A stretch of 64,000 bases of DNA. Source: Gloeobacter kilaueensis JS1. GTDB taxonomy: Bacteria > Cyanobacteriota > Cyanobacteriia > Gloeobacterales > Gloeobacteraceae. The notes under the pieces were generated by a model. The model had not been told where the DNA came from, ran no database searches, and saw only the letters and a list, made by a program, of their open reading frames with translations. A program made the position numbers and the translations under genes. Position 1 is the stretch's first letter, and each line of letters starts with the position of its first letter. This document shows, in pieces, positions 1 to 64,000 of the stretch. The DNA lies in NCBI RefSeq assembly GCF_000484535.1, contig NC_022600.1, positions 3,658,001 through 3,722,000 of the forward strand, written 5' to 3'.

Positions 1-632
1 GGCTTCACTTAATCCTCGCGAGCTGATTAGTCCTGATATGGACTGAACCCTTGGTGGAATTGCCGCGTCAGTTTGGGGTAGAGCTTATCGGTCCAGTTCT
101 ACCAGACACCAGTTGGCAAACCCAGGCGGGCAAAGGCTTTGAGTCCTTTCGTTTTCAGATTGATTGGCAGGCAAAGCAAGTGCGTTGCCCGATGGGAAGG
201 ACCAGCAACTACTGGAGTGAGGGAATAGACCGGGTAGGTGAACCTCTGATTCGCGCCCGATTTAGCCGCAAAGACTGCGAGGTTTGTCCAGGTTTTCAGG
301 ATTGCACGACTTCGGCAAAATATGGACGATGTGTTTCATTTCGTCCTCAGGAGCAGCATGAGGCATTGCAGCGAGCAAGAGCCTATCAGGCAACGCAGGA
401 ATTCAAGGAGCGCTATCAATGCCGCGCAGGAATTGAAGGCAGCATATCCGAAGCAGTACGGGTGTTTGGTATGCGTCGTAGCCGTTACATCGGGGTAGCC
501 AAAACACACTTACAGCACATGGCGATTGCCGCAGCGATCAACTTGCACCGATGGTTTGCCTGGGTGGAGGAGCGACCAATGGCAGCAACACGAGTATCAC
601 GATTTCAAGCGTTGGCTCCTTTGGGCTCATAG
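1..632 (+). pseudogene. IS1182-family transposase, C-terminal remnant
   Basis: The open frame from 51 to 632 gives 193 residues that look like the C-terminal part of an IS1182-type DDE transposase. There is a cysteine cluster of the C-x2-C-x4-C kind around residues 75-85 (DCEVCPGFQDC) and a terminal segment with AGIEGSISEAVRVFGMRR, the typical E-containing end of these enzymes. The start at 51 is a TTG inside family-like sequence. Upstream, position 24-26 is a stop in this frame while another frame stays open from position 2 to 44, so the N-terminal half is missing or frameshifted and may continue left of the window. No terminal inverted repeat was identified. It is a dead insertion-sequence fragment; the family assignment is by memory of motifs. 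Confidence 0.7.
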
Positions 633-725
633 GTTCGCCAACAGCATCTCTGAGGGGTTCACTCCAGGGACAGTGCTCGTCACTGGTGCGCGTTGCTCGC
701 CCTCTACCGGTTACTTGCTCTGGTC

Positions 726-995
726 TCAGTGGTCATGCTGCTTGTTTTTTGGCGGAGGAGCAGGCCGACAGTGAATAGCCAGGACAACGAACCTGCCTGG
801 CTTGCGGTGATTGTATTGTCGAGCAACAGCCTCTGCAAGTTGCTCTTCGATAAATGTTCGATGTTCCGGTGCATCGAGGTTGAAAGCCACCTTCTGTCCG
901 TCCTGGACGATTTCGATGTGTAGAAAAGCCCGCCCGTGTCCTGAACGGTTAAAGCGACGATCGAAAAAGCGGTAGTGGATGTTGAGGTAGCTCAA
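726..995 (-). CDS. hypothetical protein, 89 aa
   Basis: A TTG-initiated frame of 89 residues with a protein-like composition: a beta-rich first half (HIEIVQDGQKVAF) followed by an amphipathic stretch (FIEEQLAEAVARQ) and a basic, proline-rich tail. An AGG lies about 13 bases before the TTG. No family was recognised. It sits between a transposase remnant and the photolyase gene, so it could be a fragment of a disrupted gene or a chance frame. The stretches 633-725 and 996-1231 show no other supportable gene. Confidence 0.35.
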   Translation of the reverse strand: MSYLNIHYRFFDRRFNRSGHGRAFLHIEIVQDGQKVAFNLDAPEHRTFIEEQLAEAVARQYNHRKPGRFVVLAIHCRPAPPPKNKQHDH

Positions 996-1231
996 TACAG
1001 CCGATGTCCTGTTTTAGAGGTGCGAGCGGGTACTGTTGGGTCGCTGTGGGGTTGAGAGCCTGGGGCGACGGGCAGTGTGCTCCTTCCCGCTTATCTTCGC
1101 CTCCTGGGTGAGCAGAGAGTGTAGCAGACACCTCGTCTGTCCCACCTGCCCTGCAATCGCTGAATGGTAGGCAAGATGGACGCGCCGCTAAAATATTGAT
1201 AGACCGGCACTCAAGCTTTTCGTCTTAGTCG

Positions 1232-2638
1232 ATGCGCACTATCGTCGTCTGGTTTCGGCGCGACCTGCGTCTGAGCGATCATCCTGCCCTCGCCGCTGCT
1301 GTGGCTGAGGGGGCACGTATCGTGCCGCTTTTTGTCTTTTCTCCTTATCTGCTGACGCATCCTGAGACTGGCAGTGGCCGGGTGCAGTTCATGCTCGGTT
1401 GCCTGGAGAGCCTCAGAAACAACCTACGGGTACTCGGTTCGCGCCTCATCTGCCGCTGGGGAGAACAAGCTGAGGTCGTGCCCGATTTTGCACGTGAGGT
1501 CGGGGCAACGGCTGTCTATTGGAACGCTGACAGCGAGCGGGCCTGGCGCACTGCTACTGATTGCCAAGTCGTCAGCGCCCTTCAAGAGCGGAGCATCGAG
1601 GCACGCTGCTTCGAGGTGGAGGCGTTACTCCCAGCAGGTGGGCCTGAAAGTTACGCGCTCAAGCACTTTACTCCCCATTGGTACGGGGCGCTGAGCTTGC
1701 CGACTGCTCCCAGGCCGACAGAGCTACCTGCTGTAGATGAGCGGATCGAAGACGCTCCTCTGCGCACTCTTGCAGACCTTGGTTTGCCACCGAGCGACCA
1801 GCAGGTGCTCGTGGCAGGCGAGCGTGAAGCCCATCGCTTGCTCAGTGCGTTCGTCGCAACGAAGGCTCGGCACTACCTGAAAAGCCTGAGTGTAGCCGTG
1901 GCAGCTACAGAATCGACCAGCCGTCTCGGGCCGCACCTCAAGTTCGGCACCATCTCCGTGCGCCAGGTCTACCAGCGGGTGCAAAGTCGCATCGGTCAGG
2001 TAGACTCCTATCAAAAGCGCAACCTGGAGGGTTTCATCTCTCGTCTTTTCTGGCGCGACCACTTTGGCCAGAAGCTGAGGAACCTGCCCCGATGCGAGAG
2101 CGAGTCTTATCTGCAGGCGTTCGACGAGGTGAACTGGAGCACACGCACAGACCACTACCAGGCGTGGTGCAATGGTCAGACCGGCTACCCGCTTGTTGAC
2201 GCATCGATGCGCTGCTTGAACCGCACAGGCTGGCTGCCGTTTCGACTGCGGGCGTTGTGTGCGACGTTTCACTGCATCGACTTGTTGCTGCCGTGGCAGG
2301 GAGGGGCACTGCACTTTATGCAGAAGCTGATGGATGCGGATGTGGCCATCGACCACTGGCAGTGGCAGAGCCATGCGGGGGTGAGCAACCGGGGCCGGCA
2401 GTGGTTTCGAGTCTATAACCCGATAGCCGGAGTAGAGAAGATAGACCCGAAAGGAGAGTTCATCCGGCAGTGGGTACCGGAGTTGGAGGGAGTGAGCGCT
2501 GCCCATCTAGGAGCGCCGTGGCGACATGAAGTAGAGTACCTGCCGCCGATAGTGGAGCACGAGGAGGCGCGCCGTCGAGCGCTGGCAGTGCTTGAGCCTA
2601 TCAAGCGCCGCTGCAGTCAAGCGAGCGACGCAAGCTAG
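1232..2638 (+). CDS. phr: Photolyase/cryptochrome family flavoprotein
   Basis: A 468-residue member of the photolyase/cryptochrome family, which binds FAD and uses blue light either to split cyclobutane pyrimidine dimers or to signal. The N-terminal antenna domain opens with WFRRDLRLSDHPAL (residues 7-20). The C-terminal FAD domain has TGYPLVDASMRCL, the tryptophans of the electron-transfer chain (W in DLLLPWQGG and in DHWQWQ), and FRVYNPI followed by KIDPKGEFIRQWVPEL. The residue facing flavin N5, asparagine in class I photolyases (E. coli N378), aligns with Asp374 here, and the following loop is about two residues shorter. That is cryptochrome-like, so repair activity is not assured. It stands alone between the 5' remnant region and a convergent qorB. 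Confidence 0.88.
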   Translation: MRTIVVWFRRDLRLSDHPALAAAVAEGARIVPLFVFSPYLLTHPETGSGRVQFMLGCLESLRNNLRVLGSRLICRWGEQAEVVPDFAREVGATAVYWNADSERAWRTATDCQVVSALQERSIEARCFEVEALLPAGGPESYALKHFTPHWYGALSLPTAPRPTELPAVDERIEDAPLRTLADLGLPPSDQQVLVAGEREAHRLLSAFVATKARHYLKSLSVAVAATESTSRLGPHLKFGTISVRQVYQRVQSRIGQVDSYQKRNLEGFISRLFWRDHFGQKLRNLPRCESESYLQAFDEVNWSTRTDHYQAWCNGQTGYPLVDASMRCLNRTGWLPFRLRALCATFHCIDLLLPWQGGALHFMQKLMDADVAIDHWQWQSHAGVSNRGRQWFRVYNPIAGVEKIDPKGEFIRQWVPELEGVSAAHLGAPWRHEVEYLPPIVEHEEARRRALAVLEPIKRRCSQASDAS

Positions 2639-2713
2639 CCTGGCGTGCAACCAAAAAAGTGAACCGTATAGAATGTGAGATTTCTAGCGGATCCTCAGAT
2701 GCGACAACTGCCC

Positions 2714-3565
2714 TCATGCCCGCAGTGCAAATTTCACGCTCTCTTCCATTGGCGTGGTTGCACGACCGATCAGCGCGCTCAACACACCACTATCGTCGAA
2801 CAGCACGCCCTCTGCCGCCTTCACATCGCTGTCCGCAAGGGCGTTGGCAATCGGTGCGGGTAGGCCAGTAGACTCCAACATTTCACGATACGCCGCTTCG
2901 GGAAGGTTGCGGTAGACTACTGGTTTACCGCTCGCGCCTGCTATAGCTGCAGCGAGCTGGGTGAGGGTGAATGCCCGGTCGCCGACAAGTTCATATATGC
3001 GAGTCTCGGGCGCACCGATCAGGACAGCGCTTGCCGCAACGGCGTAGTCGGCGCGAGCGGCAGCGGAAATACGTCCCTCGCCAGCGCTTCCTATCAGCTC
3101 GCCGTGCTCCACCACGACCTGTACCTGCCCAAGATAGTTCTCGGTGTACCAGCCGTTTCGCAACAATGCGTGAGCCAATCCACTGGCTTTTAGAGCCGCC
3201 TCGGTCGCGCGATGCTCCTCGGCCAGCAGCATCGGGTTGCTGTCGGCGTGGAGGATGCTGGTATAGGCGATGAAGCCTACGTGTGCGGCTACAGCTGCGT
3301 CGATCACTGCTTGATGCTGCGGCAAACGCCGGCCGATCTCGCTCGAAGAAATTAGCAGCAGCCGGTCTATCCCGGCGAGCACGGCCGTCGGCTCGGCGAG
3401 ATGATCGTAGTCGAAGTGGCGTACCGCCACGCCGCGCGCCGCCACATCGGCAAGCTTGTCAGGATCGCGAACTAGGGCGACAAGCCGATCGGGCGCAACC
3501 GTTTCCAGCAATGCCTTGAGTACGAGGCGGCCGAGCTGGCCCGAGGCTCCGGTAACACCGTACAT
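2714..3565 (-). CDS. qorB: NAD(P)H:quinone oxidoreductase, QorB/YtfG type
   Basis: A 283-residue NmrA-like atypical short-chain reductase. The N-terminal Rossmann motif is GVTGASGQLG (residues 3-12), followed by ALVRDPDKLADVAARGV, the dinucleotide-specificity segment of YtfG-like enzymes, and the YTSILHADSNPMLLAEEH block typical of QorB. Family members reduce quinones with NADPH, lowering quinone or electrophile stress in the cytosol. Length matches E. coli QorB (286). It is divergent from the HxlR-type regulator at 3654, the same pairing as ytfG-ytfH in E. coli, so that regulator very probably controls it. Confidence 0.85.
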   Translation of the reverse strand: MYGVTGASGQLGRLVLKALLETVAPDRLVALVRDPDKLADVAARGVAVRHFDYDHLAEPTAVLAGIDRLLLISSSEIGRRLPQHQAVIDAAVAAHVGFIAYTSILHADSNPMLLAEEHRATEAALKASGLAHALLRNGWYTENYLGQVQVVVEHGELIGSAGEGRISAAARADYAVAASAVLIGAPETRIYELVGDRAFTLTQLAAAIAGASGKPVVYRNLPEAAYREMLESTGLPAPIANALADSDVKAAEGVLFDDSGVLSALIGRATTPMEESVKFALRA

Positions 3566-3613
3566 ATCGAACTCTCCTGATGATTCGGTTGACGATGATA
3601 TTGTAGGGCGCTA

Positions 3614-3648
3614 ACTTACTCAAAAGAAGTACGCACACTGAGGTAAGT
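3614..3648. promoter_or_regulatory. Divergent operator region, TACT-N7-AGTA box
   Basis: The 88-base gap between qorB and the HxlR gene contains TACT (3617-3620), seven bases, then AGTA (3628-3631), which matches the TACT-N7-AGTA half-site layout described for the HxlR-family sensor YodB. An outer inverted repeat ACTTAC (3614-3619) / GTAAGT (3643-3648) shares the left arm. Position and symmetry suggest it represses both divergent genes. No confident -10/-35 hexamers were assigned. Confidence 0.55.
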
Positions 3649-3653
3649 GTCGG

Positions 3654-4058
3654 ATGACGCAGCGCAACTCTTCACGACTTTTTGATCTCATGGCCCAAGG
3701 CAATGTCTTTGAACCAGGCTGCCCGTCGCGTGAATTTCTAAAACACCTGACGAGCAGTTGGGGCGTCTTAGTCCTCATTGCGCTAGGTGGTGGCACGCTT
3801 CGCTTCAGTGACCTGCGGCGCAGGGTAAACGGTGTGAGTGAACGCATGCTTGCGCAGACCCTCCAGCAGCTCGAGGGTGACGGTCTGGTCGATCGACGCA
3901 GCTACCCGGTCGTACCGCCGCACGTCGAATACACGCTGACTGCCCTGGGCCACGAAGCGGCGCAGCGCGTGGAAGCGCTCGCGGAGTGGGTAGAGGAGAA
4001 TCTGCCGACACTCATCGCGAATCGCGATCGTGCCAGGGCTTTGTCGGGCGAGCGCTAG
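3654..4058 (+). CDS. HxlR-family transcriptional regulator (QorR/YodB-like)
   Basis: A 134-residue winged-helix protein of the HxlR/MarR-like family. The core is FLKHLTSSWGVLVLIALGGG, then LRFSDLRRRVNGVSERMLAQ (recognition helix region) and the wing VPPHVEYTLTALG. A single cysteine, Cys23 in the PGCPSR element, is at the position of the redox-sensing cysteine of YodB/QorR-type sensors; there is no other cysteine in the protein. It is therefore likely a thiol-based sensor of quinones or electrophiles controlling the divergent qorB. The start ATG follows the operator region directly. Confidence 0.85.
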   Translation: MTQRNSSRLFDLMAQGNVFEPGCPSREFLKHLTSSWGVLVLIALGGGTLRFSDLRRRVNGVSERMLAQTLQQLEGDGLVDRRSYPVVPPHVEYTLTALGHEAAQRVEALAEWVEENLPTLIANRDRARALSGER

Positions 4059-4061
4059 AGA

Positions 4062-4308
4062 TTCTATTGCAGTTTCTATTGGTGAAGCGCGTTGTGTATC
4101 CCCTGGGCGGCATTGTCAGGTTGAGGGAATGGCTTTCCAGGACCGTCTTCGGGCAAGCTTGAGCCATGAACATCTCCCTTTACCGCAGCCACCGCTTCCC
4201 ACCAGAGATCATCGCCCACTGCGTCTGGCTCTATTTCCGTTTCACCCTCAGCTAGCGCGATGTCGAGGAGATGATGGTTATGTGCGGCGTGCAACTGAGC
4301 TACAAAAC
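4062..4308 (+). pseudogene. IS6-family (IS240-like) transposase, N-terminal remnant
   Basis: From ATG 4166 the frame reads YRSHRFPPEIIAHCVWLYFR then FTLS, a stop (TAG 4253-4255), and RDVEEMMVMCGVQLSYKTVR. This is the conserved start of IS6-family transposases (YRHRFPPEIISHAVWLYHRF and RDVEDLLAERGVxVSYETIR), including the helix-turn-helix region. After about 4308 the similarity ends. Bases 4062-4077 (GATTCTATTGCAGTTT) resemble the IS6-family terminal repeat, suggesting the element's left end is at about 4062. The in-frame stop and truncation make it non-functional. The rest of the gap to 4518 holds nothing I can name. Confidence 0.72.
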
Positions 4309-4518
4309 CGTCCGCCTGATCGCCGCCGCTACCGCCCTGCTTGTTCTGCACCGTCCGGCCCTGTTGATCGTCGTCGCCCCCTTTTCGATCTTCCAGAGCA
4401 CAAGTGCACAAATTTTGGAGACGGCATCTACAATTTGTGCAAGTCTACTTCCAACTCAAGAGGGAAAAACCTTATGGCACGGGCTTTTCGTCATGTTATA
4501 TGAGGTGCGCAAGGAAAA

Positions 4519-4887
4519 GTGTGCCAAAACTTCAACCTGCCAGGTTTGATCTTATCCAACCAGGCAATCGTGAACATCACAGCAGGTGAAATCGTTCCTG
4601 GTCCCAGGTCCATCGTCATCGGTCCAGACGGCCAGCAGGTAGCGCAAGATTTCATATATAACCTTGGGGAGGCAAACGTCTGGGTAAATAACGTGTCTCC
4701 TCATTTCAACGATCACTTTGCCGGTGAGCCGGGCGGAGTGGAGTACATCTGCCGTTTGGCTGTCGGGCCATCATCGCCCCCATCGTCTTCCCGTCTTCCC
4801 GCCCAGCTCGCCGTCGATCGCCTGGTCCTCGCTGTGCTGCTCGCCGTGCTGCTCGGGTTGTTTAGATTTTGGTGTAGTCGCTTGTAA
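4519..4887 (+). CDS. hypothetical protein with C-terminal hydrophobic segment
   Basis: A GTG-initiated frame of 122 residues preceded by AAGGAAAA. The first 75 residues look protein-like (IVNITAGEIVPGPRSIVIG; VWVNNVSPHFNDHFAGEPGG), then a serine/proline linker and a strongly hydrophobic tail (LVLAVLLAVLLGLFRFW) that could anchor it in the membrane. No family recognised. It sits immediately downstream of an IS6 remnant and converges on the HD-domain gene, whose stop is adjacent, so it may be a disrupted or chance frame. Confidence 0.35.
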   Translation: MCQNFNLPGLILSNQAIVNITAGEIVPGPRSIVIGPDGQQVAQDFIYNLGEANVWVNNVSPHFNDHFAGEPGGVEYICRLAVGPSSPPSSSRLPAQLAVDRLVLAVLLAVLLGLFRFWCSRL

Positions 4888-5529
4888 TCATCCGTTAAAA
4901 GGGGCTTGGGCGAGCATCTGGTCGTAGTCCGGATAGGTGAATCCCGGCACCCGGCAGCGTGCGACTTCTGTCATCCAGGTAAAGGGGACGGTATGCGGCT
5001 TGCGGCGGATTTGAGCGACGAACAGTTCGCTCAGTGTCGTAGCGAGGTCGAGCCGAGGGTGAGCTTGGAGCACTCGCTCTACTGCCTGCGGGTCGAGCTC
5101 CTCAAGACCTAGGCCGAACACATCCATGCTCGCCCCCAGGAACACCAGCGCCGCCTCGGGGGACTTGCGCACCGCGATGCCAAGGGAGGTGTGCAGGGCC
5201 ACCGCTTCCCACAGCGCTTCGGCTTTTTCAGAGCTGATGCCCTCCTGCAGGGCGAAGGCGCGGGCCGCATCGGCTCCGTCCACCTCGAAGCGCTGTCCGC
5301 AGTCGAAGCGCTCGCATAGTCCCAGGTCGTGCAGCACCGCCCCCAGGAAAAACAGCTCCCTATCGAACTGCAGCCCCTGACGTCGGGCGATGAGCGCACC
5401 GAAGCGGTAGGTGCGCAGGCAGTGGTTGCAAAGACAAGGCGGGCTCACCTCCCGCACCAGTTCCAATGCCCTACGGCACAATCTGCTGTCGGGAATCGGC
5501 GCGTCGTCTGCAGCGAAGTGTGGGGTCAT
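4888..5529 (-). CDS. HD-domain protein (putative metal-dependent hydrolase)
   Basis: A 213-residue single HD-domain protein. Metal ligands appear as His36 (CNHCLRTYRFG), the HD doublet His67-Asp68 (GAVLHDLGL) and the later histidine in ALHTSLGIA; this arrangement resembles the small cyanamide-hydratase-like/HDIG proteins. Substrate unknown. The start ATG is three bases after the stop of the dehalogenase-like gene and follows GGGAGG, so the two are co-transcribed and probably coupled. Cysteine-rich N-terminal half (CLCNHC) is unusual but not diagnostic. Confidence 0.78.
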   Translation of the reverse strand: MTPHFAADDAPIPDSRLCRRALELVREVSPPCLCNHCLRTYRFGALIARRQGLQFDRELFFLGAVLHDLGLCERFDCGQRFEVDGADAARAFALQEGISSEKAEALWEAVALHTSLGIAVRKSPEAALVFLGASMDVFGLGLEELDPQAVERVLQAHPRLDLATTLSELFVAQIRRKPHTVPFTWMTEVARCRVPGFTYPDYDQMLAQAPFNG

Positions 5530-5532
5530 AGC

Positions 5533-6456
5533 TCACATCCTCCCGGTGTACTGTATGAACTGATCGATGAGCAGGGTGATCGCCTCCGGTTCGTCCTCGT
5601 ACAGGAAGTGTCCTGCACCATGGAGCCGATGAACGGGAGCGTCCGGGAACGCTTCTCGAACAGGGGCACGAAGGTACTCCGGTTTAAGCACCCGGTCTTG
5701 CATGCCGACGATCATCGTCGCTGGTCTGTTACGCAGCGCGGCGACTGCACCGGCATCAGCGATTTCGAAGCGAACGGTGCCATCCACGATGCTTTTGGGA
5801 AAGGCGATGGCACCCAGGCATTCGGGTGGGGTGCAAAACGGCAGGCTGTAGGCCGAAAGCCAGGTCTGGTTCATGACCGCCCGGTTCTCGAACCCCTGCA
5901 GCCCAAGCATGAGTGCGAGGACGAGGTGGCCAAGGTGGCTGAGAACCGTTTCGAGGGTCCTTTCGCGATGCAGGCGGGCCATCCAACGAAAGTACTCAGC
6001 CTCGGCCACGTTCCTGGCCGTCAACTCTGCTTCGCGCGCTGTTCCAAGGGGCACGGCACCGCTGGTCACAACGATGCGTGCGATGCACTCGGGATGTCGA
6101 AGCGCCACGCCGCCGCCGATCACCCCGCCCCAGTCGTGCACTAGGAGGGTGATTCCCTCCAGGTCCAACACAAGGATCAGCGCTTCGAGGTTGTCCACCT
6201 GGGTAAGGACGGTACACTCCCACCCCTGGGTCGTCTCGCTTTTGCCGAACCCCGTAAGGTCCGGTACGATCACCCGGTAGCGCTCGGCCAGACGGGGGAT
6301 TACCTGGCGGAATAGGTACCCCCAGGTCGGTTCGCCGTGCAGCAGGATCGGCTGGCCGGTCCCCTCGTAAACGTAGTGCATTCGGAAGCCCACTACGTCC
6401 AGGAAGTGGGGGGTGAAGACAAAGGTGCCTTCAAACGTCTCGTCTGCCGGGATCAT
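5533..6456 (-). CDS. Alpha/beta hydrolase, haloalkane dehalogenase-like
   Basis: A 307-residue alpha/beta hydrolase of the haloalkane dehalogenase type. The oxyanion/halide motif is HGEPTW (residues 40-45), the DhlA-like form. The nucleophile elbow is VHDWGG with Asp108 as nucleophile and Trp109 as halide-binding residue, in place of the serine of esterases. The acid is probably Asp in VGMQDRVL (about 250) and the catalytic histidine is in HGAGHFLYEDE near the C-terminus. Such enzymes replace halide by hydroxyl in the cytosol; natural substrate unknown. First gene of a two-gene unit with the HD protein. Confidence 0.8.
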   Translation of the reverse strand: MIPADETFEGTFVFTPHFLDVVGFRMHYVYEGTGQPILLHGEPTWGYLFRQVIPRLAERYRVIVPDLTGFGKSETTQGWECTVLTQVDNLEALILVLDLEGITLLVHDWGGVIGGGVALRHPECIARIVVTSGAVPLGTAREAELTARNVAEAEYFRWMARLHRERTLETVLSHLGHLVLALMLGLQGFENRAVMNQTWLSAYSLPFCTPPECLGAIAFPKSIVDGTVRFEIADAGAVAALRNRPATMIVGMQDRVLKPEYLRAPVREAFPDAPVHRLHGAGHFLYEDEPEAITLLIDQFIQYTGRM

Positions 6457-6540
6457 GGCATTCTCCTTGATCGGTCAAACGCATCGCCGCTGCAACCTGT
6501 TCCAGGACAGGATGCGCTAGTTGCCAGGTGGCAGAGGCTC

Positions 6541-7557
6541 TTAAGCTGGGTGCATGTGCGAAGCAGGGCGGGCGCGGGAGGGAGCGGCCCCGAAGTGCCG
6601 TCCCCACAGTCTGCGGAAGTGCCGCGGGTCCTCGAATCCGCAGCGGCTGGCCACCTCCTCGACAGACAGTCCTGGCTCGGCAAGCAGGTGGGCGGCTACC
6701 TCCAGCCTGAGGCGCTGCTGGTACTGCCGCGGGGTGATGCCGGTAGCGTCTTTGAAGGCGCGGCTGAAGTGGCGCACGCTCATGCCGGCGACGGCGGCAA
6801 GGCGCGCGAGCGTCACGGATTCGGCGGCGTGCTCGGCCAGCCAGTCCTGAGCTCGGTGCACGTTCGGGTGGAGGTGGGTGCGGTGCTCCAGGAAGGCACT
6901 TGCTTGGGTGGCGGAGCCGTTGCGACGCAGGTAGACCACCATCAACCGGGCGATCTCCGCAGCAAAGCGTGGCCCGTGCTCCCGCTCCACCAGCGAAAGC
7001 GCCATGTCGATGCCCGAGGCAATGCCCGCACTGGTGGTCACCGAACCGTCGTGCACGTACAGGACCCCGTCGAGCACTCGGGCGCGGGGGTAGCGCTGCT
7101 CCAGCAGGCCGACGAGCTTCCAGTGGGTAGTGCAGTGCCGCCCGTCGAGCAGTCCCGCCTCAGCGAGGGCCAAAGCCCCGCCACAGACCGACGCGACCCG
7201 AGCCCCGGCAGCGTACGCCTGCTGCAACCAACGCCGCGCGTCGGGTGGAAGTACCGGTTGCTCTCCTCCCAGCCTTGCTTTCAACTCCCCCGCCACTCCT
7301 GCCACGATGACCGAGTCGCGCTCACCCACTGACGGTAGGGCTTCGAGGCGTCCAAGCCACAGCCCCTGGGCAGAACGCACCTGTTCGTGCACTGCGCAGA
7401 ACTGTAGGGTGTAGTTTGCCCCGAGGGCCAGGGCGATGTCGAACACCTGGGCGGGTCCGGCCAGATCCAATAGATGCACCCGGTCGAGAACCAGAAACAC
7501 GATGCGCCGAGGTGGGCCGTCAGGAGAAACCGGATTGCCGGTGAGGAACTTGTCCAT
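6541..7557 (-). CDS. GlxA/FtrA-type regulator: DJ-1/PfpI domain plus AraC HTH
   Basis: 338 residues. Residues 18-185 form a class I glutamine-amidotransferase-like (DJ-1/PfpI) domain with the elbow SVCGGALALAEAGLLDG and THWKLVGLLEQRYP; residues 235-330 are an AraC-type double helix-turn-helix (MSVRHFSRAFKDATGITPRQ and SVEEVASRCGFEDPRHFRRL). This is the architecture of GlxA/FtrA-like regulators. It lies directly upstream (84 bases) of the dehalogenase/HD pair on the same strand, so it may control them. The region 7558-7796 behind it holds no recognisable gene. Confidence 0.85.
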   Translation of the reverse strand: MDKFLTGNPVSPDGPPRRIVFLVLDRVHLLDLAGPAQVFDIALALGANYTLQFCAVHEQVRSAQGLWLGRLEALPSVGERDSVIVAGVAGELKARLGGEQPVLPPDARRWLQQAYAAGARVASVCGGALALAEAGLLDGRHCTTHWKLVGLLEQRYPRARVLDGVLYVHDGSVTTSAGIASGIDMALSLVEREHGPRFAAEIARLMVVYLRRNGSATQASAFLEHRTHLHPNVHRAQDWLAEHAAESVTLARLAAVAGMSVRHFSRAFKDATGITPRQYQQRLRLEVAAHLLAEPGLSVEEVASRCGFEDPRHFRRLWGRHFGAAPSRARPASHMHPA

Positions 7558-7796
7558 GGCCGTATGCTAATCGCCCCTGGCTTACAAATTCCAGGGCAAG
7601 GAGGGCCAGCGGCGGACGTTTCCGGCCACATCCTCCCTGCTGCGACTGCCTGGGTGCACCTGTCCGGGAACCCTCGTCATGTCCCTTTGAACCGGCGCAC
7701 CGGGGGCAAACGACCGCGCCGACTCCCAATCCAGGGGACTGAAGATGCAAGGCGCTCGCCGAATCCACCGGCGGGAACCCCTTGCATACAAGTTTC

Positions 7797-8237
7797 TTAC
7801 TTGTAAGAGCAATGGTCTGTACGCGTGACGTGTGACCACAAAAGTGAGTCACTTAGAAGATGAGTCTTCCGACGGATTCTGTTGCCATTGCGGTTGCGGT
7901 TGATCTGTTTTGAGCATCGTTGCGTTGCCCGCCACTGTCGTCCCGATTGCCCCTGGCCCAACTTATCCCTGATCTTGTAGGTTTGCAGGTGAATCTGCAG
8001 GCTGTGGCCCATCGCCTTTGCCTCCTGGATGGCGCGTGCCACACTGGCAGGGTTCGCGTAGTAGCCCAGGGCAATCACCTGATCGTAGGGCTTGTACTTG
8101 CCGCTGCCTTCCTTGGGCGGCAGAGTTGCCCGCAATTCCAGCCGCTGCCCCCGCTGCCGGACAGTGACACCCACTTTGTCCGCTTTAAGGCGGGCCTGGA
8201 CAGCTTCAAGAGTGTACTCGACCTTGCTGCGGCCCAT
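7797..8237 (-). pseudogene. Tyrosine-recombinase integrase, N-terminal remnant
   Basis: The first about 95 residues (MGRSKVEYTLEAVQARLKAD, then RGQRLELRATLPPK, then YDQVIALGYYANPASVARA) look like the arm-DNA-binding domain of a phage-type integrase. After about residue 95 the sequence turns into low-complexity NRNRNGNRIRRK and no core-binding or catalytic (R-H-R-Y) domain follows, so the gene is truncated. It starts 92 bases from the 3' end of tRNA-Leu and reads away from it, the usual geometry of an integrated element whose integrase sits beside its tRNA attachment site. Confidence 0.6.
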
Positions 8238-8259
8238 CGAAAACTGTCCGAAAATTGTC
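8238..8259. repeat. Tandem 11-bp repeats beside the integrase start
   Basis: CGAAAACTGTC (8238-8248) is followed directly by CGAAAATTGTC (8249-8259), one mismatch. Directly abutting the integrase start and between it and the tRNA, these could be arm-type integrase binding sites; they could equally be chance. Confidence 0.45.
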
Positions 8260-8277
8260 CGAGATTTTACCCCCTTA

Positions 8278-8320
8278 CCAGCGGTTCTAGCGGCTTTAGC
8301 GGGCTAGAAGGTTCTGCTGG
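8278..8320. repeat. Nested inverted repeat between integrase remnant and tRNA-Leu
   Basis: CCAGC (8278-8282) pairs with GCTGG (8316-8320) and, inside, TTCTAGC (8285-8291) pairs with GCTAGAA (8303-8309). No T-tract follows on the minus strand, so it is not a classical terminator of the tRNA; it may be a processing hairpin or part of the recombination site. Confidence 0.45.
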
Positions 8321-8328
8321 AAGGGCGA

Positions 8329-8409
8329 TGCGGACGGGGAGATTCGAACTCCCACGGGTTGCCCCACAGGTTCCTAAGACCGGCGTGTCTACCATTCCAC
8401 CACGTCCGC
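8329..8409 (-). tRNA. trnL-UAG: tRNA-Leu (anticodon UAG)
   Basis: Read on the minus strand, the acceptor arms GCGGACG and CGTCCGC pair perfectly with discriminator A, the T arm is GGGAG-TTCGAAT-CTCCC, and the D arm carries TGGTAGA. The anticodon loop CTTAGGA gives UAG. A long variable arm (TGTGGGGCAACCCG) is present, as expected for leucine. The anticodon stem as I fold it has one C-U mismatch (positions 28:42). CCA is not encoded. The adjacent integrase remnant suggests its 3' end served as an attachment site. Confidence 0.93.
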
Positions 8410-8441
8410 ACGCTTCCCCAGTGTAAGCGCGCCGGGGAACT

Positions 8442-9197
8442 TCAAGCCAGGATCGTCTCCAACAGACTGTCCTCGATAACGTAGTTGCTGCTCACCCGCT
8501 GCACGTCGTCGAGGTTTTCGAGTTTTTCGATGAGAGTAAAGATCTGGCGCGCCACCTCCGGTTCCTCGACCTGGATCGTGCTGCCCGCGATCCAGCGCAC
8601 TTCGGCCTGATCGAGGACGAAACCGGCGCAGCGCAGGCTCTCAGTCAACCCTTCGAGATCGCCGGGGGCACAGAAGACCTCTGCCCCTTCACCGTCGGGG
8701 CGGATCTCGTAGCTGGTCGCCCCGCCTTCGATCGCCGCTTCGATCAAGTCTTCTTCGATCACGCTGCCGGTGAGCGTCGCCACACCCATCTGCTGGAACA
8801 TCCAACCCACGCAGCCCGTCTCGCCCAGGTTACCGCCGTTGCGGCTGAAGACGACGCGCAGGTCGGCGGCGGTGCGGTTGCGGTTGTCAGTCTGCGCTTC
8901 GATGAGCAACGCCACCCCAGAAGGACCGTAGCCCTCGTAGCGAATTTCCTCGAAGGTGTCGCTTTCGAGGGTGCCGCTGCCCTTGTCGATTGCCCGCTGG
9001 ATGTTCTCCGCCGGTAGGCTTGCCGCCTTCGCCTGCTCAATTGCCAGCCGCAGACGAAAGTTACCGGCTGGATCTGCTCCACCCAGGCGGGCAGCGACGA
9101 TAATCTCGCGGGAGAGTCGGGCAAACATTGCCCCCTTGGCCACGTCGTTTTTGGCTTTCTGGCGCTTGATCTGCGCCCACTTGCTATGCCCTGCCAT
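8442..9197 (-). CDS. yebC: YebC/TACO1-family translation/transcription factor
   Basis: 251 residues from the canonical start [19 protein letters not shown]. Three-domain YebC/PmpR/TACO1 family with [19 protein letters not shown] in domain 2, [15 protein letters not shown], and the C-terminal sandwich ending [13 protein letters not shown]. Members have been described as DNA-binding regulators and, more recently, as ribosome-associated factors easing translation of proline stretches. An in-frame TTG extension upstream to 9263 exists but the family start is clearly the ATG at 9197. It is monocistronic; 9198-9541 holds only the gyrB leader. Confidence 0.95.
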
Positions 9198-9541
9198 GCT
9201 CAACAAACACTGCCTTCCGGTCGAATCTATCACAAGCCGGATAGACAACTTTGAGAAGCGCAACGACGGTTACAAGCAGACGGTGCTTCCTGGTTTATCC
9301 CTTTTGCAGGTAGGGTTCCGGAGCGGATAGGACAGGCACCTGCAGGTGGCCGAGAGTCCATAATTAACGACGTTCTATCTGCTTGCGATCGTCATCTCAG
9401 AAACGACCAGAAGACGCTGCAAGCGCTTTATGCTAGAATTGACGAGTGATTTGACCCCGCTCCCTTCTAGCACGCCTTGAGGCAGAGTGGCTGCAGCGGT
9501 CGTGGGCGGGATGTAATCTGGCGCGGAGGAGCGCATCATCG

Positions 9542-11476
9542 ATGACCGAAACCTATGGAGCGGATCAAATTCAGGTTGTCGAGGGCCTGGAGCATGTCCG
9601 GCTGCGTCCAGGCATGTACATCGGTTCTACGGGACCGCGCGGCCTGCACCATCTGGTCTACGAGATTGTCGATAACTCCGTCGATGAGGCGCTTGCGGGC
9701 CACGCCAAGCATATCCTGATCAGCCTCAACGCCGACGGCTCCGCCACGATCAGCGACGATGGCCGGGGCATCCCCACCGATGTCCACCCACGTACCGGCA
9801 AATCGACCATCGAGACGGTGCTCACGGTGCTGGGGGCAGGGGGCAAGTTTGGCGGCGGCGGTTACAAGGTTTCGGGTGGCCTGCACGGCGTCGGGGCAGC
9901 CGTGGTCAATGGCCTCTCGACATCGCTTACAGCAACCGTCTGGCGCAACGGCAAGGCCCATGTGCAGCGCTTCCGGCGCGGCGTCCCGGAGGGCGGCCTC
10001 AAGGTCAGCCCTGACAGTGAGCAGCGGCGCGGCACCTCGATTACTTTTTTGCCGGATCCTGAAATTTTTACGACCGGTGTGAGCTTCGACTACGACACAC
10101 TTCTGAGTCGGTTTCGCGAGCTGGCTTTTCTGAATGCCGGGGTCGAGTTCTCCTTCAGCGACCTGCGCACCGATCCCAACCGGGTCGAGACCTACCTCTA
10201 CGAAGGGGGCATCCGCGAGTATGTCGCCTACATGGTGCGCGAGAAGACCGCCCTGCACAGCGACATTATCTTCATCGATCAAGAGCGCGACGGTGTGAGT
10301 GTCGAGTGTGCCCTGCAGTGGTGCTCGGATGTCTTCAACGACAACGTGTTGGGCTTTGCCAACAACATCCGCACCATCGATGGCGGCACCCACCTCGAAG
10401 GACTCAAGGCAGTCCTGACTCGCACCTTCAATAGCTTTGCCCGCAAGACCAACAAGCTCAAAGAAGGGGACAAAAACCTCTCAGGCGAGCACGTGCGCGA
10501 AGGGTTGACCGCCGTGTTGAGCGTCAAGGTGCCCAATCCCGAATTTGAAGGGCAGACCAAGACCAAGCTCGGCAACCCCGAAGTGCGCGGCATCGTCGAT
10601 TCGGTCATCTCCGATCGGCTTACCGAGTACCTCGAATTTCATCCGGACGTGGTGGCGGCGATTCTCGAAAAGGCGCTGCAGTCGATGCAGGCCGAAGAAG
10701 CGGCGCGCAAGGCCCGCGATCTGGTCCGCCGCAAGTCGGCCCTCGAATCGTCTACCCTGCCGGGCAAGCTCGCCGACTGCCAGAGCCGCGATCCGGGCGA
10801 ATCTGAGATTTTTTTAGTCGAGGGCGATTCCGCTGGCGGCAGCGCCAAGCAGGGACGGGACCGGCGCTTTCAGGCAATTTTGCCTCTGCGCGGCAAGATC
10901 TTGAATATCGAAAGAGCCGACGATCGACGCATCTACGGCAACAACGAAATTCAGGCGATGATCACTGCCCTGGGGCTGGGGCTCAAGACCGAAGAGTTCG
11001 ACGCAGCGCGGCTTAGATACCACAAGGTGATCTTGATGACCGACGCCGACGTCGATGGGGCTCACATCCGGACGTTGCTTCTGACGTTTTTCTACCGCTA
11101 CAAGCGGGATCTGGTCGAGCAGGGCTACATCTATATCGCCCAGCCGCCACTTTATAAAATCTCGATCGGGGCCGGGCGCAACATCGATGTGCGCTACTGC
11201 TACGCCGAGCACGAAAAAGAGGCGATCATCGCCAGTCTGCGCGAAAACCAAAAATACGAGATCCAGCGCTTTAAGGGCCTGGGTGAGATGCAGGCGGAGC
11301 AGTTGTGGGAGACGACGATGAACCCGGCGACGCGTACCCTCAGGCAGGTGACAATCGAGGATGCCGCCGAAGCGGACCGCGTCTTCAATATCTTGATGGG
11401 TGACCGGGTCGAACCCCGGCGCGAATTTATCGAGACCTACGGCCCGCGCCTGCAGATGGCCGACCTCGACATCTAA
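9542..11476 (+). CDS. gyrB: DNA gyrase subunit B
   Basis: 644 residues, normal length for cyanobacterial GyrB. The GHKL ATPase domain has RPGMYIGSTGPRGLHHLVYE and GLHGVGAAVVNGLS; the TOPRIM domain has EGDSAGGSAKQGRDRRFQA and the metal-binding IMTDADVDGAHIRTLL; the C-terminal region has QRFKGLGEMQAEQLWETTM. With GyrA it introduces negative supercoils into DNA using ATP. A strong AGGAG lies at -15 to -11 (GGAGGAGCGC before the ATG). A possible promoter with TATGCTAGAAT lies about 110 bases upstream. No inteins or insertions. Confidence 0.97.
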   Translation: MTETYGADQIQVVEGLEHVRLRPGMYIGSTGPRGLHHLVYEIVDNSVDEALAGHAKHILISLNADGSATISDDGRGIPTDVHPRTGKSTIETVLTVLGAGGKFGGGGYKVSGGLHGVGAAVVNGLSTSLTATVWRNGKAHVQRFRRGVPEGGLKVSPDSEQRRGTSITFLPDPEIFTTGVSFDYDTLLSRFRELAFLNAGVEFSFSDLRTDPNRVETYLYEGGIREYVAYMVREKTALHSDIIFIDQERDGVSVECALQWCSDVFNDNVLGFANNIRTIDGGTHLEGLKAVLTRTFNSFARKTNKLKEGDKNLSGEHVREGLTAVLSVKVPNPEFEGQTKTKLGNPEVRGIVDSVISDRLTEYLEFHPDVVAAILEKALQSMQAEEAARKARDLVRRKSALESSTLPGKLADCQSRDPGESEIFLVEGDSAGGSAKQGRDRRFQAILPLRGKILNIERADDRRIYGNNEIQAMITALGLGLKTEEFDAARLRYHKVILMTDADVDGAHIRTLLLTFFYRYKRDLVEQGYIYIAQPPLYKISIGAGRNIDVRYCYAEHEKEAIIASLRENQKYEIQRFKGLGEMQAEQLWETTMNPATRTLRQVTIEDAAEADRVFNILMGDRVEPRREFIETYGPRLQMADLDI

Positions 11477-11555
11477 TACCTGCCAATGGCTACCCATCGG
11501 GACAGCTAAACAAAACGTGTAGCAATCGCCAGCTGTCGGATCGCGATTGGCTAAT

Positions 11556-11981
11556 ATGAGGCAGTTGAGCGACTGGACAGCGATGGGTGAAGAGTACAGC
11601 CAGAGTCTCGAAGCCGACGTGTTCGCCGCTACCCTGCGCATGGGACTGGCGGACACCCGCGACCTGCTCGAATTTCTGGCCCAAAAATTTGAACTGGCTT
11701 TGCCCGAGCAGACGACGGTGCGGCGGGGCGGCTGGCTTTTTGCCAGAGAACACCCCGTCGAGGATCTGAGCCTCGACTTTGACGAATACCAGTACCAGAT
11801 CAGCCGCCAGGGGCACGCCCTGCCGGTGGCGCGCATCCAGAAGCGCGTGCGCGGGGTCGTGCTCAAGACGACCGAGCTACCGATAGAAGAATGGCTCTCT
11901 GCCGTCGCCGCTGAGCTGGCTCGTCAGGCGGAGCGCTCTGAGATCACCCGCCGCGCCCTTGACCGGTTCGTAAACGAATAG
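11556..11981 (+). CDS. Conserved hypothetical protein upstream of YbjQ pair
   Basis: 141 residues from ATG 11556 (a TTG at 11547 and an ATG at 11583 are alternatives). Mixed alpha/beta composition with an acidic middle (DLSLDFDEYQYQI) and a C-terminal helix (LSAVAAELARQAERS). No family recognised. It ends ten bases before the first YbjQ-tandem gene, so the three genes to 13810 form one operon-like unit and it should be considered part of that system. Confidence 0.7.
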   Translation: MRQLSDWTAMGEEYSQSLEADVFAATLRMGLADTRDLLEFLAQKFELALPEQTTVRRGGWLFAREHPVEDLSLDFDEYQYQISRQGHALPVARIQKRVRGVVLKTTELPIEEWLSAVAAELARQAERSEITRRALDRFVNE

Positions 11982-11991
11982 GAGGCGAGGG

Positions 11992-12960
11992 ATGCCTTTT
12001 TTCTGGCAGCGCGACTCAGAAAGTGACAAACAGGAGCGCCAGCGACGCGAACAGGAGCAGCAGCTTAGTATCGAAGCGCTAAAAGCCGGGCGGTTGCCGG
12101 TGGCAGCCCAGCGACGGCTAGAGGAGCAGCGCCAGTCGGAGAATTTTTTTTCCTCCGACCTCAGTACCGGCGAGCACCTGCTCACCCGCGAGGCGGGCTA
12201 CGAACCGCTCGCTCAGGTGATGGGCAGTGCCTTTTATAAAGTGGGCTACCGGGGCTACTTCAGCGGCGGCTACGGTAGGACGGGCGAAATCGAAGCCTTG
12301 AGCCGCGCTCAGATTGCCGCCCGTCGCCTCGCCATCGATCGCCTGCTGCAGGAGGCGCGCCTGCTCGCTGCCCACGGTGTGATTAGCGTCGAGGTCAAAG
12401 CCGGAAGCTACGACTGGTCTACGGGACTGGTCGAATTTACGGCCCTGGGCACGGCCATCCGCCTCAAGGACCGCCCTCCCACCGAACACCCTTTCGCAAG
12501 CGACCTGTCGGGCCAGGATTTCTGGCAGTTGCACCGGCGGGGCTGGTGGCCCCGCGATCTGGCCTTCGGCATCTGCTCGTACTACATCTATAGCGACTAC
12601 CAGACCCGCTCGATTCTTGGCAACTACTGGGGCAGCGGTTGGGCGAACCGCGAGATTGCCCAGTACAGCGACGGCTTTCAAAAAGCCCGGCACCTGGCGG
12701 TAGAGCGCCTCACCGGCGACATCCGGCGCGCTCGCGCCCAGGGCGTAGTCGGCGTGCGCATCGACTACGAGGTCGAGGAGATCGAGTACGAAGTCAACGA
12801 CACCCCCTACCGCGACCTGCTCGTTCAGTTTATTGCCCTCGGCACGGCGATCGGGCCGGACGAGCAACCGGCAGCGATCAAGACTGCCGCCCCGGTGCTC
12901 TTCTACGACCTGCGCCGCCGCGAGTGCCGGGATCTGAGCATCGACAACATTGCCGAGTAA
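11992..12960 (+). CDS. Tandem YbjQ (DUF74, heavy-metal-binding-like) protein
   Basis: 322 residues. A charged coiled N-terminus (KQERQRREQEQQ) is followed by two YbjQ-type units: one starting at SSDLSTGEHLLTREAGYEP (about 54-160) and one at ASDLSGQDFWQLHRRGWWP (about 165-305). Each shows the family features of a predicted pentamer-forming alpha/beta fold: ARRLAIDRLLQEA helices and a terminal FTALGTAI or FIALGTAI strand. The family's biochemical role is unknown despite the heavy-metal label. RBS GGAGG precedes the ATG. It lies between the 141-residue hypothetical gene and a second tandem YbjQ gene. Confidence 0.8.
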   Translation: MPFFWQRDSESDKQERQRREQEQQLSIEALKAGRLPVAAQRRLEEQRQSENFFSSDLSTGEHLLTREAGYEPLAQVMGSAFYKVGYRGYFSGGYGRTGEIEALSRAQIAARRLAIDRLLQEARLLAAHGVISVEVKAGSYDWSTGLVEFTALGTAIRLKDRPPTEHPFASDLSGQDFWQLHRRGWWPRDLAFGICSYYIYSDYQTRSILGNYWGSGWANREIAQYSDGFQKARHLAVERLTGDIRRARAQGVVGVRIDYEVEEIEYEVNDTPYRDLLVQFIALGTAIGPDEQPAAIKTAAPVLFYDLRRRECRDLSIDNIAE

Positions 12961-12982
12961 CCATCTTCTTTGAGGTAGTGCC

Positions 12983-13810
12983 ATGTCCAGCGACAAACAG
13001 CCCCCCGCCTCCGACCTGCCGGTTCATGCCCGCGAGCGCCTCACGGCGATGCGGGGCACGGCGGGCCACCGCACCCTCTTTACCAGCGATCTGTCGGTCA
13101 ACGAATTTTTGCTCGTCAAAGAAGCAGGCTTCGACCCGGTCGGTATGGTCGTCGGCAGCTCGATTTACCACATCGGCTACCAGCAGGGCAACTGGAGCAA
13201 AAACCAGGAAATGACCGTTCTCACCCAGGCGATGTACCACGCCCGCGAGCTAGCGATGACCCGCATGGAGGAGGAGGCCGATGCGCTCGGAGCCGATGGA
13301 ATCATCGGCGTGCGGCTCAAAGTCAAGCACCTCGACTGGTCGGAGCATCTGGCCGAATTTGTCGCCATCGGCACCGCTGTCGCGGCAACCGAAGGATCAA
13401 GCAATCTGCGCACTGTCCACGGCAAACCCTTTACAAGCGACCTCTCGGGTCAGGATTTCTGGACGCTGCTCAGGGCGGGCTACCGCCCGGTGGGCATGGT
13501 GATGGGCAACTGCGTCTACCACGTCGCTCACCAGAGCTTTGGCCAGTGGTTCAACACGATGGGCCAGAACGTCGAGATGACTAACTTTACCCAGGCGCTC
13601 TACGACGCGCGGGAGCTCGCGATGGAGCGGATGCAGGCCGAGGCGACCCACCTGCAGGCCGAAGGGATCGTGGGCGTCGATATTCGCGAGGGCAGCTACG
13701 GCTGGAGCAGCCACGTCATCGAATTTTTTACCGTCGGCACAGCTGTGATCGCCATCCGCGCCGATCACCACATCCCGACGCCGCAACTGGTGCTCACCGT
13801 CAACGACTGA
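12983..13810 (+). CDS. Tandem YbjQ (DUF74) protein, paralogue of upstream gene
   Basis: 275 residues with two YbjQ units: TSDLSVNEFLLVKEAGFDP (about 33-140) and TSDLSGQDFWTLLRAGYRP (about 150-265). Both keep the GS(S/C)xYHxxY-like strand, the helix with ARELAM(T/E)RM, the DGIIGV/EGIVGV loop, and the FxxxGTAV end. It is a clear duplicate-and-diverge partner of 11992-12960, 22 bases downstream of it. Probably the two proteins form a mixed ring with each other; this is inference. RBS GAGG. Confidence 0.82.
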   Translation: MSSDKQPPASDLPVHARERLTAMRGTAGHRTLFTSDLSVNEFLLVKEAGFDPVGMVVGSSIYHIGYQQGNWSKNQEMTVLTQAMYHARELAMTRMEEEADALGADGIIGVRLKVKHLDWSEHLAEFVAIGTAVAATEGSSNLRTVHGKPFTSDLSGQDFWTLLRAGYRPVGMVMGNCVYHVAHQSFGQWFNTMGQNVEMTNFTQALYDARELAMERMQAEATHLQAEGIVGVDIREGSYGWSSHVIEFFTVGTAVIAIRADHHIPTPQLVLTVND

Positions 13811-13913
13811 GGGGCGAGAAAATCTGTCTATAGTTTGAAGATTGTGTAAATTGCTACATTTGACCGGTGAAATTGTTACCATCGATGCAGTTTGGTTCCA
13901 TCAGGTGGTACGC

Positions 13914-14087
13914 ATGGGTATTTGGGCAAAGCCGGAGGTTTCCCGCATCAGTCGTTTTCGGCGCTTGCAGCTGGAGAACTGGCGGCAGCAGTTGGAGGCG
14001 CGCATCGCCAGGGCCCAGGCCCAGGGAGACGACCGGCTTTTAGCGGCGCTACTTTCTGAGCGGCAGTACCTCGAGCGCTGCCGTTAG
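13914..14087 (+). CDS. Small basic helical protein, 57 aa
   Basis: From ATG 13914 (preceded by AGGTGG) the frame encodes 57 residues, mostly one long charged helix (RFRRLQLENWRQQLEARIAR). A longer frame from 13842 exists but has no good start. No family recognised. Its stop overlaps the stop of the convergent gene by four bases. Confidence 0.5.
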   Translation: MGIWAKPEVSRISRFRRLQLENWRQQLEARIARAQAQGDDRLLAALLSERQYLERCR

Positions 14088-14530
14088 AAGATTTTCTTTG
14101 CTCTTGAGCGCGACTGGTCCAGGGCTCGCTTCAGCAGAGCAAATTGACTGCTCGTATGTTCGCCGGCGGCTTCGAGCAGGGCCAGTTCCCAGACAAGGAG
14201 TGCCTGTTGCGGCTTGATCGAAAGACGGTCCAGTTGGGCAGCGACGGCTCTGGCCTTCCGGTCCTGCAGCAGGTGGAGGCGTGCCCAGAAGTGGGCGAGT
14301 CCAAAGGGCAGGTGGCTGTAAACCCGAGCCGGATAACCGGCTTCTTCGAGATACTTTGAAAGCTCACCGTAGATAAGAGCAGGATCGATAGTGCGCCCAG
14401 AGCGACCGAGGGCACGGTCGATCTGCTGCAGGGTTGCAGCCGTAATTGGCGCAGATGAGCGCAGGCGGTTGGGCGACCGGTCAATTGCGACAGGCGTCTG
14501 ACGAAGGTGGTAGGACGTATCGGACATCAT
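14084..14530 (-). CDS. hypothetical helical protein
   Basis: 148 residues from the ATG at 14530 (ATG 14599 is an alternative start adding 23 residues). Mostly helical, with IDPALIYGELSKYLEEAGYP and LPFGLAHFWARLHLLQDRK; the latter half resembles a TPR-like hairpin but I would not assign the family. It converges on the small gene at 13914. Between it and dapB (14600-14663) nothing else is seen. Confidence 0.55.
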   Translation of the reverse strand: MMSDTSYHLRQTPVAIDRSPNRLRSSAPITAATLQQIDRALGRSGRTIDPALIYGELSKYLEEAGYPARVYSHLPFGLAHFWARLHLLQDRKARAVAAQLDRLSIKPQQALLVWELALLEAAGEHTSSQFALLKRALDQSRSRAKKIF

Positions 14531-14663
14531 CGAAGACTCTGATGATCGTGGCTGGGCCAACGAAGGTGTACAGCTTTGATAGTGACCGACAAAGACCATT
14601 TCCCTTATAAAGGGGAGGTGAAGCTTCGGACAATTTGCTGTAAAGATCGTTCACAGCCGGGGA

Positions 14664-15473
14664 TTAGAGAATTTTTTCAAGGCCGTAGACGAGGCTTTTT
14701 AAGCCCAGCACCTTACGAATCGCGAGCAGGACGCCCGGCATGTAGGCGGAGCGATCGGTGGTGTCGTGGCGCAGGCTGAAACTCTGGCCCGTGCCGCCGA
14801 AGATCACTTCCTGGTGGGCGAGCAGGCCCGGCAGGCGCAGCGAGTGGATGCGGATGTTGCCGGGGACGAGGCCGCCCCGCGCTCCCGCGATGAGTTCTGT
14901 CTCCTCTACTTTGGCCGGGTTGAACGCTTTGCCGGTGCTGGCGATGAGCTGGGCAGTGGCAAGGGCGGTGCCGCTCGGAGCGTCCGCCTTCTCGTCGTGG
15001 TGCAGCTCGATAATTTCGAGATGATCGAAGTATTCGGCGGCCCGCAAACAGGCTTGCTGCAACAGGATCATACCGATGGCAAAATTGGGGGCGACGACGC
15101 AGCCGGTGCTCGCCTTGTCGGCAAATTCCGCCAGATCCGCCAGTTGCTCAGGGGCAATGCCGGTGGTGCCGATGACTGGACGCACACCGTAGGCGATCGC
15201 CGTCCGCACTCGGTCGTACAGGCCGCGAGGATGGGTAAAATCAACCATCACCCCCGGCGAGCGCTCCTGGGCGACCATCGCGCAACTGACTTCGAGGTTA
15301 TCCGTAATCGGCACATCGATGGGACCGATGCCCGCCACCTCCCCGGCGTCGGCGTCGAGGTGACTGCGATCCACCGCCCCGATCACGTACATGTCGGGGG
15401 CGGCGTGAACCGCCTTGATCACCTCCCGGCCCATCTTGCCGGCGCAGCCGACCACCAGCACCGGAATCGCCAT
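14664..15473 (-). CDS. dapB: 4-hydroxy-tetrahydrodipicolinate reductase
   Basis: 269 residues from ATG 15473, preceded by AGGAGA. N-terminal Rossmann motif [12 protein letters not shown] (about 7-18), the catalytic signature [17 protein letters not shown] (His-His and Lys), and IGTTG. The enzyme reduces hydroxy-tetrahydrodipicolinate with NAD(P)H in lysine/diaminopimelate synthesis. An in-frame extension up to 15881 overlaps the neighbouring acetyltransferase gene and lacks family similarity, so it is ignored. Located 50 bases behind the acetyltransferase gene on the same strand. Confidence 0.96.
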
Positions 15474-15523
15474 CGCCCCTTCTCCTGTATTCGTGCCTGT
15501 CCAGTGTACGCACCACCGGTGCC

Positions 15524-16702
15524 CTAAAAGTGATCGTTCATCCAGGGAACCGGTCCGGCAAAAAGGCGTTCGGCAGTCTCGATCGCCTTGGGTGGGGCAT
15601 CGACCAACCCGAGCGCTGCGAGTTGGCCAGCGCTGAATAGACCGCTGTAGAGCGGGGCGAGGGCGCGAATGTCGAGTCTGCAGTCGCCTCGACCGCCGGG
15701 GGTGACCTCGGCCCGGCCTCCAAAGACCGAGAGCACAAAGCGACCGGTGTTCTCCGTAAGCAGGTTGTCCGTCACCTCGATGTGCAATTCGGCTTCGAGG
15801 GAGGGGGCGTAGCCGCGCAGATTGAGGGCAGCGCCTAGATCGACGATGCGCAGCATCCAGCGCTCGGCCTGCAGGCGGCAATGCTGCTCCTCAAAAAGTA
15901 AGGCGGCGGCTTCGACGGGCGGGCCGTCCCAGAACACCTGCTCGGCCAGCGAGCGGTGATCGGCCAAAAATGTCCACAGCCGCCGCTGCGCCTGGGGGGT
16001 GAGGGCGACGAAGTCGCGCACCCCAAGGTCGTAGCCCCGCTCGGTGGCCTGCTGACAAAAGATGACGTAGCCCTCTGGAGCAGACAGCGGCCCGATCCGG
16101 TAGGCAAAGAGGCGCGCTCTATCAGAACCCGGATCGAAAATTCGCTCCCAGATCGCCCGGCTGCGGTCCAGTAGACCCGGCTGCCGGTGGGCAAACTGGT
16201 GGTACAGCTCGGCCAGCAGCGGCTCGAAGTGCGCCTCGATAGGCTCGACGGCCAGCTGCCGCTCACCTAGATCTAAACTGTGGGCCGGAGCGGACCAGCG
16301 GCAGGCGAGGCCCGCCTGCTCGTAGCCCGCCTTGCGATAGACCCGCTGGGTGGCAGGATAGAGCGCCGAGAGCGGCATCCCCTCAGCGTGCAGTTCTCTT
16401 AAAGTACCGGCGAGCAGCACCGAGGCAGCACCGCTGCCGCGCCACTCGGGAGCGACGCCCACCGCTGCCAGGCCCGCCATCGGTACACTGCAGCCGCCAA
16501 AGTACTGGCCCAGCCGGTAGATACCCAGCCCGCCGACAATTTGTGTACCGACCTGGACGATGCGGTGGTTGGCCTGTCCGATGCGTTCCCCAAAAACAGG
16601 CCAGTGCTCGGGCGCGAAATTAAAGCACTGGGTCACCAGTTGGCCCAACTGGTCGAACTGCCCCGCCTGGACTACACCGTACTCGAATGAAACGTTTGTC
16701 AC
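15524..16702 (-). CDS. Eis-family GNAT N-acetyltransferase with SCP2-like C-terminus
   Basis: 392 residues from GTG 16702. The N-terminal GNAT domain contains [20 protein letters not shown], the acetyl-CoA binding element (V-x-P-x-x-R-G-x-G), then a second GNAT-like unit and a C-terminal sterol-carrier-type domain ending in [17 protein letters not shown]. This is the Eis architecture: enhanced-intracellular-survival type lysine/aminoglycoside acetyltransferases. The substrate in cyanobacteria is unknown. Divergent from the TPR gene at 16782. Confidence 0.85.
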
Positions 16703-16781
16703 AAAATCCCTACCTGAATGTAAGGCAGGATCTTCCAGGATAGAAGAAGCTGCTACTGCGCGATATCGCTATTTTCTCCCT

Positions 16782-18158
16782 ATGTTTACCACTCGCCCCG
16801 CCACTTTCGCCCTTGCCTTCGCCCTCTGGCTAGCTGTGCCTGTAGGGGCGCAGGAGGCTACCTCAGCGGGGCTGCAGCAGGCGGAAGTCGCCTTCCGGCG
16901 GGCCGATTACGCTGCCGTTGCCCAGAACTGCCCGCGCCTGCTCGCCCGCGACCCGGTTGCGGTATCTACTTTATTACTGTGCGCCGAGGCCCAGCTGCGC
17001 CTAGGAGCGCGCGCCGAAGCCCTGATGGGTGTCAACCAGGCGATCCGGCAGGCACCGACCGACGCCCAGGCGTATCTGTTGCGCGCCGAAGTTCGCGCTG
17101 CTGCCGGCGACAGGGCCGCTGCCCAGGCGGACTACCGGCAGGTGCTGCTTTTGGGCGGCACGGACGCCGTGAACCTGCGGGCGCAGGGGCTGGCCGAATT
17201 TGCCCTGGGCAACAGCGCCGCTGCCCTCGCCGCCCTCGATCGATCGCTTGCCCTCGATTGCACCCAGGAGCGCGCCTTCTTGCAGCGGGGATTGTTGCGC
17301 CTGCAAAACCAGGATCAAGAAGGTGCCCGTAGCGACTTCGAGCAGGTAATCGCTCTGGCACCGGACTTTGTGCAGGCCCACGTGCAACTGGGCAAGCTGG
17401 CCCTCCTGCAGGGCGACAATGCGGCTGCGATCGCAAGTTTCGATCGGGCGATCGCCATCCATCCCACCGGCATCGCCTACGCGAACCGTGCCCTCGCTTA
17501 CCTGCGCCTCAAGCAGTACGCGCAGGCGGTGAGCGACTTCGACCGGGCGATCGCTCTGGGTGGGGCGCAGCCGGCCTTTCTCTACCTCAACCGGGGCGTG
17601 GCCAGGGGTGAATTGAAAGACTATGCGGCTGCCCTCGCGGATCTGGGCGAAGCGATTCGCCTCGACCCGGACAACGCCGCCGCCTGGGCCAGCCGGGGCC
17701 GCCTGTACAACCGGATGAATCATTACCGCTCCGCCCTTGCTGACTTTGACCGGCAGGTGAAGTTGCAGCCCGAGCGACCGGAGGCGTACCTCGAGCGCGC
17801 CGAGGTGCGGTTGCAACTGGGCGATCTCGCCGCTGCCCTCGCCGACTTCGATCGGAGCATCCAGATCGATCCCAGGCTGGGCAGAGCCTACTACCAGCGC
17901 GCCCTGCTCTACTCGCAGCGGCGCACCTTTCGTCGGGCAATCGCCGATTTTGACCGGGCTCTTGCCCACGGCTACGACAGCCCCCGGCTCTACCTCAATC
18001 GCGGCCTCGCCTACGCCCACCTGAGCGACAAGGGTGCAGCCCTCGCGGACTGGCAGAAGGCAGCCGCCCTTTTTAACAGCGGCGACAATCAGGCAGATTA
18101 TCGCCGCGTCCTCGATCTGATCGACCGCCTGCGCCGTCAGTCGGACCCGGTGGCATAA
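16782..18158 (+). CDS. Exported TPR-repeat protein
   Basis: 458 residues from ATG 16782. A signal peptide (FALAFALWLAVPVGAQEA) ends near residue 25, followed by about twelve tetratricopeptide repeats of the form (A)xxDFDRAIALxP and YLNRGxAxxxLxxYxxAxxD; it is almost pure TPR solenoid. Probably a periplasmic scaffold for protein-protein contacts; partner unknown. The longer frame from 16560 crosses into the divergent acetyltransferase and is rejected. Followed 38 bases later by the DUF885 gene, so possibly co-transcribed. Confidence 0.88.
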   Translation: MFTTRPATFALAFALWLAVPVGAQEATSAGLQQAEVAFRRADYAAVAQNCPRLLARDPVAVSTLLLCAEAQLRLGARAEALMGVNQAIRQAPTDAQAYLLRAEVRAAAGDRAAAQADYRQVLLLGGTDAVNLRAQGLAEFALGNSAAALAALDRSLALDCTQERAFLQRGLLRLQNQDQEGARSDFEQVIALAPDFVQAHVQLGKLALLQGDNAAAIASFDRAIAIHPTGIAYANRALAYLRLKQYAQAVSDFDRAIALGGAQPAFLYLNRGVARGELKDYAAALADLGEAIRLDPDNAAAWASRGRLYNRMNHYRSALADFDRQVKLQPERPEAYLERAEVRLQLGDLAAALADFDRSIQIDPRLGRAYYQRALLYSQRRTFRRAIADFDRALAHGYDSPRLYLNRGLAYAHLSDKGAALADWQKAAALFNSGDNQADYRRVLDLIDRLRRQSDPVA

Positions 18159-18196
18159 AACGCTGTATCGTGACTTGAGTGATTGGAAATACTGCG

Positions 18197-19924
18197 ATGG
18201 GCAAAAGCGGTTGGTTGGCTTGTCTGGTGGGACTGGCGGTGGCTTTTAAGACGAGCGGAGCGCTGCAGGCAGCTCCCCGGGCCTACCCGGATCTAGTGAA
18301 CGACTACTTCGACGCCTACTTTGCCGCCAATCCCTCCGCCGGTACCTACGCCGGTTTTCACCAGTACGACAACCAGCTCGAAGACGTTTCGCTTGCAGGC
18401 CGCACCCGCTGGATGGCGAAGCTCCACGGTTTTTTGCGCGACTTTGAGGCGATCGACCCGGCTACCTTGAGCCCGAGCGAGCGCGACGACCGCGAACTGG
18501 TGATGGCCAACATCCAGGCCATCTTGCTCGAACTGGAGAAGATTCAGATGTGGCGGCACAACCCGGACACCTACCCGAGCGGTGCCACCGGCAGCATCTT
18601 TACCCTGGTCAAGCGCAACTTTGCTCCGCCCGCCGACCGGTTGCGCTCGGTGATCGCCCGCGAGGAACGGATTCCCGCTGCCCTTGCCATCGGTGCGGCG
18701 CTGATCAAAAATCCGCCGCGCATCTACACCGAGATCGCCCTGCAGCAACTGGCGGGCAACATCGGCTTTTTTGAGACCACCGTGCCCGAAGCCTTCACTT
18801 CGATCAAAGACCCGACTCTGCTGGCGCGCTTTCGCCGCAGCAACGCAAAAGTAATCGCCGCCTTGCAAAAGTACGGTCAGGTTCTCAAATCCCAGTTGTT
18901 GCCTCGCTCCCAGGGCACCTTCGCCATCGGCCCCGAAAACTACCGGCAGAAGCTCCTGTACGAGGAGATGGTCGATATTCCCCTCGACCGGCTACTGGCC
19001 ATCGGCTACGAGCAGTTGCGCAAGGACCAGCAGGCGCTCATCGAGACGGCAAAGCGCATCGACCCGGCCAAAACGCCGCGCCAGGTGCAGGCGATCGTCG
19101 AGAGCGATCATCCGAGTGCCGCCCAGCTTTTGCCCTCTGCCCAGAAGCAACTCGACGGCCTGCGCCAGTTTCTCATCGACCACCAGATCATCACCGTCCC
19201 CGGCGACGTCCAGGCTCAGGTCGAGGAGACGCCGCCTTTTTTGCGCGCCCTCACCTTCGCCTCGATGGACACCCCCGGCCCCTACGAGACGAAGGCGACC
19301 GAGGCTTACTACAACATCACCCTCCCCGATCCGAAGTGGCCCGCCAAAAAACAGGAGGAGTACCTGCGCGGCTACAACTACCCGCTTCTCAACAACGTCT
19401 CGGTCCACGAAGTCTGGCCCGGCCACTACACCCAGTTTCTCTGGCTCAAAAACACTCCAGACCTCTCGAAGGTGCGCAAGCTCATCACCGCCGGTTCCAA
19501 CTCCGAGGGCTGGGCGCACTACAGCGAGCAGATGATGCTCGACGAAGGACTGGGCAACGGCGATCCGAAGTTGCGCTTTGCCCAACTGGTAGACGCCCTG
19601 CTGCGCGACTGCCGCTATATCGTCGGCATCCAGATGCACACGAAGGGGATGAGCCTGGCCCAGGGCGTCGAATTTTTCGTCAAAGAAGGCTACCAGCCTC
19701 GCGTCAACGCCGAGATCGAGGCCAGGCGCGGCACCGCCGATCCGACCTACCTGGTCTATACCCTGGGCAAGCTCGAAATCTTCAAACTGCGCGACGACTA
19801 CAAAAAGAAATTGGGCGATCAGTTCTCCCTGCGCGACTTCCACGATCGCTTCGTCAAAGCCGGTGCCCCGCCCATCAAGCTCCTGCGGCGCGAACTGTTG
19901 GGCGACGACAGCCCGACCCTTTAA
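18197..19924 (+). CDS. DUF885-family putative metallopeptidase, exported
   Basis: 575 residues from ATG 18197 with an N-terminal hydrophobic segment ([20 protein letters not shown]). DUF885 features: [20 protein letters not shown] near the N-terminus, the zinc-like motif [14 protein letters not shown] (HExxxGH form), and a distal glutamate in [17 protein letters not shown]. Members are thought to be extracytoplasmic zinc carboxypeptidase-like enzymes but few are characterised. It has a distant paralogue in this window at 25401-27245. hisIE starts 28 bases downstream. Confidence 0.85.
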
Positions 19925-19952
19925 GCTGGATTCGTACTCAGGAGAATCTGCT

Positions 19953-20570
19953 GTGACCCCGGTTCTAGAAGCCGCCCGCTTCGACCGCGACGGCCTCATC
20001 CCTGCCGTCGTGCAGGATGTTCTCGACGGCACCGTTCTCATGGTGGCCTGGATGAACCGCGAAGCCCTCCAAAGAACCCTCGAACGCGGTGAAACCTGGT
20101 TTTGGAGCCGTTCGCGTCAGGAACTCTGGCACAAGGGGGCGACCTCCGGGCACTTGCAAAAAGTGCGCGACCTCCGCTACGACTGCGACAGCGACGTGTT
20201 GCTTGTCACCGTCGAGCAACAGGGGGACATCGCCTGCCACCTGGGAGAGCGCAGCTGTTTTCACCGCGACGAATTCGGAAGCTACAGCCTGCCCCCCGCC
20301 GACACCCTCTCCCAGGTCTTCCGGGTAATCGAGGAGCGCAAGGCCCACCCCAGCCCCGACTCCTACACCAGTCGCCTGCTCGAAAAAGGCTCCAACGCCA
20401 TTCTCAAAAAGCTGGGCGAAGAAACCGCCGAAGTGGTGATGGCCGCCAAGGACGGCGAACGGGTAGCAGAAGAAGTCGCGGACCTCTGGTACCACACCCT
20501 TGTGCTCCTCGCCCACGCCAACGTCGATATTCTCGACGTGTACCGGGTACTCCAGCAGCGGCGACGGTAG
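19953..20570 (+). CDS. hisIE: Phosphoribosyl-AMP cyclohydrolase / phosphoribosyl-ATP pyrophosphatase
   Basis: 205 residues from GTG 19953, with AGGAGA seven bases before. HisI domain (about 1-115): [20 protein letters not shown] and the metal site [12 protein letters not shown] plus DCDSD; HisE domain (about 120-205): [20 protein letters not shown] and [11 protein letters not shown] with WYHTLVLLA. It catalyses steps 2 and 3 of histidine synthesis in one bifunctional polypeptide, as usual in cyanobacteria. Confidence 0.96.
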
Positions 20571-20658
20571 AATGGCTAGACTCTACCGGCTACTAACCTG
20601 TTTTCTTCCGTCGAAAGTTAGATGGGTTTCTGCCAGTGAGAAGCCCCAGAACATTTTT

Positions 20659-21231
20659 ATGAAAAGCAAAGCAGCGCTGACTTCGGTGACGATTATTCTA
20701 GTGAGCTGCTTTTTTAGCCCCGCCGGATCGGTCAGCGCTAAAGTTCTCCAATCTGAGGATTACCAGAAGATCCGGCTTGGGGGTTCAAAAGCGGGCTATG
20801 CAGCGAACTACGACCCATTCGCACAAACTCCACCATCGGACAGGATTGAAAAAGCCGTTCAGGATCTACTGGAGGCTGCGAACGATCATCTTGTCAACGG
20901 CAACAAGATCAAAGCCGTTGAAGAGTACACTGAAGCGATAAAACTCGATCCGACTAACTACGTCTCCTACTACAATCGCTGCTTCGCTCGTAATGCAATC
21001 GGTGAACAGGACGGAGCTTTAGAAGACTGCAATCAGGCTCTAAGGTTAAATTCTAGCTGTTCCTACGCTTACTACATTCGAGGCATTATCTATATTGCTC
21101 GAAAAAACAAGTGGGCAGCCCTTGACGACCTGGAGCACGCTGCTACGCTTTTTAAGTCCGAGGGTAACTACCAGTACGAAGCAGCAGCAAGAAAGCGGAT
21201 GAAGGAGGCAGCTTGTCCTCTGTGTCCGTAG
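20659..21231 (+). CDS. Small exported TPR protein
   Basis: 190 residues from ATG 20659, with signal peptide (TSVTIILVSCFFSPAGSVSA) and two to three TPR units (AVEEYTEAIKLDPTNYVSYY; ALEDCNQALRLNSSCSYAYY). GC content of this gene is lower than the neighbouring hisIE. Function unknown. Its end overlaps a possible upstream start of the next gene. Confidence 0.75.
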   Translation: MKSKAALTSVTIILVSCFFSPAGSVSAKVLQSEDYQKIRLGGSKAGYAANYDPFAQTPPSDRIEKAVQDLLEAANDHLVNGNKIKAVEEYTEAIKLDPTNYVSYYNRCFARNAIGEQDGALEDCNQALRLNSSCSYAYYIRGIIYIARKNKWAALDDLEHAATLFKSEGNYQYEAAARKRMKEAACPLCP

Positions 21232-21251
21232 CGTGCAATTCTACCTGCAAT

Positions 21252-21722
21252 ATGAGTGAAGCAATCTGTGGGCGTGAATCGGTGTACGGCGCAGACCTCA
21301 CCCGTGGTCGCAAGTACGAGATTCTGGAGTTGGACGAGGCCAAAGGCCAGGTTAAAGTCAGAGGCAATCGCGGTCGGATGCGCTGGTATCCCCTGTCGTG
21401 CTTTGACTTCGACGTCCCGGCGGCAGCTGTTCTATCTACTGTCGAAGTGCAATCGGAGTACGAAGCTGATCCCAGCCAGTACGTGGAGGTGATTGTTGGC
21501 CTGTCGGACGGTCAGCGCCGCTGGTGCATCTTCGCGACTCCTGCAGCCCTGATAGAAATGGGGGATCCACTCAAAGGAACAACTGTGCGGGTCTTGTATG
21601 GCGCTCCTCACCTGATTGTGGCTACGGCAATTGACGAGGAAATTATTCACCGCACGTTGCACCACATCGACAGTCAGGGCGAACTACTGGCCTGTACTCT
21701 GCCACTTGGGGTGAAGGGCTGA
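21252..21722 (+). CDS. hypothetical protein with SH3-like N-terminal segment
   Basis: 156 residues from ATG 21252; a TTG start at 21213 would overlap the TPR gene by 19 bases. The N-terminal part (DLTRGRKYEILELDEAKGQV then KVRGNRGRMRWYPLSCFD) has the look of a small beta-barrel of the KOW/SH3 type. The C-terminal half is beta-rich, with EVIVGLSDGQRRWCIFATP. No family named. The stretch 21723-21883 holds only a 7-bp inverted repeat (21789-21795 / 21812-21818) without a T tract. Confidence 0.6.
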   Translation: MSEAICGRESVYGADLTRGRKYEILELDEAKGQVKVRGNRGRMRWYPLSCFDFDVPAAAVLSTVEVQSEYEADPSQYVEVIVGLSDGQRRWCIFATPAALIEMGDPLKGTTVRVLYGAPHLIVATAIDEEIIHRTLHHIDSQGELLACTLPLGVKG

Positions 21723-21883
21723 AAACGCACCAAATTCCTCAGCTGTCACGCAGGCTATGAGCAACGTCAGTTCGGGATAAAAAAGGCGGTCCGCATAGGG
21801 TGAAGCCGGTGTGCGGACTGATAGCCCACTACCACCAACCGAAGAAGCCTTTCAGCGGCTGGGACTACCGACCTGCTCACTGC

Positions 21884-22672
21884 TTAACCCAGGATCGTCA
21901 CCCGCTCTTCGGGGCGGGGTCGTCCGAAGCGCTGCCAGGCGCTGCCGCCGCGCAAAAATAACTCCATCCACCGCACCCCGGTGCCGTCGGGCTTTTGCCA
22001 GCCGGAACTGCCCGGTGCAAAGGCCAGGGTGCCCTCGGGGACTTTGAAGCTGCCGTCAGAATAAACTGCATCGCTCACCACATCCCCGACCCGGATTATG
22101 AGCTTGGTGCCCACTTCCCGCTGCAACTGCGATTGATCGATCGTCGTCTTGAGGTTGCCGAAGCCGTCTACCCAGGCGATGCGCTCCGCCGGCACAGCGG
22201 GCAGGCGGTCGCGATCGAGTTCGGCTCCTAAGAGTGCTTCGTCTCCGGCGGCGATCTTCGCTGCTGCCTGCGGAAAGATATCCCGCGAGCGAAACTGCGA
22301 ACCGGCCCGCGCCACGTTCACCCAGCGCAACGAGAGGGCGCTGTCTTTAATAAACGAGAGGGTGTAACCAGCGTTGACGCCCACGGTGCGCACGCCGCCG
22401 GGCAATAGCGCGTAGACCAGTCCTTCGCCTTCGTTGTCCTGGCGCGGCTGCACGTCGTCCTTGCGCGGAGCACAGTTGTGGTAGATAAGCAGGTCAGCAG
22501 GAGCCGGGTTCAGCCCCAGTTGGGCCACCCAGAAGCCGGTGGCGAGGGTGGCAAAAGGCGGCACCGACAAAGGCAGAATCTGGGCATTGCCCAAATAGAA
22601 GCCCAGGCGCTGGGCCACCTCCGAGAAGGCTGGATCGCCCGTGCCGTAGTCGGCGATCAGATGAACGAGCAT
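21884..22672 (-). CDS. SAM hydrolase-like protein (DUF62/chlorinase family)
   Basis: 262 residues from ATG 22672. The family (SAM hydroxide adenosyltransferase, fluorinase/chlorinase relatives) is shown by LIADYGTGDPAFSEV at the N-terminus (the usual form is LxTDFGxxDxY), VGVNAGYTLSFIKD (normally xxPxPGVGT), and IAWVDGFGNLKTTI (usually VDxFGNLxTN) at about 165. Members hydrolyse S-adenosylmethionine to adenosine and methionine. The N-terminal and middle motifs deviate noticeably, so activity is uncertain. It lies 16 bases behind the S9 peptidase gene on the same strand. Confidence 0.72.
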   Translation of the reverse strand: MLVHLIADYGTGDPAFSEVAQRLGFYLGNAQILPLSVPPFATLATGFWVAQLGLNPAPADLLIYHNCAPRKDDVQPRQDNEGEGLVYALLPGGVRTVGVNAGYTLSFIKDSALSLRWVNVARAGSQFRSRDIFPQAAAKIAAGDEALLGAELDRDRLPAVPAERIAWVDGFGNLKTTIDQSQLQREVGTKLIIRVGDVVSDAVYSDGSFKVPEGTLAFAPGSSGWQKPDGTGVRWMELFLRGGSAWQRFGRPRPEERVTILG

Positions 22673-22688
22673 GGCGGTACTCCGGAAA

Positions 22689-24644
22689 TTACTGGCGCAG
22701 GGCCGCGATGTCCTCGGCAGCGGTGGGTGGTTCGGTCCGGCCACCGAGGTACTTGGCTAGAAACTGCTCGGCGGCGGCGTAGAACTTGAGGCGATTTTCG
22801 GGCCTGACAAAGCCGTGGCCCTCGTCTGCGAAGACAAGGTACTCGACGGGCTTGTTGTTCTTGCGCAGGGCGGCGACGATCTGATCGCTTTCGGCTTTGG
22901 TGACGCGGGGATCGTTCGCTCCCTGGGCGATCAAGAGGGGAGCGGTGATCCGGTCCACCTTGAACAGGGGCGAGCGCGCTTCGAGGTCCGCCCGATCGGC
23001 GGGATTGTCGGGGTTGCCCACGAAGGGGTACCAGGTGTTCGACAGGTACGGCCCCCAGTAGGGCGGAAAGCTTTTGATCAAAGACACCAGATTGGAAGGG
23101 CCGACGATATCGACGCCGCAGCGGAACAGCTCCGGTGTAAAGGTGAGGCCCACCAGCGTCGCGTAACCGCCGTAGCTGCCGCCGTAGATGCAGACTTTTT
23201 TGGGATCGGCGTGGCCCTTGCCCACCGCCCACTGCACCGCATCCACCAGGTCGTCGTGCATTCGGGCAGAAAACTGCTTTTTGGCGGCGTTCTTGAAATT
23301 CTTGCCGAAACCGGTGGAACCCCGGTAGTTGACCTGCAGCACGGCGTAGCCCCGGTTGGCGAGCCACTGCGCCTCCGGGTCGTACCCCCAGTTGTCCCGC
23401 GCCCAGGGACCGCCGTGGACGTTGAGTACCAGCGGCAGGTTCTTCGCCGGGACGCCCACCGGCAGCGTCAGGTACGACGGCAGCGACAGACCATCGCGGG
23501 CCGGAATCTCGACGGGCTGCATCGAGGCAAGCTTGTAGCGCTCGAGTTTGGGGCGGGTGGTGAATAGATACGTGCTCTTTTTTGTCCTGCGGTCCCAGAC
23601 GAAGTAGCGCGTCGGGGCGTTGTCGGCGGTGTAGACCACCAGCCAGCTTTTATCTGCCAGATCGCGGTTGGCAACATCGAAGTTGCCAGGAGAAACTTTT
23701 GCCAGTTCGGCAAAATCCTGCTTCACAGCCGGGTCGAGCACCTGCCAGCGCACCCGGTCGCGGTCAAAGGCAACCGCCTGCACCCGACGGCTGCGCGGTT
23801 CGATAAATAGATCCGCCAGGTCAGTCGTCTTGTCGTCGGCGAGCAGGTTCAATTTGCCTGTCGCTATATCCAGCGCGTATAGACCGAGGGTATCGGCACC
23901 GAGATTGGTGGTGACGGCGATCGTCTTGCCGTCCTTTGAAAAATCTACGGGGTCGAAGGTATCGTCCACCGACCAGGAGATCGCCGTGCGCCAGGGGGCC
24001 TTTTCGTTGTCGCGCAGCTTGAGGTCGCCCCCGCCGGTGGCCTTCAGTTCAACCGCTCCGCGCACCTGAAAATCAGAATCGACCAGCCAGTTGCCGTAGT
24101 TGCCGGGGTTTTCGGCGGCCAGCACCAGTTCACCGCTCACCAGATCCAGCCGGTAGGGCTCGAAGAGGGCCTTGTTGCGGCGATTGAGGGTAATGACGAC
24201 CTGATTGGGGCGCTCCGGCTCCAGCGACAGGAGCGAGGCGCGCACGCCGCTAAAAGGTGTGAGATCCCGCGTCCGGTCCCTGTCTGGGTCAACGGCGTAC
24301 AGGTGATAGTTCTCGTCGCCGTCTTTGTCCTGCAGGTAGAGCAGATCCTGGTTGTAGGCCCAGAGGTAAATGGTGATGCCGCGCTTTTTGTCCTGGGTCA
24401 CCTGGCGATCGTCTTCTTTGCCGATCGTCCGCACCCAGACCTGCAAGATGTTCTGCGCGTCCGCCTTGAGATAGGCGAGCTTTTTGCCGTCCGGCGATAT
24501 CTGGGGGCTGGCCTTCTCAGGATTGTCGAAGAGCACTGCGCGGGGAATCAAAGGCGGCAACTCCGCCGAGGCCGGCGGCACCGTCAGGAGCGAGCAGCCC
24601 GCGAGCACTGCCCCAACGACCAGCGATTTGAGGAGATAGCGCAT
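22689..24644 (-). CDS. S9 prolyl-oligopeptidase family lipoprotein
   Basis: 651 residues from ATG 24644. The N-terminus carries a lipobox (VLAGC, Cys17), so it is probably a membrane-anchored periplasmic lipoprotein. Residues about 50-390 form the beta-propeller (ASPQISPDGKKLAYLKAD; QDLLYLQDKDGDENYHLYAV); the C-terminal hydrolase has the nucleophile in YGGSYGGYATL, aspartate in QGANDPRV and histidine in FADEGHGF. It cleaves oligopeptides or acyl-peptides. Co-directional with the SAM-hydrolase-like gene. Confidence 0.9.
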   Translation of the reverse strand: MRYLLKSLVVGAVLAGCSLLTVPPASAELPPLIPRAVLFDNPEKASPQISPDGKKLAYLKADAQNILQVWVRTIGKEDDRQVTQDKKRGITIYLWAYNQDLLYLQDKDGDENYHLYAVDPDRDRTRDLTPFSGVRASLLSLEPERPNQVVITLNRRNKALFEPYRLDLVSGELVLAAENPGNYGNWLVDSDFQVRGAVELKATGGGDLKLRDNEKAPWRTAISWSVDDTFDPVDFSKDGKTIAVTTNLGADTLGLYALDIATGKLNLLADDKTTDLADLFIEPRSRRVQAVAFDRDRVRWQVLDPAVKQDFAELAKVSPGNFDVANRDLADKSWLVVYTADNAPTRYFVWDRRTKKSTYLFTTRPKLERYKLASMQPVEIPARDGLSLPSYLTLPVGVPAKNLPLVLNVHGGPWARDNWGYDPEAQWLANRGYAVLQVNYRGSTGFGKNFKNAAKKQFSARMHDDLVDAVQWAVGKGHADPKKVCIYGGSYGGYATLVGLTFTPELFRCGVDIVGPSNLVSLIKSFPPYWGPYLSNTWYPFVGNPDNPADRADLEARSPLFKVDRITAPLLIAQGANDPRVTKAESDQIVAALRKNNKPVEYLVFADEGHGFVRPENRLKFYAAAEQFLAKYLGGRTEPPTAAEDIAALRQ

Positions 24645-24710
24645 CAGGACACCGATGAGTGTGTTCCATCTGCCAAAGTACCACCCCAACCGGGCAATCT
24701 AAAACCGAGG

Positions 24711-25037
24711 CTAGCGGTGAGCGACGGTGCTTATCGGCTCGGCAGCGGCCCACTCGCGGCGCGATTTAGCAAGACAGCCGCCGTCAAACTGCTCGCGTGC
24801 CAACTCCTGCGCCCGCTGTTGCGCTTCGAGATACGCTTCGGGCTCAAAGTCCTCTGGACAGCTGGTGAGCAGATAGCGGCCACCGTTGAGGCGCAGGTCT
24901 CTCGTCGCTTTGATCTCGACATCCTTGTTGTCGGCGAACCTGATCTGCAGGTTGCCCACCCGCAGGAGCAACCCATCCTTGCGGTGCTCGACTTTCAGAT
25001 TCCACAGCAAAAACCAGAGCAGTTTCAACAGATCCAT
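24711..25037 (-). CDS. Small protein downstream of PAAR gene
   Basis: 108 residues from ATG 25037, 22 bases behind the PAAR gene stop. It opens with a short hydrophobic segment (MDLLKLLWFLLWNLKVE), then a beta-rich part (LLLRVGNLQIRFADNKDVEI) and a charged helix (AYLEAQQRAQELAREQF). A longer frame from 25118 would overlap the PAAR gene by 59 bases and is unlikely. Function unknown; location suggests a partner, chaperone or cargo of the PAAR protein. Confidence 0.55.
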   Translation of the reverse strand: MDLLKLLWFLLWNLKVEHRKDGLLLRVGNLQIRFADNKDVEIKATRDLRLNGGRYLLTSCPEDFEPEAYLEAQQRAQELAREQFDGGCLAKSRREWAAAEPISTVAHR

Positions 25038-25059
25038 GCAGGTAGCGTCCTTGGGAGAG

Positions 25060-25335
25060 TTATCCGACAAAAGTGTTGGTGCTGGCGCTGGTGCAGACGC
25101 CGGCGCAGTTGTTGGCATCGGTGAGTCGGTGGGCAGGTTTGCCCTCGTGGAAGACCCGCGTAGAGCCGGTGAGCGTTACTGCGCCGCAGTTGACGCCGTC
25201 GCCAATCACCGAGACGAGGCGGCCATTGCAGAACGTCCGGGTGCATTGCATGATCGTGATCGCTCCGGTCTTGACCGTGCAGGGGTTAGAAGGACAGGTC
25301 TCCATATCCCCCTGGCGCGCTTGCGGCAATCCCAT
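25060..25335 (-). CDS. Orphan PAAR-like spike-tip protein
   Basis: 91 residues from ATG 25335, with GGAGG eight bases upstream. It looks PAAR-like: an early QGDMETCPSNPC element, repeated glycine turns (SVIGDGVNCGAVTLTGS), and VFHEGKPAHRLTDANNC, matching the xxNGxPAARxGDxxxC layout. PAAR proteins cap the VgrG spike of type VI or extracellular contractile injection systems with a zinc-bound cone. It is unusually cysteine-rich (seven), possible extra metal ligands. No sheath, tube, baseplate or VgrG genes are visible within the window. Confidence 0.68.
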   Translation of the reverse strand: MGLPQARQGDMETCPSNPCTVKTGAITIMQCTRTFCNGRLVSVIGDGVNCGAVTLTGSTRVFHEGKPAHRLTDANNCAGVCTSASTNTFVG

Positions 25336-25400
25336 CAAAAACCTCCACAGCAAAAGTAACAGCGGTGTCCTAGAACTATAGGGAGAAGGGTTCGCTCAAG

Positions 25401-27245
25401 CTAGGGACTGGTCTGGCGGGGGGTAGCACCGTTTTGGGCGGGTACGAACTGCTCGATCACTGCCTTGCGCAGCAGGGCCGGGGGCAACAACCCCTGCGCC
25501 AGGATGAAGTCGTGGAACTTCTGCTGGTCAAAGCGGCTGCCTAAGAGCTTTTCGGTCTGCTGGCGGAGGTCTGTGAGCCTGGTGTAGCCGTAGAAGTAGG
25601 CGGTGGCCTGGCCGGGGGCGCGGAAGGTGTAGCGCTCGACTTCCTGGTTGGCAAAAGGTTCGGAGAGCACCACGTCCTGGGTGAGCACGCGCATCGCCTC
25701 CTGGGGCGTCACCTTGCCCGACTGCAACTCTGGATCAAGAAAGGCGCGGGCCGCCCGCAACAGCCTGAGCTGCAGCGAGATGAGCTGGCCTTCCGGCGGC
25801 ATAAACGGGTAGGTGATCGCCTCCGAATAAAGCCCCCAGCCCTCGACGTTGGTGCTGTTGAAGGCGTAGATGGCGCGGGCATTGGAGACGCCCTTTTCGA
25901 TAATCGAGGCAAACTGCAGCTCGTGGCCGGGCCGCGCCTCGTGGGCGGTGAGCGTCCAGGAGGCCGCCGCAAAGGTAAAGTCGTTGACCCGCTCGGTCTT
26001 GCCCGCCGGCGCACCGGGAGGGGCCGGAATGACGAGGGGCAAAACGAATTCTCCCTGCTCGCCCTTGTTGCCCAGCAGGCGGGGCGGACGCATGTGGGGA
26101 GCCGGTTGCGCTGCACTCTCGGCGGCACTGGCAAGCACGATCCGGGCGGGCCGACCCGGTAGGGTCACCAGTCGCTCGCTCACGATGATCTGCTCGATCT
26201 GCTTGAGGCGATCTTGATAGTGGGGCAGAATCGCATCGCCCACCAACTGGTCTTTTTTGAGTTCGCGAATCACATCTCGGTAATCGCTGAGGTTGTAGCC
26301 TTTTGCCTTTGCAACCTGCAAGGCAAGCTGCTGCATCTTTTGCTGGATGTCGCCGAAGGCGGCGTGGGCCTGAGCGGTGAGCTGTTCTGGGGGAATATCG
26401 ACGCCCACCTGCTCGAGAGAAAAAGCGTACAGCTCAGGCGGCTCACGAAAATCAGCGCGCGCTTTGGGCAGAATCTCCTTGCGCACAAAGGCGTCGTAGC
26501 TGGCCAGTTGAGCCTTGAGTCTGGCCAGGGGTTGCTGGTAGTCGGCTATCTGGTATTTGGCAAAAAGCTTGTCGATCCCGTCGATGAAGGTGGCACTGTT
26601 GGCTAAATTCTTCTCAACCTCGGCGCGGAACGGATAGAGCAATCCCGGCTGCGCCCGCCGCTCGCGGATGCGTGCCTCCGCCAGGACAACGAGCGGCTGA
26701 TAACCCGGCTCTAAACCGGCGTAGCGCTTGAGGCGCACCAGAGCCGCCGGACGCCGGGCGGGCGCTACTTGATCGTCGAGCAAACTCTGGGTACTGAAGA
26801 AGACCAGTTGCGCCAGATTGAAGTACGGCAACTCGTACTTGCGCTCCAGTTCACTGCCGCGAATGCCTTGATCGGCGGCGCGAATCAGAATTTCAAGATC
26901 CTGGCGCACGAGGGGATCACTCTCGCTCGTAAGACGGCGCTTGAGTTCCGCCGCCACCCTGGCCGTCGCCTGCTGCTGGCGGACATCGTAGCCGCTGCTT
27001 AGATCGATGACTTTTTCATCGAGCCCCTCGACGCCCAACTGCCCGGCCCGCTCCGGCGCGTAGCGGGCAGTCACATCCAGCAGCAACTGGGTATTGGCGT
27101 TGCTGCGCTCAAGCCAGGAGGGGGCAACTGACTTAGAAACGGGCGCTGTACTGGTCTGGGCAAAAACCGCTCCATCCACGAGCGAACCGCTCAAGGCCAG
27201 AAGAGCAGCCCCCAACACAACCGAACGGCGAATCAAAGCACTCAT
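25401..27245 (-). CDS. DUF885-family putative metallopeptidase, exported
   Basis: 614 residues from ATG 27245, with a signal peptide (SVVLGAALLALSGSLVDGAV then FAQ). DUF885 hallmarks: the metal motif LTAHEARPGHELQFA, and the downstream glutamate in NSTNVEGWGLYSEAITYP. Sequence in between is divergent from the paralogue at 18197-19924, and the family's two subtypes (HEVWPGH and HEARPGH) are thus both present. Extended in-frame reading up to 27512 is AT-rich and not family-like. The gap 27246-27569 probably holds divergent promoters, including TTGTA...TACAA symmetry at 27491-27512. Confidence 0.85.
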   Translation of the reverse strand: MSALIRRSVVLGAALLALSGSLVDGAVFAQTSTAPVSKSVAPSWLERSNANTQLLLDVTARYAPERAGQLGVEGLDEKVIDLSSGYDVRQQQATARVAAELKRRLTSESDPLVRQDLEILIRAADQGIRGSELERKYELPYFNLAQLVFFSTQSLLDDQVAPARRPAALVRLKRYAGLEPGYQPLVVLAEARIRERRAQPGLLYPFRAEVEKNLANSATFIDGIDKLFAKYQIADYQQPLARLKAQLASYDAFVRKEILPKARADFREPPELYAFSLEQVGVDIPPEQLTAQAHAAFGDIQQKMQQLALQVAKAKGYNLSDYRDVIRELKKDQLVGDAILPHYQDRLKQIEQIIVSERLVTLPGRPARIVLASAAESAAQPAPHMRPPRLLGNKGEQGEFVLPLVIPAPPGAPAGKTERVNDFTFAAASWTLTAHEARPGHELQFASIIEKGVSNARAIYAFNSTNVEGWGLYSEAITYPFMPPEGQLISLQLRLLRAARAFLDPELQSGKVTPQEAMRVLTQDVVLSEPFANQEVERYTFRAPGQATAYFYGYTRLTDLRQQTEKLLGSRFDQQKFHDFILAQGLLPPALLRKAVIEQFVPAQNGATPRQTSP

Positions 27246-27569
27246 CGGCACACCTGTCCTGACAAACAGCGGACCGACTGCAAACAGCCGGCCATTGTTC
27301 CTGTCGTACCAGAAAAGTGGGCAATCTGACCAGAGATTATGGACGAATGTCCCAAAAACTGCTAAAATTGTCTCGTTACTCAAACAGCCCAAACGCCTGC
27401 CGCAAGCCAGGATCAAGCAGATTTCCAGAATGAGGACGGCCTCCTGTTCTATCGGGACACTTCTACTCCGGTCGGACTTCATCATTACGCTTGTAACATT
27501 TATGTAGTACAATGGGGTTATGGAGATAGGCCGTCAGGGTTTGGTCTGTTTTTTTGCGAGGAGGGTGCC

Positions 27570-27779
27570 ATGAGCCACCAGAATGTCCATCAGCGCTGTC
27601 CCGACTGCGGCAGTTTCGATATCCGGCTTTCGCGCCGCCGGGGCATCGAGTGGCTGGCCCCTTTCTTCGGGTTGTCGAGCTACCGGTGCCGCCAGTGCTC
27701 CGCTATCTTCTTCCAGGAAGTAGAAGAGGAGCAGCCCGCTGCTGAGGGCGGGACTGCCGCCGGTGGGTGGGTTTGTTAG
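27570..27779 (+). CDS. Small zinc-ribbon protein, 69 aa
   Basis: ATG 27570 follows GAGGAGGG at a good distance. The protein has two CxxC knuckles, CPDCGS and CRQCSA, about 25 residues apart, forming a treble-clef or rubredoxin-like zinc ribbon, followed by an acidic, alanine/glycine-rich tail. No specific family. The strong terminator at 27794 ends its transcript. Confidence 0.72.
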   Translation: MSHQNVHQRCPDCGSFDIRLSRRRGIEWLAPFFGLSSYRCRQCSAIFFQEVEEEQPAAEGGTAAGGWVC

Positions 27780-27793
27780 CTCACCAGCACTGT

Positions 27794-27838
27794 AGCGGGG
27801 GGCAGGATGGAGACTCCACCCTGCCCCCCGCTATTTTT
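27794..27838 (+). terminator. Rho-independent terminator
   Basis: A long GC-rich hairpin: AGCGGGGGGCAGG (27794-27806) pairs with CCTGCCCCCCGCT (27820-27832), with further partial pairing of TGGAG/CTCCA inside, and then ATTTTT. It lies just after the zinc-ribbon gene and before the phosphatase gene. Confidence 0.88.
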
Positions 27839-27856
27839 GGAGCACAATTGTGGAGT

Positions 27857-28504
27857 ATGGACAGCCAACAGACGCCTTCCAGGCTCGCGGTGATCGGCGA
27901 TGTACACAGTTGCGCCGCTCAGCTTGAGCGTCTGCTTACAAAGTTGCCCCCTGGCTACGAACCTGTTTTTGTCGGGGATTTAGTCGATCGCGGTCCCGAT
28001 CCGGTGGGGGTGCTCGACGCAATTATCGACAACAACTTTCGAGTCGTGCGCGGCAACCACGACGACAAACTCTACCGGGCTCTCAAGGGCAACCCGGTGC
28101 AGGTGGGTCCAGACCTGGCCTTTACCCTCGAGCGCATCCGATCGCAACCGGCGGGCTGGCGCGAGCGGCTAGTAAGCTGGCTCGCCGGATTGCCCACGGC
28201 CCTGGTCTTTCCGGGCATAGCGATTGCCCACGCCTACTGGAGCCCGACCTGCCCCCCGGACGAACATCTGTGGGGACCGCGCTTCCACGACGAGGAGGGC
28301 ACGATCTTTCGGGTGCGCTGGTGGGACGTTCCGGCCTACTGGACACCCGGTATTCAAGTGGTCTTTGGCCACTACCATCTGCCGGTGCTGACGCCCCATG
28401 CCGTCTGTGTCGATTTTGGCGCGCCCGAAGGTCCGCTCGCCGCCTACCTGACCGATACGCATCAGTTCATCGTCGAACCGCCTACAAAAGTAGCCCGCAA
28501 GTAG
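27857..28504 (+). CDS. Metallophosphatase (PrpE/ApaH-like)
   Basis: 215 residues from ATG 27857. Calcineurin-like metal motifs in order: AVIGDVHSC (D-x-H), FVGDLVDRGPDP (GDxxDRG), VVRGNHDDKL (GNHD/E), IAHAYW and VVFGHYHLP (GHxH). The GDxxDRGPDP form points to the bacterial protein phosphatase / symmetrical diadenosine tetraphosphatase subgroup. It ends five bases before the stop of the convergent histidine kinase gene. Confidence 0.88.
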   Translation: MDSQQTPSRLAVIGDVHSCAAQLERLLTKLPPGYEPVFVGDLVDRGPDPVGVLDAIIDNNFRVVRGNHDDKLYRALKGNPVQVGPDLAFTLERIRSQPAGWRERLVSWLAGLPTALVFPGIAIAHAYWSPTCPPDEHLWGPRFHDEEGTIFRVRWWDVPAYWTPGIQVVFGHYHLPVLTPHAVCVDFGAPEGPLAAYLTDTHQFIVEPPTKVARK

Positions 28505-28508
28505 GTGC

Positions 28509-29786
28509 TCACGTTCGAGAGGCCGTACTCGCCAAAGGCAGGCGCACCGCGAAGTGGCTGCCCCGATCCGGCGCACTTTCGACGCTGATCGTTCCGCCGT
28601 GGGCCTCGACGATACTGCGGGCGATGGCCAGCCCGAGGCCCGAGCCATCGCGGTTTCGGCGAGCCCGATCCGCCTGCCAGAAGCGATCGAAGATATAGGG
28701 CAGGTCCGCCGGAGCGATCCCGATGCCGGTGTCTGCGACCGTGAGCCAGGCCCGTTTTTCTTGCCGGGCAAGGCTGACGGTGATCGTGCCGCCGGGGGGC
28801 GTAAACTTGAAGGCATTTTCTAACAGATTGACCAGCACGCAGCGCAGTTGCTCCGCTTTTCCCCGCACCCACAGATTCGATCCATCGGCGGCTTCGCGGT
28901 AGTCGAGGGTGAGACCCTGGCTTGCGGCGCGGGGCGTAAATTCGGCCATGCTGGCCCTGGTGAGTTCGGCGAGGGCCACAGGCCGGGCATCTTGCCCGCC
29001 ACTATTGCTGCTGCGGGCGAGCATGAGCAGTTCCTGCACCAGGTTAAGGAGCTGGCGGCTGGCATCCTCGATGAGCAAAAATTTTTGCTTGTCGCCGGGG
29101 CGCATTCCCTCTGGGTACTTGAGGGCGACGGCGCTGTTGGTCATGATCGCCGTGAGCGGACTGCGCAGTTCGTGCCCGGCGTCGCCGGTAAACTGCTCCA
29201 GCCTGCGAAAGGTGTCCTCCACAGGCTGGATCACCAGATCGGTGAGCCACCAGCCACCGGCGGCGCTCAACAGGAGAGCTGCCGGGATGGCGGCGGCCAG
29301 CACCCACAACAGTTGCCGCCGGTTCTCCTCGATTGCGCCCAGCGGGCGTACCACCCGCAGATAACCCACCAGGTTCCCACTGCGCGGTTCGTAGACCGCT
29401 TCGCACCAGCTGCGCCAGCCACCGGCCCAATTTTGAAAGCGGCCAGCCTCTGGCGGTCCGTCTGTGAGTTCTCCCGGTCCAGCCGCCCCGAGGGTTCGTA
29501 GCGGCGATCCCCGCCAGTCGAACCACTGCACGAGGGTATCGGCGGCAGCGGTGTCGGATGGACGCGGAGTACTGCGAAAGTCGAAGCGGCCCCCCTCGAT
29601 ATCGACGCTGGCAACGGCGGTGTGGGCAAAATCGACGAGCTGCCGGTCGAAGCGCTCCCGCAGGGCGTGCTCGAAAAAAAGACTGATCCCGGCGGCAAAG
29701 ACGACGAGCACCCCCGCGAGTACGCCGAGAAAGCCCGCCAGGAGCCGTCTGCGCGTCAGTTGAAACAGGGGCTGCTCAAAGCGCAT
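28509..29786 (-). CDS. Sensor histidine kinase
   Basis: 425 residues from ATG 29786. Two membrane segments (about 18-42 and 160-185) flank a periplasmic sensor region of about 120 residues. The dimerisation box is GDAGHELRSPLTAIMTNSAV (phosphoacceptor His), then LLENAFKFTPPGG (N box), VADTGIGIAPADLPYIFDRF (G1/F boxes) and GSGLGLAIARSIVEAHGG (G2). No HAMP domain is obvious between TM2 and the H box. The start overlaps the response regulator gene by 11 bases, so the two are translationally coupled. The signal is unknown; RppB/NrsS-like kinases are the nearest cyanobacterial type I would compare. Confidence 0.92.
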   Translation of the reverse strand: MRFEQPLFQLTRRRLLAGFLGVLAGVLVVFAAGISLFFEHALRERFDRQLVDFAHTAVASVDIEGGRFDFRSTPRPSDTAAADTLVQWFDWRGSPLRTLGAAGPGELTDGPPEAGRFQNWAGGWRSWCEAVYEPRSGNLVGYLRVVRPLGAIEENRRQLLWVLAAAIPAALLLSAAGGWWLTDLVIQPVEDTFRRLEQFTGDAGHELRSPLTAIMTNSAVALKYPEGMRPGDKQKFLLIEDASRQLLNLVQELLMLARSSNSGGQDARPVALAELTRASMAEFTPRAASQGLTLDYREAADGSNLWVRGKAEQLRCVLVNLLENAFKFTPPGGTITVSLARQEKRAWLTVADTGIGIAPADLPYIFDRFWQADRARRNRDGSGLGLAIARSIVEAHGGTISVESAPDRGSHFAVRLPLASTASRT

Positions 29787-30468
29787 GGCTGTTGTCCGGC
29801 AACTCCAGCCGATAGCCAAAGCCGTGCAACGTGCGCAGCAGATCCGCCGGTGCCCCGGCTGCCTGCAGTTTGCGGCGCAGCCGCAGGATGTGGGTCTTGA
29901 CTAGATCCTCTCCGCCCCCCTGGCTGGTATCCCAGAGCCTCTCCAAGAGCGCCTCGCGGCTGAAGGTGCAGCCAGGATGGCGCAAAAAGCATTCGAGCAG
30001 CCGAAATTCCCTTGGGGTGAGCGCCAGAGCCTGCCCGGCGTAGCTCGCCTGCAGGCGGGCCGGATCGAGGCTCAGATTGCCCACTTTGAGCACGCGGGCG
30101 CGGGTAGGACCGTTGCGCCTGAGCAAGGCCCGTACCCGCGCCCCCAGTTCGTCGAGACTAAAAGGCTTCACCAGGTAGTCGTCCGCGCCACTGTCCAGGC
30201 CCCGCACCCGATCGCCGGTGCGGTCGAGGGCCGTGAGGAGCAAAATCGGCACCTCCAGGCCCCGGTCCCGCAATTCCCGGCAGAGGGTGAGCCCATCGAA
30301 GCCCGGCAGCATGATATCGAGCAGCACCAGGTCGTAGCTGACACTGGTGGCGTAGTGCAGCCCGGTCGGCCCGTCTACTGCCAGATCGACGACGTAGCAC
30401 TGGTGGAGCAGATCCTCCTGGATCGGCAGCGCGATCCGCTCGTCGTCCTCGACCAGCAAAATTCTCAT
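29776..30468 (-). CDS. OmpR-family response regulator
   Basis: 230 residues from ATG 30468. Receiver domain with acidic pair in LLVEDDE, phosphoacceptor Asp51 (LVLLDIMLPGFDG), Thr in LLLTALD and Lys in YLVKPFSL; C-terminal winged helix with LALTPREFRLLECFLRHPG and VKTHILRLRRKL. It is the cognate partner of the overlapping kinase gene. It begins 100 bases behind the large phosphoesterase gene on the same strand, which is therefore a candidate target or operon member. Confidence 0.94.
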   Translation of the reverse strand: MRILLVEDDERIALPIQEDLLHQCYVVDLAVDGPTGLHYATSVSYDLVLLDIMLPGFDGLTLCRELRDRGLEVPILLLTALDRTGDRVRGLDSGADDYLVKPFSLDELGARVRALLRRNGPTRARVLKVGNLSLDPARLQASYAGQALALTPREFRLLECFLRHPGCTFSREALLERLWDTSQGGGEDLVKTHILRLRRKLQAAGAPADLLRTLHGFGYRLELPDNSHAL

Positions 30469-30568
30469 AATTACCGTCCACTGCGGATGGTGCCAGTAAA
30501 GGACCACTCTACAGAAGCCGGGTTAAGAGACGGTAAGGGCAGCGAAGCGCTCCGCTGCCCCGGTAGCC

Positions 30569-33500
30569 TTACTTTGCCTGGCTCAGTTTCCAGTTTTTGA
30601 GCAGTTGGGGCCGGTTGGCGCGCAGGTTCAGGCCCGTGCGGGAGGTGGGGTAGGGCACCCCTTCGCCCCTGATGCCTGCCCAGAGAACGCGGTTGAAGGC
30701 GTCGGCGTCGAGGCGGTCTTCGACGGCAAAGTTAAAGCCCTTCGTCGCCTTTGCCCACCACTGGCCGTCGTGCTTGAGGCGGATGCTGGCGCTCTTGATC
30801 GCTGTTGGATCAGCGCAGGCCGGTACCAGGGACGGATCGACCGGCGGGGCGCACAGGAGCCCCGGTACGGTGGCGGTGTAGGTGGCGAAGTTGGGCGAGG
30901 TGGTAAACACGTCCGACATCGGCCTGGCGTTGGCGGTGAAGCGGTTGAGGTGGTCGGTGCCCAGCAGATCTTCGAGGGTGCGCACAAAGTTGACCGTGTT
31001 GTAGTTGGTGCTCACCACCGCCCCGCGCTTTGTATAAGGCGAGATCAAGTAGGCGAGCGAGCGGTGCGAGTCGATGTGATCCGGGCCGTCTTGAGAATCG
31101 TCCTCGATCACGGCGATCACCGTGTCCTTCCAGTAGATCGACTTGGAGACCGTTTCGACGATCTTGCCCAGGGCGTAGTCGTCGTCCGCCATCTGCAACT
31201 CGGCAGTGTTCAGGCCGTCCACAGCCGTGCTGAAAGCACCGAAGTGATCGTGCATGATCCGTACCAGCGACAGGTTGGGCAGGTTGTTGCCCGCGACGTA
31301 CTGGTTAAATTCGCGCTGCCACTCCTCGAAGCGGTAGATGTCCGGAGCCTGGTTGTCGTAGCCGCGAAAATAGATGTCGGTCTTGTCCAGCAGCACCTGC
31401 TTGGTGGCCGGGGACTGGGGGATGTTGGAAGTGAAGGGGGTGCGGCTAATCGGGATGTAGAGCGGATTGTTGGGATCGGGGATGGTCGGGTCGCTCTGGG
31501 TGGTGCCGTAGTAGGCCAGATCAATCAAAAAGCCGTAGTTGCGCACGGTGCGCCCCGCCCGCAAGGCCGCATCCCAGAGGTAGCCGCCCACCGCCGAAGG
31601 CTCGATGTCGCCGTCGCCCTCCGGAGCGTTCACGTCCTTCGGCCCCGGCAAGATCGAGGAGCTGCCCGTCGGATCGAGCAGGCCGGTGACGCGGGTATTG
31701 ATCTGATTGGGGCTGGCCGAAGTCTGGGGCAGGCCGTTGTTGATGTTGCGGTTGGTGCCCTCGTAGTCGTAGGTGAGGCCATTGAAGTTGGCGTTGCCGT
31801 AGAGCACCGACTGGGACTTTTCGGTGTAGTCGGTGGTGCGGCCATACGTGGTCCAGCTCCAGCCCACGCCGCTCGACTCGCCGCTGTCGTAGAAGTTGTC
31901 GAGGGTAGTAAAGTCCAGGGCGAGGTTGTGGTGGTTCGGGGTGTTCGCCTCCGGAAACAGCGTCAGGCTCGGATCGCCGTTGCCCACCGGCAGATCCCCC
32001 AGCACCTGATCGTAGGTGCGGTTTTCTTTGATGACAAAGATGACGTGCTTGATCTTCTTTTGCAAAAAGCGGATCAACTTGTCGCCGATGGGCGGTTTGC
32101 CAAAGCCATTGTTGCGGTCTACGATCGCACTCAACTTTGCCAGGGCAGCGCTATTGGGCACCGGCAGGGTGAGGATGCCCGCCTTTTCGAGGGCCCAGTT
32201 GTACTCGTTTTTGAAGGTGGTGTTGGTGGCGGCTCCGGCGTCGGTGGTGCGACCGTTGGCCGGGTTAGGACCGCTGTTGGCCTTGGCGTTGACGACGTAG
32301 AGCGCCTTGCCGTCTTTGCTCACACTCACCGAGTTGGGGTACCAGCCGGTCGGGATGCGGCCTTTGACCGTGCCGCTTTTGACATCGATCACTGCGACAG
32401 CGTTCTCGCCCCCGAGGGTGACGTAGAGTGTCTTGCCGTCGGGGCTGAAGGCGAGGGCGTTCGGGTTGGCTCCCTTGTACTTGTAGCCGGGGCGCAGCAG
32501 CGAAATCGACTGCACGACGTTGTAGGTGAGCGGGTCGATCACCGTGATCGTGTCGCTGTTGCCGTTGGCGACGTAGAGGCGCTTGCCGTTGGGAGCGAGC
32601 ACGAGCTTGTTGGGCTGGCCGCCCACCGGAATGCGGGTGACGATGTCGCCATTTTGCACATCGACGGCGAGCACTTCGTCGTCGCGCTGGCTCGTGACAA
32701 AGGCTCTGGTGGCGATTCCCGAGGCGTTGCTCAGCACCGCCACATCGAAGGGGTATTCGCCTGAGGCGACGGTGCTGCCGGGGGTAAAGAACTTGATCTC
32801 GCGCAGCACCTGGCGGCTCGCCGTATCGGCGATCGAGAGCGAATCGTTCTCGAAGTTGGCGGCAAACAGCGTCTTGCCGTCCCGGCTGAGGGCGAATCCG
32901 GCCACCACCGCCCCGGTCACCACTGTCCCACCCGAGGCGGTATCTGCCGGGGTGCCGTTGAGCAGGCCGCCGTCGTAGCTGGGTAGAGGCTCGCTCTGGT
33001 TGGCGTTGTGGCCGAGCAAGATAAAGGGCGCATCGGGCACGTACTGACCGCCACTGGCCTTGTAGACGTAGATGCGGTCGTCGATCCCCGCTGAGACGTA
33101 AAAGCGGCTACCGTCCGGCGACCAGGAAAGACCGTTGTAGGTGTTCGGAATATTGATCTGCTGCTTTTTGACCAGGCTGCCGCTACTGACATCGAAGACA
33201 AAGACCCACTCCGCCTGGGGGGTGGTCGTGCTGGAGGGAGCACCGCTGGTCGGATCGAGCACTGGATAGGTGAATTCTTCGCCCGTCGTCTCGTCGTTGA
33301 AGTACTGGTTGTAGCTGCTGGTGAGCACCAAGAGCGTCTTGCCGTCCGGGCTGAGGGCCGTCTTCACCGCTCCGGCGGCATCGGCGTTCCCGTCGGAGCG
33401 CAGGCCAGTGGCAAGTGGCGCAAACGTCGAACCCGGTGCCGCCGACGGGGTGATGTACTGGCCTGTGGGCAGCAGGGCTGCTCCCCGCGTGCCGAGATTG

Positions 33501-33598
33501 CCGACAGGCAGCGTGTTCTGGGCGAAGGCCGCCACCGGGCTCAGGCTGATTGTCGCTGCTAAAAGCAGGTTGAAGGAATATCTGATCGGTCTATCCAT
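30569..33598 (-). CDS. Beta-propeller / phosphoesterase fusion protein, exported
   Basis: 1009 residues from ATG 33598, with a signal peptide (LLLAATISLSPVAAFAQ). Residues about 50-480 hold YVTN/YncE-type propeller blades (VVQSISLLRPG; NALAFSPDGKTLYVTLGGEN; NSVSVSKDGKALYVVNAKAN). The C-terminal part (about 540-960) is a phosphoesterase/alkaline-phosphatase-like domain with VIFVIKENRTYDQVLGDLPV and VIEDDSQDGPDHIDSHRSLA. Family members are periplasmic or secreted phosphoesterases. It precedes a two-component system on the same strand, suggesting phosphate- or metal-responsive regulation (inference). Confidence 0.85.
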   Translation of the reverse strand: MDRPIRYSFNLLLAATISLSPVAAFAQNTLPVGNLGTRGAALLPTGQYITPSAAPGSTFAPLATGLRSDGNADAAGAVKTALSPDGKTLLVLTSSYNQYFNDETTGEEFTYPVLDPTSGAPSSTTTPQAEWVFVFDVSSGSLVKKQQINIPNTYNGLSWSPDGSRFYVSAGIDDRIYVYKASGGQYVPDAPFILLGHNANQSEPLPSYDGGLLNGTPADTASGGTVVTGAVVAGFALSRDGKTLFAANFENDSLSIADTASRQVLREIKFFTPGSTVASGEYPFDVAVLSNASGIATRAFVTSQRDDEVLAVDVQNGDIVTRIPVGGQPNKLVLAPNGKRLYVANGNSDTITVIDPLTYNVVQSISLLRPGYKYKGANPNALAFSPDGKTLYVTLGGENAVAVIDVKSGTVKGRIPTGWYPNSVSVSKDGKALYVVNAKANSGPNPANGRTTDAGAATNTTFKNEYNWALEKAGILTLPVPNSAALAKLSAIVDRNNGFGKPPIGDKLIRFLQKKIKHVIFVIKENRTYDQVLGDLPVGNGDPSLTLFPEANTPNHHNLALDFTTLDNFYDSGESSGVGWSWTTYGRTTDYTEKSQSVLYGNANFNGLTYDYEGTNRNINNGLPQTSASPNQINTRVTGLLDPTGSSSILPGPKDVNAPEGDGDIEPSAVGGYLWDAALRAGRTVRNYGFLIDLAYYGTTQSDPTIPDPNNPLYIPISRTPFTSNIPQSPATKQVLLDKTDIYFRGYDNQAPDIYRFEEWQREFNQYVAGNNLPNLSLVRIMHDHFGAFSTAVDGLNTAELQMADDDYALGKIVETVSKSIYWKDTVIAVIEDDSQDGPDHIDSHRSLAYLISPYTKRGAVVSTNYNTVNFVRTLEDLLGTDHLNRFTANARPMSDVFTTSPNFATYTATVPGLLCAPPVDPSLVPACADPTAIKSASIRLKHDGQWWAKATKGFNFAVEDRLDADAFNRVLWAGIRGEGVPYPTSRTGLNLRANRPQLLKNWKLSQAK

Positions 33599-33760
33599 GC
33601 TGTTACCCCTTTTCCACTTCGTCGCCGCTGGCATCTTAAAGAAGCGAGGTGACAAAAAGGGACCAACAGGTTAAGAGATGGTAAAGCAAGCCCCCTGCAA
33701 CCGCAGAATCCTGACGGGCGAGCGAACCTACAATAGAGGCGGAACCATCAAGGCACCAGT

Positions 33761-34057
33761 GTGAACAGTTGGGAAGTCGTTGCAGCCATTCTGCGGCTGG
33801 TCTTCAGCCTCTACATCCTGCTTTTTTTATTTCGGGTGGTGCTCACCTGGTTTCCGCAGATCGATCTCAACAAACCGCCCTACAACTTCGTTGCCTGGCC
33901 GACAGAGCCTTTTCTCAAACCCCTGCGCCGCTTTGTACCTACCTTCGGTGGCGTCGATATGACGCCATTCGTCTGGCTGGCGCTCGTCGCCCTTGCTCAG
34001 GAGTTGCTCATCGGCCAGCAGGGGATCGTCACGATGCTCACCCGTCTGCGCTCTTGA
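33761..34057 (+). CDS. YggT/Ycf19 family membrane protein
   Basis: 98 residues from GTG 33761. Two transmembrane helices (ILRLVFSLYILLFLFRVVLT; FVWLALVALAQELLI) flank the conserved PTEPFLKPLRRFVPTFGGVD element of YggT/Ycf19. In cyanobacteria and plastids such proteins help nucleoid distribution or cytochrome assembly (CCB3-like). Downstream gene begins 22 bases later. Confidence 0.88.
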   Translation: MNSWEVVAAILRLVFSLYILLFLFRVVLTWFPQIDLNKPPYNFVAWPTEPFLKPLRRFVPTFGGVDMTPFVWLALVALAQELLIGQQGIVTMLTRLRS

Positions 34058-34078
34058 GCTGGGAGCCGTCTCACGCCG

Positions 34079-34540
34079 ATGCACAAGAACCCACTCATTC
34101 TGCGCTTTGGCGGTGAGACAGCCACGATTCTTTTGATCGTCGCCGGTACGTTGCTGCTGTTGGGCCTGGTGGGATCAGGAAGTTACCTGGGCATTGCGCC
34201 TTTGATTGTCCTCGGCCTGCCCTCCGCCCTCGTCATCGCCATTCTGCGCAGCTTTCGCCTCGACATCGACCCACAGGGGTTGACGCGCCACCTTGGACCC
34301 AGCCTCCTTCACTGCCGCTGGGACGACCTGCGCATTGCCCGCGTCACCTCCGTCGCCGGCCTGGGTCGCATCCGGCTCCTCGTGCGCGACAGACGAGGCA
34401 GGCAGATCAGCTTTCCGCTATTTTTGATGGCGCGGCCCCAGCGCTGCTCCCTGGCAGAGGCTTTTCTCAAACATCTGCCCGAAGCGCTCAAGAAGCAATG
34501 GCTGGGCGACGGCAGCGATTACCAGTTGCGCCAACCCTGA
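34079..34540 (+). CDS. Membrane protein with PH-like domain
   Basis: 153 residues. Two hydrophobic helices (TILLIVAGTLLLLGLVG; GIAPLIVLGLPSALVIAIL) near the N-terminus, then a soluble domain FRLDIDPQGLTRHLG with DDLRIARVTS, which resembles the bacterial PH-like fold that often follows two membrane helices. Function unknown. It is probably co-transcribed with the YggT gene. Confidence 0.65.
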   Translation: MHKNPLILRFGGETATILLIVAGTLLLLGLVGSGSYLGIAPLIVLGLPSALVIAILRSFRLDIDPQGLTRHLGPSLLHCRWDDLRIARVTSVAGLGRIRLLVRDRRGRQISFPLFLMARPQRCSLAEAFLKHLPEALKKQWLGDGSDYQLRQP

Positions 34541-34694
34541 GCGAGAAGCCACGTCAAATTGTATCCTGGAATTTGATTATTTCAGATTATTAAAATTAGA
34601 TTGCATAAACGCGGATGGTCTTCCCTATTCAGCCGTTAGGCGCTATTGTCAGGAGGGTCTGTATTGAAACTGCATAGGGCGGGGTCCGCCATCG

Positions 34695-34722
34695 TAACAG
34701 CTGGCGTACAGAAGAGCTGTTA
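34695..34722. repeat. Perfect 8-bp inverted repeat upstream of haloperoxidase gene
   Basis: TAACAGCT (34695-34702) and AGCTGTTA (34715-34722), 12 bases apart, in the 383-base gap 34541-34923. The gap also has an AT-rich tract (34570-34610) that could hold a promoter. No T tract follows, so an operator or mRNA-leader hairpin is more likely than a terminator. Nothing else was recognised in this gap. Confidence 0.5.
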
Positions 34723-34923
34723 ACTGAACGGAGAGTATCTTGATCGGCATTGTGGCTGCCGGACTCGAATGATCGAGATTCCAGCGGCTCATTTTTGCTG
34801 ATTATTGCTGCAGTCGCACTTGAAATGAGTGCTCGATGTTGTCGGGGCAATTACGGTTGCGCTGGCCATATTGTTGTGCTCAGTTTCTGTCAACAACACA
34901 TCCACACGAATTGGAGACATACG

Positions 34924-36720
34924 ATGTCTGAAATCTCGAATCCCTCGGAAGTAAAATCTCAGGCTCTCCCAGCCGATACGACCGAGAAGGGTGAGGTCTT
35001 ATCTGATCGTCGCGGTCATAGCAGGCGTCTGTTTCTTGCCGGTGCATCTACTGCCGGTATCGGCGCTGCTTTTTTGGGCACCCTGGGAGCTACTCCAGCC
35101 AAAGCCAAGGACATCGGGCCGCTCAGACCTTCCCAGCGCAAGTTGCGCAGCTATCAGATCCGGGTCAACGCTGCCAAAGCCGAACTGGACGTTCCCGTTC
35201 CCAAGCACCCGACCAACGGCGATGAGACCAAATACCCCAACTTTATCGGCAACTTTTCAAAGGGGCTGCCCCACGACAACCTGGGCCAGGTCGATCCGAA
35301 CGCCTACAACTCGCTCATCAACGCCCTGACCACCGGCAATCCGGCAGACTTCGAGAGCATTCAGATCGGTCTGGGTCGGCCCCTCGTCAACCCCCAGGCG
35401 GCTCTTGCCTTCGATCTGCAGGGAACCGACTCGCACCAGCTGGCCATCCTGCCCGCTCCCGGCGTCGCCACTGCTGAGACGGTGGGTGAAATGGTCGAAA
35501 TGTACTGGCACGCTGCCCTGCGCGACGTACCCGCCAGTGAATTCGAGGACGGCACGACCAACGCGCTCGTTCTTGCCGCCGTCGAAGATCTCAACAAGCT
35601 CTCGATCTTCCGTGGACCGCGCAACAACGGTCTGATTACGCCAGGAACCCTCTTTCGCGGTAACGCCGCCTACATCAACTCCGATGTGGACCCGACCGGC
35701 AAGACGGGCCGCTACGTCACCCCGCCGGGGGTATTGACCGGGCCGTACTTCTCGCAGTTTTTCTGGCTCAATTCACCTTTTGGGGCCAACTTCGTCAGCC
35801 AGCAGATGCTCACCGCCGTGGCGGGCGTCGATTATATGAGCACCTTCGACGAGTGGCTACTGGTCCAAAACGGCGGCAGTTCCGGCAAGAGCCAGCAGTA
35901 CGACCCGGTGCGCCGCTATATCACCAATGGTCGCGACATCGGTCAGTGGGTACACGTCGATGTGCTCTTCCAGGCATACTTCGTCGCCTGCCTGACCCTG
36001 CTGGGCGGCACCAACAATCCGGATGCGTTTGCCAACGGCATCGGCGCACCGCCCAATCCAGGCAACCCCTACAACGGCTCGAAGACCCAGATTGGCTTCG
36101 GCACCTTCGGTCCTCCCTACTTCATCAACCTCGTCTCAGAGGTGGCCACCCGCGCCCTCAAGGCCGTCTGGTTCCAGAAGTGGGCAGTCCATCGGCGGCT
36201 GCGCCCGGAGGCTTACGGCGGTCTGGTCTACAACAACTACGTAAACGGCTCCAGCTATCCGATCAGCGACGAGCTATTTAACTCGGCGGGCTTTGCCAAC
36301 TTCAAGAACACCACCGGCGGTCTGCTGCCGATGGCCTTCCCCGAAGGCTCCCCCACCCATCCCGCCTACGGAGCGGGCCACGCGACCGTTGCGGCTGCCT
36401 GTGTAACCATCCTCAAGGCAGTGTTCGACGAAAACTACGTGATCGCCAAACCGGTCCTCCCGAATCCGAGCGATCCGACCCAGCTCATCCCCTACGAGGG
36501 ACCAGCGCTCACGATCGGCGGTGAACTCAACAAGCTCGCTGCCAACGTCGCCATCGGTCGCAACTTCGCCGGTGTCCACTGGCGCTCCGATGCCGCTTCC
36601 TCCCTACCCCTGGGCGAAGCGCTGGCCATCAGCATCCTCAGAGATCAAAAGGGCACCTACAACGAGGCGTTCAACGGCTTCACCTTCACCAAGTTCGACG
36701 GCAGCACGATCACGATCTAA
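34924..36720 (+). CDS. Vanadium-dependent haloperoxidase homologue, Tat-exported
   Basis: 598 residues from ATG 34924 (GGAG upstream). A twin-arginine signal (SRRLFLAGASTAGIG) precedes the mature part. Vanadate-pocket motifs are KWAVHRRLRPEAYGG (Lys and Arg-Pro), HPAYGAGHATVAAA (Gly-His, with Ala in place of the Ser of PSGH) and IGRNFAGVHWRSDAA (Arg and catalytic His). These enzymes oxidise halides with hydrogen peroxide in the periplasm; the fold is shared with PAP2 phosphatases, so phosphatase activity is an alternative. CruA follows 89 bases later. Confidence 0.87.
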   Translation: MSEISNPSEVKSQALPADTTEKGEVLSDRRGHSRRLFLAGASTAGIGAAFLGTLGATPAKAKDIGPLRPSQRKLRSYQIRVNAAKAELDVPVPKHPTNGDETKYPNFIGNFSKGLPHDNLGQVDPNAYNSLINALTTGNPADFESIQIGLGRPLVNPQAALAFDLQGTDSHQLAILPAPGVATAETVGEMVEMYWHAALRDVPASEFEDGTTNALVLAAVEDLNKLSIFRGPRNNGLITPGTLFRGNAAYINSDVDPTGKTGRYVTPPGVLTGPYFSQFFWLNSPFGANFVSQQMLTAVAGVDYMSTFDEWLLVQNGGSSGKSQQYDPVRRYITNGRDIGQWVHVDVLFQAYFVACLTLLGGTNNPDAFANGIGAPPNPGNPYNGSKTQIGFGTFGPPYFINLVSEVATRALKAVWFQKWAVHRRLRPEAYGGLVYNNYVNGSSYPISDELFNSAGFANFKNTTGGLLPMAFPEGSPTHPAYGAGHATVAAACVTILKAVFDENYVIAKPVLPNPSDPTQLIPYEGPALTIGGELNKLAANVAIGRNFAGVHWRSDAASSLPLGEALAISILRDQKGTYNEAFNGFTFTKFDGSTITI

Positions 36721-36809
36721 AGGCTGCCGTGGAGCTTCTCACTCCCGGTGGCCTGCACTGGAAGCGGGCGGAGCGATTACCCTGAAAAACAGGAGAACCG
36801 CACCGCCCG

Positions 36810-38816
36810 ATGCAACAACTGCTCTACATCGAAGTTCCTGCGCCCACCGAGGCGGTGCGCGCCTGGTTACAGGCGTACCGCCCGGCTGTGGGTTTTGCCT
36901 CTATGACCAGCGACGGATTTCGTCTGCGCTCAGAGAATGCCGAGTGGGTCTGTTTTGTCTGGCAGTTGCAGCGCACGAGCTATCTAAAGGTCTTTCGCTG
37001 GAGCGCCACTGCTCCCGCTCAGGCAGAGTCAGGCTGGATCGATCGGCTGCAGCAGGATGTGCAGGCGGCTTTCCCAATGCAGTACGCGCCCTTGCCACAG
37101 GTCAACCTGACGAGCCAGACCATCTTCGAGGCGCTGCGTCCCTTCTATCCACTCACGGTCCATTACTTCCAGACCCGCGTCGAAGACGGCGAGTACGCCC
37201 TCAAAAAAGCCTACTGGTGGGAGAAGCGCTGGCGCGAAGGGGTGCGCGAGCAAAAGCGACCGATGGCAGTGATCTTTCGCGGTAAGCCCGAGCTGCCGCC
37301 GCCCATCACCTACGACCTCATCTACTGCGGCGCGGCCCTGGGCATTATCCACGCTGCAGCGATGGCCCGCCTCGGCTGGCGGGTGGCGGTGATCGATCGC
37401 GGTCCCTTCGGCGCGATGAACCGCGAGTGGAATATCTCCCGCAGCGAACTCGAAGCGCTCGTTGCCCTGGGCCTCTTCAGCCGCGAGCAGATCGAGGGGC
37501 TGATTCTCAACGAGTACTACGACGGGCTCAACAAGTTCTACGACGGCAACGTGCCCGCAAGAGCCAAGGGCAAGCTACTGCATACCCCGACGGTGCTCAA
37601 CATTGCCCTCGACGCTGAAAAGCTTCTGCACCTGTGCGGCGAGCAGGTGCTCGCCTCGGGCGGCGACATCTTCGACTGCACCGAGTTCGAGCGCATCGAT
37701 GTCTGGGATGGCGGAATCGCCGTCGAAGCTTACGGTCTGAATTCTGGCGAGCGGCTCCGGCTCGGAGGCAGGCTGTGCATCGACGCCATGGGCTCCGCCT
37801 CGCCGATCGCGGCCCAACTGACGGGCGGACGCGCCTTCGATTCGGTCTGCCCGACGGTGGGGGCGGTCGTGCGCGGCTTCGATCCGGGTGTCTGGGATAC
37901 CCATCTTGGCGATGTGCTCTACTCCCACGGCGACATCTCGCGGGGCCGGCAGCTCATCTGGGAGCTGTTTCCGGGCCGGGGGGACGAGATGGCGATTTAT
38001 CTATTTTATTATCACCAGATCCACCCCGACAACCCCGGCAGCCTGCTCGATCTGTACGAAGATTTTTTTACGATCCTGCCGGAGTACAAGCGCTGCGAGG
38101 TCGAGAAGCTGGAATTTAAGAAAGCAACTTTTGGCTACATTCCCGCCGGTTCGGCTCTTGAAACTGCCGGGCGGCGCGTTGCCCTCGACCGGCTGCTTGC
38201 GATCGGAGACGCCGCCTCGCTGCAGTCGCCGCTGGTGTTCACAGGCTTCGGATCGCTGGTGCGCAACCTGCCCCGGCTGTGCGAATTGCTGCATACTGCT
38301 CTTCGCCACGATCTGCTCACCGCCGACGACCTCGACCGGGTACGGGCCTCCCAGAGCAACATCGCCGTCACCTGGCTTTTTTCGCGGGCGATGATGGTGC
38401 CTACTGGTCGCCACCTGCAGCCGGAGCGGATCAACGCTATCCTCAATACTTTTTTTGATATCCTGGCCGACAGCCGCAGCGATCTGGTGGACGACTTTAT
38501 CAAGGACCGCCTGGGCTGGCTGGCCTTCAACCGCATGGCGCTGCAGGCCGCCTTCAAAAATCCGGCTCTGCTGGCGTGGGTGTTCGAGGTCGTCGGCAGC
38601 CGCGATTTTGTGCGCTGGCTGCCGGCCTACTGGCGCTTTACCTGGCAGGCGCTGCTTGGAGCGAGCCTGGGTAGCTGGATGCCGACGCTGGTGCGATCGG
38701 CCCGCAACAAGCTGGAGCGCTCCCACCCGAGGCTCTGGTACCGGCTTCTCGCCTGGAGCTACTTGATTACCTACGGCGTCGGACGCCCCAACGGCACCGC
38801 CTTCGATCTGGGTTAG
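36810..38816 (+). CDS. cruA: Lycopene cyclase, CruA type
   Basis: 668 residues. After a roughly 165-residue N-terminal region the FAD-binding Rossmann fold starts with IYCGAALGIIHAAAMARLGW (dinucleotide fold), then RVAVIDRGPFGAMNREWNIS and RSELEAL, typical of CruA/CruP-type carotenoid cyclases. Further blocks are CIDAMGSASPIAAQL, WELFPGRGDEMAIYLFYY and LLAIGDAASLQSPLVFTGFG (C-terminal FAD contact). The enzyme converts lycopene to beta- or gamma-carotene at the membrane. CruP (shorter, about 530 residues) is the alternative; length favours CruA. Confidence 0.78.
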   Translation: MQQLLYIEVPAPTEAVRAWLQAYRPAVGFASMTSDGFRLRSENAEWVCFVWQLQRTSYLKVFRWSATAPAQAESGWIDRLQQDVQAAFPMQYAPLPQVNLTSQTIFEALRPFYPLTVHYFQTRVEDGEYALKKAYWWEKRWREGVREQKRPMAVIFRGKPELPPPITYDLIYCGAALGIIHAAAMARLGWRVAVIDRGPFGAMNREWNISRSELEALVALGLFSREQIEGLILNEYYDGLNKFYDGNVPARAKGKLLHTPTVLNIALDAEKLLHLCGEQVLASGGDIFDCTEFERIDVWDGGIAVEAYGLNSGERLRLGGRLCIDAMGSASPIAAQLTGGRAFDSVCPTVGAVVRGFDPGVWDTHLGDVLYSHGDISRGRQLIWELFPGRGDEMAIYLFYYHQIHPDNPGSLLDLYEDFFTILPEYKRCEVEKLEFKKATFGYIPAGSALETAGRRVALDRLLAIGDAASLQSPLVFTGFGSLVRNLPRLCELLHTALRHDLLTADDLDRVRASQSNIAVTWLFSRAMMVPTGRHLQPERINAILNTFFDILADSRSDLVDDFIKDRLGWLAFNRMALQAAFKNPALLAWVFEVVGSRDFVRWLPAYWRFTWQALLGASLGSWMPTLVRSARNKLERSHPRLWYRLLAWSYLITYGVGRPNGTAFDLG

Positions 38817-39191
38817 TTGCTTTGCGGCAGGCTCAGTATTGAGTAACAAATTTTGTCACTGATCTCAAATTATTCGTCACGGCGATTAACAGCATTCATG
38901 GAAATCAGACAACGCAGGAAGGGCATTCCAGCCGCTAAAGTACTTATCTAAATCGGTTTTTCAATTTTTGTCGCAATTACTCCGGTAGAATTCGGACCAT
39001 AGTCCTCAACCGCGATTTTATGATTAGCAGATACAATAGTGCCTGGACTGACCGTAAGTCATCATTAGATTCTCAGCAACCTATCAGAGTGTAAAGTTTG
39101 GTACGCCATTACTTAGTTGGAGTTGCGCTCTTTGCAAGATGAGCTTGTGATCGCTGTGAATGCACTATGAGCTAGAGCACCGGTCCAGAAC
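38817..39191. other. Gene-free AT-richer gap
   Basis: About 375 bases with no supportable gene. A near-palindrome GTAACAAATTTTGTCAC lies at about 38841-38857, just after cruA. Base composition is lower in GC than its neighbours. I see no tRNA, repeat array or transposase fragment here. Confidence 0.5.
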
Positions 39192-39416
39192 CTAAGCCAC
39201 TTGTAAAACCCTGACCGCTTCCTGCCGGGCCAGCGCGTGCAGATTGTGCACCACCGCCACTCGACGCAGGTCGAAGGCCATCAATTTTCGGGGGGTGGGG
39301 TGATCTTGCAGGAGCGACAAGCTACTGCCTCTTGCCTGGAACTTCACCCAGTTCGGGATGTGCCATCCGATTGGTGCAGCCTGGACGGCCTTCAGCAGCA
39401 CTGCTTCCGCAAGCAT
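39192..39416 (-). pseudogene. Unassigned gene fragment
   Basis: A 74-residue frame with protein-like runs (HIPNWVKFQARGSSLSLLQD; LMAFDLRRVAVVHNLHALAR) and no good start. The composition resembles the end of a larger enzyme or transposase, but I cannot name the family. Flanked by the gene-free gap on one side and a scrambled stretch 39417-39563 on the other, it looks like the remains of an interrupted gene. Confidence 0.3.
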
Positions 39417-39563
39417 TCCTCAGATATTGACAACCTCCGGATTGCCAGTTCAGGCAAGACCTGCAATTCTAAGCTCAGATGAGCTGAATGCATTCGGTAG
39501 GTACAGCACTTGGACCACCTTCACCCCGGCAAGAGCATCTCAGGTCTCTATGGGCACCTGTCG

Positions 39564-39938
39564 CTACGCCTGGGGAACGTCTTGAGTGTCGAAGCGGACG
39601 ATCTTGCCTTCCTGGAAGTGGAAGACGTGCCCGACCAACTTGTCGTGCAGCCCGTGGGTCTGGTCCTGCAGCGGCCTGCCTTCGAGATCGCGCACCGACA
39701 TCTGGACCATCACCACAATCGACCCGTCCGCAGCCTGCTCGAACTTCACCGGCTCGATGCGCGGACTGACGATAGCGAACTGGCGTGTCCAGTATTCCCG
39801 AATGGCCTCGCGACCGTGAACGTAGCCGCCTTCCATTGCGTTGGCCCAGACGACGTCGTCGGCAACTGTAGCAAGGACGCCGTCGATGTCCCTGGCGTTG
39901 AAGCGGTTGTAAAGGCTCTTGAGGGTATCCGTGTCCAT
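39564..39938 (-). CDS. SnoaL-like / NTF2-family protein
   Basis: 124 residues from ATG 39938, with GGAG about nine bases upstream. Cone-shaped NTF2 fold signs: LKSLYNRFNARDIDGVLATV, DDVVWANAMEGGYVHGREAI and VRDLEGRPLQDQTHGLHDKL with VFHFQEGKIVRFD. Such proteins are small isomerases, hydrolases or ligand binders. Divergent from the MarR-type regulator at 40126, and both share the operator region at 40077-40110. Confidence 0.82.
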   Translation of the reverse strand: MDTDTLKSLYNRFNARDIDGVLATVADDVVWANAMEGGYVHGREAIREYWTRQFAIVSPRIEPVKFEQAADGSIVVMVQMSVRDLEGRPLQDQTHGLHDKLVGHVFHFQEGKIVRFDTQDVPQA

Positions 39939-40076
39939 TGAGGTTTGCTCCGTCGATAGGATGTGAGGCAAGTGGATTTTGCACAGGTTACTCAGGCTGG
40001 CCCTATTAGCTCGACCAGCCCGTCGGTCAAGAAAGCAGGGGTAGCTGCTTACCACCCGCCCCGGTTCGTGCTATTA

Positions 40077-40110
40077 CATAGGCAACTATATAGCAAGATA
40101 GGTGCCTATG
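40077..40110. promoter_or_regulatory. Twin MarR-type operators
   Basis: Two boxes with the same arms: ATAGGCAACTAT (40078-40089) and ATAGGTGCCTAT (40098-40109), centres 20 bases apart, about two helical turns. Outermost, CATAGGCA (40077-40084) is the exact inverted complement of TGCCTATG (40103-40110). They lie between the divergent SnoaL and MarR genes and end 16 bases before the chosen MarR start, so autorepression and control of both genes is likely. Confidence 0.62.
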
Positions 40111-40125
40111 CAAGGGGAAGAATCA

Positions 40126-40584
40126 ATGCTGGCCGTGCTTTCGACGCCAGGGCATCTGGTCAGTCTGGCGGCGCGGCTATTTGCTCGTTTGAGCGAGGCA
40201 CGCCTCAAGCCCCTGGGATTCGGGGTCGGTCAGCTTCCGGTACTTGTCGCGCTTCAGAGCCGACAGGCCGACACGCAGCGGGACCTGGCTCGCTTCGCCC
40301 GCATCGAGCAGCCCTCGATGGCGCAGATGCTTGCCCGCATGGAGCGCAACGGTCTCATCTCGCGCGCGCCCGACCCGGAGGACGGACGCAGCAGCCGCAT
40401 CTTGTTGACCGAGGCTGCCCGAACGCGCCTGCCCAACGCCTGCCAGATGCTGTTCGAGGGCAACGGCGAAGCCTTGAGCGGCTTCACAGAAGCGGAAGCG
40501 GCCCAGTTCATCGCCCTGCTCACCCGGCTGATTGCCAACCTCGACCGTCTTGCAAGTGCAGAGGAAGGATCTCACAGCTGTTGA
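40126..40584 (+). CDS. MarR-family transcriptional regulator
   Basis: 152 residues from ATG 40126, which has AAGGGGAAG at a normal distance. Starts at GTG 40102 or ATG 40108 are also in frame but lie inside the second operator box and lack a ribosome site. The winged-helix core has LPVLVALQSRQADTQRDLAR (helix 2-3), RIEQPSMAQMLARMERNGLI (recognition helix) and DGRSSRILLTEAA (wing). MarR proteins respond to small phenolic or oxidative signals; the divergent SnoaL gene is the obvious target. Confidence 0.88.
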   Translation: MLAVLSTPGHLVSLAARLFARLSEARLKPLGFGVGQLPVLVALQSRQADTQRDLARFARIEQPSMAQMLARMERNGLISRAPDPEDGRSSRILLTEAARTRLPNACQMLFEGNGEALSGFTEAEAAQFIALLTRLIANLDRLASAEEGSHSC

Positions 40585-40818
40585 AATCCCGGGGACTGAC
40601 CCCTGGCAACGGGATACAAGGATGTCCACGACCGCCTCCAGAGGCACGGAAGACTATCATCTCCGCTGTCAAAAGGTACTGCTCTTCCTGCTTCACCAAA
40701 AGCGCGTAAGAGCCCAAATAATTTGTTACTCGACACTCAGCGACGGCGGTGCATAGCACTTCGGGCTGGGAGTATGCCACTATGGCGACTGTTGTCGAAA
40801 ATTGTCGAGGAGAACCCT

Positions 40819-41466
40819 GTGAGCACCGAACTGCAGAGCAAGCCCTCCGCCGCCGCTCTATTTAAGGCGGCCTACGAAAATCGCTACACCTGGGATGAGA
40901 ACTTTCCCGGCTTTGCGGCAGATTTTGTGCTGGTCCTCGCTGGCCAGACTTACACCGGCACCTGCGCTATCCACAAAGATCTGAGCGTCGAGGTCAACAC
41001 AGACGACCCCAAGGCACAAGAATGGCTCTACAACCAGCTCAAAGACGTAGTCGTCCACCGCAAGCGCTCCAGCTTTGACACTGCCCACAGCAAGCACACC
41101 TTCAGCTTCGACGGTGAAGCCGACGAGAGCGGGGCGGTGCCGGTGACGGTGAGCGGCGACGCGATGGGCTCGCACTACAAGTTGCGCGACAATCAAGTCG
41201 TCCAGGTGTCGCGGACGATGGGACGGATGGCCTTCACGATCAACCACCTCGACAAGATCGACACTCCCCAGGGCTACATCTCGACCGCCTACAACGCCGT
41301 CTTCCGCAACGCTCAAACCGGCGAAATTACGGCCCAGCGCAAGTTCGAAGACGCTTACGAAGAATGGGGCGGTTACTGGGTGATGACAAGGCAGGTGGTC
41401 CACAGCCGCGAGGGCGACACCTCGACGGTGACCGACATTCGCTTTACGAACTTGAGAGCGCTTTAG
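40819..41466 (+). CDS. DUF3386-family protein
   Basis: 215 residues from GTG 40819 (CGAGGAG upstream). The cyanobacteria/plant DUF3386 family is recognised from AAYENRYTWDENFPGFAADF near the N-terminus, GEADESGAVPVTVSGD in the middle, and MGRMAFTINHLDKIDT. It is cytosolic and of unknown function. The preceding gap 40585-40818 has no other gene. Confidence 0.82.
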   Translation: MSTELQSKPSAAALFKAAYENRYTWDENFPGFAADFVLVLAGQTYTGTCAIHKDLSVEVNTDDPKAQEWLYNQLKDVVVHRKRSSFDTAHSKHTFSFDGEADESGAVPVTVSGDAMGSHYKLRDNQVVQVSRTMGRMAFTINHLDKIDTPQGYISTAYNAVFRNAQTGEITAQRKFEDAYEEWGGYWVMTRQVVHSREGDTSTVTDIRFTNLRAL

Positions 41467-41486
41467 GCGCTTCTGCCCTGGGAAGT

Positions 41487-42305
41487 TCAGGTCGGCAACT
41501 GGACATTGCGGGCAAGGCCCAGCTTGCTCAGGGTCCAGATGATGTACCAGGTGACATCGACCTCCCACCAGGCGAGGCCGTGGCGGGCCGAGCGGGGCAT
41601 GGCGTGGTGGTTGTTGTGCCAGCCCTCGCCGTAGGCGAGCAGCGCCGCCCACCAGAGATTCGTCGAACGATCGTCGGTCTGGTGGCTGCGGTAGCCCCAC
41701 TGGTGGCAGGCCGAGTTGATGAGCCAGGTGCAATGAAAGACCAGCACCAGCCGCACGAAGATGCCCCAGAGCACAAAGTCCCAGCCGCCCAACAAGTAAA
41801 GCCCGAGGGCGAGTACCAGCTGCAGGGCGAGCATATTGCGATCGAGAAAACGATAGACCGGATCGCGGGCAAGATCTTTGGCGTAGCGCGAGTAGTGATC
41901 AAAGTTGATCCGCTCCTCGGGCATAAAAAATAGCCAACCCATGTGGCTCCACCAGAAGCCCCGGCTCGAATCGTGGGGGTCGCCCTCGTGGTCGGAGTGG
42001 GCATGGTGGACGCGGTGGTGGGCCACCCACATGATCGGGCCACCCTGCAGGCTGAGGGTGCCCAGGAGGGCCAGAAAGTATTCCAGCGGCTTCGGCAGGC
42101 TAAAACCCCGGTGGGTGAGTAGCCGGTGGAAGCAGAGCGTAATGCCGAGGCAGCCTGTGACCCAGTGCAAAAAGAGCGCTACCGCCAGAGCCTGCCAGGA
42201 AAAGTGAAAAAGAGCGACGATTGCACCGATGTGAATCGCAGTAATAAACCCGGCAAAACTCCAGGAGACGGGGGCGGTCTGCGCGGATGGGCTCTGAGCG
42301 GTCAT
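41487..42305 (-). CDS. desC: Acyl-lipid/acyl-CoA delta-9 desaturase
   Basis: 272 residues from ATG 42305 (GGAG at -8); an ATG at 42314 is an alternative. Integral membrane di-iron enzyme with the three histidine boxes HRLLTHRGF, HRVHHAHSD and WHNNHHAMPRS, and the DesC-type WVAHHRVHH context with helices before and after. It introduces the first cis double bond (delta-9) into membrane acyl chains, setting membrane fluidity. The 42-base gap to the upstream gene suggests an independent or shared promoter. Confidence 0.9.
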   Translation of the reverse strand: MTAQSPSAQTAPVSWSFAGFITAIHIGAIVALFHFSWQALAVALFLHWVTGCLGITLCFHRLLTHRGFSLPKPLEYFLALLGTLSLQGGPIMWVAHHRVHHAHSDHEGDPHDSSRGFWWSHMGWLFFMPEERINFDHYSRYAKDLARDPVYRFLDRNMLALQLVLALGLYLLGGWDFVLWGIFVRLVLVFHCTWLINSACHQWGYRSHQTDDRSTNLWWAALLAYGEGWHNNHHAMPRSARHGLAWWEVDVTWYIIWTLSKLGLARNVQLPT

Positions 42306-42347
42306 AGGCTCCACGGTAAAGTTTTGTTTTGAACCTTTTGTAGGATA

Positions 42348-43862
42348 TCATCCATCCCCGCTGGCCGCAGAGCCAGCGTCGGCTTCGATCGCGTGGATCA
42401 GGCCATCAAGAGTAAAGACTTTTGCCTCAAGATCGACCCGGCCCAGCACCTCCCGGCAGGCGATGCTGGTCTGGGGTCCGATCGAAGCGAGCCGGACCGT
42501 TTTGAGCAGATCTTCGAGATTTTCCCCGCCCAGCAGCCGGGCAAAATGCCGGACGGTCTTGGCGCTGGCAAAAGTCACGTAGTCGATGCTGCCCGATTTG
42601 AGGGCGGCAAGGGCGGCAGGATCGACCTGCTCGGGGCAGCCGGTGGCATAACCCGCCACTTCGTCTACGAGTGCCCCCCACTGCCGAAATTGTGCGGTGA
42701 TCGCCTCGCGGCCCCCCGACTCGACGCGCACGAACAATACCTGCTCACCCGCCAGCTTCTGTGGCTCTGGAAAATCAGCGAGCAGGCTGTCGGCGACGAA
42801 CTCGCCGGGCATGAAATCGGGCATAAGCCCCCGAGCGCGGGCCACCTGGGCGGTCCTGGGGCCGACGACAGCTACCCGTGTATCTGCCAGGGCACGGAGG
42901 TCGAGGTAGTGGTGGGCGAGGCGATCGAAAAAGGCATTGACGCCGTTGGCTGAGGTAAGCAGCAACCAGCGGTAGTTTCTGAGATTCTCGATCGCCCGGT
43001 CGAGCCCCTGCCAACTGGTCGGAGCGGTGACGACCAGGGCGGGCAGTTCGACGACAGCTGCGCCGCGCTCGCTAAGTTGGGCGCTAAAGCTCGAAGCTTG
43101 ATCGGCGGCACGGGTGACGAGAATGCGGTAGCCCGAGAGCGCCCGGCGCTCAGACCAGCCAAAGCGCTCGCGGTAGCGGACGACGGGACCGACGACGATC
43201 ACCGCCGGGTCGGCGGTGGAACCGGCGAGATCGGCGATCGTCTCCAGGGTGCCCACGATCGTGTGCTGCTCGGGCCGCCCGGCCCAGAAGATAACTGCAA
43301 CGGGCATTGCTGCCGGGCGGCCCAGATCCATCAGCCGTTCGGCGATTGCTCCCAGGCGGCGCATCCCCATCAAGATGATGAGCGTGTCGATACGAGCCAG
43401 AGCCTGCCAGGGCAATGTCTCAAAGTCGTGGCCCGTGAGCACGCAGAAGTGCGAACTGAGGGCTGTGTCGGTAATCGGAATACCGGCAAAAAGCGGGGCG
43501 GCGAGGGCAGAGCTGACACCTGGCACGAGTTCAAAAGCGCAGCCGGCCTGGTGCAACACTTCCAGCTCAGCCACGGCGCGGCCAAAGACGAGGGGATCAC
43601 CCGCCTTGAGGCGCACCACACTCCGGCCCGCCCGCCAGTGTTCGACCAACAAGCGGCCCGTCTCAGCCGGGTCGGTGGCAGCCCTACCAGCGCGCCAGCC
43701 GACGCTTATCCATTCGGCGGCAGGGGCGATCTGGCGCAGGTCCGGCTCGATGAGTTCGTCGTAGAAGACGACATCGGCCACCGCTAAGACAGCCTGGGCG
43801 CGGACGGTAAGACAGGCAGCTCCCGCCGGTCCGGCTCCGACCACAAAGACCCGGCCTGTCAT
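42348..43862 (-). CDS. cobA-hemD: Fused uroporphyrinogen-III methyltransferase / uroporphyrinogen-III synthase
   Basis: 504 residues. The N-terminal SUMT domain (1-240) has VVGAGPAGAACLTVRA and LKAGDPLVFGRAVAE, LVPGVSSALAAP and GHDFETLPW; the C-terminal HemD domain (about 245-495) has ILVTRAADQASSFSAQLSER, TSANGVNAFFDRL and TFASAKTVRHF. Together they make uroporphyrinogen III and methylate it at C2 and C7 toward sirohaem and cobalamin. Note the first SUMT loop is usually GPGDPxLLT; the Asp is absent here (see findings). The ATG overlaps the prfB stop by one base (TGATG), so translation is coupled. Confidence 0.9.
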   Translation of the reverse strand: MTGRVFVVGAGPAGAACLTVRAQAVLAVADVVFYDELIEPDLRQIAPAAEWISVGWRAGRAATDPAETGRLLVEHWRAGRSVVRLKAGDPLVFGRAVAELEVLHQAGCAFELVPGVSSALAAPLFAGIPITDTALSSHFCVLTGHDFETLPWQALARIDTLIILMGMRRLGAIAERLMDLGRPAAMPVAVIFWAGRPEQHTIVGTLETIADLAGSTADPAVIVVGPVVRYRERFGWSERRALSGYRILVTRAADQASSFSAQLSERGAAVVELPALVVTAPTSWQGLDRAIENLRNYRWLLLTSANGVNAFFDRLAHHYLDLRALADTRVAVVGPRTAQVARARGLMPDFMPGEFVADSLLADFPEPQKLAGEQVLFVRVESGGREAITAQFRQWGALVDEVAGYATGCPEQVDPAALAALKSGSIDYVTFASAKTVRHFARLLGGENLEDLLKTVRLASIGPQTSIACREVLGRVDLEAKVFTLDGLIHAIEADAGSAASGDG

Positions 43863-45005
43863 CAGAGGCGGCGCTGGCGGCGCAGGTAACTCTCGATAAA
43901 CGGTTCGAGCCTGCCGTTCATGACGCCGGTCACATCTGAAGTCTCCTCCTCGGTGCGCAGGTCTTTGACCATCTGGTAGGGATGGAAGACGTAGGAGCGG
44001 ATCTGATTGCCCCAGGCCGCCTCGACCGCCTCGCCCCGGATGTCGCTCAGTCGCTGCTGGCGCTTTTCTTCTTCGAGCACGAGCAAGCGGGCCTTGAGCA
44101 TCTCCATCGCCTTGTTGCGGTTTTGCAGTTGGGCGCGCTCCTGGGTGCAGCGCACGGCGATGCCGGTGGGCTTGTGGGTGATCCGCACGCCCGTCTCGAC
44201 TTTGTTGACGTTCTGACCGCCCTTGCCGCCGGAACGGAAAGTATCGATCTCGATGTCCTCGGGCCGAATCTCGATGTTCACCGAATCGTCGATGACGGGC
44301 ATGACCTCGACGCCTGCGAAGCTGGTCTGGCGCTTGTCGTTGGCGTTAAAAGGCGAGATGCGCACCAGGCGATGGGTGCCCTTTTCCGCCGAAAGGTAGC
44401 CGTAGGCGTAGCGGCCATCGATTTCGAGGGTGGCCGACTTGATGCCCGCCTCCTCCCCTTCGGAGAGTTCCAATAGATGCACTTTATAGTCCTGGCGCTC
44501 TGCCCAGCGGGTATACATGCGCAAGAGCATCTCTGCCCAGTCCTGGGCGTCGGTGCCCCCCGCTCCGGCATTGATCGCCAAGATCGCCCCCCGCTCGTCG
44601 TAGGGGCCGCTCAAAAGTTGCTCCAGCTCCCAGCGATCGAGCTGCTCGCTGAGATCGGCAACACTGCTGTCGGCTTCGGGCAAGAGCGACTCGTCGCCGG
44701 TTTCCTGCACCAGCTCCAGGACCGCCTCGATGTCAGCGAGCATTTTTTGCCAGCGCTGAAACTGTTCGAGGGGCTGCCGGAGGTTATTGAGATCTTGAAG
44801 GGTTTTCTGGGCTGCAGCCTGGTTGTCCCAGAAGCCGGGAGCACTGGCCTGCTGTTCGAGGGCAGCGATGCGCAGCTGGCGCTGATCGACCTCAAAGATA
44901 GTCCTGGGTTTTACCCAGGCGCGCAGTGAGTTCTTCGACGGTGCGCTTGAGCTGGCTGCTGTCGCGGCCCGGCTTGCTTTCGAGAATATCTGACTTTTCG
45001 CTCAC
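43862..45005 (-). CDS. prfB: Peptide chain release factor 2, programmed +1 frameshift
   Basis: Translated in two frames. From GTG 45005, 37 codons ([17 protein letters not shown]... to TQDYL) run to UGA at 44894-44892; shifting +1 after CTT gives [20 protein letters not shown] and continues without a stop to 43862, about 380 residues in all. RF2 features are the anticodon-like SPF in [10 protein letters not shown] and the catalytic GGQ in [16 protein letters not shown]2 ends translation at UGA and UAA. The internal ATG at 44743 would give a shortened protein lacking domain 1 and is not the natural start. Confidence 0.93.
44892..44906 (-). promoter_or_regulatory. RF2 +1 frameshift site
   Basis: Minus-strand CAGGACTATCTTTGAG contains the CTT-TGA slip codon and stop; an AGGA Shine-Dalgarno-like element sits four bases before CTT, much like E. 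coli AGGGGGTATCTTTGAC. Low RF2 slows UGA decoding and allows +1 slippage, so the site autoregulates prfB. Confidence 0.9.
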
Positions 45006-45059
45006 AGAATGCAGGCTCCCGGTGATGGTCCTATCCAGCCATCCTAACCCAGGCGAGAG

Positions 45060-45689
45060 CTAGGGCAGATCGGAGACACTCACCTTGCCGGTGGCCGGCT
45101 CGAAGCTGGCAAGCAGCGTCCTGGGCTGGGTGAGCCGCAGCCGATCGAAGGTACCGGCTGCGCTGGTGCGTCTGGCACTTTCGAGAACCAAGCGGTCGGT
45201 CTGGGCGTCGCCGGAGGAGTGAACCAGCTGCCATTCGACGCTCTTCGCGAGCCCGTCAGGGCCGGGCACCAGGCGGGCGCTCAAAACCGCTTTGTCGCCG
45301 GTCGCGGTGCGATCGGGCTGCCACTGTTTGCGCAGCTCGGCAGCCAGGAGCTGATCGAACTGGGCAGCCGGGTTGGGCAGGGTCAGCGCGGTGCCGGTAT
45401 TGGGCGTCGAGGGCGAGCGGCCCAGCATGAGCACTCCCGCCAGACCGGCAGCAGCGACAAAACCAGCGGCCACCGCTCCCCACCACTGCGGGAAGCGGGC
45501 CGTGCGCACAGGGACTGCCTGACGCTCTACTGCCTTTTCCCAAACCCGGTCTATCTCCTGGTCGAGCGCCTCTTCCTCGTCGCGGAAGGCGGCGATATCG
45601 CGCTGATAATCATAGGGGTGATAGGTAAGCAGGCTCGGCAGGGCACGCTCGAGGCGCTCGTCGATTTTTTTATCTTCAGCGTTGGACAT
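45060..45689 (-). CDS. Putative membrane anti-sigma factor
   Basis: 209 residues. An acidic cytosolic N-terminus (LTYHPYDYQRDIAAF; RDEEEALDQEIDRVWEKAVE) precedes one transmembrane helix (WWGAVAAGFVAAAGLAGVLM) and a periplasmic C-terminal domain of about 110 residues. This topology, 20 bases behind a sigma-factor-like gene, fits an anti-sigma factor, though the zinc-binding HxxxCxxC motif of ZAS proteins is absent. Function is therefore inferred from context and topology. Confidence 0.6.
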   Translation of the reverse strand: MSNAEDKKIDERLERALPSLLTYHPYDYQRDIAAFRDEEEALDQEIDRVWEKAVERQAVPVRTARFPQWWGAVAAGFVAAAGLAGVLMLGRSPSTPNTGTALTLPNPAAQFDQLLAAELRKQWQPDRTATGDKAVLSARLVPGPDGLAKSVEWQLVHSSGDAQTDRLVLESARRTSAAGTFDRLRLTQPRTLLASFEPATGKVSVSDLP

Positions 45690-45709
45690 AGCTCTTGACC
45701 AGGGTAAGG

Positions 45710-46606
45710 TTAGGCGTCGGGCACACAGTCACGGAAAAAAGCAGGGCCGAGGACTTCCCGCAGGCGCTTGTAGCCTTGCTGCAAAAGCTGCGAGACGCGG
45801 GCGGAGCTAATTCCTGCCTCCTCCGCCAGCTCCTTGCGCGAGCGGTTGGCAAAGAACAGGCCGAGGATGACCATGCGCTCACCGGCGGTGAGATAGGAGA
45901 GGCTCTCGTGCAGCGCCTTGCGGCACGCTTCTTCCATGTCGCGGATCTGGGGGGCAGCAGCAATATCGAAGTACTCTTCGTCGCCGTTGCCGGGGCGGAT
46001 CGGGCAGTTGAGCGACAGCGCCGGTACGAGCCTCGGATCGCGGCGCAAGATCACCTTGCGGCCAGCGTTGAGCATCTGGCGCATCTTGGCCAGTTCAGGA
46101 CGCACCTGGGCATCTTCGAGCCCCTGCACCAGCCGGCCAATCAAGTTGGTGGGCGGCGATGGGAAGGTTCCCGCGAGCCGGGACTGCAGAACCGCAATGT
46201 AGGGTTCGAGCTTGATCGTGCGATAACCTATTTCTTCGAGGTGCTGCTTGAAGATGGGCCGTACACACTGGTACTTGACCCAACTTTCAAAGGCACTTCT
46301 GGAACTGTCGTAGGTTATCAACTTGTTCTCCACGCGGGACAGGGTGATGTTGATCAGATCGTCGAGTTCGCTCAGGCTGTCCTCGGCGAGCATCTGCAGA
46401 AAGAACTGGCGAACCAGAGGTTCACACAGTCTGAGGATGTCCGCCATCAGCGACTTTGCCCTTGGGCTGTCGAGGCTGCCGGCATCAGCCGCCAGCTTGT
46501 GCCACTGGCGAACCAGGCGCTGGGCCTGTGACCTTCTGTTAGTCGAGTGGGACTCGCTGACATCCGGTTGGTCGGGATCGATCAGGCGAAGGTTCTGCAT
46601 GGTCAA
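45710..46606 (-). CDS. Sigma-70 family RNA polymerase sigma factor
   Basis: 298 residues from ATG 46606 (ATG 46600 is an alternative). It carries a region-2-like helix set (DDLINITLSRVENKLITYDS then RSAFESWVKYQ) and a clear region 4 helix-turn-helix (YLTAGERMVILGLFFANRSR; LAEEAGISSARVSQLLQQGY). The middle is long and unlike standard group 1 or 2 sigmas, so a group 3 or extracytoplasmic type is likely. Co-transcribed with the putative anti-sigma gene. Confidence 0.75.
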   Translation of the reverse strand: MTMQNLRLIDPDQPDVSESHSTNRRSQAQRLVRQWHKLAADAGSLDSPRAKSLMADILRLCEPLVRQFFLQMLAEDSLSELDDLINITLSRVENKLITYDSSRSAFESWVKYQCVRPIFKQHLEEIGYRTIKLEPYIAVLQSRLAGTFPSPPTNLIGRLVQGLEDAQVRPELAKMRQMLNAGRKVILRRDPRLVPALSLNCPIRPGNGDEEYFDIAAAPQIRDMEEACRKALHESLSYLTAGERMVILGLFFANRSRKELAEEAGISSARVSQLLQQGYKRLREVLGPAFFRDCVPDA

Positions 46607-46743
46607 GCGCTTCTAGGTACACGGACAACCGGCTTTAAGCAAAAAAGCGGCTCATCGCCTGGATCTGTCCTGCGGGGTATGTCTGTGATCTTAGTGTGAC
46701 ATCAAGTGTACGTTTCAGAGGCTGCACTTTTCGTTACGCCGGG

Positions 46744-47868
46744 TTACACCTTCAAGAACCACTGGCGGCGATAAAGTACCCAGAGCACCAGCCACCAGAG
46801 GGCGACCGTCGCCAGCGCGTAGGCGAGGGAGGCGTTTACCGGTGTGGTCCAGGGAGCAAAAAGATGTTCGTACAGCCAGCGTCCGGCAGTGAGATCGCCA
46901 ATATGGGTGTACTTGAGAACCCGGCCCACCAGCCCCGAACCGACAAAAAGAAAGATCGCGTTCAGTCCCAGCACCTCGAAGGGCCAGCCCCAGCGCCTGC
47001 CACCTCTCACTTCGACCAGCTCGAAACACGCTGCCACTAGCCCCAGCGCCCAGCCAGAAGTCAGGAGCACGTAGGAACTGGTCCAGAGGGACTTGTTGAT
47101 GGGGAAAAACTGTCCCCAGCCCCAACCGGCGAGTATCAGCACCCCCCCGGCTCCCGCCAGGATCAAGCTGGTGCGCGTCCGGCGCGGCTGGCCGCGCAGC
47201 CAGTGACCGCTCAGGTAACCGATGAACACCGTCGCCGTCGCCGGCAAGGTTCCCAGCAGCCCCTCCGGGTCGAAGCGGCCCTTGAGGTAGAGGTGGCTGG
47301 TGCCCAACAGGAGCCGGTCGAGGTACGCGCCCAGGTTCCCCGCCGGGCTTAAATCTCCGGCGATGCCGCCGGGTACCGGGACAAATCGGATTACAAGCCA
47401 GTAGCCCACCAATAGCCCGGCTGTCACCAACCACTGCCGATGGCGCGAACAATTTAAGACGACGAGCGAGGCGAGCAGGTAGGCGAGGGCGATGCGCTGC
47501 AGCACCCCCAGGATCCGCAGGGTGGCGAGGTTATAAAAAGGAAAACCGTTGAGCAGCAGCCCCAGGCCAAAAAGAATCGCCGTTCGACGCAGGATGGTCA
47601 GGTACGTGCCCGCATCCGCCCGCCGCCCCTCGTAGCGGGCGAACGAGAAGGCCATCGCCGCTCCGACGATGAACAAAAAAAACGGAAAGACCAGATCCGT
47701 CGGCGTGCAACCGTTCCACTCAGAGTGCAAGAGGGGCGGATAGACGTGATCCCAGTCGCCCGGATTGTTGACCAGGACCATCGCAGCGATGGCGATCCCT
47801 CGAAAGACATCGAGTGAGTGCAGGCGGGCGGTGTGGGCAGGAGACCGGGCGGGGGTGGTAGCGGTCAC
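46744..47868 (-). CDS. Heparan-alpha-glucosaminide N-acetyltransferase-like membrane protein
   Basis: 374 residues from GTG 47868. About ten membrane helices. Family (HGSNAT/YeiB-like, DUF5009) motifs: SLDVFRGIAIAAMVLVNNPG with the PGDWDHVYPPLLHSEWNGCT element, FFLFIVGAAMAFSFARY, and GVLQRIALAYLLASL. Members transfer acyl groups to sugar amines across membranes. Substrate unknown. It follows the ArsA-like gene with a six-base gap, so the two are probably co-transcribed. Confidence 0.85.
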   Translation of the reverse strand: MTATTPARSPAHTARLHSLDVFRGIAIAAMVLVNNPGDWDHVYPPLLHSEWNGCTPTDLVFPFFLFIVGAAMAFSFARYEGRRADAGTYLTILRRTAILFGLGLLLNGFPFYNLATLRILGVLQRIALAYLLASLVVLNCSRHRQWLVTAGLLVGYWLVIRFVPVPGGIAGDLSPAGNLGAYLDRLLLGTSHLYLKGRFDPEGLLGTLPATATVFIGYLSGHWLRGQPRRTRTSLILAGAGGVLILAGWGWGQFFPINKSLWTSSYVLLTSGWALGLVAACFELVEVRGGRRWGWPFEVLGLNAIFLFVGSGLVGRVLKYTHIGDLTAGRWLYEHLFAPWTTPVNASLAYALATVALWWLVLWVLYRRQWFLKV

Positions 47869-47874
47869 AGGCAG

Positions 47875-48960
47875 CTAGCCAAAGGTGACGGTGAGGTAAT
47901 GATCCTGAAATTTGGCACCGCTTGCCCGCAAGCCCCGAAAACTCGCCGGCAGATCGACGTTGCGGCGCTGATCGGCGGCGCGCAGGGTGAGTTCGGGACC
48001 GTACTGGTTGAGTTCGACCTGTTTTTTGGTGAGGCCCGGCAAAAAGATGCGCACCGTGCGCGCTCGCTCGTCGATTTGAAGCGGTTTGGGAAAGGCAGCG
48101 CCATCGACGGTGGCAAGCCCCTCAAGGGCGGCGGGCAGATCGGCTATGGCGGCCTCGGGGATGGCGCGCACCGGTAGCGGAGCGAACGCCTCCTTCCAGT
48201 CGGCGTCACCGCGCACCAGCGCCCCCCCGACGTTGAAGCCCAACAGCTGGCTGATGCCCCAGAGCTGGCGGGTAGTGGCGATGGCGAGTGGGTCGGCGGT
48301 GCTCACCAGATACAGAAGCAGCCGCTCGGGATTTTGCATCACCGCCTTGCCCTCGTTGAGGATGTCGCTGAAGCGGCCCGTAGTCGCCCGCACGCTCTCG
48401 GTAGAGAAGTTGACCGTGAGGATGGCGCGGGTGATGGGCTCGATAAAAGGCGAAAGTACCTGGCCAATTGCCGATCTGGCGAAGGCTTCGCCAAAGCGGC
48501 GGATATACCAGCTCAGTTGCTCGGGAACTGCGAACATGCGCAGCTGATCGAGGGCTGCGCCGCCGTCAAAAAAGATCAGGTCGTACTGGCCGCTCAGGTC
48601 GTAATCGCGCAGCGACGACATCACCAGAAGCTGGTCGAGGCCCGGCAGAACCCCCAGTTCCTGGCCGTAGACTTCGCGAAACAGCGGAATGCGGGAGTAT
48701 TCTTCTTCGGCGGAGCGCAGCCGGTTCCAGTTGCGCTCTATCAAGGCGGTGGTGCTGAAGTGGACCACCGAAAGTTGCGGCTCGACTTCGATAGGTTCCG
48801 GGCTGAGGCGGGTGTCGAGCAAAAGACCGACCGCACTCACCGGCTCCAGGCTTACGACGAGCACCCGCCGCCCGCGCCTGGCCTCGGTGCGGGCCATCGC
48901 CAGTGTCAGTGTGCTGCGGCCAACGCCGCCTTTACCCAGCAGTGAAAGAACTCGCGCCAT
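47875..48960 (-). CDS. ArsA/Get3-like P-loop ATPase with HSP20-like C-terminus
   Basis: 361 residues from ATG 48960. The deviant Walker A is LGKGGVGRSTLTLAMAR (residues 8-24): the signature lysine is present but the P-loop lysine before Ser-Thr is arginine. Walker B-like: YDLIFFDGG. The C-terminal 90 residues (EARTVRIFLPG-like, ending VEL...LTLRAADQRRNVDLP and YLTVTF) form an HSP20/alpha-crystallin-like fold common in cyanobacterial ArsA homologues. Likely a membrane-targeting or chaperone ATPase. Divergent from hyuB. Confidence 0.82.
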   Translation of the reverse strand: MARVLSLLGKGGVGRSTLTLAMARTEARRGRRVLVVSLEPVSAVGLLLDTRLSPEPIEVEPQLSVVHFSTTALIERNWNRLRSAEEEYSRIPLFREVYGQELGVLPGLDQLLVMSSLRDYDLSGQYDLIFFDGGAALDQLRMFAVPEQLSWYIRRFGEAFARSAIGQVLSPFIEPITRAILTVNFSTESVRATTGRFSDILNEGKAVMQNPERLLLYLVSTADPLAIATTRQLWGISQLLGFNVGGALVRGDADWKEAFAPLPVRAIPEAAIADLPAALEGLATVDGAAFPKPLQIDERARTVRIFLPGLTKKQVELNQYGPELTLRAADQRRNVDLPASFRGLRASGAKFQDHYLTVTFG

Positions 48961-49023
48961 CAGGATCCCCAGCGTTCTGAACCATCGTACTACCATGAGT
49001 CTGGCCACCGAGGACAAGCCGCT

Positions 49024-50556
49024 GTGGATGCAATCGAACTGGAAGTGACAGTCCACGCCCTGGCGGGGATCACCGAGGAGATGATGGCCAGGCTCATCCG
49101 GGCGGCTTACTCCTCGAATATTAAAGAGCGGCGCGACTGCTCGACGGCCCTTTTTGATGCCCAGGGCCGCAATATCGCCCAGGCAGCGGCGATTCCTGTG
49201 CATCTGGGAGCGCTGGCGGCGGCGGTGGCGGCGGTGCGCTCTATGGGGCCGGCAGCGGGGGAGATCTGGCTATTGAATGACCCGTTTGCGGGCGGCTCGC
49301 ACCTGCCGGACTGGACACTGGTGACGGTTGTTGCCCATCCGGAGCGGCCCGGCGACATCCTGGGCTTTGCCGTCTCGCGGGCGCACCACAGCGACGTGGG
49401 CGGGATGCGCCCCGGTTCGATGCCCGCCGATTCGACCGAGATCTTTCAAGAAGGACTGATCTTGCCGCCGGTGCGCATCGGGACCGAAGACGGACTGGAG
49501 GCGCACCTGTTGCGGCTGATTCTGGCCAACGTGCGCCAACCGGAGCAGCGGCTGGGCGATCTGCGCGCCCAGGTGGCGGCGGGGGCTCTGGGGGCGGTGC
49601 GGCTGGTGCAACTGGCTGTGGAGCGGGGAGACGAAAAGCTGATGGCGGCCATCGACGCGGTGATCGCCTATACCGAGCGGCGCTTGCGCAGCCGCATCGC
49701 CCAAATTCCGGACGGCACTTACCGGGCGGTGGACTTTTTAGAAGGCCCAGAAGCAGAGATTCGCCTGGAACTCACGGCCACCGTGAGCGGCGAGAAGCTG
49801 CGCCTCGACTTTAGCGGCACAGCCGATCAAGTAACGGGCAACCTCAACGCCCCGATCGCCGTTACCCGATCGGCGGTGGCCTTTGCCCTGCGCGCCCTGC
49901 TCGATCCGGAACTGCCCACCAACGACGGAGCCCTCGCCCCGGTGGAGTTAATCGTACCGGCGGGCAGTCTGCTGGCAGCCCAACCACCGGCGGCGGTGGT
50001 GGCAGGCAACGTCGAGACCAGCCAGCGGATCGCCGATCTGGTGATGCTCGCCCTCGCCGATGCCGCCGGTCCTGGCCTTGCCCAGGGCCAGGGGACGATG
50101 AACAACCTCATCCTCGGCAACGCCCACTTCAGCTACTACGAGACGATCGGCGGCGGCCAGGGTGCAAGTAGCAGAGGCAACGGCCTCGATGGTGTTCACG
50201 TCGGCATGAGCAACACCCTCAATACGCCGATCGAGGCGCTGGAATTAGAATTTCCCCTCACCGTCCGGCGCTACGAACTGCGCGAGCACTCCGGCGGCGG
50301 TGGGATTCATCGCGGTGGCCTGGGGATCGTCCGCGAGCTGGTGGTGGGCGAACCCTGCACGCTCTCGCTGCTGAGCGACCGGCGGCGGCACGCTCCACAC
50401 GGGGCCGCCGGGGGGGGCGACGGCCTGGTGGGCGAAAATTTTTTAAACGGCGAACCCATCCCCGCCAAGACTTCCCGCCCGTTGCGCCCAGGGGACCGAA
50501 TCAGGGTCGAGACGCCGGGGGGCGGCGGCTGGGGGGTGGCTACTTCTCGACCATGA
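49024..50556 (+). CDS. hyuB: Hydantoinase B / oxoprolinase-family protein
   Basis: 510 residues from GTG 49024. HyuB hallmarks are IKERRDCSTALFDAQGRNIA, HLGALAAAVAAV, LNDPFAGGSHLPDWTLVTVV, FAVSRAHHSDVGGMRPGSMP and the glycine-rich YETIGGGQGASSRGNGLDGV. It is the ATP-dependent N-methylhydantoinase/5-oxoprolinase beta-type subunit; a HyuA partner is not next to it, so it may work with a distant gene. Its 3' end overlaps the convergent methyltransferase gene by 17 bases. Confidence 0.92.
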   Translation: MDAIELEVTVHALAGITEEMMARLIRAAYSSNIKERRDCSTALFDAQGRNIAQAAAIPVHLGALAAAVAAVRSMGPAAGEIWLLNDPFAGGSHLPDWTLVTVVAHPERPGDILGFAVSRAHHSDVGGMRPGSMPADSTEIFQEGLILPPVRIGTEDGLEAHLLRLILANVRQPEQRLGDLRAQVAAGALGAVRLVQLAVERGDEKLMAAIDAVIAYTERRLRSRIAQIPDGTYRAVDFLEGPEAEIRLELTATVSGEKLRLDFSGTADQVTGNLNAPIAVTRSAVAFALRALLDPELPTNDGALAPVELIVPAGSLLAAQPPAAVVAGNVETSQRIADLVMLALADAAGPGLAQGQGTMNNLILGNAHFSYYETIGGGQGASSRGNGLDGVHVGMSNTLNTPIEALELEFPLTVRRYELREHSGGGGIHRGGLGIVRELVVGEPCTLSLLSDRRRHAPHGAAGGGDGLVGENFLNGEPIPAKTSRPLRPGDRIRVETPGGGGWGVATSRP

Positions 50557-51832
50557 AGTAGGCGAACTGTTCACACTCGGCGATCGTCTTGATGATCGCT
50601 CCGATGACGCCCGATTCCTGTTCGCCGCCAGCCAGGTTCAGCCACTCGACGATAAAGGGCATCAGCGGTTGGGGACTGTCCCAGAGGGGCAGAAGACAGG
50701 CAGCGATCTCCGGCTGAAACAAGATCGAACTGGAGCGGCGCGGGTAGTTGAGGTCGAGGTTGAGATCGAAGGGCCGATGTGCCTCGATCGATTCGATGAG
50801 AGCCGCCTTGAGCCTGGGGGTGCAGAGCTGGGGATGGAGGCGGATAGAGGCGCTCCGGTAATCGTCGTTCGTCCACCCGGCAAAAAGCGGCGGCTTGCTC
50901 AGCGCGGCGTTTTTGGGGACGCACCAGAAATCGAGCAGCCGGTGGTTGCCCTGGATCAGTTCGTACAGGCGCAACTTTGTCCTTGCATCGCCATTGTGTA
51001 ATATCTGAGCCACCACCTCCGGCAACGGCTGGGACAGATCAAAAAGGAGTGTCAGATCCCAGTCGCCCCCGTTGGTCATCCCCAACAGTTCCAGCTCCGC
51101 CCCAGCCAGCAACTCAAACAGATCGACCGTCGTAAAGCCCTTGTCGCCCTGCAACAAAAAATTCAAAACGTACCACTCAAAATCTTCCTGTTGCCGCCAG
51201 TAGGGCTGCCAGGCACCGACTTTGAGATAGGTATTCTCACCCAGCCGCTCCATGATTGCGTGGATCTGGTTGACTTCCCTCGGTCCCGGCTGTTCGATTC
51301 CTAAAAGCCGGAAAGCTTCCTGGGCACGAAAAAATGGGGCACGCGCCAGCAGACTGTGCAGGTTGCCCCGCAGGATGCCCCCAGGCTTGAGCACGGCCTT
51401 GAGACCGTTCAGCACGCCCGCCGGGTCCGGCACCAGATAGAGCACCTCGTCGCAGTTGATGTAGTCGAAGCGCAGTCCCAGTTCGGGCAGATCGGCGATC
51501 GCCAGGTGATGAAATTCGACGCCCGCGATGCCGTGGTGGGCGATGCGGCGGCGGGCGACGGCGATCGATTCGGCTGAAAAATCTACCCCCACGATCCGGG
51601 CACCGGGGTTGGCCTCCGCCAGCGCCTGGGACTTGAAGCCTGAGCCGCAACCGGCGTCGAGGATGATCATCCCGGCTGGGTCCGCGATGCGCCGGTCGTA
51701 CAGATAAAAGGCTGTCATCAGGCTGTGGACATAGAGCGCGTTCGGATCGTCGCGGCAGGTGCGCTCGAAGGGAACGTTCGGATAGGGCAGGGCGTCGTAC
51801 TGGCGGCGCAGGGCGTCGTCGTCGCTGTTCAT
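50540..51832 (-). CDS. SAM-dependent methyltransferase with C-terminal extension
   Basis: 430 residues from ATG 51832. Class I methyltransferase core (about 35-200): ILDAGCGSGFKSQALAEANP (motif I), VGVDFSAESIAVARRRIA and FDYINCDEVLYLVPDPAGVL (motif III/IV). An additional 200-residue C-terminal region (LLQGDKGFTTVDLFELLAGA onward) resembles PKMT-type and other cyanobacterial class I methyltransferases with a regulatory domain. Substrate unknown. Its start overlaps the upstream DUF218 gene stop (ATGA), so the genes are coupled. Confidence 0.82.
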   Translation of the reverse strand: MNSDDDALRRQYDALPYPNVPFERTCRDDPNALYVHSLMTAFYLYDRRIADPAGMIILDAGCGSGFKSQALAEANPGARIVGVDFSAESIAVARRRIAHHGIAGVEFHHLAIADLPELGLRFDYINCDEVLYLVPDPAGVLNGLKAVLKPGGILRGNLHSLLARAPFFRAQEAFRLLGIEQPGPREVNQIHAIMERLGENTYLKVGAWQPYWRQQEDFEWYVLNFLLQGDKGFTTVDLFELLAGAELELLGMTNGGDWDLTLLFDLSQPLPEVVAQILHNGDARTKLRLYELIQGNHRLLDFWCVPKNAALSKPPLFAGWTNDDYRSASIRLHPQLCTPRLKAALIESIEAHRPFDLNLDLNYPRRSSSILFQPEIAACLLPLWDSPQPLMPFIVEWLNLAGGEQESGVIGAIIKTIAECEQFAYFMVEK

Positions 51833-52704
51833 GGCGCTTCGCCGTAGGTCGGGTAGGACGGGGCATAGCCGCTGCTGCAACGAGGCTGCGGGGCGCTCTT
51901 GATGGCGCTGGCCTGGGCGGGGCTGTTAAAAAGCGACCCCGGCAGGACGATATCGCCAAATACGGCCCAGCCCAGGGCCGCCGCTCCCTCCAGCCAGGTC
52001 TTGGTCTGCGATTCGCCGCGCAAACTGCCGCCTCCCTGCACCAGGGCCGGAGCGATCGCGATTCCCCGGCTGCCAAAGACGATCGAGCCGAGAATTTTGG
52101 CCCGTGGCCAGTTGCCGGTGCTCGTGACCACGATCACCTTGATCGGTCGATCGCCTGAAAGATAGGGCACCAGGGTCGTGAAGTTCGTCAGCGTCGAGCG
52201 GGCGCGGTAATCTCCGCTCACCCGCCGCCATTCGAGGCCGCGCTCCTGCTTGAAGATCTGGTAGAGGCAGGCGAGGGGACTGCCGCCGCTCACGATCACA
52301 GGCAGCTGCGGCAAAGCGGCGGCGAGTTGGGCGGCGGCGATCTCGCGGGGCACACCGCCGCCAATCACGACGATCGCTGAGGGCGGTTGCTGGGTTGCCT
52401 GCAGATAATACCAGTACTTCCAGCCCAACCAGCCGCCCCCACCGGCAACCAGGGCCAGGACCACCAGCGGCATTCTGCCCAGGCCCAACCAGCCTGCCCG
52501 CCGCGAACGGCTGTTACCGGCCAGCCGCGAGCGCGCCAGGGCAAAATTTTGCTTGCAGTTGCCGCACTTGAAATAGCTGACGCGGCGGACCAGCGAGATG
52601 AGCCGCTCCCACTCGCTGGTGCGTCGGGTAAACACCCGCGCACTCTTGCAGTGCGGACAGCTGATGTAAATTCTTTGATCTCGCATTTGCGGTTGGACGG
52701 GCAT
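51829..52704 (-). CDS. DUF218/YdcF-like protein with N-terminal zinc ribbon
   Basis: 291 residues from ATG 52704 (ATG 52686 is an alternative). Zinc ribbon: CPHCKSAR and CGNCKQNF, then a membrane helix (LGRMPLVVLALVAGGGGWLG) and a DUF218/YdcF-type domain with SAIVVIGGGVPREIAAAQL, VSGG and VIVVTSTGNWPRA. DUF218 proteins such as ElyC and SanA are linked to envelope integrity; here the added zinc ribbon is unusual. Translationally coupled to the methyltransferase gene. Confidence 0.72.
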   Translation of the reverse strand: MPVQPQMRDQRIYISCPHCKSARVFTRRTSEWERLISLVRRVSYFKCGNCKQNFALARSRLAGNSRSRRAGWLGLGRMPLVVLALVAGGGGWLGWKYWYYLQATQQPPSAIVVIGGGVPREIAAAQLAAALPQLPVIVSGGSPLACLYQIFKQERGLEWRRVSGDYRARSTLTNFTTLVPYLSGDRPIKVIVVTSTGNWPRAKILGSIVFGSRGIAIAPALVQGGGSLRGESQTKTWLEGAAALGWAVFGDIVLPGSLFNSPAQASAIKSAPQPRCSSGYAPSYPTYGEAP

Positions 52705-52828
52705 TTTATAGAGAATACTACTGGTACCGCCCCCGGTCTGTCTGGGTTGCAACTGTACAAGGCGAAGCGGCGCTCCAGTCACCGTCCGGTCCAGCCCAGG
52801 CCACCGTTGTTCTTTAAAAAAGGCATCT

Positions 52829-53788
52829 ATGACCCAGCCAGTGTCCGAACCCGTCGTCTACCTGAACGGGCAGTTCGTCCCCGACAGCCAGGCCAATATC
52901 AGCGTGCGCACCCACAGTTTTCTCTACGGCACCGCCGTCTTCGAGGGCATCAAAGCCTACTGGGTGCCGGAGCGCGAGACGATGTTCGTCTTTCGCGCCG
53001 AAGAACACTACCGCCGCCTGCTGCAAAGCTGCCGCATCCTCAGACTCACCTGCCCGATTGGCCTGCGGCGGATGGTCGAGCTGAGCGCTGAGATCGTAGC
53101 GCGCAACGGTTGCCGCCAGGACACCTACCTGCGCCCGATCGTCTACAAGGTGGACCGGCGAATCGGCCCCAGCCTGGTCGCACCCCAGACGGAGGACGAC
53201 TTTTTGCTCTTCAGCGCCCCGATGAGCGGCTATCTCGACACCGAAAAGGGGCTGCACGTCTGTGTCTCCTCCTGGCGGCGGCTCGACGACAACATGATCC
53301 CGGCCCGTGCCAAGGTCAACGGTGCCTACGTCAACACCGCCCTCGCCAAAAGCGATGCCACCCTCGCCGGTTTCGACGATGCGATCGTGCTCTCAGACGA
53401 TGGCCACGTCTCAGAAGGCAGTGCGATGAACCTGTTTGTGGTGCGCGACGGCAGGCTCATCACTCCCTCGGTAAGCAGCAATATTCTCGAAGGGATCACC
53501 CGCGCCACGGTGATCGAACTGGCCCAAAAAGAACTGGGCCTGGCGGTCGAAGCCCGCCCGGTAGACCGGACGGAGCTGTACACAGCGGACGAACTTTTTT
53601 TGTGCGGCACGGCGACGGAGGTGGCTCCGGTCACCCGCGTCGATCACCGGGCCATCGCCGACGGCAGCGTGGGGCCGATCACCCGTGCGGTGCGCCAGCT
53701 CTACGCCCAGGTCGTCCGCGCCGGGCTGCCGGACTACCTGCACTGGCTCACGCCCGCCACTGCACCGGTGCTTACCCAGCAGGAGTAG
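52829..53788 (+). CDS. ilvE: Branched-chain amino acid aminotransferase
   Basis: 319 residues. Class IV PLP aminotransferase: LYGTAVFEGIKAYW near the N-terminus, the PLP lysine in PARAKVNGAYVNTALAKSDA, EGSAMNLFVVRDGRLITP, and FLCGTATEVAPVTRVD at the end of the active site. It interconverts leucine, isoleucine and valine with their 2-oxo acids. It starts 124 bases from the divergent DUF218 gene; a short rRNA-complementary purine stretch precedes the ATG. Confidence 0.94.
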   Translation: MTQPVSEPVVYLNGQFVPDSQANISVRTHSFLYGTAVFEGIKAYWVPERETMFVFRAEEHYRRLLQSCRILRLTCPIGLRRMVELSAEIVARNGCRQDTYLRPIVYKVDRRIGPSLVAPQTEDDFLLFSAPMSGYLDTEKGLHVCVSSWRRLDDNMIPARAKVNGAYVNTALAKSDATLAGFDDAIVLSDDGHVSEGSAMNLFVVRDGRLITPSVSSNILEGITRATVIELAQKELGLAVEARPVDRTELYTADELFLCGTATEVAPVTRVDHRAIADGSVGPITRAVRQLYAQVVRAGLPDYLHWLTPATAPVLTQQE

Positions 53789-53908
53789 ACAGGGACGATT
53801 GGTCCTTTTTTCCTATCGTTCTGGTCTGGACTCTCTACCACTGATAGGCTGGCCAGCAGTAGCAATCTCCTGCTTGCCCCCAAGTCGATTTGCCCGCTCA
53901 GGCGGCAG

Positions 53909-54436
53909 CTATGGCCGATTGTTCCATTCGGCGCTCAGGCGGATAAAGCTGAAATCTCTGGCACCGGGGTGGCACTGACTGCACGAAGCCGCCTTGATCT
54001 CCTTGGGTAGGGGCACCTTCGGGTGCAGAGCCCGAAAGTAGCGCGACTCGCGAAAATAGTAGGGCGTCGCCTCGTCTTTTTCGAGACCGCGCGAGTAATC
54101 GCGCAGGTACTGCCAGACCAGCAGCTTTTCGGGCGCAAAGTCGAGCTTTACCTCGCGGCCATAGTGGTAAGAGTTGAGCAATAGCTCGCGCCAGGTGGCA
54201 TCTGGGAAAACTTCCGGCGGAATGGCGATGTGGCAGTAGCCGCAATTTTTGATGTAGAGTTCGCGGCCCAGCTTGTACTGGGGCGAAAGAATTTCTCCCT
54301 GGTCGCTCTCGACGCCCCCCTGCAGCGGCGGGGCCGGGCTGCTATTTTGGGCGCGCACCGCCCAACTGGTCAAAGCGGCGAGCAGGAGTGCGCCGGCAAC
54401 GCTGATCGCGGCCAGTAGCGGTCGTCGTCTTCTCAT
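53909..54436 (-). CDS. Di-haem c-type cytochrome
   Basis: 175 residues. A signal anchor or peptide (LLAAISVAGALLLAALTSWA) precedes two CxxCH haem sites, KNCGYCHIAIPPEVFP and ASCSQCHPGARDFSFI, about 95 residues apart. Periplasmic or lumen-type electron carrier; the electron partners are unknown. Related small di-haem cytochromes occur in other cyanobacteria. It lies between ilvE and hemH, convergent with ilvE. Confidence 0.85.
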   Translation of the reverse strand: MRRRRPLLAAISVAGALLLAALTSWAVRAQNSSPAPPLQGGVESDQGEILSPQYKLGRELYIKNCGYCHIAIPPEVFPDATWRELLLNSYHYGREVKLDFAPEKLLVWQYLRDYSRGLEKDEATPYYFRESRYFRALHPKVPLPKEIKAASCSQCHPGARDFSFIRLSAEWNNRP

Positions 54437-54503
54437 CGGCTTGTCCCCAGGGGCGAAACGAGGCTAGCTTAGTTGAGCAGTTGCGTCGTACACAGGTTCC
54501 AAG

Positions 54504-55487
54504 ATGGCAGAAGTCGGGGTGTTGTTGCTCAACCTGGGTGGACCGGACCGGCAGGAGGATGTCAAACCTTTCCTGTACAACCTGTTCGCCGATCCGGAGA
54601 TCATCCGCATTCCTTTTGCGCCCCTGCAAAAACCCCTGGCCTGGCTCATCGCCACCTCCCGCGCCCCCAAATCGCGCCGCAACTACCAGGCGATCGGCGG
54701 CGGTTCGCCCCTGCGGGCGATGACCGAGCAGCAGGGGCGGGTGCTCAAAAAAGCGCTCGCCTCCCGTGGCCTCGACGCCCAGATCTACGTCGGGATGCGC
54801 TACTGGCATCCGTTTACCGAGGAGGCTGTCCGCCAGATCAAAGCGGACGGCGTCCGCCGCCTGGTGCTGTTGCCCCTTTACCCGCAGTACTCGATCTCGA
54901 CTTCCGGTTCGAGCCTCAAGCTACTCGATCAGCTCTGGGCCCGCGACGCGCAACTGAAGTCGATCGAACGGATTGCGATCAACTCGTGGTACAGCCGCCC
55001 CGGCTATATCAAGGCGATGGGCGAGCGCGTCCGCGAGGGACTCGATCGCTTCGATGATCCCGATCGGGTTCATATTCTTTTTTCGGCCCACGGCGTGCCG
55101 CGCAGCTACGTCGATCAAGACGGCGATCCGTACCAGCGGCAGACCGAGGAGACGGTCGATCTCGTCATGGGTGCCCTTGGTCGCCCCAATGCCCATTCCC
55201 TCGCCTACCAGAGCCGCGTCGGCCCGGTCGAATGGCTCAAGCCGTACACCGAGGAGACGATCAACGAGCTGGCCCAAAAGGGGGTGCGCTCGCTTCTGGC
55301 GGTGCCGGTGAGCTTTGTCTCCGAGCACATCGAGACGTTGCAAGAAATCGAGATCGAGTATCGCGAAGTGGCCGAGGCCGCCGGTATTCACGACTTTCGC
55401 CGCGCCAAGGCTCTTAACGTGAGTAAAACCTTTATCGACGACCTGGCCGAACTGGTGATCGAGAATCTGGGCGTCTACTCGCGCTAG
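54504..55487 (+). CDS. hemH: Ferrochelatase lacking the LHC-like domain
   Basis: 327 residues. Ferrochelatase core signatures: LLNLGGPDRQEDVKPFL, GGGSPLRAMTEQQ, YWHPFTEEAV, LYPQYSISTSGSS, the catalytic histidine in FSAHGVPRSYVDQDGDPY and the Glu/Asp site in PVSFVSEHIETLQEID-like (EIEIEY). It inserts ferrous iron into protoporphyrin IX. It ends right after the catalytic domain; most cyanobacterial ferrochelatases have a C-terminal chlorophyll-binding LHC-like helix (about 60-70 residues more). Confidence 0.95.
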   Translation: MAEVGVLLLNLGGPDRQEDVKPFLYNLFADPEIIRIPFAPLQKPLAWLIATSRAPKSRRNYQAIGGGSPLRAMTEQQGRVLKKALASRGLDAQIYVGMRYWHPFTEEAVRQIKADGVRRLVLLPLYPQYSISTSGSSLKLLDQLWARDAQLKSIERIAINSWYSRPGYIKAMGERVREGLDRFDDPDRVHILFSAHGVPRSYVDQDGDPYQRQTEETVDLVMGALGRPNAHSLAYQSRVGPVEWLKPYTEETINELAQKGVRSLLAVPVSFVSEHIETLQEIEIEYREVAEAAGIHDFRRAKALNVSKTFIDDLAELVIENLGVYSR

Positions 55488-55563
55488 CGATTCCGCTACC
55501 ACGAGAGCAGACCAAAGTCGCTACTCTGTTAGAAGCAAAAACTCAAACAGAAGCAGGATAGCC

Positions 55564-56055
55564 ATGACAGCAGGCGAGCCCAACACCGATGCACCCGGCA
55601 TCGAGAAGACAGCCCAGCCCCTGGCGGTGCTCTTTCGCCACCGCGACGCCGCCGAACAGGCGCTCATCGACCTGCGCGCCGCCGGTTTTGCCCCGCAGGT
55701 CTTTGCCCTGCCGCCGGAGCGGGACGAAAGCTGGATCGTCTCCAACATCGTCACGGGCGATCCAGCAGCCCTCGACGACCTCGATGGCCATCTGCGCAGC
55801 GCCGGCTTGAGCGAAAAACGGGCGGCCTACTTTGCCGCCGGTGTCAGGGCCGAAAAGATTTTGCTTTTGATCCCCGCCGGGGCACGCCTGGCACAGGCGC
55901 ACGAACTTTTGATCCCGCGCGGGGGCGACTATGGTCCCCACAACCCCTGGAACCCTTCGCGGGAACCGGAGCCGGACGAGCTGGCCTTCTCGCTCGATGA
56001 AGACAGCGATTCTGCCGGTGGCCACGACGGCGTCTGGGCGCGCGGCTCGCGCTAG
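55564..56055 (+). CDS. General-stress-protein-17M-like hypothetical protein
   Basis: 163 residues. The N-terminal 100 residues carry the alpha/beta repeat of GSP17M-like proteins (AVLFRHRDAAEQALIDLRAA; DDLDGHLRSAGLSEKRAAYF; VRAEKILLLIPAGAR). The acidic C-terminal tail (EPEPDELAFSLDEDSDSAGG) is disordered. Function unknown. The thioredoxin-reductase-like gene starts 89 bases downstream. Confidence 0.68.
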   Translation: MTAGEPNTDAPGIEKTAQPLAVLFRHRDAAEQALIDLRAAGFAPQVFALPPERDESWIVSNIVTGDPAALDDLDGHLRSAGLSEKRAAYFAAGVRAEKILLLIPAGARLAQAHELLIPRGGDYGPHNPWNPSREPEPDELAFSLDEDSDSAGGHDGVWARGSR

Positions 56056-56143
56056 TTCTCGGCAAGCACAAGCGGCACCGCTACACTGGTTATTCTTCCA
56101 GGCTGTGGGCAATGGACCTGGAAGATCGGGCGCAGAGGCTTGG

Positions 56144-57133
56144 ATGTCCCAGCAAGTCGAGAATCTGGTGATCATCGGCTCGGGGCCGGCTGGCTACACG
56201 GCGGCCATCTACGCCGGTCGCGCCCAGCTCTCGCCGCTGGTGTTTGAAGGCTTTCACGCCTGGGGGATCCCCGGTGGGCAGCTGATGACGACCACCGAGG
56301 TCGAAAATTATCCCGGTTTTCCCGAAGGCATCCAGGGACCGGAGTTGGTGGACCGCCTGCGCAGCCAGGCGCTGCGCTGGCAGGCCCGGCTGGTGAGCGA
56401 GGATGTCGTCGCCGTCGATTTTACGGCGCGGCCTTTTGTCGTGAGAAGTGGCGAGCGGGAGGTCGCTGCCCAGGCGGTGATTGTCTGTACCGGGGCGCGG
56501 GCGCGTCGGTTGCACATGCCGGGGGAGGAGCGGCTCTGGCAAAAAGGGATCTCCGTCTGCGCCACCTGCGACGGTCCGCTACCACTGTTTCGCGGCGGGG
56601 TGCTCGCGGTGGTGGGAGGCGGCGACAGTGCCTGCGAGGAGGCGATCTTTTTGACGCGCTACGCCAGCCGGGTCCACCTGCTGGTGCGCTCAGACCAGAT
56701 GCGCGCTTCTAAGATCATGCAGCAGCGGGTGCTCGCCCATCCCAAAATCGAGATCCACTGGCACAGCCTGCCCATCGGTGCCCACGGCAAAGACCACCTC
56801 GAAAATCTGACCGTCGCCGACTGCCGCACGGGCGAGACCCGCAAGCTCAAGGTGAGCGGTCTTTTTTATGCGATCGGCCACGTGCCGAATACGACCCTCT
56901 TTATCGGCCAGCTCGACCTCGACGAGGCGGGCTACATCCGCACCCGCAACCCGTCGCTCGCCACAAGCACCGAGGGCGTCTGGGCCGCCGGAGACGTGCA
57001 AGATCCGCTCTACCGCCAGGCTATCACCGCCGCCGGCAGCGGCTGTGCAGCGGCGATCGAAGTCGAGCGCTGGCTCTCAGCTCAGCACTTTACCCTTGAT
57101 CGCAGTTCTCTCAACCCGCAGGCGGCAAGTTAG
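56144..57133 (+). CDS. trxB: Thioredoxin-reductase-like flavoprotein
   Basis: 329 residues from ATG 56144; the longer frame from 55931 overlaps the upstream gene and is rejected. FAD motif LVIIGSGPAGYTAAIYAGRA, redox motif CATCDGPLP (Cys-x-x-Cys), second Rossmann motif VVGGGDSACEEAIFLTRYA and terminal FAD motif GVWAAGDVQDPLYRQAITAA. The usual NADPH-phosphate motif HRRxxxR reads VRSDQMR, so coenzyme use may differ. It reduces thioredoxin or a related dithiol partner in the cytosol. No fused thioredoxin domain. Confidence 0.87.
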   Translation: MSQQVENLVIIGSGPAGYTAAIYAGRAQLSPLVFEGFHAWGIPGGQLMTTTEVENYPGFPEGIQGPELVDRLRSQALRWQARLVSEDVVAVDFTARPFVVRSGEREVAAQAVIVCTGARARRLHMPGEERLWQKGISVCATCDGPLPLFRGGVLAVVGGGDSACEEAIFLTRYASRVHLLVRSDQMRASKIMQQRVLAHPKIEIHWHSLPIGAHGKDHLENLTVADCRTGETRKLKVSGLFYAIGHVPNTTLFIGQLDLDEAGYIRTRNPSLATSTEGVWAAGDVQDPLYRQAITAAGSGCAAAIEVERWLSAQHFTLDRSSLNPQAAS

Positions 57134-57200
57134 CGGGCCGCTTGCTCCTGGCCGCTGTGCAGCCAACAATGGTGCTGGTGAGTCAAGAGAATTTTGATCG

Positions 57201-58265
57201 ATGGATATTCCTGAGCGGATGCACGCGGCGGTCTTTTATGGAGTGGGCGATCTGCGCTACGAGCAGGTGCCGGTACCGGCGGTCGAGGCGGAGGAGGTGC
57301 TGGTGCAGGTGCGCGCCTGCGGCCTCTGCCAGTCGGATATCAAGAAGCTGCGCTATCCGCTACTGGACCCACCGCGCATCTTTGGTCACGAGACCAGCGG
57401 TACCATCGTCCGGGTGGGGGCGGCGGTCACAGACTGGCAGCCGGGTGATCGGGTGGTGGTGATGCACCACATCCCCTGCTTTCACTGCCCGTACTGCCTC
57501 AACGAAAATTACTCGATGTGCCGGGTCTACAAGGAAGTGACTACCACCGCCGGTTTTATCCCGAGCGGCGGCGGCTTTGCCGAGTACGTCAAGGTGCCGG
57601 GGCACATCGTCCGCTCGGGGGGGCTCATCGCTATCCCCGAGGGGGTGAGCTTCGAGGAGGCGAGCTTTGTCGAGCCGACCAACTGCTGCTTGAAGGCGAT
57701 CAAAAAAGCCCAGGTGCAGCCCGGCCAGACGATCTTGATTACCGGTGCCGGTCCCATTGGTCTGATGTTTGCGATGCTCTGCCGCCACTTTGGGGCGCGG
57801 CCCATCGTCACCGACTTGTTGCCCTCGCGCATCGAGCGGGCAAAAAATCTGGGGGCCGCAGCGGCCCTCGACGCTGCCGCCGCCGATCTGGCCCAACAGG
57901 TGCGCGCCCTCACCGGCGGGCTGGGCGTGGATACAGCCCTGCTCGCTGTCCCGAGCACCCGCGCCTTCGATCAGGCGCTCGCCCTCACCCGCAAGGGCGG
58001 CAGGATCCTCTTTTTTGCCGAGTTTCCGGAGGCGGTGCAGATCCCGCTTGACCCGAACGTGCTCTATCGCCAGGAAATCGACCTGATGGGCTCCTACAGT
58101 TCTTCGTACAAGGTGCAGTCTCTGGCTGCCCAGATCGTCTTTGAAAGGCTTATCGACGTGAGCGCCCTCATTTCGGACTTTTATCCGCTGGCGGAGTTGG
58201 CGGCGGCGGTCGAGCAGGCGCTCCACCCGGCCCCCGAGACCTGCAAGATCCTCATTCGGCCTTGA
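57201..58265 (+). CDS. Zinc-dependent medium-chain alcohol/polyol dehydrogenase
   Basis: 354 residues. MDR fold: catalytic zinc in ACGLCQSDIKKL and GHETSGTIVRVG, structural zinc cysteines in HIPCFHCPYCLNENYSMC, and nucleotide motif LITGAGPIGLMFAMLCRHFG with Asp in VTDLLPSRIERAK, implying NAD(H). It resembles sorbitol/threonine dehydrogenases; substrate unknown. Its 3' end overlaps the convergent UPF0104 gene by 14 bases. Confidence 0.88.
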   Translation: MDIPERMHAAVFYGVGDLRYEQVPVPAVEAEEVLVQVRACGLCQSDIKKLRYPLLDPPRIFGHETSGTIVRVGAAVTDWQPGDRVVVMHHIPCFHCPYCLNENYSMCRVYKEVTTTAGFIPSGGGFAEYVKVPGHIVRSGGLIAIPEGVSFEEASFVEPTNCCLKAIKKAQVQPGQTILITGAGPIGLMFAMLCRHFGARPIVTDLLPSRIERAKNLGAAAALDAAAADLAQQVRALTGGLGVDTALLAVPSTRAFDQALALTRKGGRILFFAEFPEAVQIPLDPNVLYRQEIDLMGSYSSSYKVQSLAAQIVFERLIDVSALISDFYPLAELAAAVEQALHPAPETCKILIRP

Positions 58266-59205
58266 TGGGCAATAGCCAGGCCAGCCCCCCGATAAGCGCC
58301 GCACCGGTGTAGACGGCAAACCAGAGCACCCCAAAACCGAGCGCCTGCTCACCGGCAATCCCCACAAGGCCCAACAGCAGCACGTAGCCGCCCTCGCGCA
58401 CCCCCAGGCCGTTGATGCTCACGGGGGCCAGGGTAGCGACCGTAATCAGACTGTAGACGGTGATGAGCACCGCCGCTGCCACCCGCAGGTGGAGGGCGGC
58501 GGCAATCAGTACCAGCACCAGCCAGTTGATGAGCTGGATAAAGAGCGTCGCACTCCCGACGCGGGCGAGGACCGCCGGTCTGCGCAGCTGCTTCTCCCAG
58601 AGGGCGATCGTATCGAGAATGGCCTTGAAGCGCGTGGGCCGCTGCGCCAGATAAAAGCTCAGGGGAGCGAGCGCCAGCCAGGCAAGGGCGACCCCGGCGC
58701 TCAGGCTCCACAGCCAGGGCCTCAGCCCATCGAAGCCCGCGATCGTGGTGCAGGCGAGGCTGCCAATCACAAGTAAGAACAACATGCCGCTGTAGCGGTC
58801 GGCGAGCACCGTGTAGGCCGCTGCCCAGCTTCTGGTGCCAGCCCGGCCCAACAGCACCGCCCGGCCCACGTCCCCTCCAAGGCTGCCGGGCAAGAAGACC
58901 GCCACAAACAATCCCATCCAGTAGACCCGCAGATAACGGAGGCGATCAAAGGGCAAAGCCATCGCCTCGCCCAGCCAGGCCCACTTGAGGGCGTTGAGCA
59001 TCTGCCCGGCCACAAACAGCCCCAAAGCCGCCCCCAGCAGCCCCAGATCCGCCCCTGCGAGCACCGCCAGCAACTTCTGAAAGTCGATGAGCCGAAAGAT
59101 CAAAACCAACAGCGCCAGACTGGCTGCGATCTTGAGCACCAGTCGGGTTCTCGGCCCGACCCGCTCCCGCCAGCCCGCACTGAGCTTTTGCAGGGTAAAA
59201 AACAT
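58252..59205 (-). CDS. UPF0104 / LPG-synthase transmembrane-type protein
   Basis: 317 residues from ATG 59205. About eight membrane helices with the family motifs ALKWAWLGEAMALPFDRLRY, FVAVFLPGSLGGDVGRAVLL, YTVLADRYSGMLFLLVIG and APVSINGLGVREGGYVLLLG. Related to the flippase-like part of lysyl-phosphatidylglycerol synthase (AglD-like); probably a lipid-linked transport protein. Longer frame from 59247 is not needed. Confidence 0.85.
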   Translation of the reverse strand: MFFTLQKLSAGWRERVGPRTRLVLKIAASLALLVLIFRLIDFQKLLAVLAGADLGLLGAALGLFVAGQMLNALKWAWLGEAMALPFDRLRYLRVYWMGLFVAVFLPGSLGGDVGRAVLLGRAGTRSWAAAYTVLADRYSGMLFLLVIGSLACTTIAGFDGLRPWLWSLSAGVALAWLALAPLSFYLAQRPTRFKAILDTIALWEKQLRRPAVLARVGSATLFIQLINWLVLVLIAAALHLRVAAAVLITVYSLITVATLAPVSINGLGVREGGYVLLLGLVGIAGEQALGFGVLWFAVYTGAALIGGLAWLLPIKAE

Positions 59206-59385
59206 AGAACCGATTGTACAGGAGAGCCTGGCTGCCCTCCCGGACAATCCCCCCTGTATGCGGCCCTCTGCAGCAAATTGTTGTCTTTGCTACGGAATAC
59301 ATTCGCAGCCCTGCAGCAGGCCAGAATTAACAATTCGTATTAATTGTCGCCGGATTTCCCCATGCGCCCCGCCGTCCTCCACAAG

Positions 59386-59440
59386 TTTTCCACAGGCGGT
59401 CTACGAGGTCGGTATCGTTCAGGACATCAACTGTGGAAAA
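59386..59440. other. Inverted pair of DnaA boxes in a 412-base gap
   Basis: TTTTCCACA at 59386-59394 and its reverse complement TGTGGAAAA at 59432-59440, both perfect matches to the cyanobacterial TTTTCCACA form of the DnaA box, 37 bases apart and facing each other. An AT-rich stretch with AATTAA/TTAATT symmetry lies just upstream (59325-59346). Gap 59206-59617 has no gene. It may be a minor origin-like element, a titration site or a DnaA-controlled promoter; the main origin cannot be claimed. Confidence 0.55.
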
Positions 59441-59617
59441 CTTTGCCGCCGCTCGACCCAACAATTGATAAGCCATGTAAAGAGAATGACTAACTTTTGC
59501 CGGTTCATTCATCGCCTGCTGGACCGCTGGGGGCCGCTGGGCCGCTTCAGCGGTGATTGACAGTCGCGGTTCGCCCACGAACAATGGTCTCAACTTGATC
59601 GAAGTGAGCGAGAAGCG

Positions 59618-59818
59618 ATGAAAACGATGGTCAGTGTTCTGGCTGAGATTCCTGAAGAATTGCACGACACATTGCAGATTTATCTGGACAATCACCCCGA
59701 TTGGGACCAGAACCGGATCTTTACGGCAGCACTCTCGCTGTTTTTGTTGCAAAACGGCGGCGGCGATCGTCGTGCTGCCCGGACTTACCTGAACACGTTG
59801 TTTCAGAAGACTTCGTAG
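59618..59818 (+). CDS. DUF2811 family protein
   Basis: 66 residues. Matches the small cyanobacterial DUF2811 family: VSVLAEIPEELHDTLQIYLD, DWDQNRIFTAALSLFLLQNG and RRAARTYLNTLF. Function unknown. GAGAAGCG precedes the ATG. Its upstream gap has the inverted DnaA boxes. Behind it (59819-60040) only a weak GCCT-CTGC-AGGC-TTTTT hairpin (59897-59913) is seen. Confidence 0.82.
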   Translation: MKTMVSVLAEIPEELHDTLQIYLDNHPDWDQNRIFTAALSLFLLQNGGGDRRAARTYLNTLFQKTS

Positions 59819-60040
59819 GCCCATCGTTTTTTGCACCGGACAATGCGGGGAAGGTCGTCGGTGAGCGCCTTTGATAGGGTACGACCACTCTGCATTGCCT
59901 CTGCAGGCTTTTTGCGCATCCACCCGTTGACTGGTCTTTGTTGAACTGAACGGTACCGTCCGCCGACAGCGTTGAACTCGCACTGTCACCTGCGATTGCG
60001 TGCGGGAGAGCGGAGCGTGTCATATTTGGCAAAGAGTCTG

Positions 60041-61450
60041 ATGGGCAGGATGAGCGTAGCCGCAGAGCCGCTGGATGTACTGGTAGTCGGTGCCGGCCTG
60101 AGTGGTCTGGCCCTGGCCTGGCACCTCCAGCGCTCTGGCCGGAGGGTCCTGGTGTGCGAGGCGACTGAGCGGGTGGGCGGTGCGATCAGCTCCGAACTCA
60201 TCGATGGCTTCACCTGCGAGGGCGGTCCGAACAGTTTTCAATCGACCCGGCCCCTGCAGGAGTTGCTGGTCGAACTGCAGCTGGAGGAGCGGCTGGTCTT
60301 TGCCGAGGAGCGGCTCGCCCGCTTTGTCTGGTGGGAAAACCGCCTGCGGCCCGTGCCGATGAGCCCTGCGCAGTTCGTGCGCGCAGATCTGCTCAGCTGG
60401 CCGGGCAAACTGCGCTGTCTATCGGAATTTTTTGTGCCGCCTCTTTCGGAGCCGCGCGAGGAGACGGTAGCCGAATTCGTGCTGCGCCGCTTCGGCGACG
60501 AAGCGCTCAATCGCCTCATCGAACCGTTCATCGCCGGGGTGTTCGCAGGCGACGCCGGGCAGTTGAGCGCCGATGCGGCCCTCGCCCCGCTCGTCGAACT
60601 GGAACGCCAGGCGGGCAGCGTGCTCAGGGGGCTGTGGCAGCGCCGCAATCGGGGGGTGCTCACACCCCAGCGGCTGTGTACGCTGCGCGGCGGCATCGAG
60701 CAGTTGCCACGGGCAATTGCCCGGCGGTTGCAATCGCAGTTGCGCTTCCAATCGCGCTTAGAGGCGCTGGAACCGCTGGCAGGGGGCTGGCAGGCGATTG
60801 TCCTCGATGGGCGGGGTGAGGCCCAGGCGATCAGTGCCCGCTCGGTGGCGCTTGCCGCCCCCGCTTGGGCGATCGCTCCGGTGCTGGCGCGGCTCGATCC
60901 GAGCCTGGGCCGCGCCCTGGAGAGCATCTACTATCCACCGGTGGCGGCGGTCAGCCTCGGCTACTCAAAAAGCCAGCTTCCCAACCTGAGCGAAGGCTTC
61001 GGCCATCTCATCCCGCGCGGACAATCGCTGCGCAGCCTCGGGGTGATCTACAACAGTTGCCTCTTCCGGCACGCCGCCCCGACGAGCTGGCGGCTTTTTA
61101 CCTGTTTTTTAGGGGGTACGACCGACCCGCTCATCGCCGATCTGAGCGACGGTGAACTGGCCAATCTGGCGCACCGCGAACTGCAGGCGGTCCTCGACTT
61201 TCAATCGAGCTATCAGCTGTTGCGGGTGGCGCGCTGGCCCAGAGCGATTCCCCAGTATGCCCTGGGCCATATCACCAAACAGGAGCGCATCGAGCGCTAC
61301 TTGGCGGAGCTGCCGGGATTGTTTCTGGTCGGCAATTATTTTGGCGGCATCTCTGTGGGCGACTGCGTGCGCCAGGCCCGTCTCAAGGCAGATAGCGTGC
61401 TGCAGTTTCTCACAAGAACCGCTGCCAATGGCCGCCTCAACCTGGCCTGA
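60041..61450 (+). CDS. hemY: Protoporphyrinogen oxidase, HemY type
   Basis: 469 residues from ATG 60041; GTG 60017 with GGGAGAG upstream and ATG 60050 are alternatives. FAD motif VLVVGAGLSGLALAWHLQRS, then GGAISSELIDGFTCEGGPNS, FIAGVFAGDAGQLSADAALA and the C-terminal FAD contact LVGNYFGGISVGDCVRQARL, all typical of oxygen-dependent HemY. It oxidises protoporphyrinogen IX to protoporphyrin IX, the substrate of ferrochelatase (54504). Most cyanobacteria use HemJ instead. No hemJ is visible in this window. Confidence 0.9.
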   Translation: MGRMSVAAEPLDVLVVGAGLSGLALAWHLQRSGRRVLVCEATERVGGAISSELIDGFTCEGGPNSFQSTRPLQELLVELQLEERLVFAEERLARFVWWENRLRPVPMSPAQFVRADLLSWPGKLRCLSEFFVPPLSEPREETVAEFVLRRFGDEALNRLIEPFIAGVFAGDAGQLSADAALAPLVELERQAGSVLRGLWQRRNRGVLTPQRLCTLRGGIEQLPRAIARRLQSQLRFQSRLEALEPLAGGWQAIVLDGRGEAQAISARSVALAAPAWAIAPVLARLDPSLGRALESIYYPPVAAVSLGYSKSQLPNLSEGFGHLIPRGQSLRSLGVIYNSCLFRHAAPTSWRLFTCFLGGTTDPLIADLSDGELANLAHRELQAVLDFQSSYQLLRVARWPRAIPQYALGHITKQERIERYLAELPGLFLVGNYFGGISVGDCVRQARLKADSVLQFLTRTAANGRLNLA

Positions 61451-61460
61451 GTGCTATGAC

Positions 61461-62028
61461 TCAGATCTCGCACCAAGGTGTGGCATTTTTGTTTACCGCT
61501 GTAGTAGTGCCTCTGCTTTTTTTGGGCCGTTCGATCGGCACTTCTGTCCCATCGACGACGACCACTTCCAGATGCACATTCGACTGCGTTGCTTGAGGTG
61601 AAGGCAGCCGAAAGCGTCCGGATTGCACCAGCAGTCGCTCGACTTTGTGGACGATACGACAGACGGTCGATTCGTGTATGTCCCAGCTTTGAGCGATGTG
61701 AAAGTGGGTGCGGCCTGCCCCCCGACCTGGCCCCAAACGGGGGTTGGGGGCGAGCAGGGGCATGGGGGGTACTCCCGCGAGTACTGCAGGGCAAGCAGCA
61801 ACTGGTCTTCAGTAGAGAGTTTGGCCTGTCCGCCACGCTTGCCGGTGCGCTCCAGAGTCGGTCGAAGGACATCGACCATTGCCTGGAAGGTTTCAGCTCG
61901 CACACCGCAGAGGCGTTTGAAGTCGGTGGGCTTGAGATGTTGGATATCCTGATAGCTCATCATCAGGGCAGAAAAGCAGTAGTGACCCTACTACTTGTGA
62001 CCCATCCTAGACATTCATGCAAGAGGTC
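61461..62028 (-). mobile_element. Degenerate IS5-family element with split transposase
   Basis: Starting at 61963, MSYQDIQHLKPTDFKRLCGV and LSTEDQLLLALQYSREY are the N-terminal end of an IS5/DDE_Tnp_4-type transposase. A 56-base C-rich insertion at 61713-61768 then breaks the frame; beyond it THFHIAQSWDIHESTVCRIV, VVVVDGTEVPIERPKK and, after a T7/A7 run (61517-61523), QRHYYSGKQKCHTLV resume. The rest is missing. Its left border is probably at 62028 (GACCTCTTGCATG), where the immunity paralogue stops; the right end abuts hemY. Non-functional. Confidence 0.75.
61713..61768. repeat. 56-bp C-rich insertion within transposase
   Basis: Read on the minus strand, runs of CCCCC interleave with TGCCCCTGCTCG and GGTCGGGGGGC, with partial self-pairing (GCCCC/GGGGC). 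It interrupts the transposase between REY and THFH codons, shifting the frame by two. Probable short interspersed repeat or small non-autonomous insertion; borders are plus or minus 2 bases. Confidence 0.6.
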
Positions 62029-62180
62029 TAATATTTCATCTTTCCTGTCTGATGCTGGTGCAGGCATAGCATGTTGTAAAACGTCTTCCACTTTGTAATT
62101 TTGTAATCGTAAGTAACAGCAGGTAACTCATTGAGCCAAATACGTGCTTGTCTGGCCATTCCAAAATCAAATTCTTTCAT
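62029..62180 (-). pseudogene. Truncated second immunity paralogue
   Basis: From ATG 62180 the frame reads MKEFDFGMARQARIWLNELP then AVTYDYK, aligning with MRELKLRTFKQARIWLNELP and DISYEYD of the intact gene 62221-62778. The frame is broken by an 8-bp duplication at 62092-62107; removing one copy gives VEDVLQHAMPAPASDRKDE, matching the intact ADVLQ... segment. The IS5 remnant cuts it at about 62028. It is a decayed duplicate directly downstream (40 bases) of the intact gene, not functional as is. Confidence 0.75.
62092..62107. repeat. Exact 8-bp tandem duplication
   Basis: TTTGTAAT repeated exactly twice (62092-62099, 62100-62107) inside the immunity paralogue. It changes the reading frame by +8; with one unit the coding frame is restored. 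Likely slippage, possibly reversible. Confidence 0.85.
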
Positions 62181-62220
62181 CTTTCTATTCTGCAGAAGTC
62201 CCGAAATTCAGCACCAAATC

Positions 62221-62778
62221 TCAAGATTTTGGGGGACTTATCAGCGCTTCTATTTGCTCTGTATTTACATCCTTTGTCTTTTGACATAATAACTCTAAGG
62301 TTACAGAGCAAAGGCGCTTAAAGACATTTATAGAGGAGCCAACAACTCCATGAGCAGCATATCTAAATTCTAGTACGCCTTCTCCGATTTGCTGTATAAT
62401 TGGAGACTCAACAGCTTTTTCCAGTACTGCAACTGCGTATTCAGTTGGCAGGCCGGTAAAAATATTATCGAGCCTAGAAGCCAAAGCCCAAGACAGTTCT
62501 CTACCAAGCTTATCTGAGGACATCACTTTTACAAGCAGTTCTCCTGAAATGCAAGGAGATTTGATTTCGGCACCTAGTATTCCACATTGATTCAATCCGC
62601 CTGGAATTAGAATTTCAACAGCAACTTTGCTGATCAATCGTTCATGTTGTTCAGCTAGGATTGGCACTTTCACAATACTTTGCAAAACATCTGCTGCATC
62701 ATATTCGTAGCTAATATCAGGCAATTCGTTGAGCCAAATACGTGCCTGTTTGAACGTTCTTAACTTCAATTCTCTCAT
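62221..62778 (-). CDS. Candidate immunity protein of toxin cassette
   Basis: 185 residues from ATG 62778; this ATG overlaps the stop of the upstream toxin gene (ATGA, 62775-62778), the coupling typical of toxin-immunity pairs. The protein is helical/mixed: KLRTFKQARIWLNELPDIS, LISKVAVEILIPGG and AVAVLEKAVESPIIQQIGEG. No Imm family recognised. GC is clearly lower than in the housekeeping part. An N-terminal paralogue lies just downstream. An in-frame start at 62802 is less likely. Confidence 0.6.
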   Translation of the reverse strand: MRELKLRTFKQARIWLNELPDISYEYDAADVLQSIVKVPILAEQHERLISKVAVEILIPGGLNQCGILGAEIKSPCISGELLVKVMSSDKLGRELSWALASRLDNIFTGLPTEYAVAVLEKAVESPIIQQIGEGVLEFRYAAHGVVGSSINVFKRLCSVTLELLCQKTKDVNTEQIEALISPPKS

Positions 62779-63548
62779 CGCTCTAACCCGTAGAATTCCC
62801 AAAATGGGCGAGAAAATTCACCAGGAAACTGCTTAATAACATCTGGATGATATACACTAAATCGTGAGACGTTATATTTTTTCAGTGCTGCCTCATGTGC
62901 AACAAAATATGCTTCACTAGACTCTATGCCTTGCTCTAACAAAGATTTCATCAATGTTGCTTCCGAAATTTCGTGAGTGTAAAAGCTTGCATCTGAACCG
63001 GAAATTTTTAAGCCATTTGCTAATGCTTCCTCCAATCTGGACACCATAGCAGTATTATACGATATATCGCCAAATTTCATCAGATGCTCTTTTACAATTG
63101 AGAGACCTTTTTCTGTGATTGTAACTTCAAGACCGGCAAGTTTTCCAAATCCTTCACCTCCCGTACGTGCGCCACTCCAAAATGCTCCTGTTGCCCTGAT
63201 AGAATCTCCAACTGCCTCTCGTGCTGCAACTGCAACGACGCCTTTGATTGCTGCAGTCGCCAGGCTCTTAATCAGAAAAACATCAGAGATAGCAAGGGCT
63301 GTATTGAACAGACCCCAACCTACTCGACCATTCTGAAAATCATCGATTGCCTGTCGGCCTGAACCCCAGACGGGAATCAAGCTTTCGAGTAAGCCTGGTG
63401 CTCCAACTCCTCCTGACTCAGTCTGAACCGCGTCGAGTTGCTGAGCGACATTGTTTGCAGGACAGGAAACCGAAAGACTGATATCGGCATTCGGCAAATT
63501 CTGCTCAGCGTTAGAGATGGTGGCCACCAGCCTGGTGATGTCTCCCAT
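62775..63548 (-). CDS. Polymorphic-toxin-like protein with pre-toxin region
   Basis: 257 residues. N-terminus VATISNAEQNLPNADISLSV, then a hydrophobic pre-toxin-like region ESLIPVWGSGRQAIDDFQNG and GLFNTALAISDVFLIKSLAT, similar to segments preceding C-terminal toxin domains in Rhs/polymorphic toxins. The C-terminal 110 residues contain FYTHEISEATLMKS, AYFVAHEAALKKYNVSRFSV and YHPDVIKQFPGEFSRPFWEF; the His-Glu-x-x-Glu plus distant His-Glu would allow a metal site, but I cannot assign the enzyme class. It is co-transcribed with the upstream partial gene (3-base gap) and the downstream immunity candidate. AT-rich composition suggests recent transfer. Confidence 0.62.
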   Translation of the reverse strand: MGDITRLVATISNAEQNLPNADISLSVSCPANNVAQQLDAVQTESGGVGAPGLLESLIPVWGSGRQAIDDFQNGRVGWGLFNTALAISDVFLIKSLATAAIKGVVAVAAREAVGDSIRATGAFWSGARTGGEGFGKLAGLEVTITEKGLSIVKEHLMKFGDISYNTAMVSRLEEALANGLKISGSDASFYTHEISEATLMKSLLEQGIESSEAYFVAHEAALKKYNVSRFSVYHPDVIKQFPGEFSRPFWEFYGLER

Positions 63549-63551
63549 TGC

Positions 63552-64000
63552 TCAGCTGCCCCTACTCAGTCGGTGCCAGTGATCGGAGCGCTCTTGCACT
63601 TCCTGCCAATCCTGCACAGTCGTTCTGCCAATCAAAGCTCGTACTCTTCTATTTGGATGAATGGCCGGGTCGTTGAGAACAGCCTTGATCCGGGTATGTT
63701 CATCGAAGTTTGGTGCAAACTCGAACATTAAACCCACGAAGGCCGTGAGGCTCGATTCCCAGGTGATGCCATAGCGCCTGGCCTGCTGCAGCCCAAAACG
63801 GACACGACTTTTTAGCTCAGTGTCAGATAACGTTGAAACACTGCCCTCGTGATGGGTTCTCAAGTGCTTGAGCAGTTTTTCGACAAAGGCCGCCTCGGCC
63901 AGAGAATAGAACGCGCTTTCATGCTCCTGTCGTATTCTGAACGCCCGCTCTGCTTTCGTCCTCTCTGTTCCCTGCTGTGCTGTTCGTTCATCGCCTGCAA
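63552..64000 (-). CDS. Toxin-cassette accessory protein, partial at window edge
   Basis: The frame is open from 64000 to a TGA at 63552; its start lies beyond the window, so at least 148 residues. The upper part is charged and helical (FRIRQEHESAFYSLAEAAFV, EKLLKHLRTHHEGS) and continues into RVRFGLQQARRYGITWESSL, TAFVGLMFEFAPNFDEHTRI and NDPAIHPNRRVRALIGRTTV. I recall similar proteins next to PAAR/polymorphic-toxin genes of other bacteria, but did not name a Pfam family. The internal TTG at 63863 is not the true start. Confidence 0.6.
   Translation of the reverse strand, partial: AGDERTAQQGTERTKAERAFRIRQEHESAFYSLAEAAFVEKLLKHLRTHHEGSVSTLSDTELKSRVRFGLQQARRYGITWESSLTAFVGLMFEFAPNFDEHTRIKAVLNDPAIHPNRRVRALIGRTTVQDWQEVQERSDHWHRLSRGS

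What the first reader, a model, noticed from the sequence alone, without database searches (positions are those of the whole stretch)
24711..25335. Orphan cysteine-rich PAAR protein with a small partner
A standalone PAAR-like tip protein (seven cysteines) is followed by a 108-residue protein with a short hydrophobic start. There are no tail genes in the window. PAAR proteins recruit effectors to contractile injection systems; cyanobacteria are known to have extracellular/thylakoid-type systems. The toxin cassette at the right end raises the question whether both serve one machine.
Basis: partly seen in the sequence, partly recalled or inferred. Interest (0 to 1): 0.5.

Follow-up and report, generated by a model that had tools for sequence, protein, structure and literature searches.

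The report
Stray spike-tip gene with dedicated partner
This is a genuine, cysteine-rich version of the sharp tip (PAAR protein) of a phage-tail-like injection machine, found beside a small unstudied partner protein in one ancient branch of cyanobacteria, whose machine genes are scattered over the chromosome instead of sitting together.

Summary
Window 25060-25335(-) encodes a 91-residue PAAR protein (Pfam E 1.4e-11; the best AlphaFold model matches solved PAAR tips at Z 13-15), followed after 22 bp by a 108-residue protein without Pfam or PHROGs match. "Orphan" is true only of the window. The genome carries a contractile injection system split over three distant loci: sheath/tube/cap, VgrG, and gp25/baseplate-J. 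No PAAR-like ORF was found in these. In a same-order relative VgrG, PAAR, a gp25-like gene and J are contiguous, so this PAAR is best read as the displaced spike tip. The partner is a Gloeobacteraceae family (5 of 388 cyanobacterial genomes searched). All 6 credible copies sit directly beside a PAAR gene, in three gene arrangements, which argues for joint function. The tip is unusual: with only two histidines it cannot form the usual three-histidine zinc site, and it has seven cysteines. One viral contig has a similar cysteine-rich PAAR followed by a faintly similar gene. The partner's mechanism is not shown; a spike-tip adaptor or needle extension is most likely. The right-end "toxin cassette" does belong to tail biology: it continues past the window with a DUF4123 adaptor and a gp19 tube gene. 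Whether it uses this PAAR is untested.

The parts
25060..25335 (-). PAAR spike-tip protein, 91 aa, seven cysteines (type A)
   Evidence: PF05488 E 1.4e-11; AlphaFold pLDDT 92.4 in the best of five models; Z 15.3/14.9/14.6 to 4jiw/4jiv/4ku0; seven cysteines kept in 4 of 4 genus members compared
24711..25037 (-). partner protein, 108 aa: hydrophobic N-terminal helix, about four beta strands, C-terminal helix (low-confidence model)
   Evidence: homologues beside a PAAR in 6 of 6 credible copies; model pLDDT 60, pTM 0.31; no Pfam or PHROGs family for the window protein
25401..27179 (-). upstream neighbour on the same strand, DUF885 family protein (not part of the system as far as shown)
   Evidence: PF05960 E 1.6e-91
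22689..24644 (-). downstream neighbour on the same strand, S9 prolyl oligopeptidase (not part of the system as far as shown)
   Evidence: PF00326 E 7.6e-49; the stretches around its best homologues in G001, G003 and G004 hold no DUF885 match
63552..64000 (-). 3' part of a DUF4123 effector-adaptor gene (its start, at 64526 in window numbering, is beyond the window)
   Evidence: PF13503 E 5.9e-37
62775..63548 (-). 257-aa toxin-like protein of the right-end cassette
   Evidence: position in the gp19-DUF4123 cassette; no Pfam or PADLOC match
62221..62802 (-). 193-aa presumed immunity protein of the cassette
   Evidence: position only; no Pfam or PADLOC match

Best explanation
The 91-residue protein is the spike tip of the genome's own dispersed contractile injection system. 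It caps the VgrG trimer made from a locus about 0.87 Mb away and is thrust into the target membrane when the sheath contracts. Its metal site has been rebuilt with cysteines. The small partner is a dedicated accessory of this tip. I think it most likely binds PAAR at the VgrG-PAAR junction as an adaptor or short needle extension, with its hydrophobic helix for oligomerisation or membrane contact. Shown: PAAR family match and predicted fold, presence of the injection genes, no PAAR-like ORF in those loci, conserved pairing. Inferred: docking on this VgrG, the cysteine metal site, and the partner's role.
For: PAAR fold: Pfam, AlphaFold pLDDT 92.4, Foldseek TM 0.76-0.84 to the four best PAAR chains, Z 13.5-15.3 to five and 12.4 to a sixth. 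Machine present: sheath PF04984/PF17482, gp19 tubes, Pvc16_N, VgrG (Phage_GPD + Phage_base_V), CIS_tube, gp25, Baseplate_J, Tail_P2_I, in three loci. PAAR is absent from them: only 2 PF05488 hits in the genome, both elsewhere, and PAAR profiles found no ORF in L030, L031, L062, L063 better than E 0.97 and 0.072, against 1.1e-36 and 2.6e-26 for the window ORF. In G007 of the same order VgrG, PAAR, a gp25-like gene (likeness by eye) and J are contiguous. Published order LysM-VgrG-PAAR-gp25-J (PMC4122934 passages). Pairing: 6 of 6 credible partner copies beside a PAAR; order PAAR-partner in 4, partner-PAAR in 1, divergent in 1. G005, a draft of the same family (93% complete, 8% contamination), has no PAAR, partner, sheath, VgrG or J hit. 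PAAR/sheath co-occurrence at E up to 0.001: 63 of 68 against 95 of 320, Fisher P 5.6e-23 without correction for kinship.
Against: No direct evidence that this PAAR binds this VgrG. A second PAAR with its own partner exists in the genome, so the window copy may be an alternative tip. The partner's model is poor (pLDDT 60, pTM 0.31). Tests for a VgrG-like needle were negative or weak: 8-residue periodicity P 0.13, hhalign to VgrG tails probability 1.6%, P 0.032. VgrG tails are short in the five partner genomes (173-197 residues from the OB start), but one of five other genomes measured has 191, so the 'missing piece' idea is not clean. Only one of five AlphaFold models of the PAAR was confident (92.4, 69.6, 34.6, 32.7, 32.5), and the alignment consisted of PAAR homologues. 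Most sheath-bearing genomes (95 of 158) have no PF05488 match at all, so PAAR is either missed or dispensable there.
Confidence: 0.6

Rival explanations
1. The window pair is an alternative, cargo-specific tip: the second PAAR (161 aa, in L032) is the housekeeping tip, and the cysteine-rich pair carries its own cargo, for instance the right-end toxin through its DUF4123 adaptor.
For: Two PAAR-partner pairs of different type in one genome. The right-end cassette has a gp19 tube protein and a DUF4123 adaptor about 37 kb away. DUF4123 was found in the own genome only, 1 of 59. Some PAAR subtypes are reported near DUF4123 genes (PMC8651086 passages).
Against: G001-G003 each have a single PF05488 match, of the cysteine-rich type, and no DUF4123, so type A does not need the cassette there and is the only tip found. 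37 kb is not linkage.
Confidence: 0.2
2. The partner is itself a small effector (toxin or membrane-active protein) delivered on the PAAR tip.
For: A gene beside PAAR is a usual place for cargo (recalled); the hydrophobic N-terminal stretch is kept in 6 of 6.
Against: No toxin family match. The genes on the partner's other side differ between loci, so no candidate immunity gene travels with it (judged from gene calls). All 14 invariant columns lie in the first 66 residues, unlike a variable toxin on a constant leader.
Confidence: 0.15
3. The pair is a domesticated remnant of a phage tail and no longer serves a machine.
For: PAAR relatives occur on viral contigs, with a possibly similar neighbour in L085.
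Against: dN/dS below 1 in PAAR and partner; pair kept in 5 genomes that all have sheath, VgrG and J hits; the window neighbours tested are peptidase-type and SAM-hydrolase-type genes, not phage genes.
Confidence: 0.08
4. The partner is a chance neighbour unrelated to PAAR.
For: None found; its sequence has no known family.
Against: 6 of 6 credible copies adjacent to PAAR in three different arrangements; the top-ranked non-family ORF of 5583 (redundant set) lies beside a viral PAAR, though at E 0.77.
Confidence: 0.04

Closest known systems
PAAR spike tips VCA0105 (4jiv), c1882 (4jiw), T4 gp5.4 (4ku0), phiKZ gp163.1 (6p1z)
   Same: Predicted cone fold over residues 3-91, rmsd 1.1-1.5 A
   Different: 21-27% identity; only two histidines in the whole protein and seven cysteines, so no three-histidine metal site
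IglG / DUF4280 cysteine-ligand PAAR-like tips (PMC5014421, passages seen)
   Same: Cysteines in place of the three histidines; a genetically linked partner (IglF) proposed as cargo
   Different: The window protein matches PF05488 and not DUF4280; IglG binds IglF through an N-terminal extension, which the window PAAR, starting at the PAAR domain, lacks
Cis10, the PAAR-like tip of the Anabaena thylakoid injection system (PMC8894136, outline, passages and section 8 seen)
   Same: Tip of a cyanobacterial contractile injection system
   Different: Named there as one of the genes of the main cluster; here the tip gene is displaced and has a partner family not found outside Gloeobacteraceae among 388 cyanobacterial genomes
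Gloeobacter phage-tail-like element of Sarris et al. 2014 (PMC4122934, passages seen)
   Same: Lists three separate loci in Gloeobacter violaceus and reports PAAR as missing from some cyanobacteria
   Different: The passages seen name no PAAR or partner locus for Gloeobacter; this report supplies it
DUF2169-PIPY (DUF4150) spike chaperones (PMC11883445, outline and abstract seen)
   Same: An accessory protein strictly linked to a PAAR-like tip gene
   Different: Neither the PAAR nor the partner matched DUF2169 or DUF4150 in the Pfam scans

Membership tests
PAAR_motif (PF05488) | HMM match above the curated cut-off | tested here: met
   44.8 bits against 27
PAAR_motif (PF05488) | conical PAAR fold | tested here: met
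   Best AlphaFold model pLDDT 92.4; Z 13.5-15.3 to 4jiw, 4jiv, 4ku0, 6p1z, 9f4b. A prediction, not a solved structure
[quoted passage not shown]
   Only His 63 and 69 in the whole protein, so three histidines are impossible. Cys 77 lies at a column that is Cys in 17 of 18 rows of A4. Cys 14 aligns with the first His in A2 but not in A4; Cys 50 aligns with the Cys next to the second His. A cysteine-only site is inferred. This departs from the canonical site, not from the fold family
DUF4280 PAAR-like (IglG) | DUF4280 HMM match | tested here: not met
   Pfam scan at E up to 10 lists PAAR_motif only
Contractile injection system (eCIS/tCIS type) | sheath, tube, VgrG, gp25, baseplate J and Pvc16-type cap in the genome | tested here: met
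Contractile injection system (eCIS/tCIS type) | PAAR encoded within the structural cluster | tested here: not met
   No PAAR ORF in the sheath, VgrG or baseplate loci; met in G007. In the literature PAAR is not universal in such clusters
Thylakoid-anchored CIS (tCIS) | Cis13 transmembrane fibre and Cis12 extension | not tested
   No search for Cis12 or Cis13 was made
Type VI secretion system | TssJLM membrane complex | not tested
   No search made; the baseplate, sheath and cap families found are of eCIS type
VgrG/gp5-type beta-helix needle (for the partner) | repeat similarity to spike beta-helices | tested here: inconclusive
   8-residue periodicity P 0.13; hhalign P 0.032, probability 1.6%; weak Foldseek rows 3wit and 4s37 at E above 1 from a poor model

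The most novel reading that the evidence does not exclude
A three-part spike: the partner oligomerises into a short beta needle with a hydrophobic helix that sits between VgrG and a cysteine-metal PAAR cone. It would be a separately encoded, exchangeable needle segment, also used by some viruses (L085), letting Gloeobacter swap tips without changing VgrG, and letting the gp19-DUF4123-toxin cassette at the window's right end be loaded.
Probability: 0.2. Interest if true: 0.6.

Novelty: new variant of a known kind. Interest (0 to 1): 0.42.

Why it matters
Gloeobacter belongs to the earliest-branching cyanobacteria and has no thylakoids (recalled). A dispersed injection system with two tip modules there bears on what cyanobacterial injection systems did before thylakoid anchoring. 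A dedicated tip partner would be a new piece of the spike, the part that decides what is delivered. The pair also suggests why a PAAR gene could seem absent from some cyanobacterial clusters: it can lie far away.

Tried and rejected
Needle-extension idea: period-8 hydrophobicity test not significant (P 0.13), only the ordinary beta alternation (P 0.037); hhalign with VgrG tails P 0.032, probability 1.6%; VgrG tail lengths overlap (173-197 in 5 partner genomes; 191, 218, 234, 242, 299 in 5 others; the pattern found VgrG in 10 distinct genomes from 17 loci scanned and missed the rest, G007 among them).

Third partner copy at G000:C1:751092: rejected, antisense to a 124-aa ORF that looks like a membrane protein. 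Designed-repeat hits 6xr1/6xr2 of the partner profile: rejected as helix composition. "Tail terminator gp51" (36za, E 0.021, profile positions 4-65; 0.036 with the L085 row added) and PF23840 (1 of 6 members, E 0.026, under cut-off): kept as a lead only.

Viral pair: L085 PAAR is 34% identical to the window PAAR over residues 6-87. Of its 5 cysteines four share a column with Cys 14, 19, 50 and 77, and the fifth lies two columns from Cys 31. Its next gene is the best non-family ORF of 5583 (a redundant set, since loci overlap), but at E 0.77, and hhalign gives P 0.013, probability 3.3%. No other viral relatives of either protein (each finding only itself). No sheath match on that record; five proteins of its first 20 kb gave only PHROGs of unknown function or none. 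Partner in phage and plasmid records and viral contigs: none (rests on two short peptide patterns).

S9/DUF885 neighbours: no DUF885 match beside the best S9 homologues in G001-G005, so no empty site could be read. No promoter or terminator consensus beside the pair.

Print check: Gloeobacter with "contractile injection system" 1 paper, a toxin database, listing only; Gloeobacter with eCIS 0; Gloeobacter with PAAR 17 listed, of which only PMC4122934 was opened, in passages.

Full report
What is there. Window 25060-25335(-) encodes a 91-residue protein that passes Pfam PAAR_motif at 44.8 bits (cut-off 27), and 22 bp further on 24711-25037(-) encodes a 108-residue protein with no Pfam or PHROGs match. 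An AlphaFold model of the first from an 18-row alignment has pLDDT 92.4 in the best of five models (the others 69.6 to 32.5). It matches solved PAAR tips: Foldseek TM 0.76-0.84 to the four best chains, and Z 15.3, 14.9, 14.6, 13.6 and 13.5 to 4jiw, 4jiv, 4ku0, 6p1z and 9f4b, 12.4 to a P1 baseplate chain and 6.3-8.1 to three further spike-tip entries, with the unrelated rows at Z 2.4 or less.

The window lies in a single 4,724,791-base chromosome. The size fits Gloeobacter kilaueensis (recalled, not from a call).

The machine. Searching the own genome found one sheath match (3517042), one VgrG (2816305), one Baseplate_J (2899479) and two PAARs (3683177 in the window; 222567). Gene calls and Pfam around them show: a Pvc16_N cap, sheath, three gp19 tube genes and two small paralogues without Pfam match in L030; CIS_tube protein, VgrG and a 1880-aa low-complexity protein in L062; gp25, Baseplate_J, Tail_P2_I, DUF4159, WD40 and Ig-like proteins in L063. 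PAAR profiles found no ORF in these stretches (best E 0.97 and 0.072, against 1.1e-36 and 2.6e-26 for the window ORF). In G007, same order, VgrG, PAAR, a gp25-like gene (by eye) and Baseplate_J follow each other directly, which is the order described as conserved (PMC4122934 passages). That paper lists three separate loci for Gloeobacter violaceus and says PAAR is missing in some cyanobacteria. So the cluster seems to have broken at the PAAR, and the tip gene now lies elsewhere. The split itself is therefore known; the PAAR-partner locus is not named in the passages I saw.

Co-occurrence. Among 388 cyanobacterial genomes, 68 have a PAAR match and 158 a sheath match at E up to 0.001. Of the 68, 63 also have a sheath, against 95 of the 320 without PAAR; Fisher P 5.6e-23, not corrected for kinship. 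The five exceptions are G011, G102, G148, G259 and G348; G011 does have VgrG and Baseplate_J matches. Conversely 95 of the 158 sheath genomes have no PF05488 match, so the family is not universal or not always recognised.

The partner. A protein search of 59 relatives found it in 5, and a profile search of 388 cyanobacteria again in 5: four of the genus and one of another genus of the family. Seven places were listed there; one is antisense to another ORF and is discarded. The six credible copies all adjoin a PAAR gene: PAAR then partner on one strand in the window and in G001, G002 and G003 (gaps of 22, 13, 13, 13 bp); partner then PAAR, overlapping, in the second own locus L032; and divergent in G004. 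G005 of the same family, a draft, has no match for PAAR, partner, sheath, VgrG or Baseplate_J. In G003 the pair lies about 2 kb from the VgrG gene. The first 66 residues hold all 14 invariant columns: a hydrophobic start and a beta-rich middle ending in a cysteine. The model of the partner is of low confidence (pLDDT 60, pTM 0.31).

Two tip types. The window PAAR and those of G001-G003 (91-92 aa) share seven cysteines (4 of 4). The second own PAAR and that of G004 have a long insert and the histidines of the usual type. PAAR tips bind zinc by three histidines and one cysteine (passages of PMC5014421, and PMC8651086). The window protein has only two histidines in all, 63 and 69, so it cannot do this. 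Its Cys 77 lies at a column that is Cys in 17 of 18 aligned PAARs. A cysteine-only metal site, as shown by others for IglG, is inferred.

A possible wider family. The closest viral PAAR (L085, 34% identity) has five cysteines, four in the same columns as Cys 14, 19, 50 and 77, and its next gene has a similar layout. That gene is the best-scoring non-family ORF among 5583 ORFs (a redundant set) of the fetched loci, but at E 0.77; hhalign P 0.013, probability 3.3%. The coincidence of rank and place is suggestive, not proof. The record shows no sheath match, and the five proteins scanned from its first 20 kb gave nothing of known function.

How it may work. Best reading: the window PAAR caps the VgrG of the dispersed machine, and the partner is a dedicated accessory at that junction. 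I tested whether the partner is a VgrG-like needle piece and could not support it; it remains the boldest reading. Against the simple reading stands the second PAAR pair, which makes an alternative tip possible.

The toxin cassette. On the minus strand it runs gp19 tube protein with C-terminal extension (lying from 517 bp outside; PF06841 E 3.8e-28), DUF4123 adaptor (PF13503 E 5.9e-37; ends at window 63552), a 257-aa toxin-like protein (62775-63548) and a 193-aa presumed immunity protein (62221-62802). The last two have no family match, so toxin and immunity are readings from position. DUF4123 was found in 1 of 59 genomes, the own one. So the cassette is tied to tail biology by its own genes. 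That it uses this PAAR, 37 kb away, is not shown.

Verdict. A real PAAR with a dedicated partner, part of a known kind of machine, in an unusual variant: displaced, cysteine-rich and partnered.

Noticed in passing
window 62221-64000 and L155 3222-6237: Toxin cassette whose upstream part, outside the window, is a DUF4123 adaptor and a gp19 tail-tube protein with a C-terminal extension; DUF4123 seen in 1 of 59 genomes.
   Followed up: partly
L062 10342-15984: 1880-aa repetitive, proline/glutamate-rich protein beside CIS_tube and VgrG; large proteins sit in the same place in G001, G003, G004 and G007.
   Followed up: no
L063 226-4517: WD40-propeller and Ig-like proteins in the baseplate locus, possible target-recognition or cage parts.
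   Followed up: no
L030 14267-15047: Two small paralogous proteins without a Pfam match after the tube genes; similar ones in G007 by eye.
   Followed up: no
L085 1594-2333: Viral contig with a cysteine-rich PAAR followed by a gene of partner-like layout.
   Followed up: partly
L036 9857-10782: In G004 partner and PAAR are divergently arranged, unlike the genus.
   Followed up: yes
window 61493-61963: Weak transposase-type helix-turn-helix match beside the toxin cassette (PF13613, under cut-off).
   Followed up: no
window 22689-27179: The pair sits between DUF885 and S9 peptidase genes on the same strand with gaps of about 65, 22 and 66 bp, perhaps one transcript.
   Followed up: partly

Follow-up and report, generated by a model that had tools for sequence, protein, structure and literature searches.

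Does the 8-bp tandem duplication that interrupts a second immunity gene in Gloeobacter kilaueensis JS1 turn that gene on and off, or is it a scar of gene decay? The original prediction for this locus allowed for both, proposing either a fixed decay event or a slippage-type on/off site. The analysis favors the ordinary explanation: the duplication lies in a decayed remnant of an orphan immunity gene that is broken twice, once by a frameshift and once by the end of an insertion sequence. We put the probability at roughly 88% that the duplication is a scar of fixed decay in what remains of an orphan (displaced) toxin/immunity cassette. The features on which this reading depends are listed below, with positions given in the window, that is, the whole 64-kb stretch of DNA that was analysed.

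61477-62029, minus strand: IS5-like insertion sequence (IS) fragment, with its right end intact (~62027-62032) and its left end missing
62031-62180, minus strand: remnant of a second immunity gene, with an ATG at 62180 and ~47 gene-derived codons; a 50-aa ORF as it stands
62092-62107, read on the minus strand: two perfect tandem copies of an 8-bp unit (TTTGTAAT x2), which put the immunity remnant out of frame
62178-62221, minus strand: what is left of a toxin gene at its 3' tip (GAEFRDFCRIER stop); its TGA and the ATG of the immunity remnant overlap
62221-62778, minus strand: intact immunity gene (185 aa); its cyanobacterial family is uncharacterised
62775-63548, minus strand: toxin/effector gene, 257 aa, whose C-terminal domain is shared with Rhs-borne and free-standing relatives
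63552-64000, minus strand: chaperone/adaptor gene of the DUF4123 type (PF13503, E 6e-37), 3' part; the gene continues beyond the window

The duplication and the reading frame

The 16 bases of the duplication (TTTGTAATTTTGTAAT, 62092-62107) occur only once in the 4.72-Mb genome by a whole-genome count (published size, 4,724,791 bp; PMC3806779). Chance alone predicts about one perfect tandem repeat of 8 bp in 64 kb (64000/4^8), and a count of all such repeats, which covered the 64-kb window, gave three separate ones. The repeat alone is thus not striking, and what stands above chance is the coincidence of its position with that of an 8-nt gap in the reading frame. On the minus strand, the frame of the remnant opens at 62180 (MKEFDFGMARQARIWLNELPAVTYDYK) and its continuation (VEDVLQHAMPAPASDRKDEI) is found in another frame, with the switch between the two occurring at the repeat. 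In an unbiased single-gap scan, in which every gap length from 0 to 12 nt was tried at 100 positions to join the remnant to the intact paralogue, an 8-nt gap placed exactly at the repeat came out best. With this gap, the remnant and the intact immunity protein are identical at 20 of 46 residues and no further gap is needed.

These results bear out the original prediction that the tandem pair breaks the frame of a second immunity gene. The start codon it assigned to that gene (ATG at 62180, minus strand) and the two peptides it aligned, YDYKVEDVLQ in the remnant and YEYDAADVLQ in the intact paralogue, are also correct. The 8-bp repeat is absent from the intact paralogue and its homologues, and indeed from every fetched locus outside 62092-62107, ruling it out as a conserved feature of the family. 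A literature search for short tandem duplications in pseudogenes found nothing.

Truncation by an insertion sequence

The frameshift is not the only lesion in the remnant, which matches the profile of the immunity family at model positions 1-30 (E 1.5e-4). Members of this family are about 185-195 aa long, and the remnant keeps ~47 of ~185 codons, so that about the last three quarters of the gene are gone; with them went 13 of the 16 family residues that are invariant across 13 homologues, these 13 residues lying beyond residue 47. The immunity gene continues for roughly 60 nt past the repeat and then meets the terminus of the IS5-like fragment, and the stop codon of the 50-aa ORF is located at this junction. 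Three other copies in the genome, all ending GGTCTAAT / ATTCATGCAAGAGGTCTAAT, share the sequence that lies on the IS side of 62032, and in the fullest of these copies (L009) the inverted ends are ~940 bp apart. The fragment itself begins 27 bp past the stop codon of hemG, at 61477, and the part of the transposase that it carries is broken and gives a weak match to the NCBIfam IS5 model. Between the IS fragment and hemG, no 3' part of the remnant immunity gene was found.

Two further observations concern the IS copies themselves. The transposase of the fragment contains a 36-nt GC-rich stretch (61725-61762) that is absent from the fullest copy and resembles a sequence at G000:C1:2987600, possibly representing a small dispersed repeat. 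The fullest copy (L009:188-1128; G000:C1:2599687-2600627) directly abuts an array of ~29-bp repeats with a spacing of roughly 72 bp, which is probably a CRISPR array.

Removing one copy of the unit does reopen the frame, as originally predicted, but the frame remains open for 69 codons only. Downstream of the repeat it holds another 20 gene-derived codons without a stop, bringing the gene-derived part to 47 residues, and the last ~22 residues are then contributed by the IS. A change in copy number therefore cannot restore the immunity protein, and neither copy number of the repeat can encode it whole. This weighs directly on the idea that the repeat is a slippage-type, phase-variable switch of the immunity gene. 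Like simple sequence repeat contingency loci, the site has a perfect tandem unit within a coding frame, of a length not divisible by three, and its one-copy version reopens that frame. It differs from such loci in that there are two copies only, seen in one assembly, and that no phase encodes a whole protein: phase variation calls for a repeat number that yields a whole, functional frame, and the best that this site can offer is 69 aa in a family of ~185 aa. A two-copy 8-bp repeat is also shorter than the usual phase-variable tracts, and its absence from the intact paralogue and the homologues further argues against a switch. The paper that we found on tandem-repeat phase variation concerns much longer repeats, located in promoters. 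We accordingly rejected on/off switching, which we regard as extremely improbable; however unstable the repeat may be, such a role is unsupported, because neither version is a whole immunity protein. The alternative that the original prediction had offered, a fixed decay event, agrees with a gene that is both frameshifted and truncated by an IS end.

An intact toxin/immunity pair and a probable orphan relative

Two further Gloeobacter genomes (G001 and G003) have hemG and, starting within ~25 bp of its end, a gene that we take, from its sequence, to be chorismate-lyase-like. In G. kilaueensis, ~4.0 kb separate these two genes, and the inserted, largely AT-rich cassette extends from window position 61451 to 1.4 kb past the window end (L012:1452-5414). 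It contains the IS fragment, the remnant, the immunity and toxin genes, the DUF4123 gene and, upstream of the latter, a T4 gp19-like tail-tube gene (PF06841, E 4e-28). The DUF4123 gene is the only one in the genome, and gp19-type matches occur at four other places. G+C content is 0.39-0.46 from the remnant through the toxin gene, 0.55 in the DUF4123 gene and 0.62 in the tail-tube gene, as compared with 0.63-0.65 in the flanking genes and 0.61 in the window. Of the other Gloeobacter genomes that were searched, not one has the immunity gene. Transfer is the most likely source of the cassette, or at any rate of its toxin/immunity end.

A profile search over 386 cyanobacterial genomes revealed relatives of the C-terminal domain of the toxin and of the immunity protein in 12 other cyanobacterial loci, and in most of these the toxin domain is encoded directly upstream of the immunity gene, supporting the "immunity" label of the original prediction. 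A peptide-pattern scan of genome contigs for relatives found none. The domain is carried at the C-terminus of an Rhs protein in one case (L008) and by short free-standing ORFs in others (L029 and L035). Different carriers thus bear the same toxin domain, and the immunity gene comes directly after it, which is the organisation of polymorphic toxin/immunity systems; toxicity of the one product and protection by the other would follow from this organisation. Across the toxin domain (62778-63167; loci L008, L029-L031 and L034-L038), FYxHE, EA, AH and Y motifs are conserved. Searches with the toxin and the immunity protein against Pfam, NCBIfam and PDB sequences gave no convincing match naming an activity, and a plasmid collection yielded no DNA match; at the protein level it gave a single weak match, located next to Rhs genes in Methylosinus trichosporium.

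Structure prediction for the intact immunity protein (pLDDT 87.7) showed a resemblance of residues 42-170 to domain IV of EF-G, with VIA Z scores of up to 9.1 (rmsd 3.2, 105 residues); by the tool's own note a Z near 8 can arise by chance, but EF-G entries occupy the top of the list. Foldseek gave E values of 0.02-0.1 for the same comparison. The toxin domain is predicted to be helical (pLDDT 94.2), and no match to its fold with Z >= 5 was found among the chains compared. Going by these models, the immunity protein might imitate EF-G domain IV, in which case the target of the toxin would be EF-G or the site of EF-G on the ribosome. We consider this very unlikely, and the idea concerns the neighbouring intact genes rather than the 8-bp repeat; the predicted EF-G-like domain is almost wholly lost from the remnant.

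The similarity between the remnant and the intact genes is not confined to the immunity gene. A direct repeat of 104 nt (62104-62207 and 62702-62805; 74% identity) spans the toxin tip as well as the start of the immunity gene, and the two toxin ends can be compared directly: the remnant, of about 13 toxin codons, ends in FRDFCRIER and the intact gene in FWEFYGLER, each followed by a stop codon that overlaps the start of the immunity gene as ATGA. Since the similarity reaches the last codons of the toxin, the remnant derives from a second toxin/immunity cassette, which, judging from the sequence, survives as a toxin tip and an immunity gene start only. A toxin tip followed by an immunity gene of the same family also occurs in three of the relatives (L028, L032 and L033).

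This arrangement resembles the orphan cdiA-CT/cdiI and Rhs modules already described in CDI and Rhs loci, including ones disrupted by an IS (PMC3150448). As in those modules, a startless 3' fragment of a toxin gene is followed by a homologous immunity gene, and both lie downstream of an intact toxin and immunity pair. In contrast to them, both parts are remnants here, of ~13 toxin and ~47 immunity codons, and the main effector of G. kilaueensis is a small DUF4123-linked protein rather than a CdiA protein. The orphan immunity gene of E. coli EC93 is intact and functional, a property that is not required of a remnant; the one in G. kilaueensis is frameshifted and truncated. A second parallel is offered by the immunity arrays of T6SS loci, in which effector displacement predicts that only the tip of the older toxin is retained (PMC5361080). 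There, too, an older immunity gene is found behind a new effector-immunity pair, and the locus in G. kilaueensis likewise has a contractile-tail-type gene adjoining; it differs in having a single, dead immunity remnant and in its known linkage, which is with DUF4123 and a tail tube of the gp19 type. By analogy with these systems, the remnant is most likely an orphan (displaced) toxin/immunity module of a kind already known from CDI/Rhs and T6SS loci.

The second cassette could instead have arisen in place, by local duplication of the immunity gene together with the toxin tip, with the later decay being the same. Several observations are consistent with such an origin: the remnant adjoins the intact gene on its downstream side, the repeated segment takes in the toxin tip together with the beginning of the immunity gene, and the intact protein is 43% identical to the remnant as compared with 25-34% to other homologues. 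Nevertheless, 74% identity at the nucleotide level and 43% at the protein level mean that the divergence is not recent, and displacement of an older effector would be expected to leave a toxin tip and nothing more of the toxin (PMC5361080). We therefore consider local duplication somewhat unlikely, and prefer displacement of an older cassette.

Proposed origin of the lesions and death of a spare immunity gene

Under displacement, an older toxin/immunity cassette would have been pushed behind a newer pair, leaving the tip of its toxin and its immunity gene. An IS5-like element would then have cut this immunity gene after about codon 47, and the rest of the gene would have been lost together with the left end of the IS, presumably by deletion. 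Either before or after this truncation, the 8-bp tandem duplication, most likely a product of replication slippage, would have frameshifted what remained and become fixed in a gene no longer under selection, which presumably has neither product nor function. The duplication may be fairly young, or later than the truncation, because the 20 gene-derived codons that follow the repeat lack a stop.

The two 8-bp copies might also be a target-site duplication left by an element that has since departed, for example an IS66-like one. The genome contains three near-identical IS66-like copies of ~1.5 kb (G000:C1:1735910, 2404376 and 3225771; L058-L060), each of them bordered by a perfect direct repeat of 8 bp (GATTGGAC, CCAGACAC and ATTCGTAG), matching the length of the unit at our site. 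At 62092-62107, however, no element sequence is left, and plain 8-bp slippage requires fewer steps. Transposases of PF00872 and PF01610, two other families with 8-bp target duplications, were not found. Bacterial IS elements seldom leave both target copies behind in a flush excision. Given the missing trace of an element and the unusual excision that would be needed, a departed element is an unlikely source of the repeat, if one to be taken seriously, and we favor slippage.

The repeat has no importance as a switch, the gene in which it lies being already truncated. The locus carries a more general caution, in that a short repair that restores a reading frame needs to be checked against the sequence that comes after it. 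The intact pair, of an uncharacterised family and linked to genes for a DUF4123 chaperone and a tail tube, is the part of more interest. The remnant beside it would represent a small and clear case of the death of a spare immunity gene, through displacement, IS truncation and frameshift, in a deep-branching cyanobacterium.
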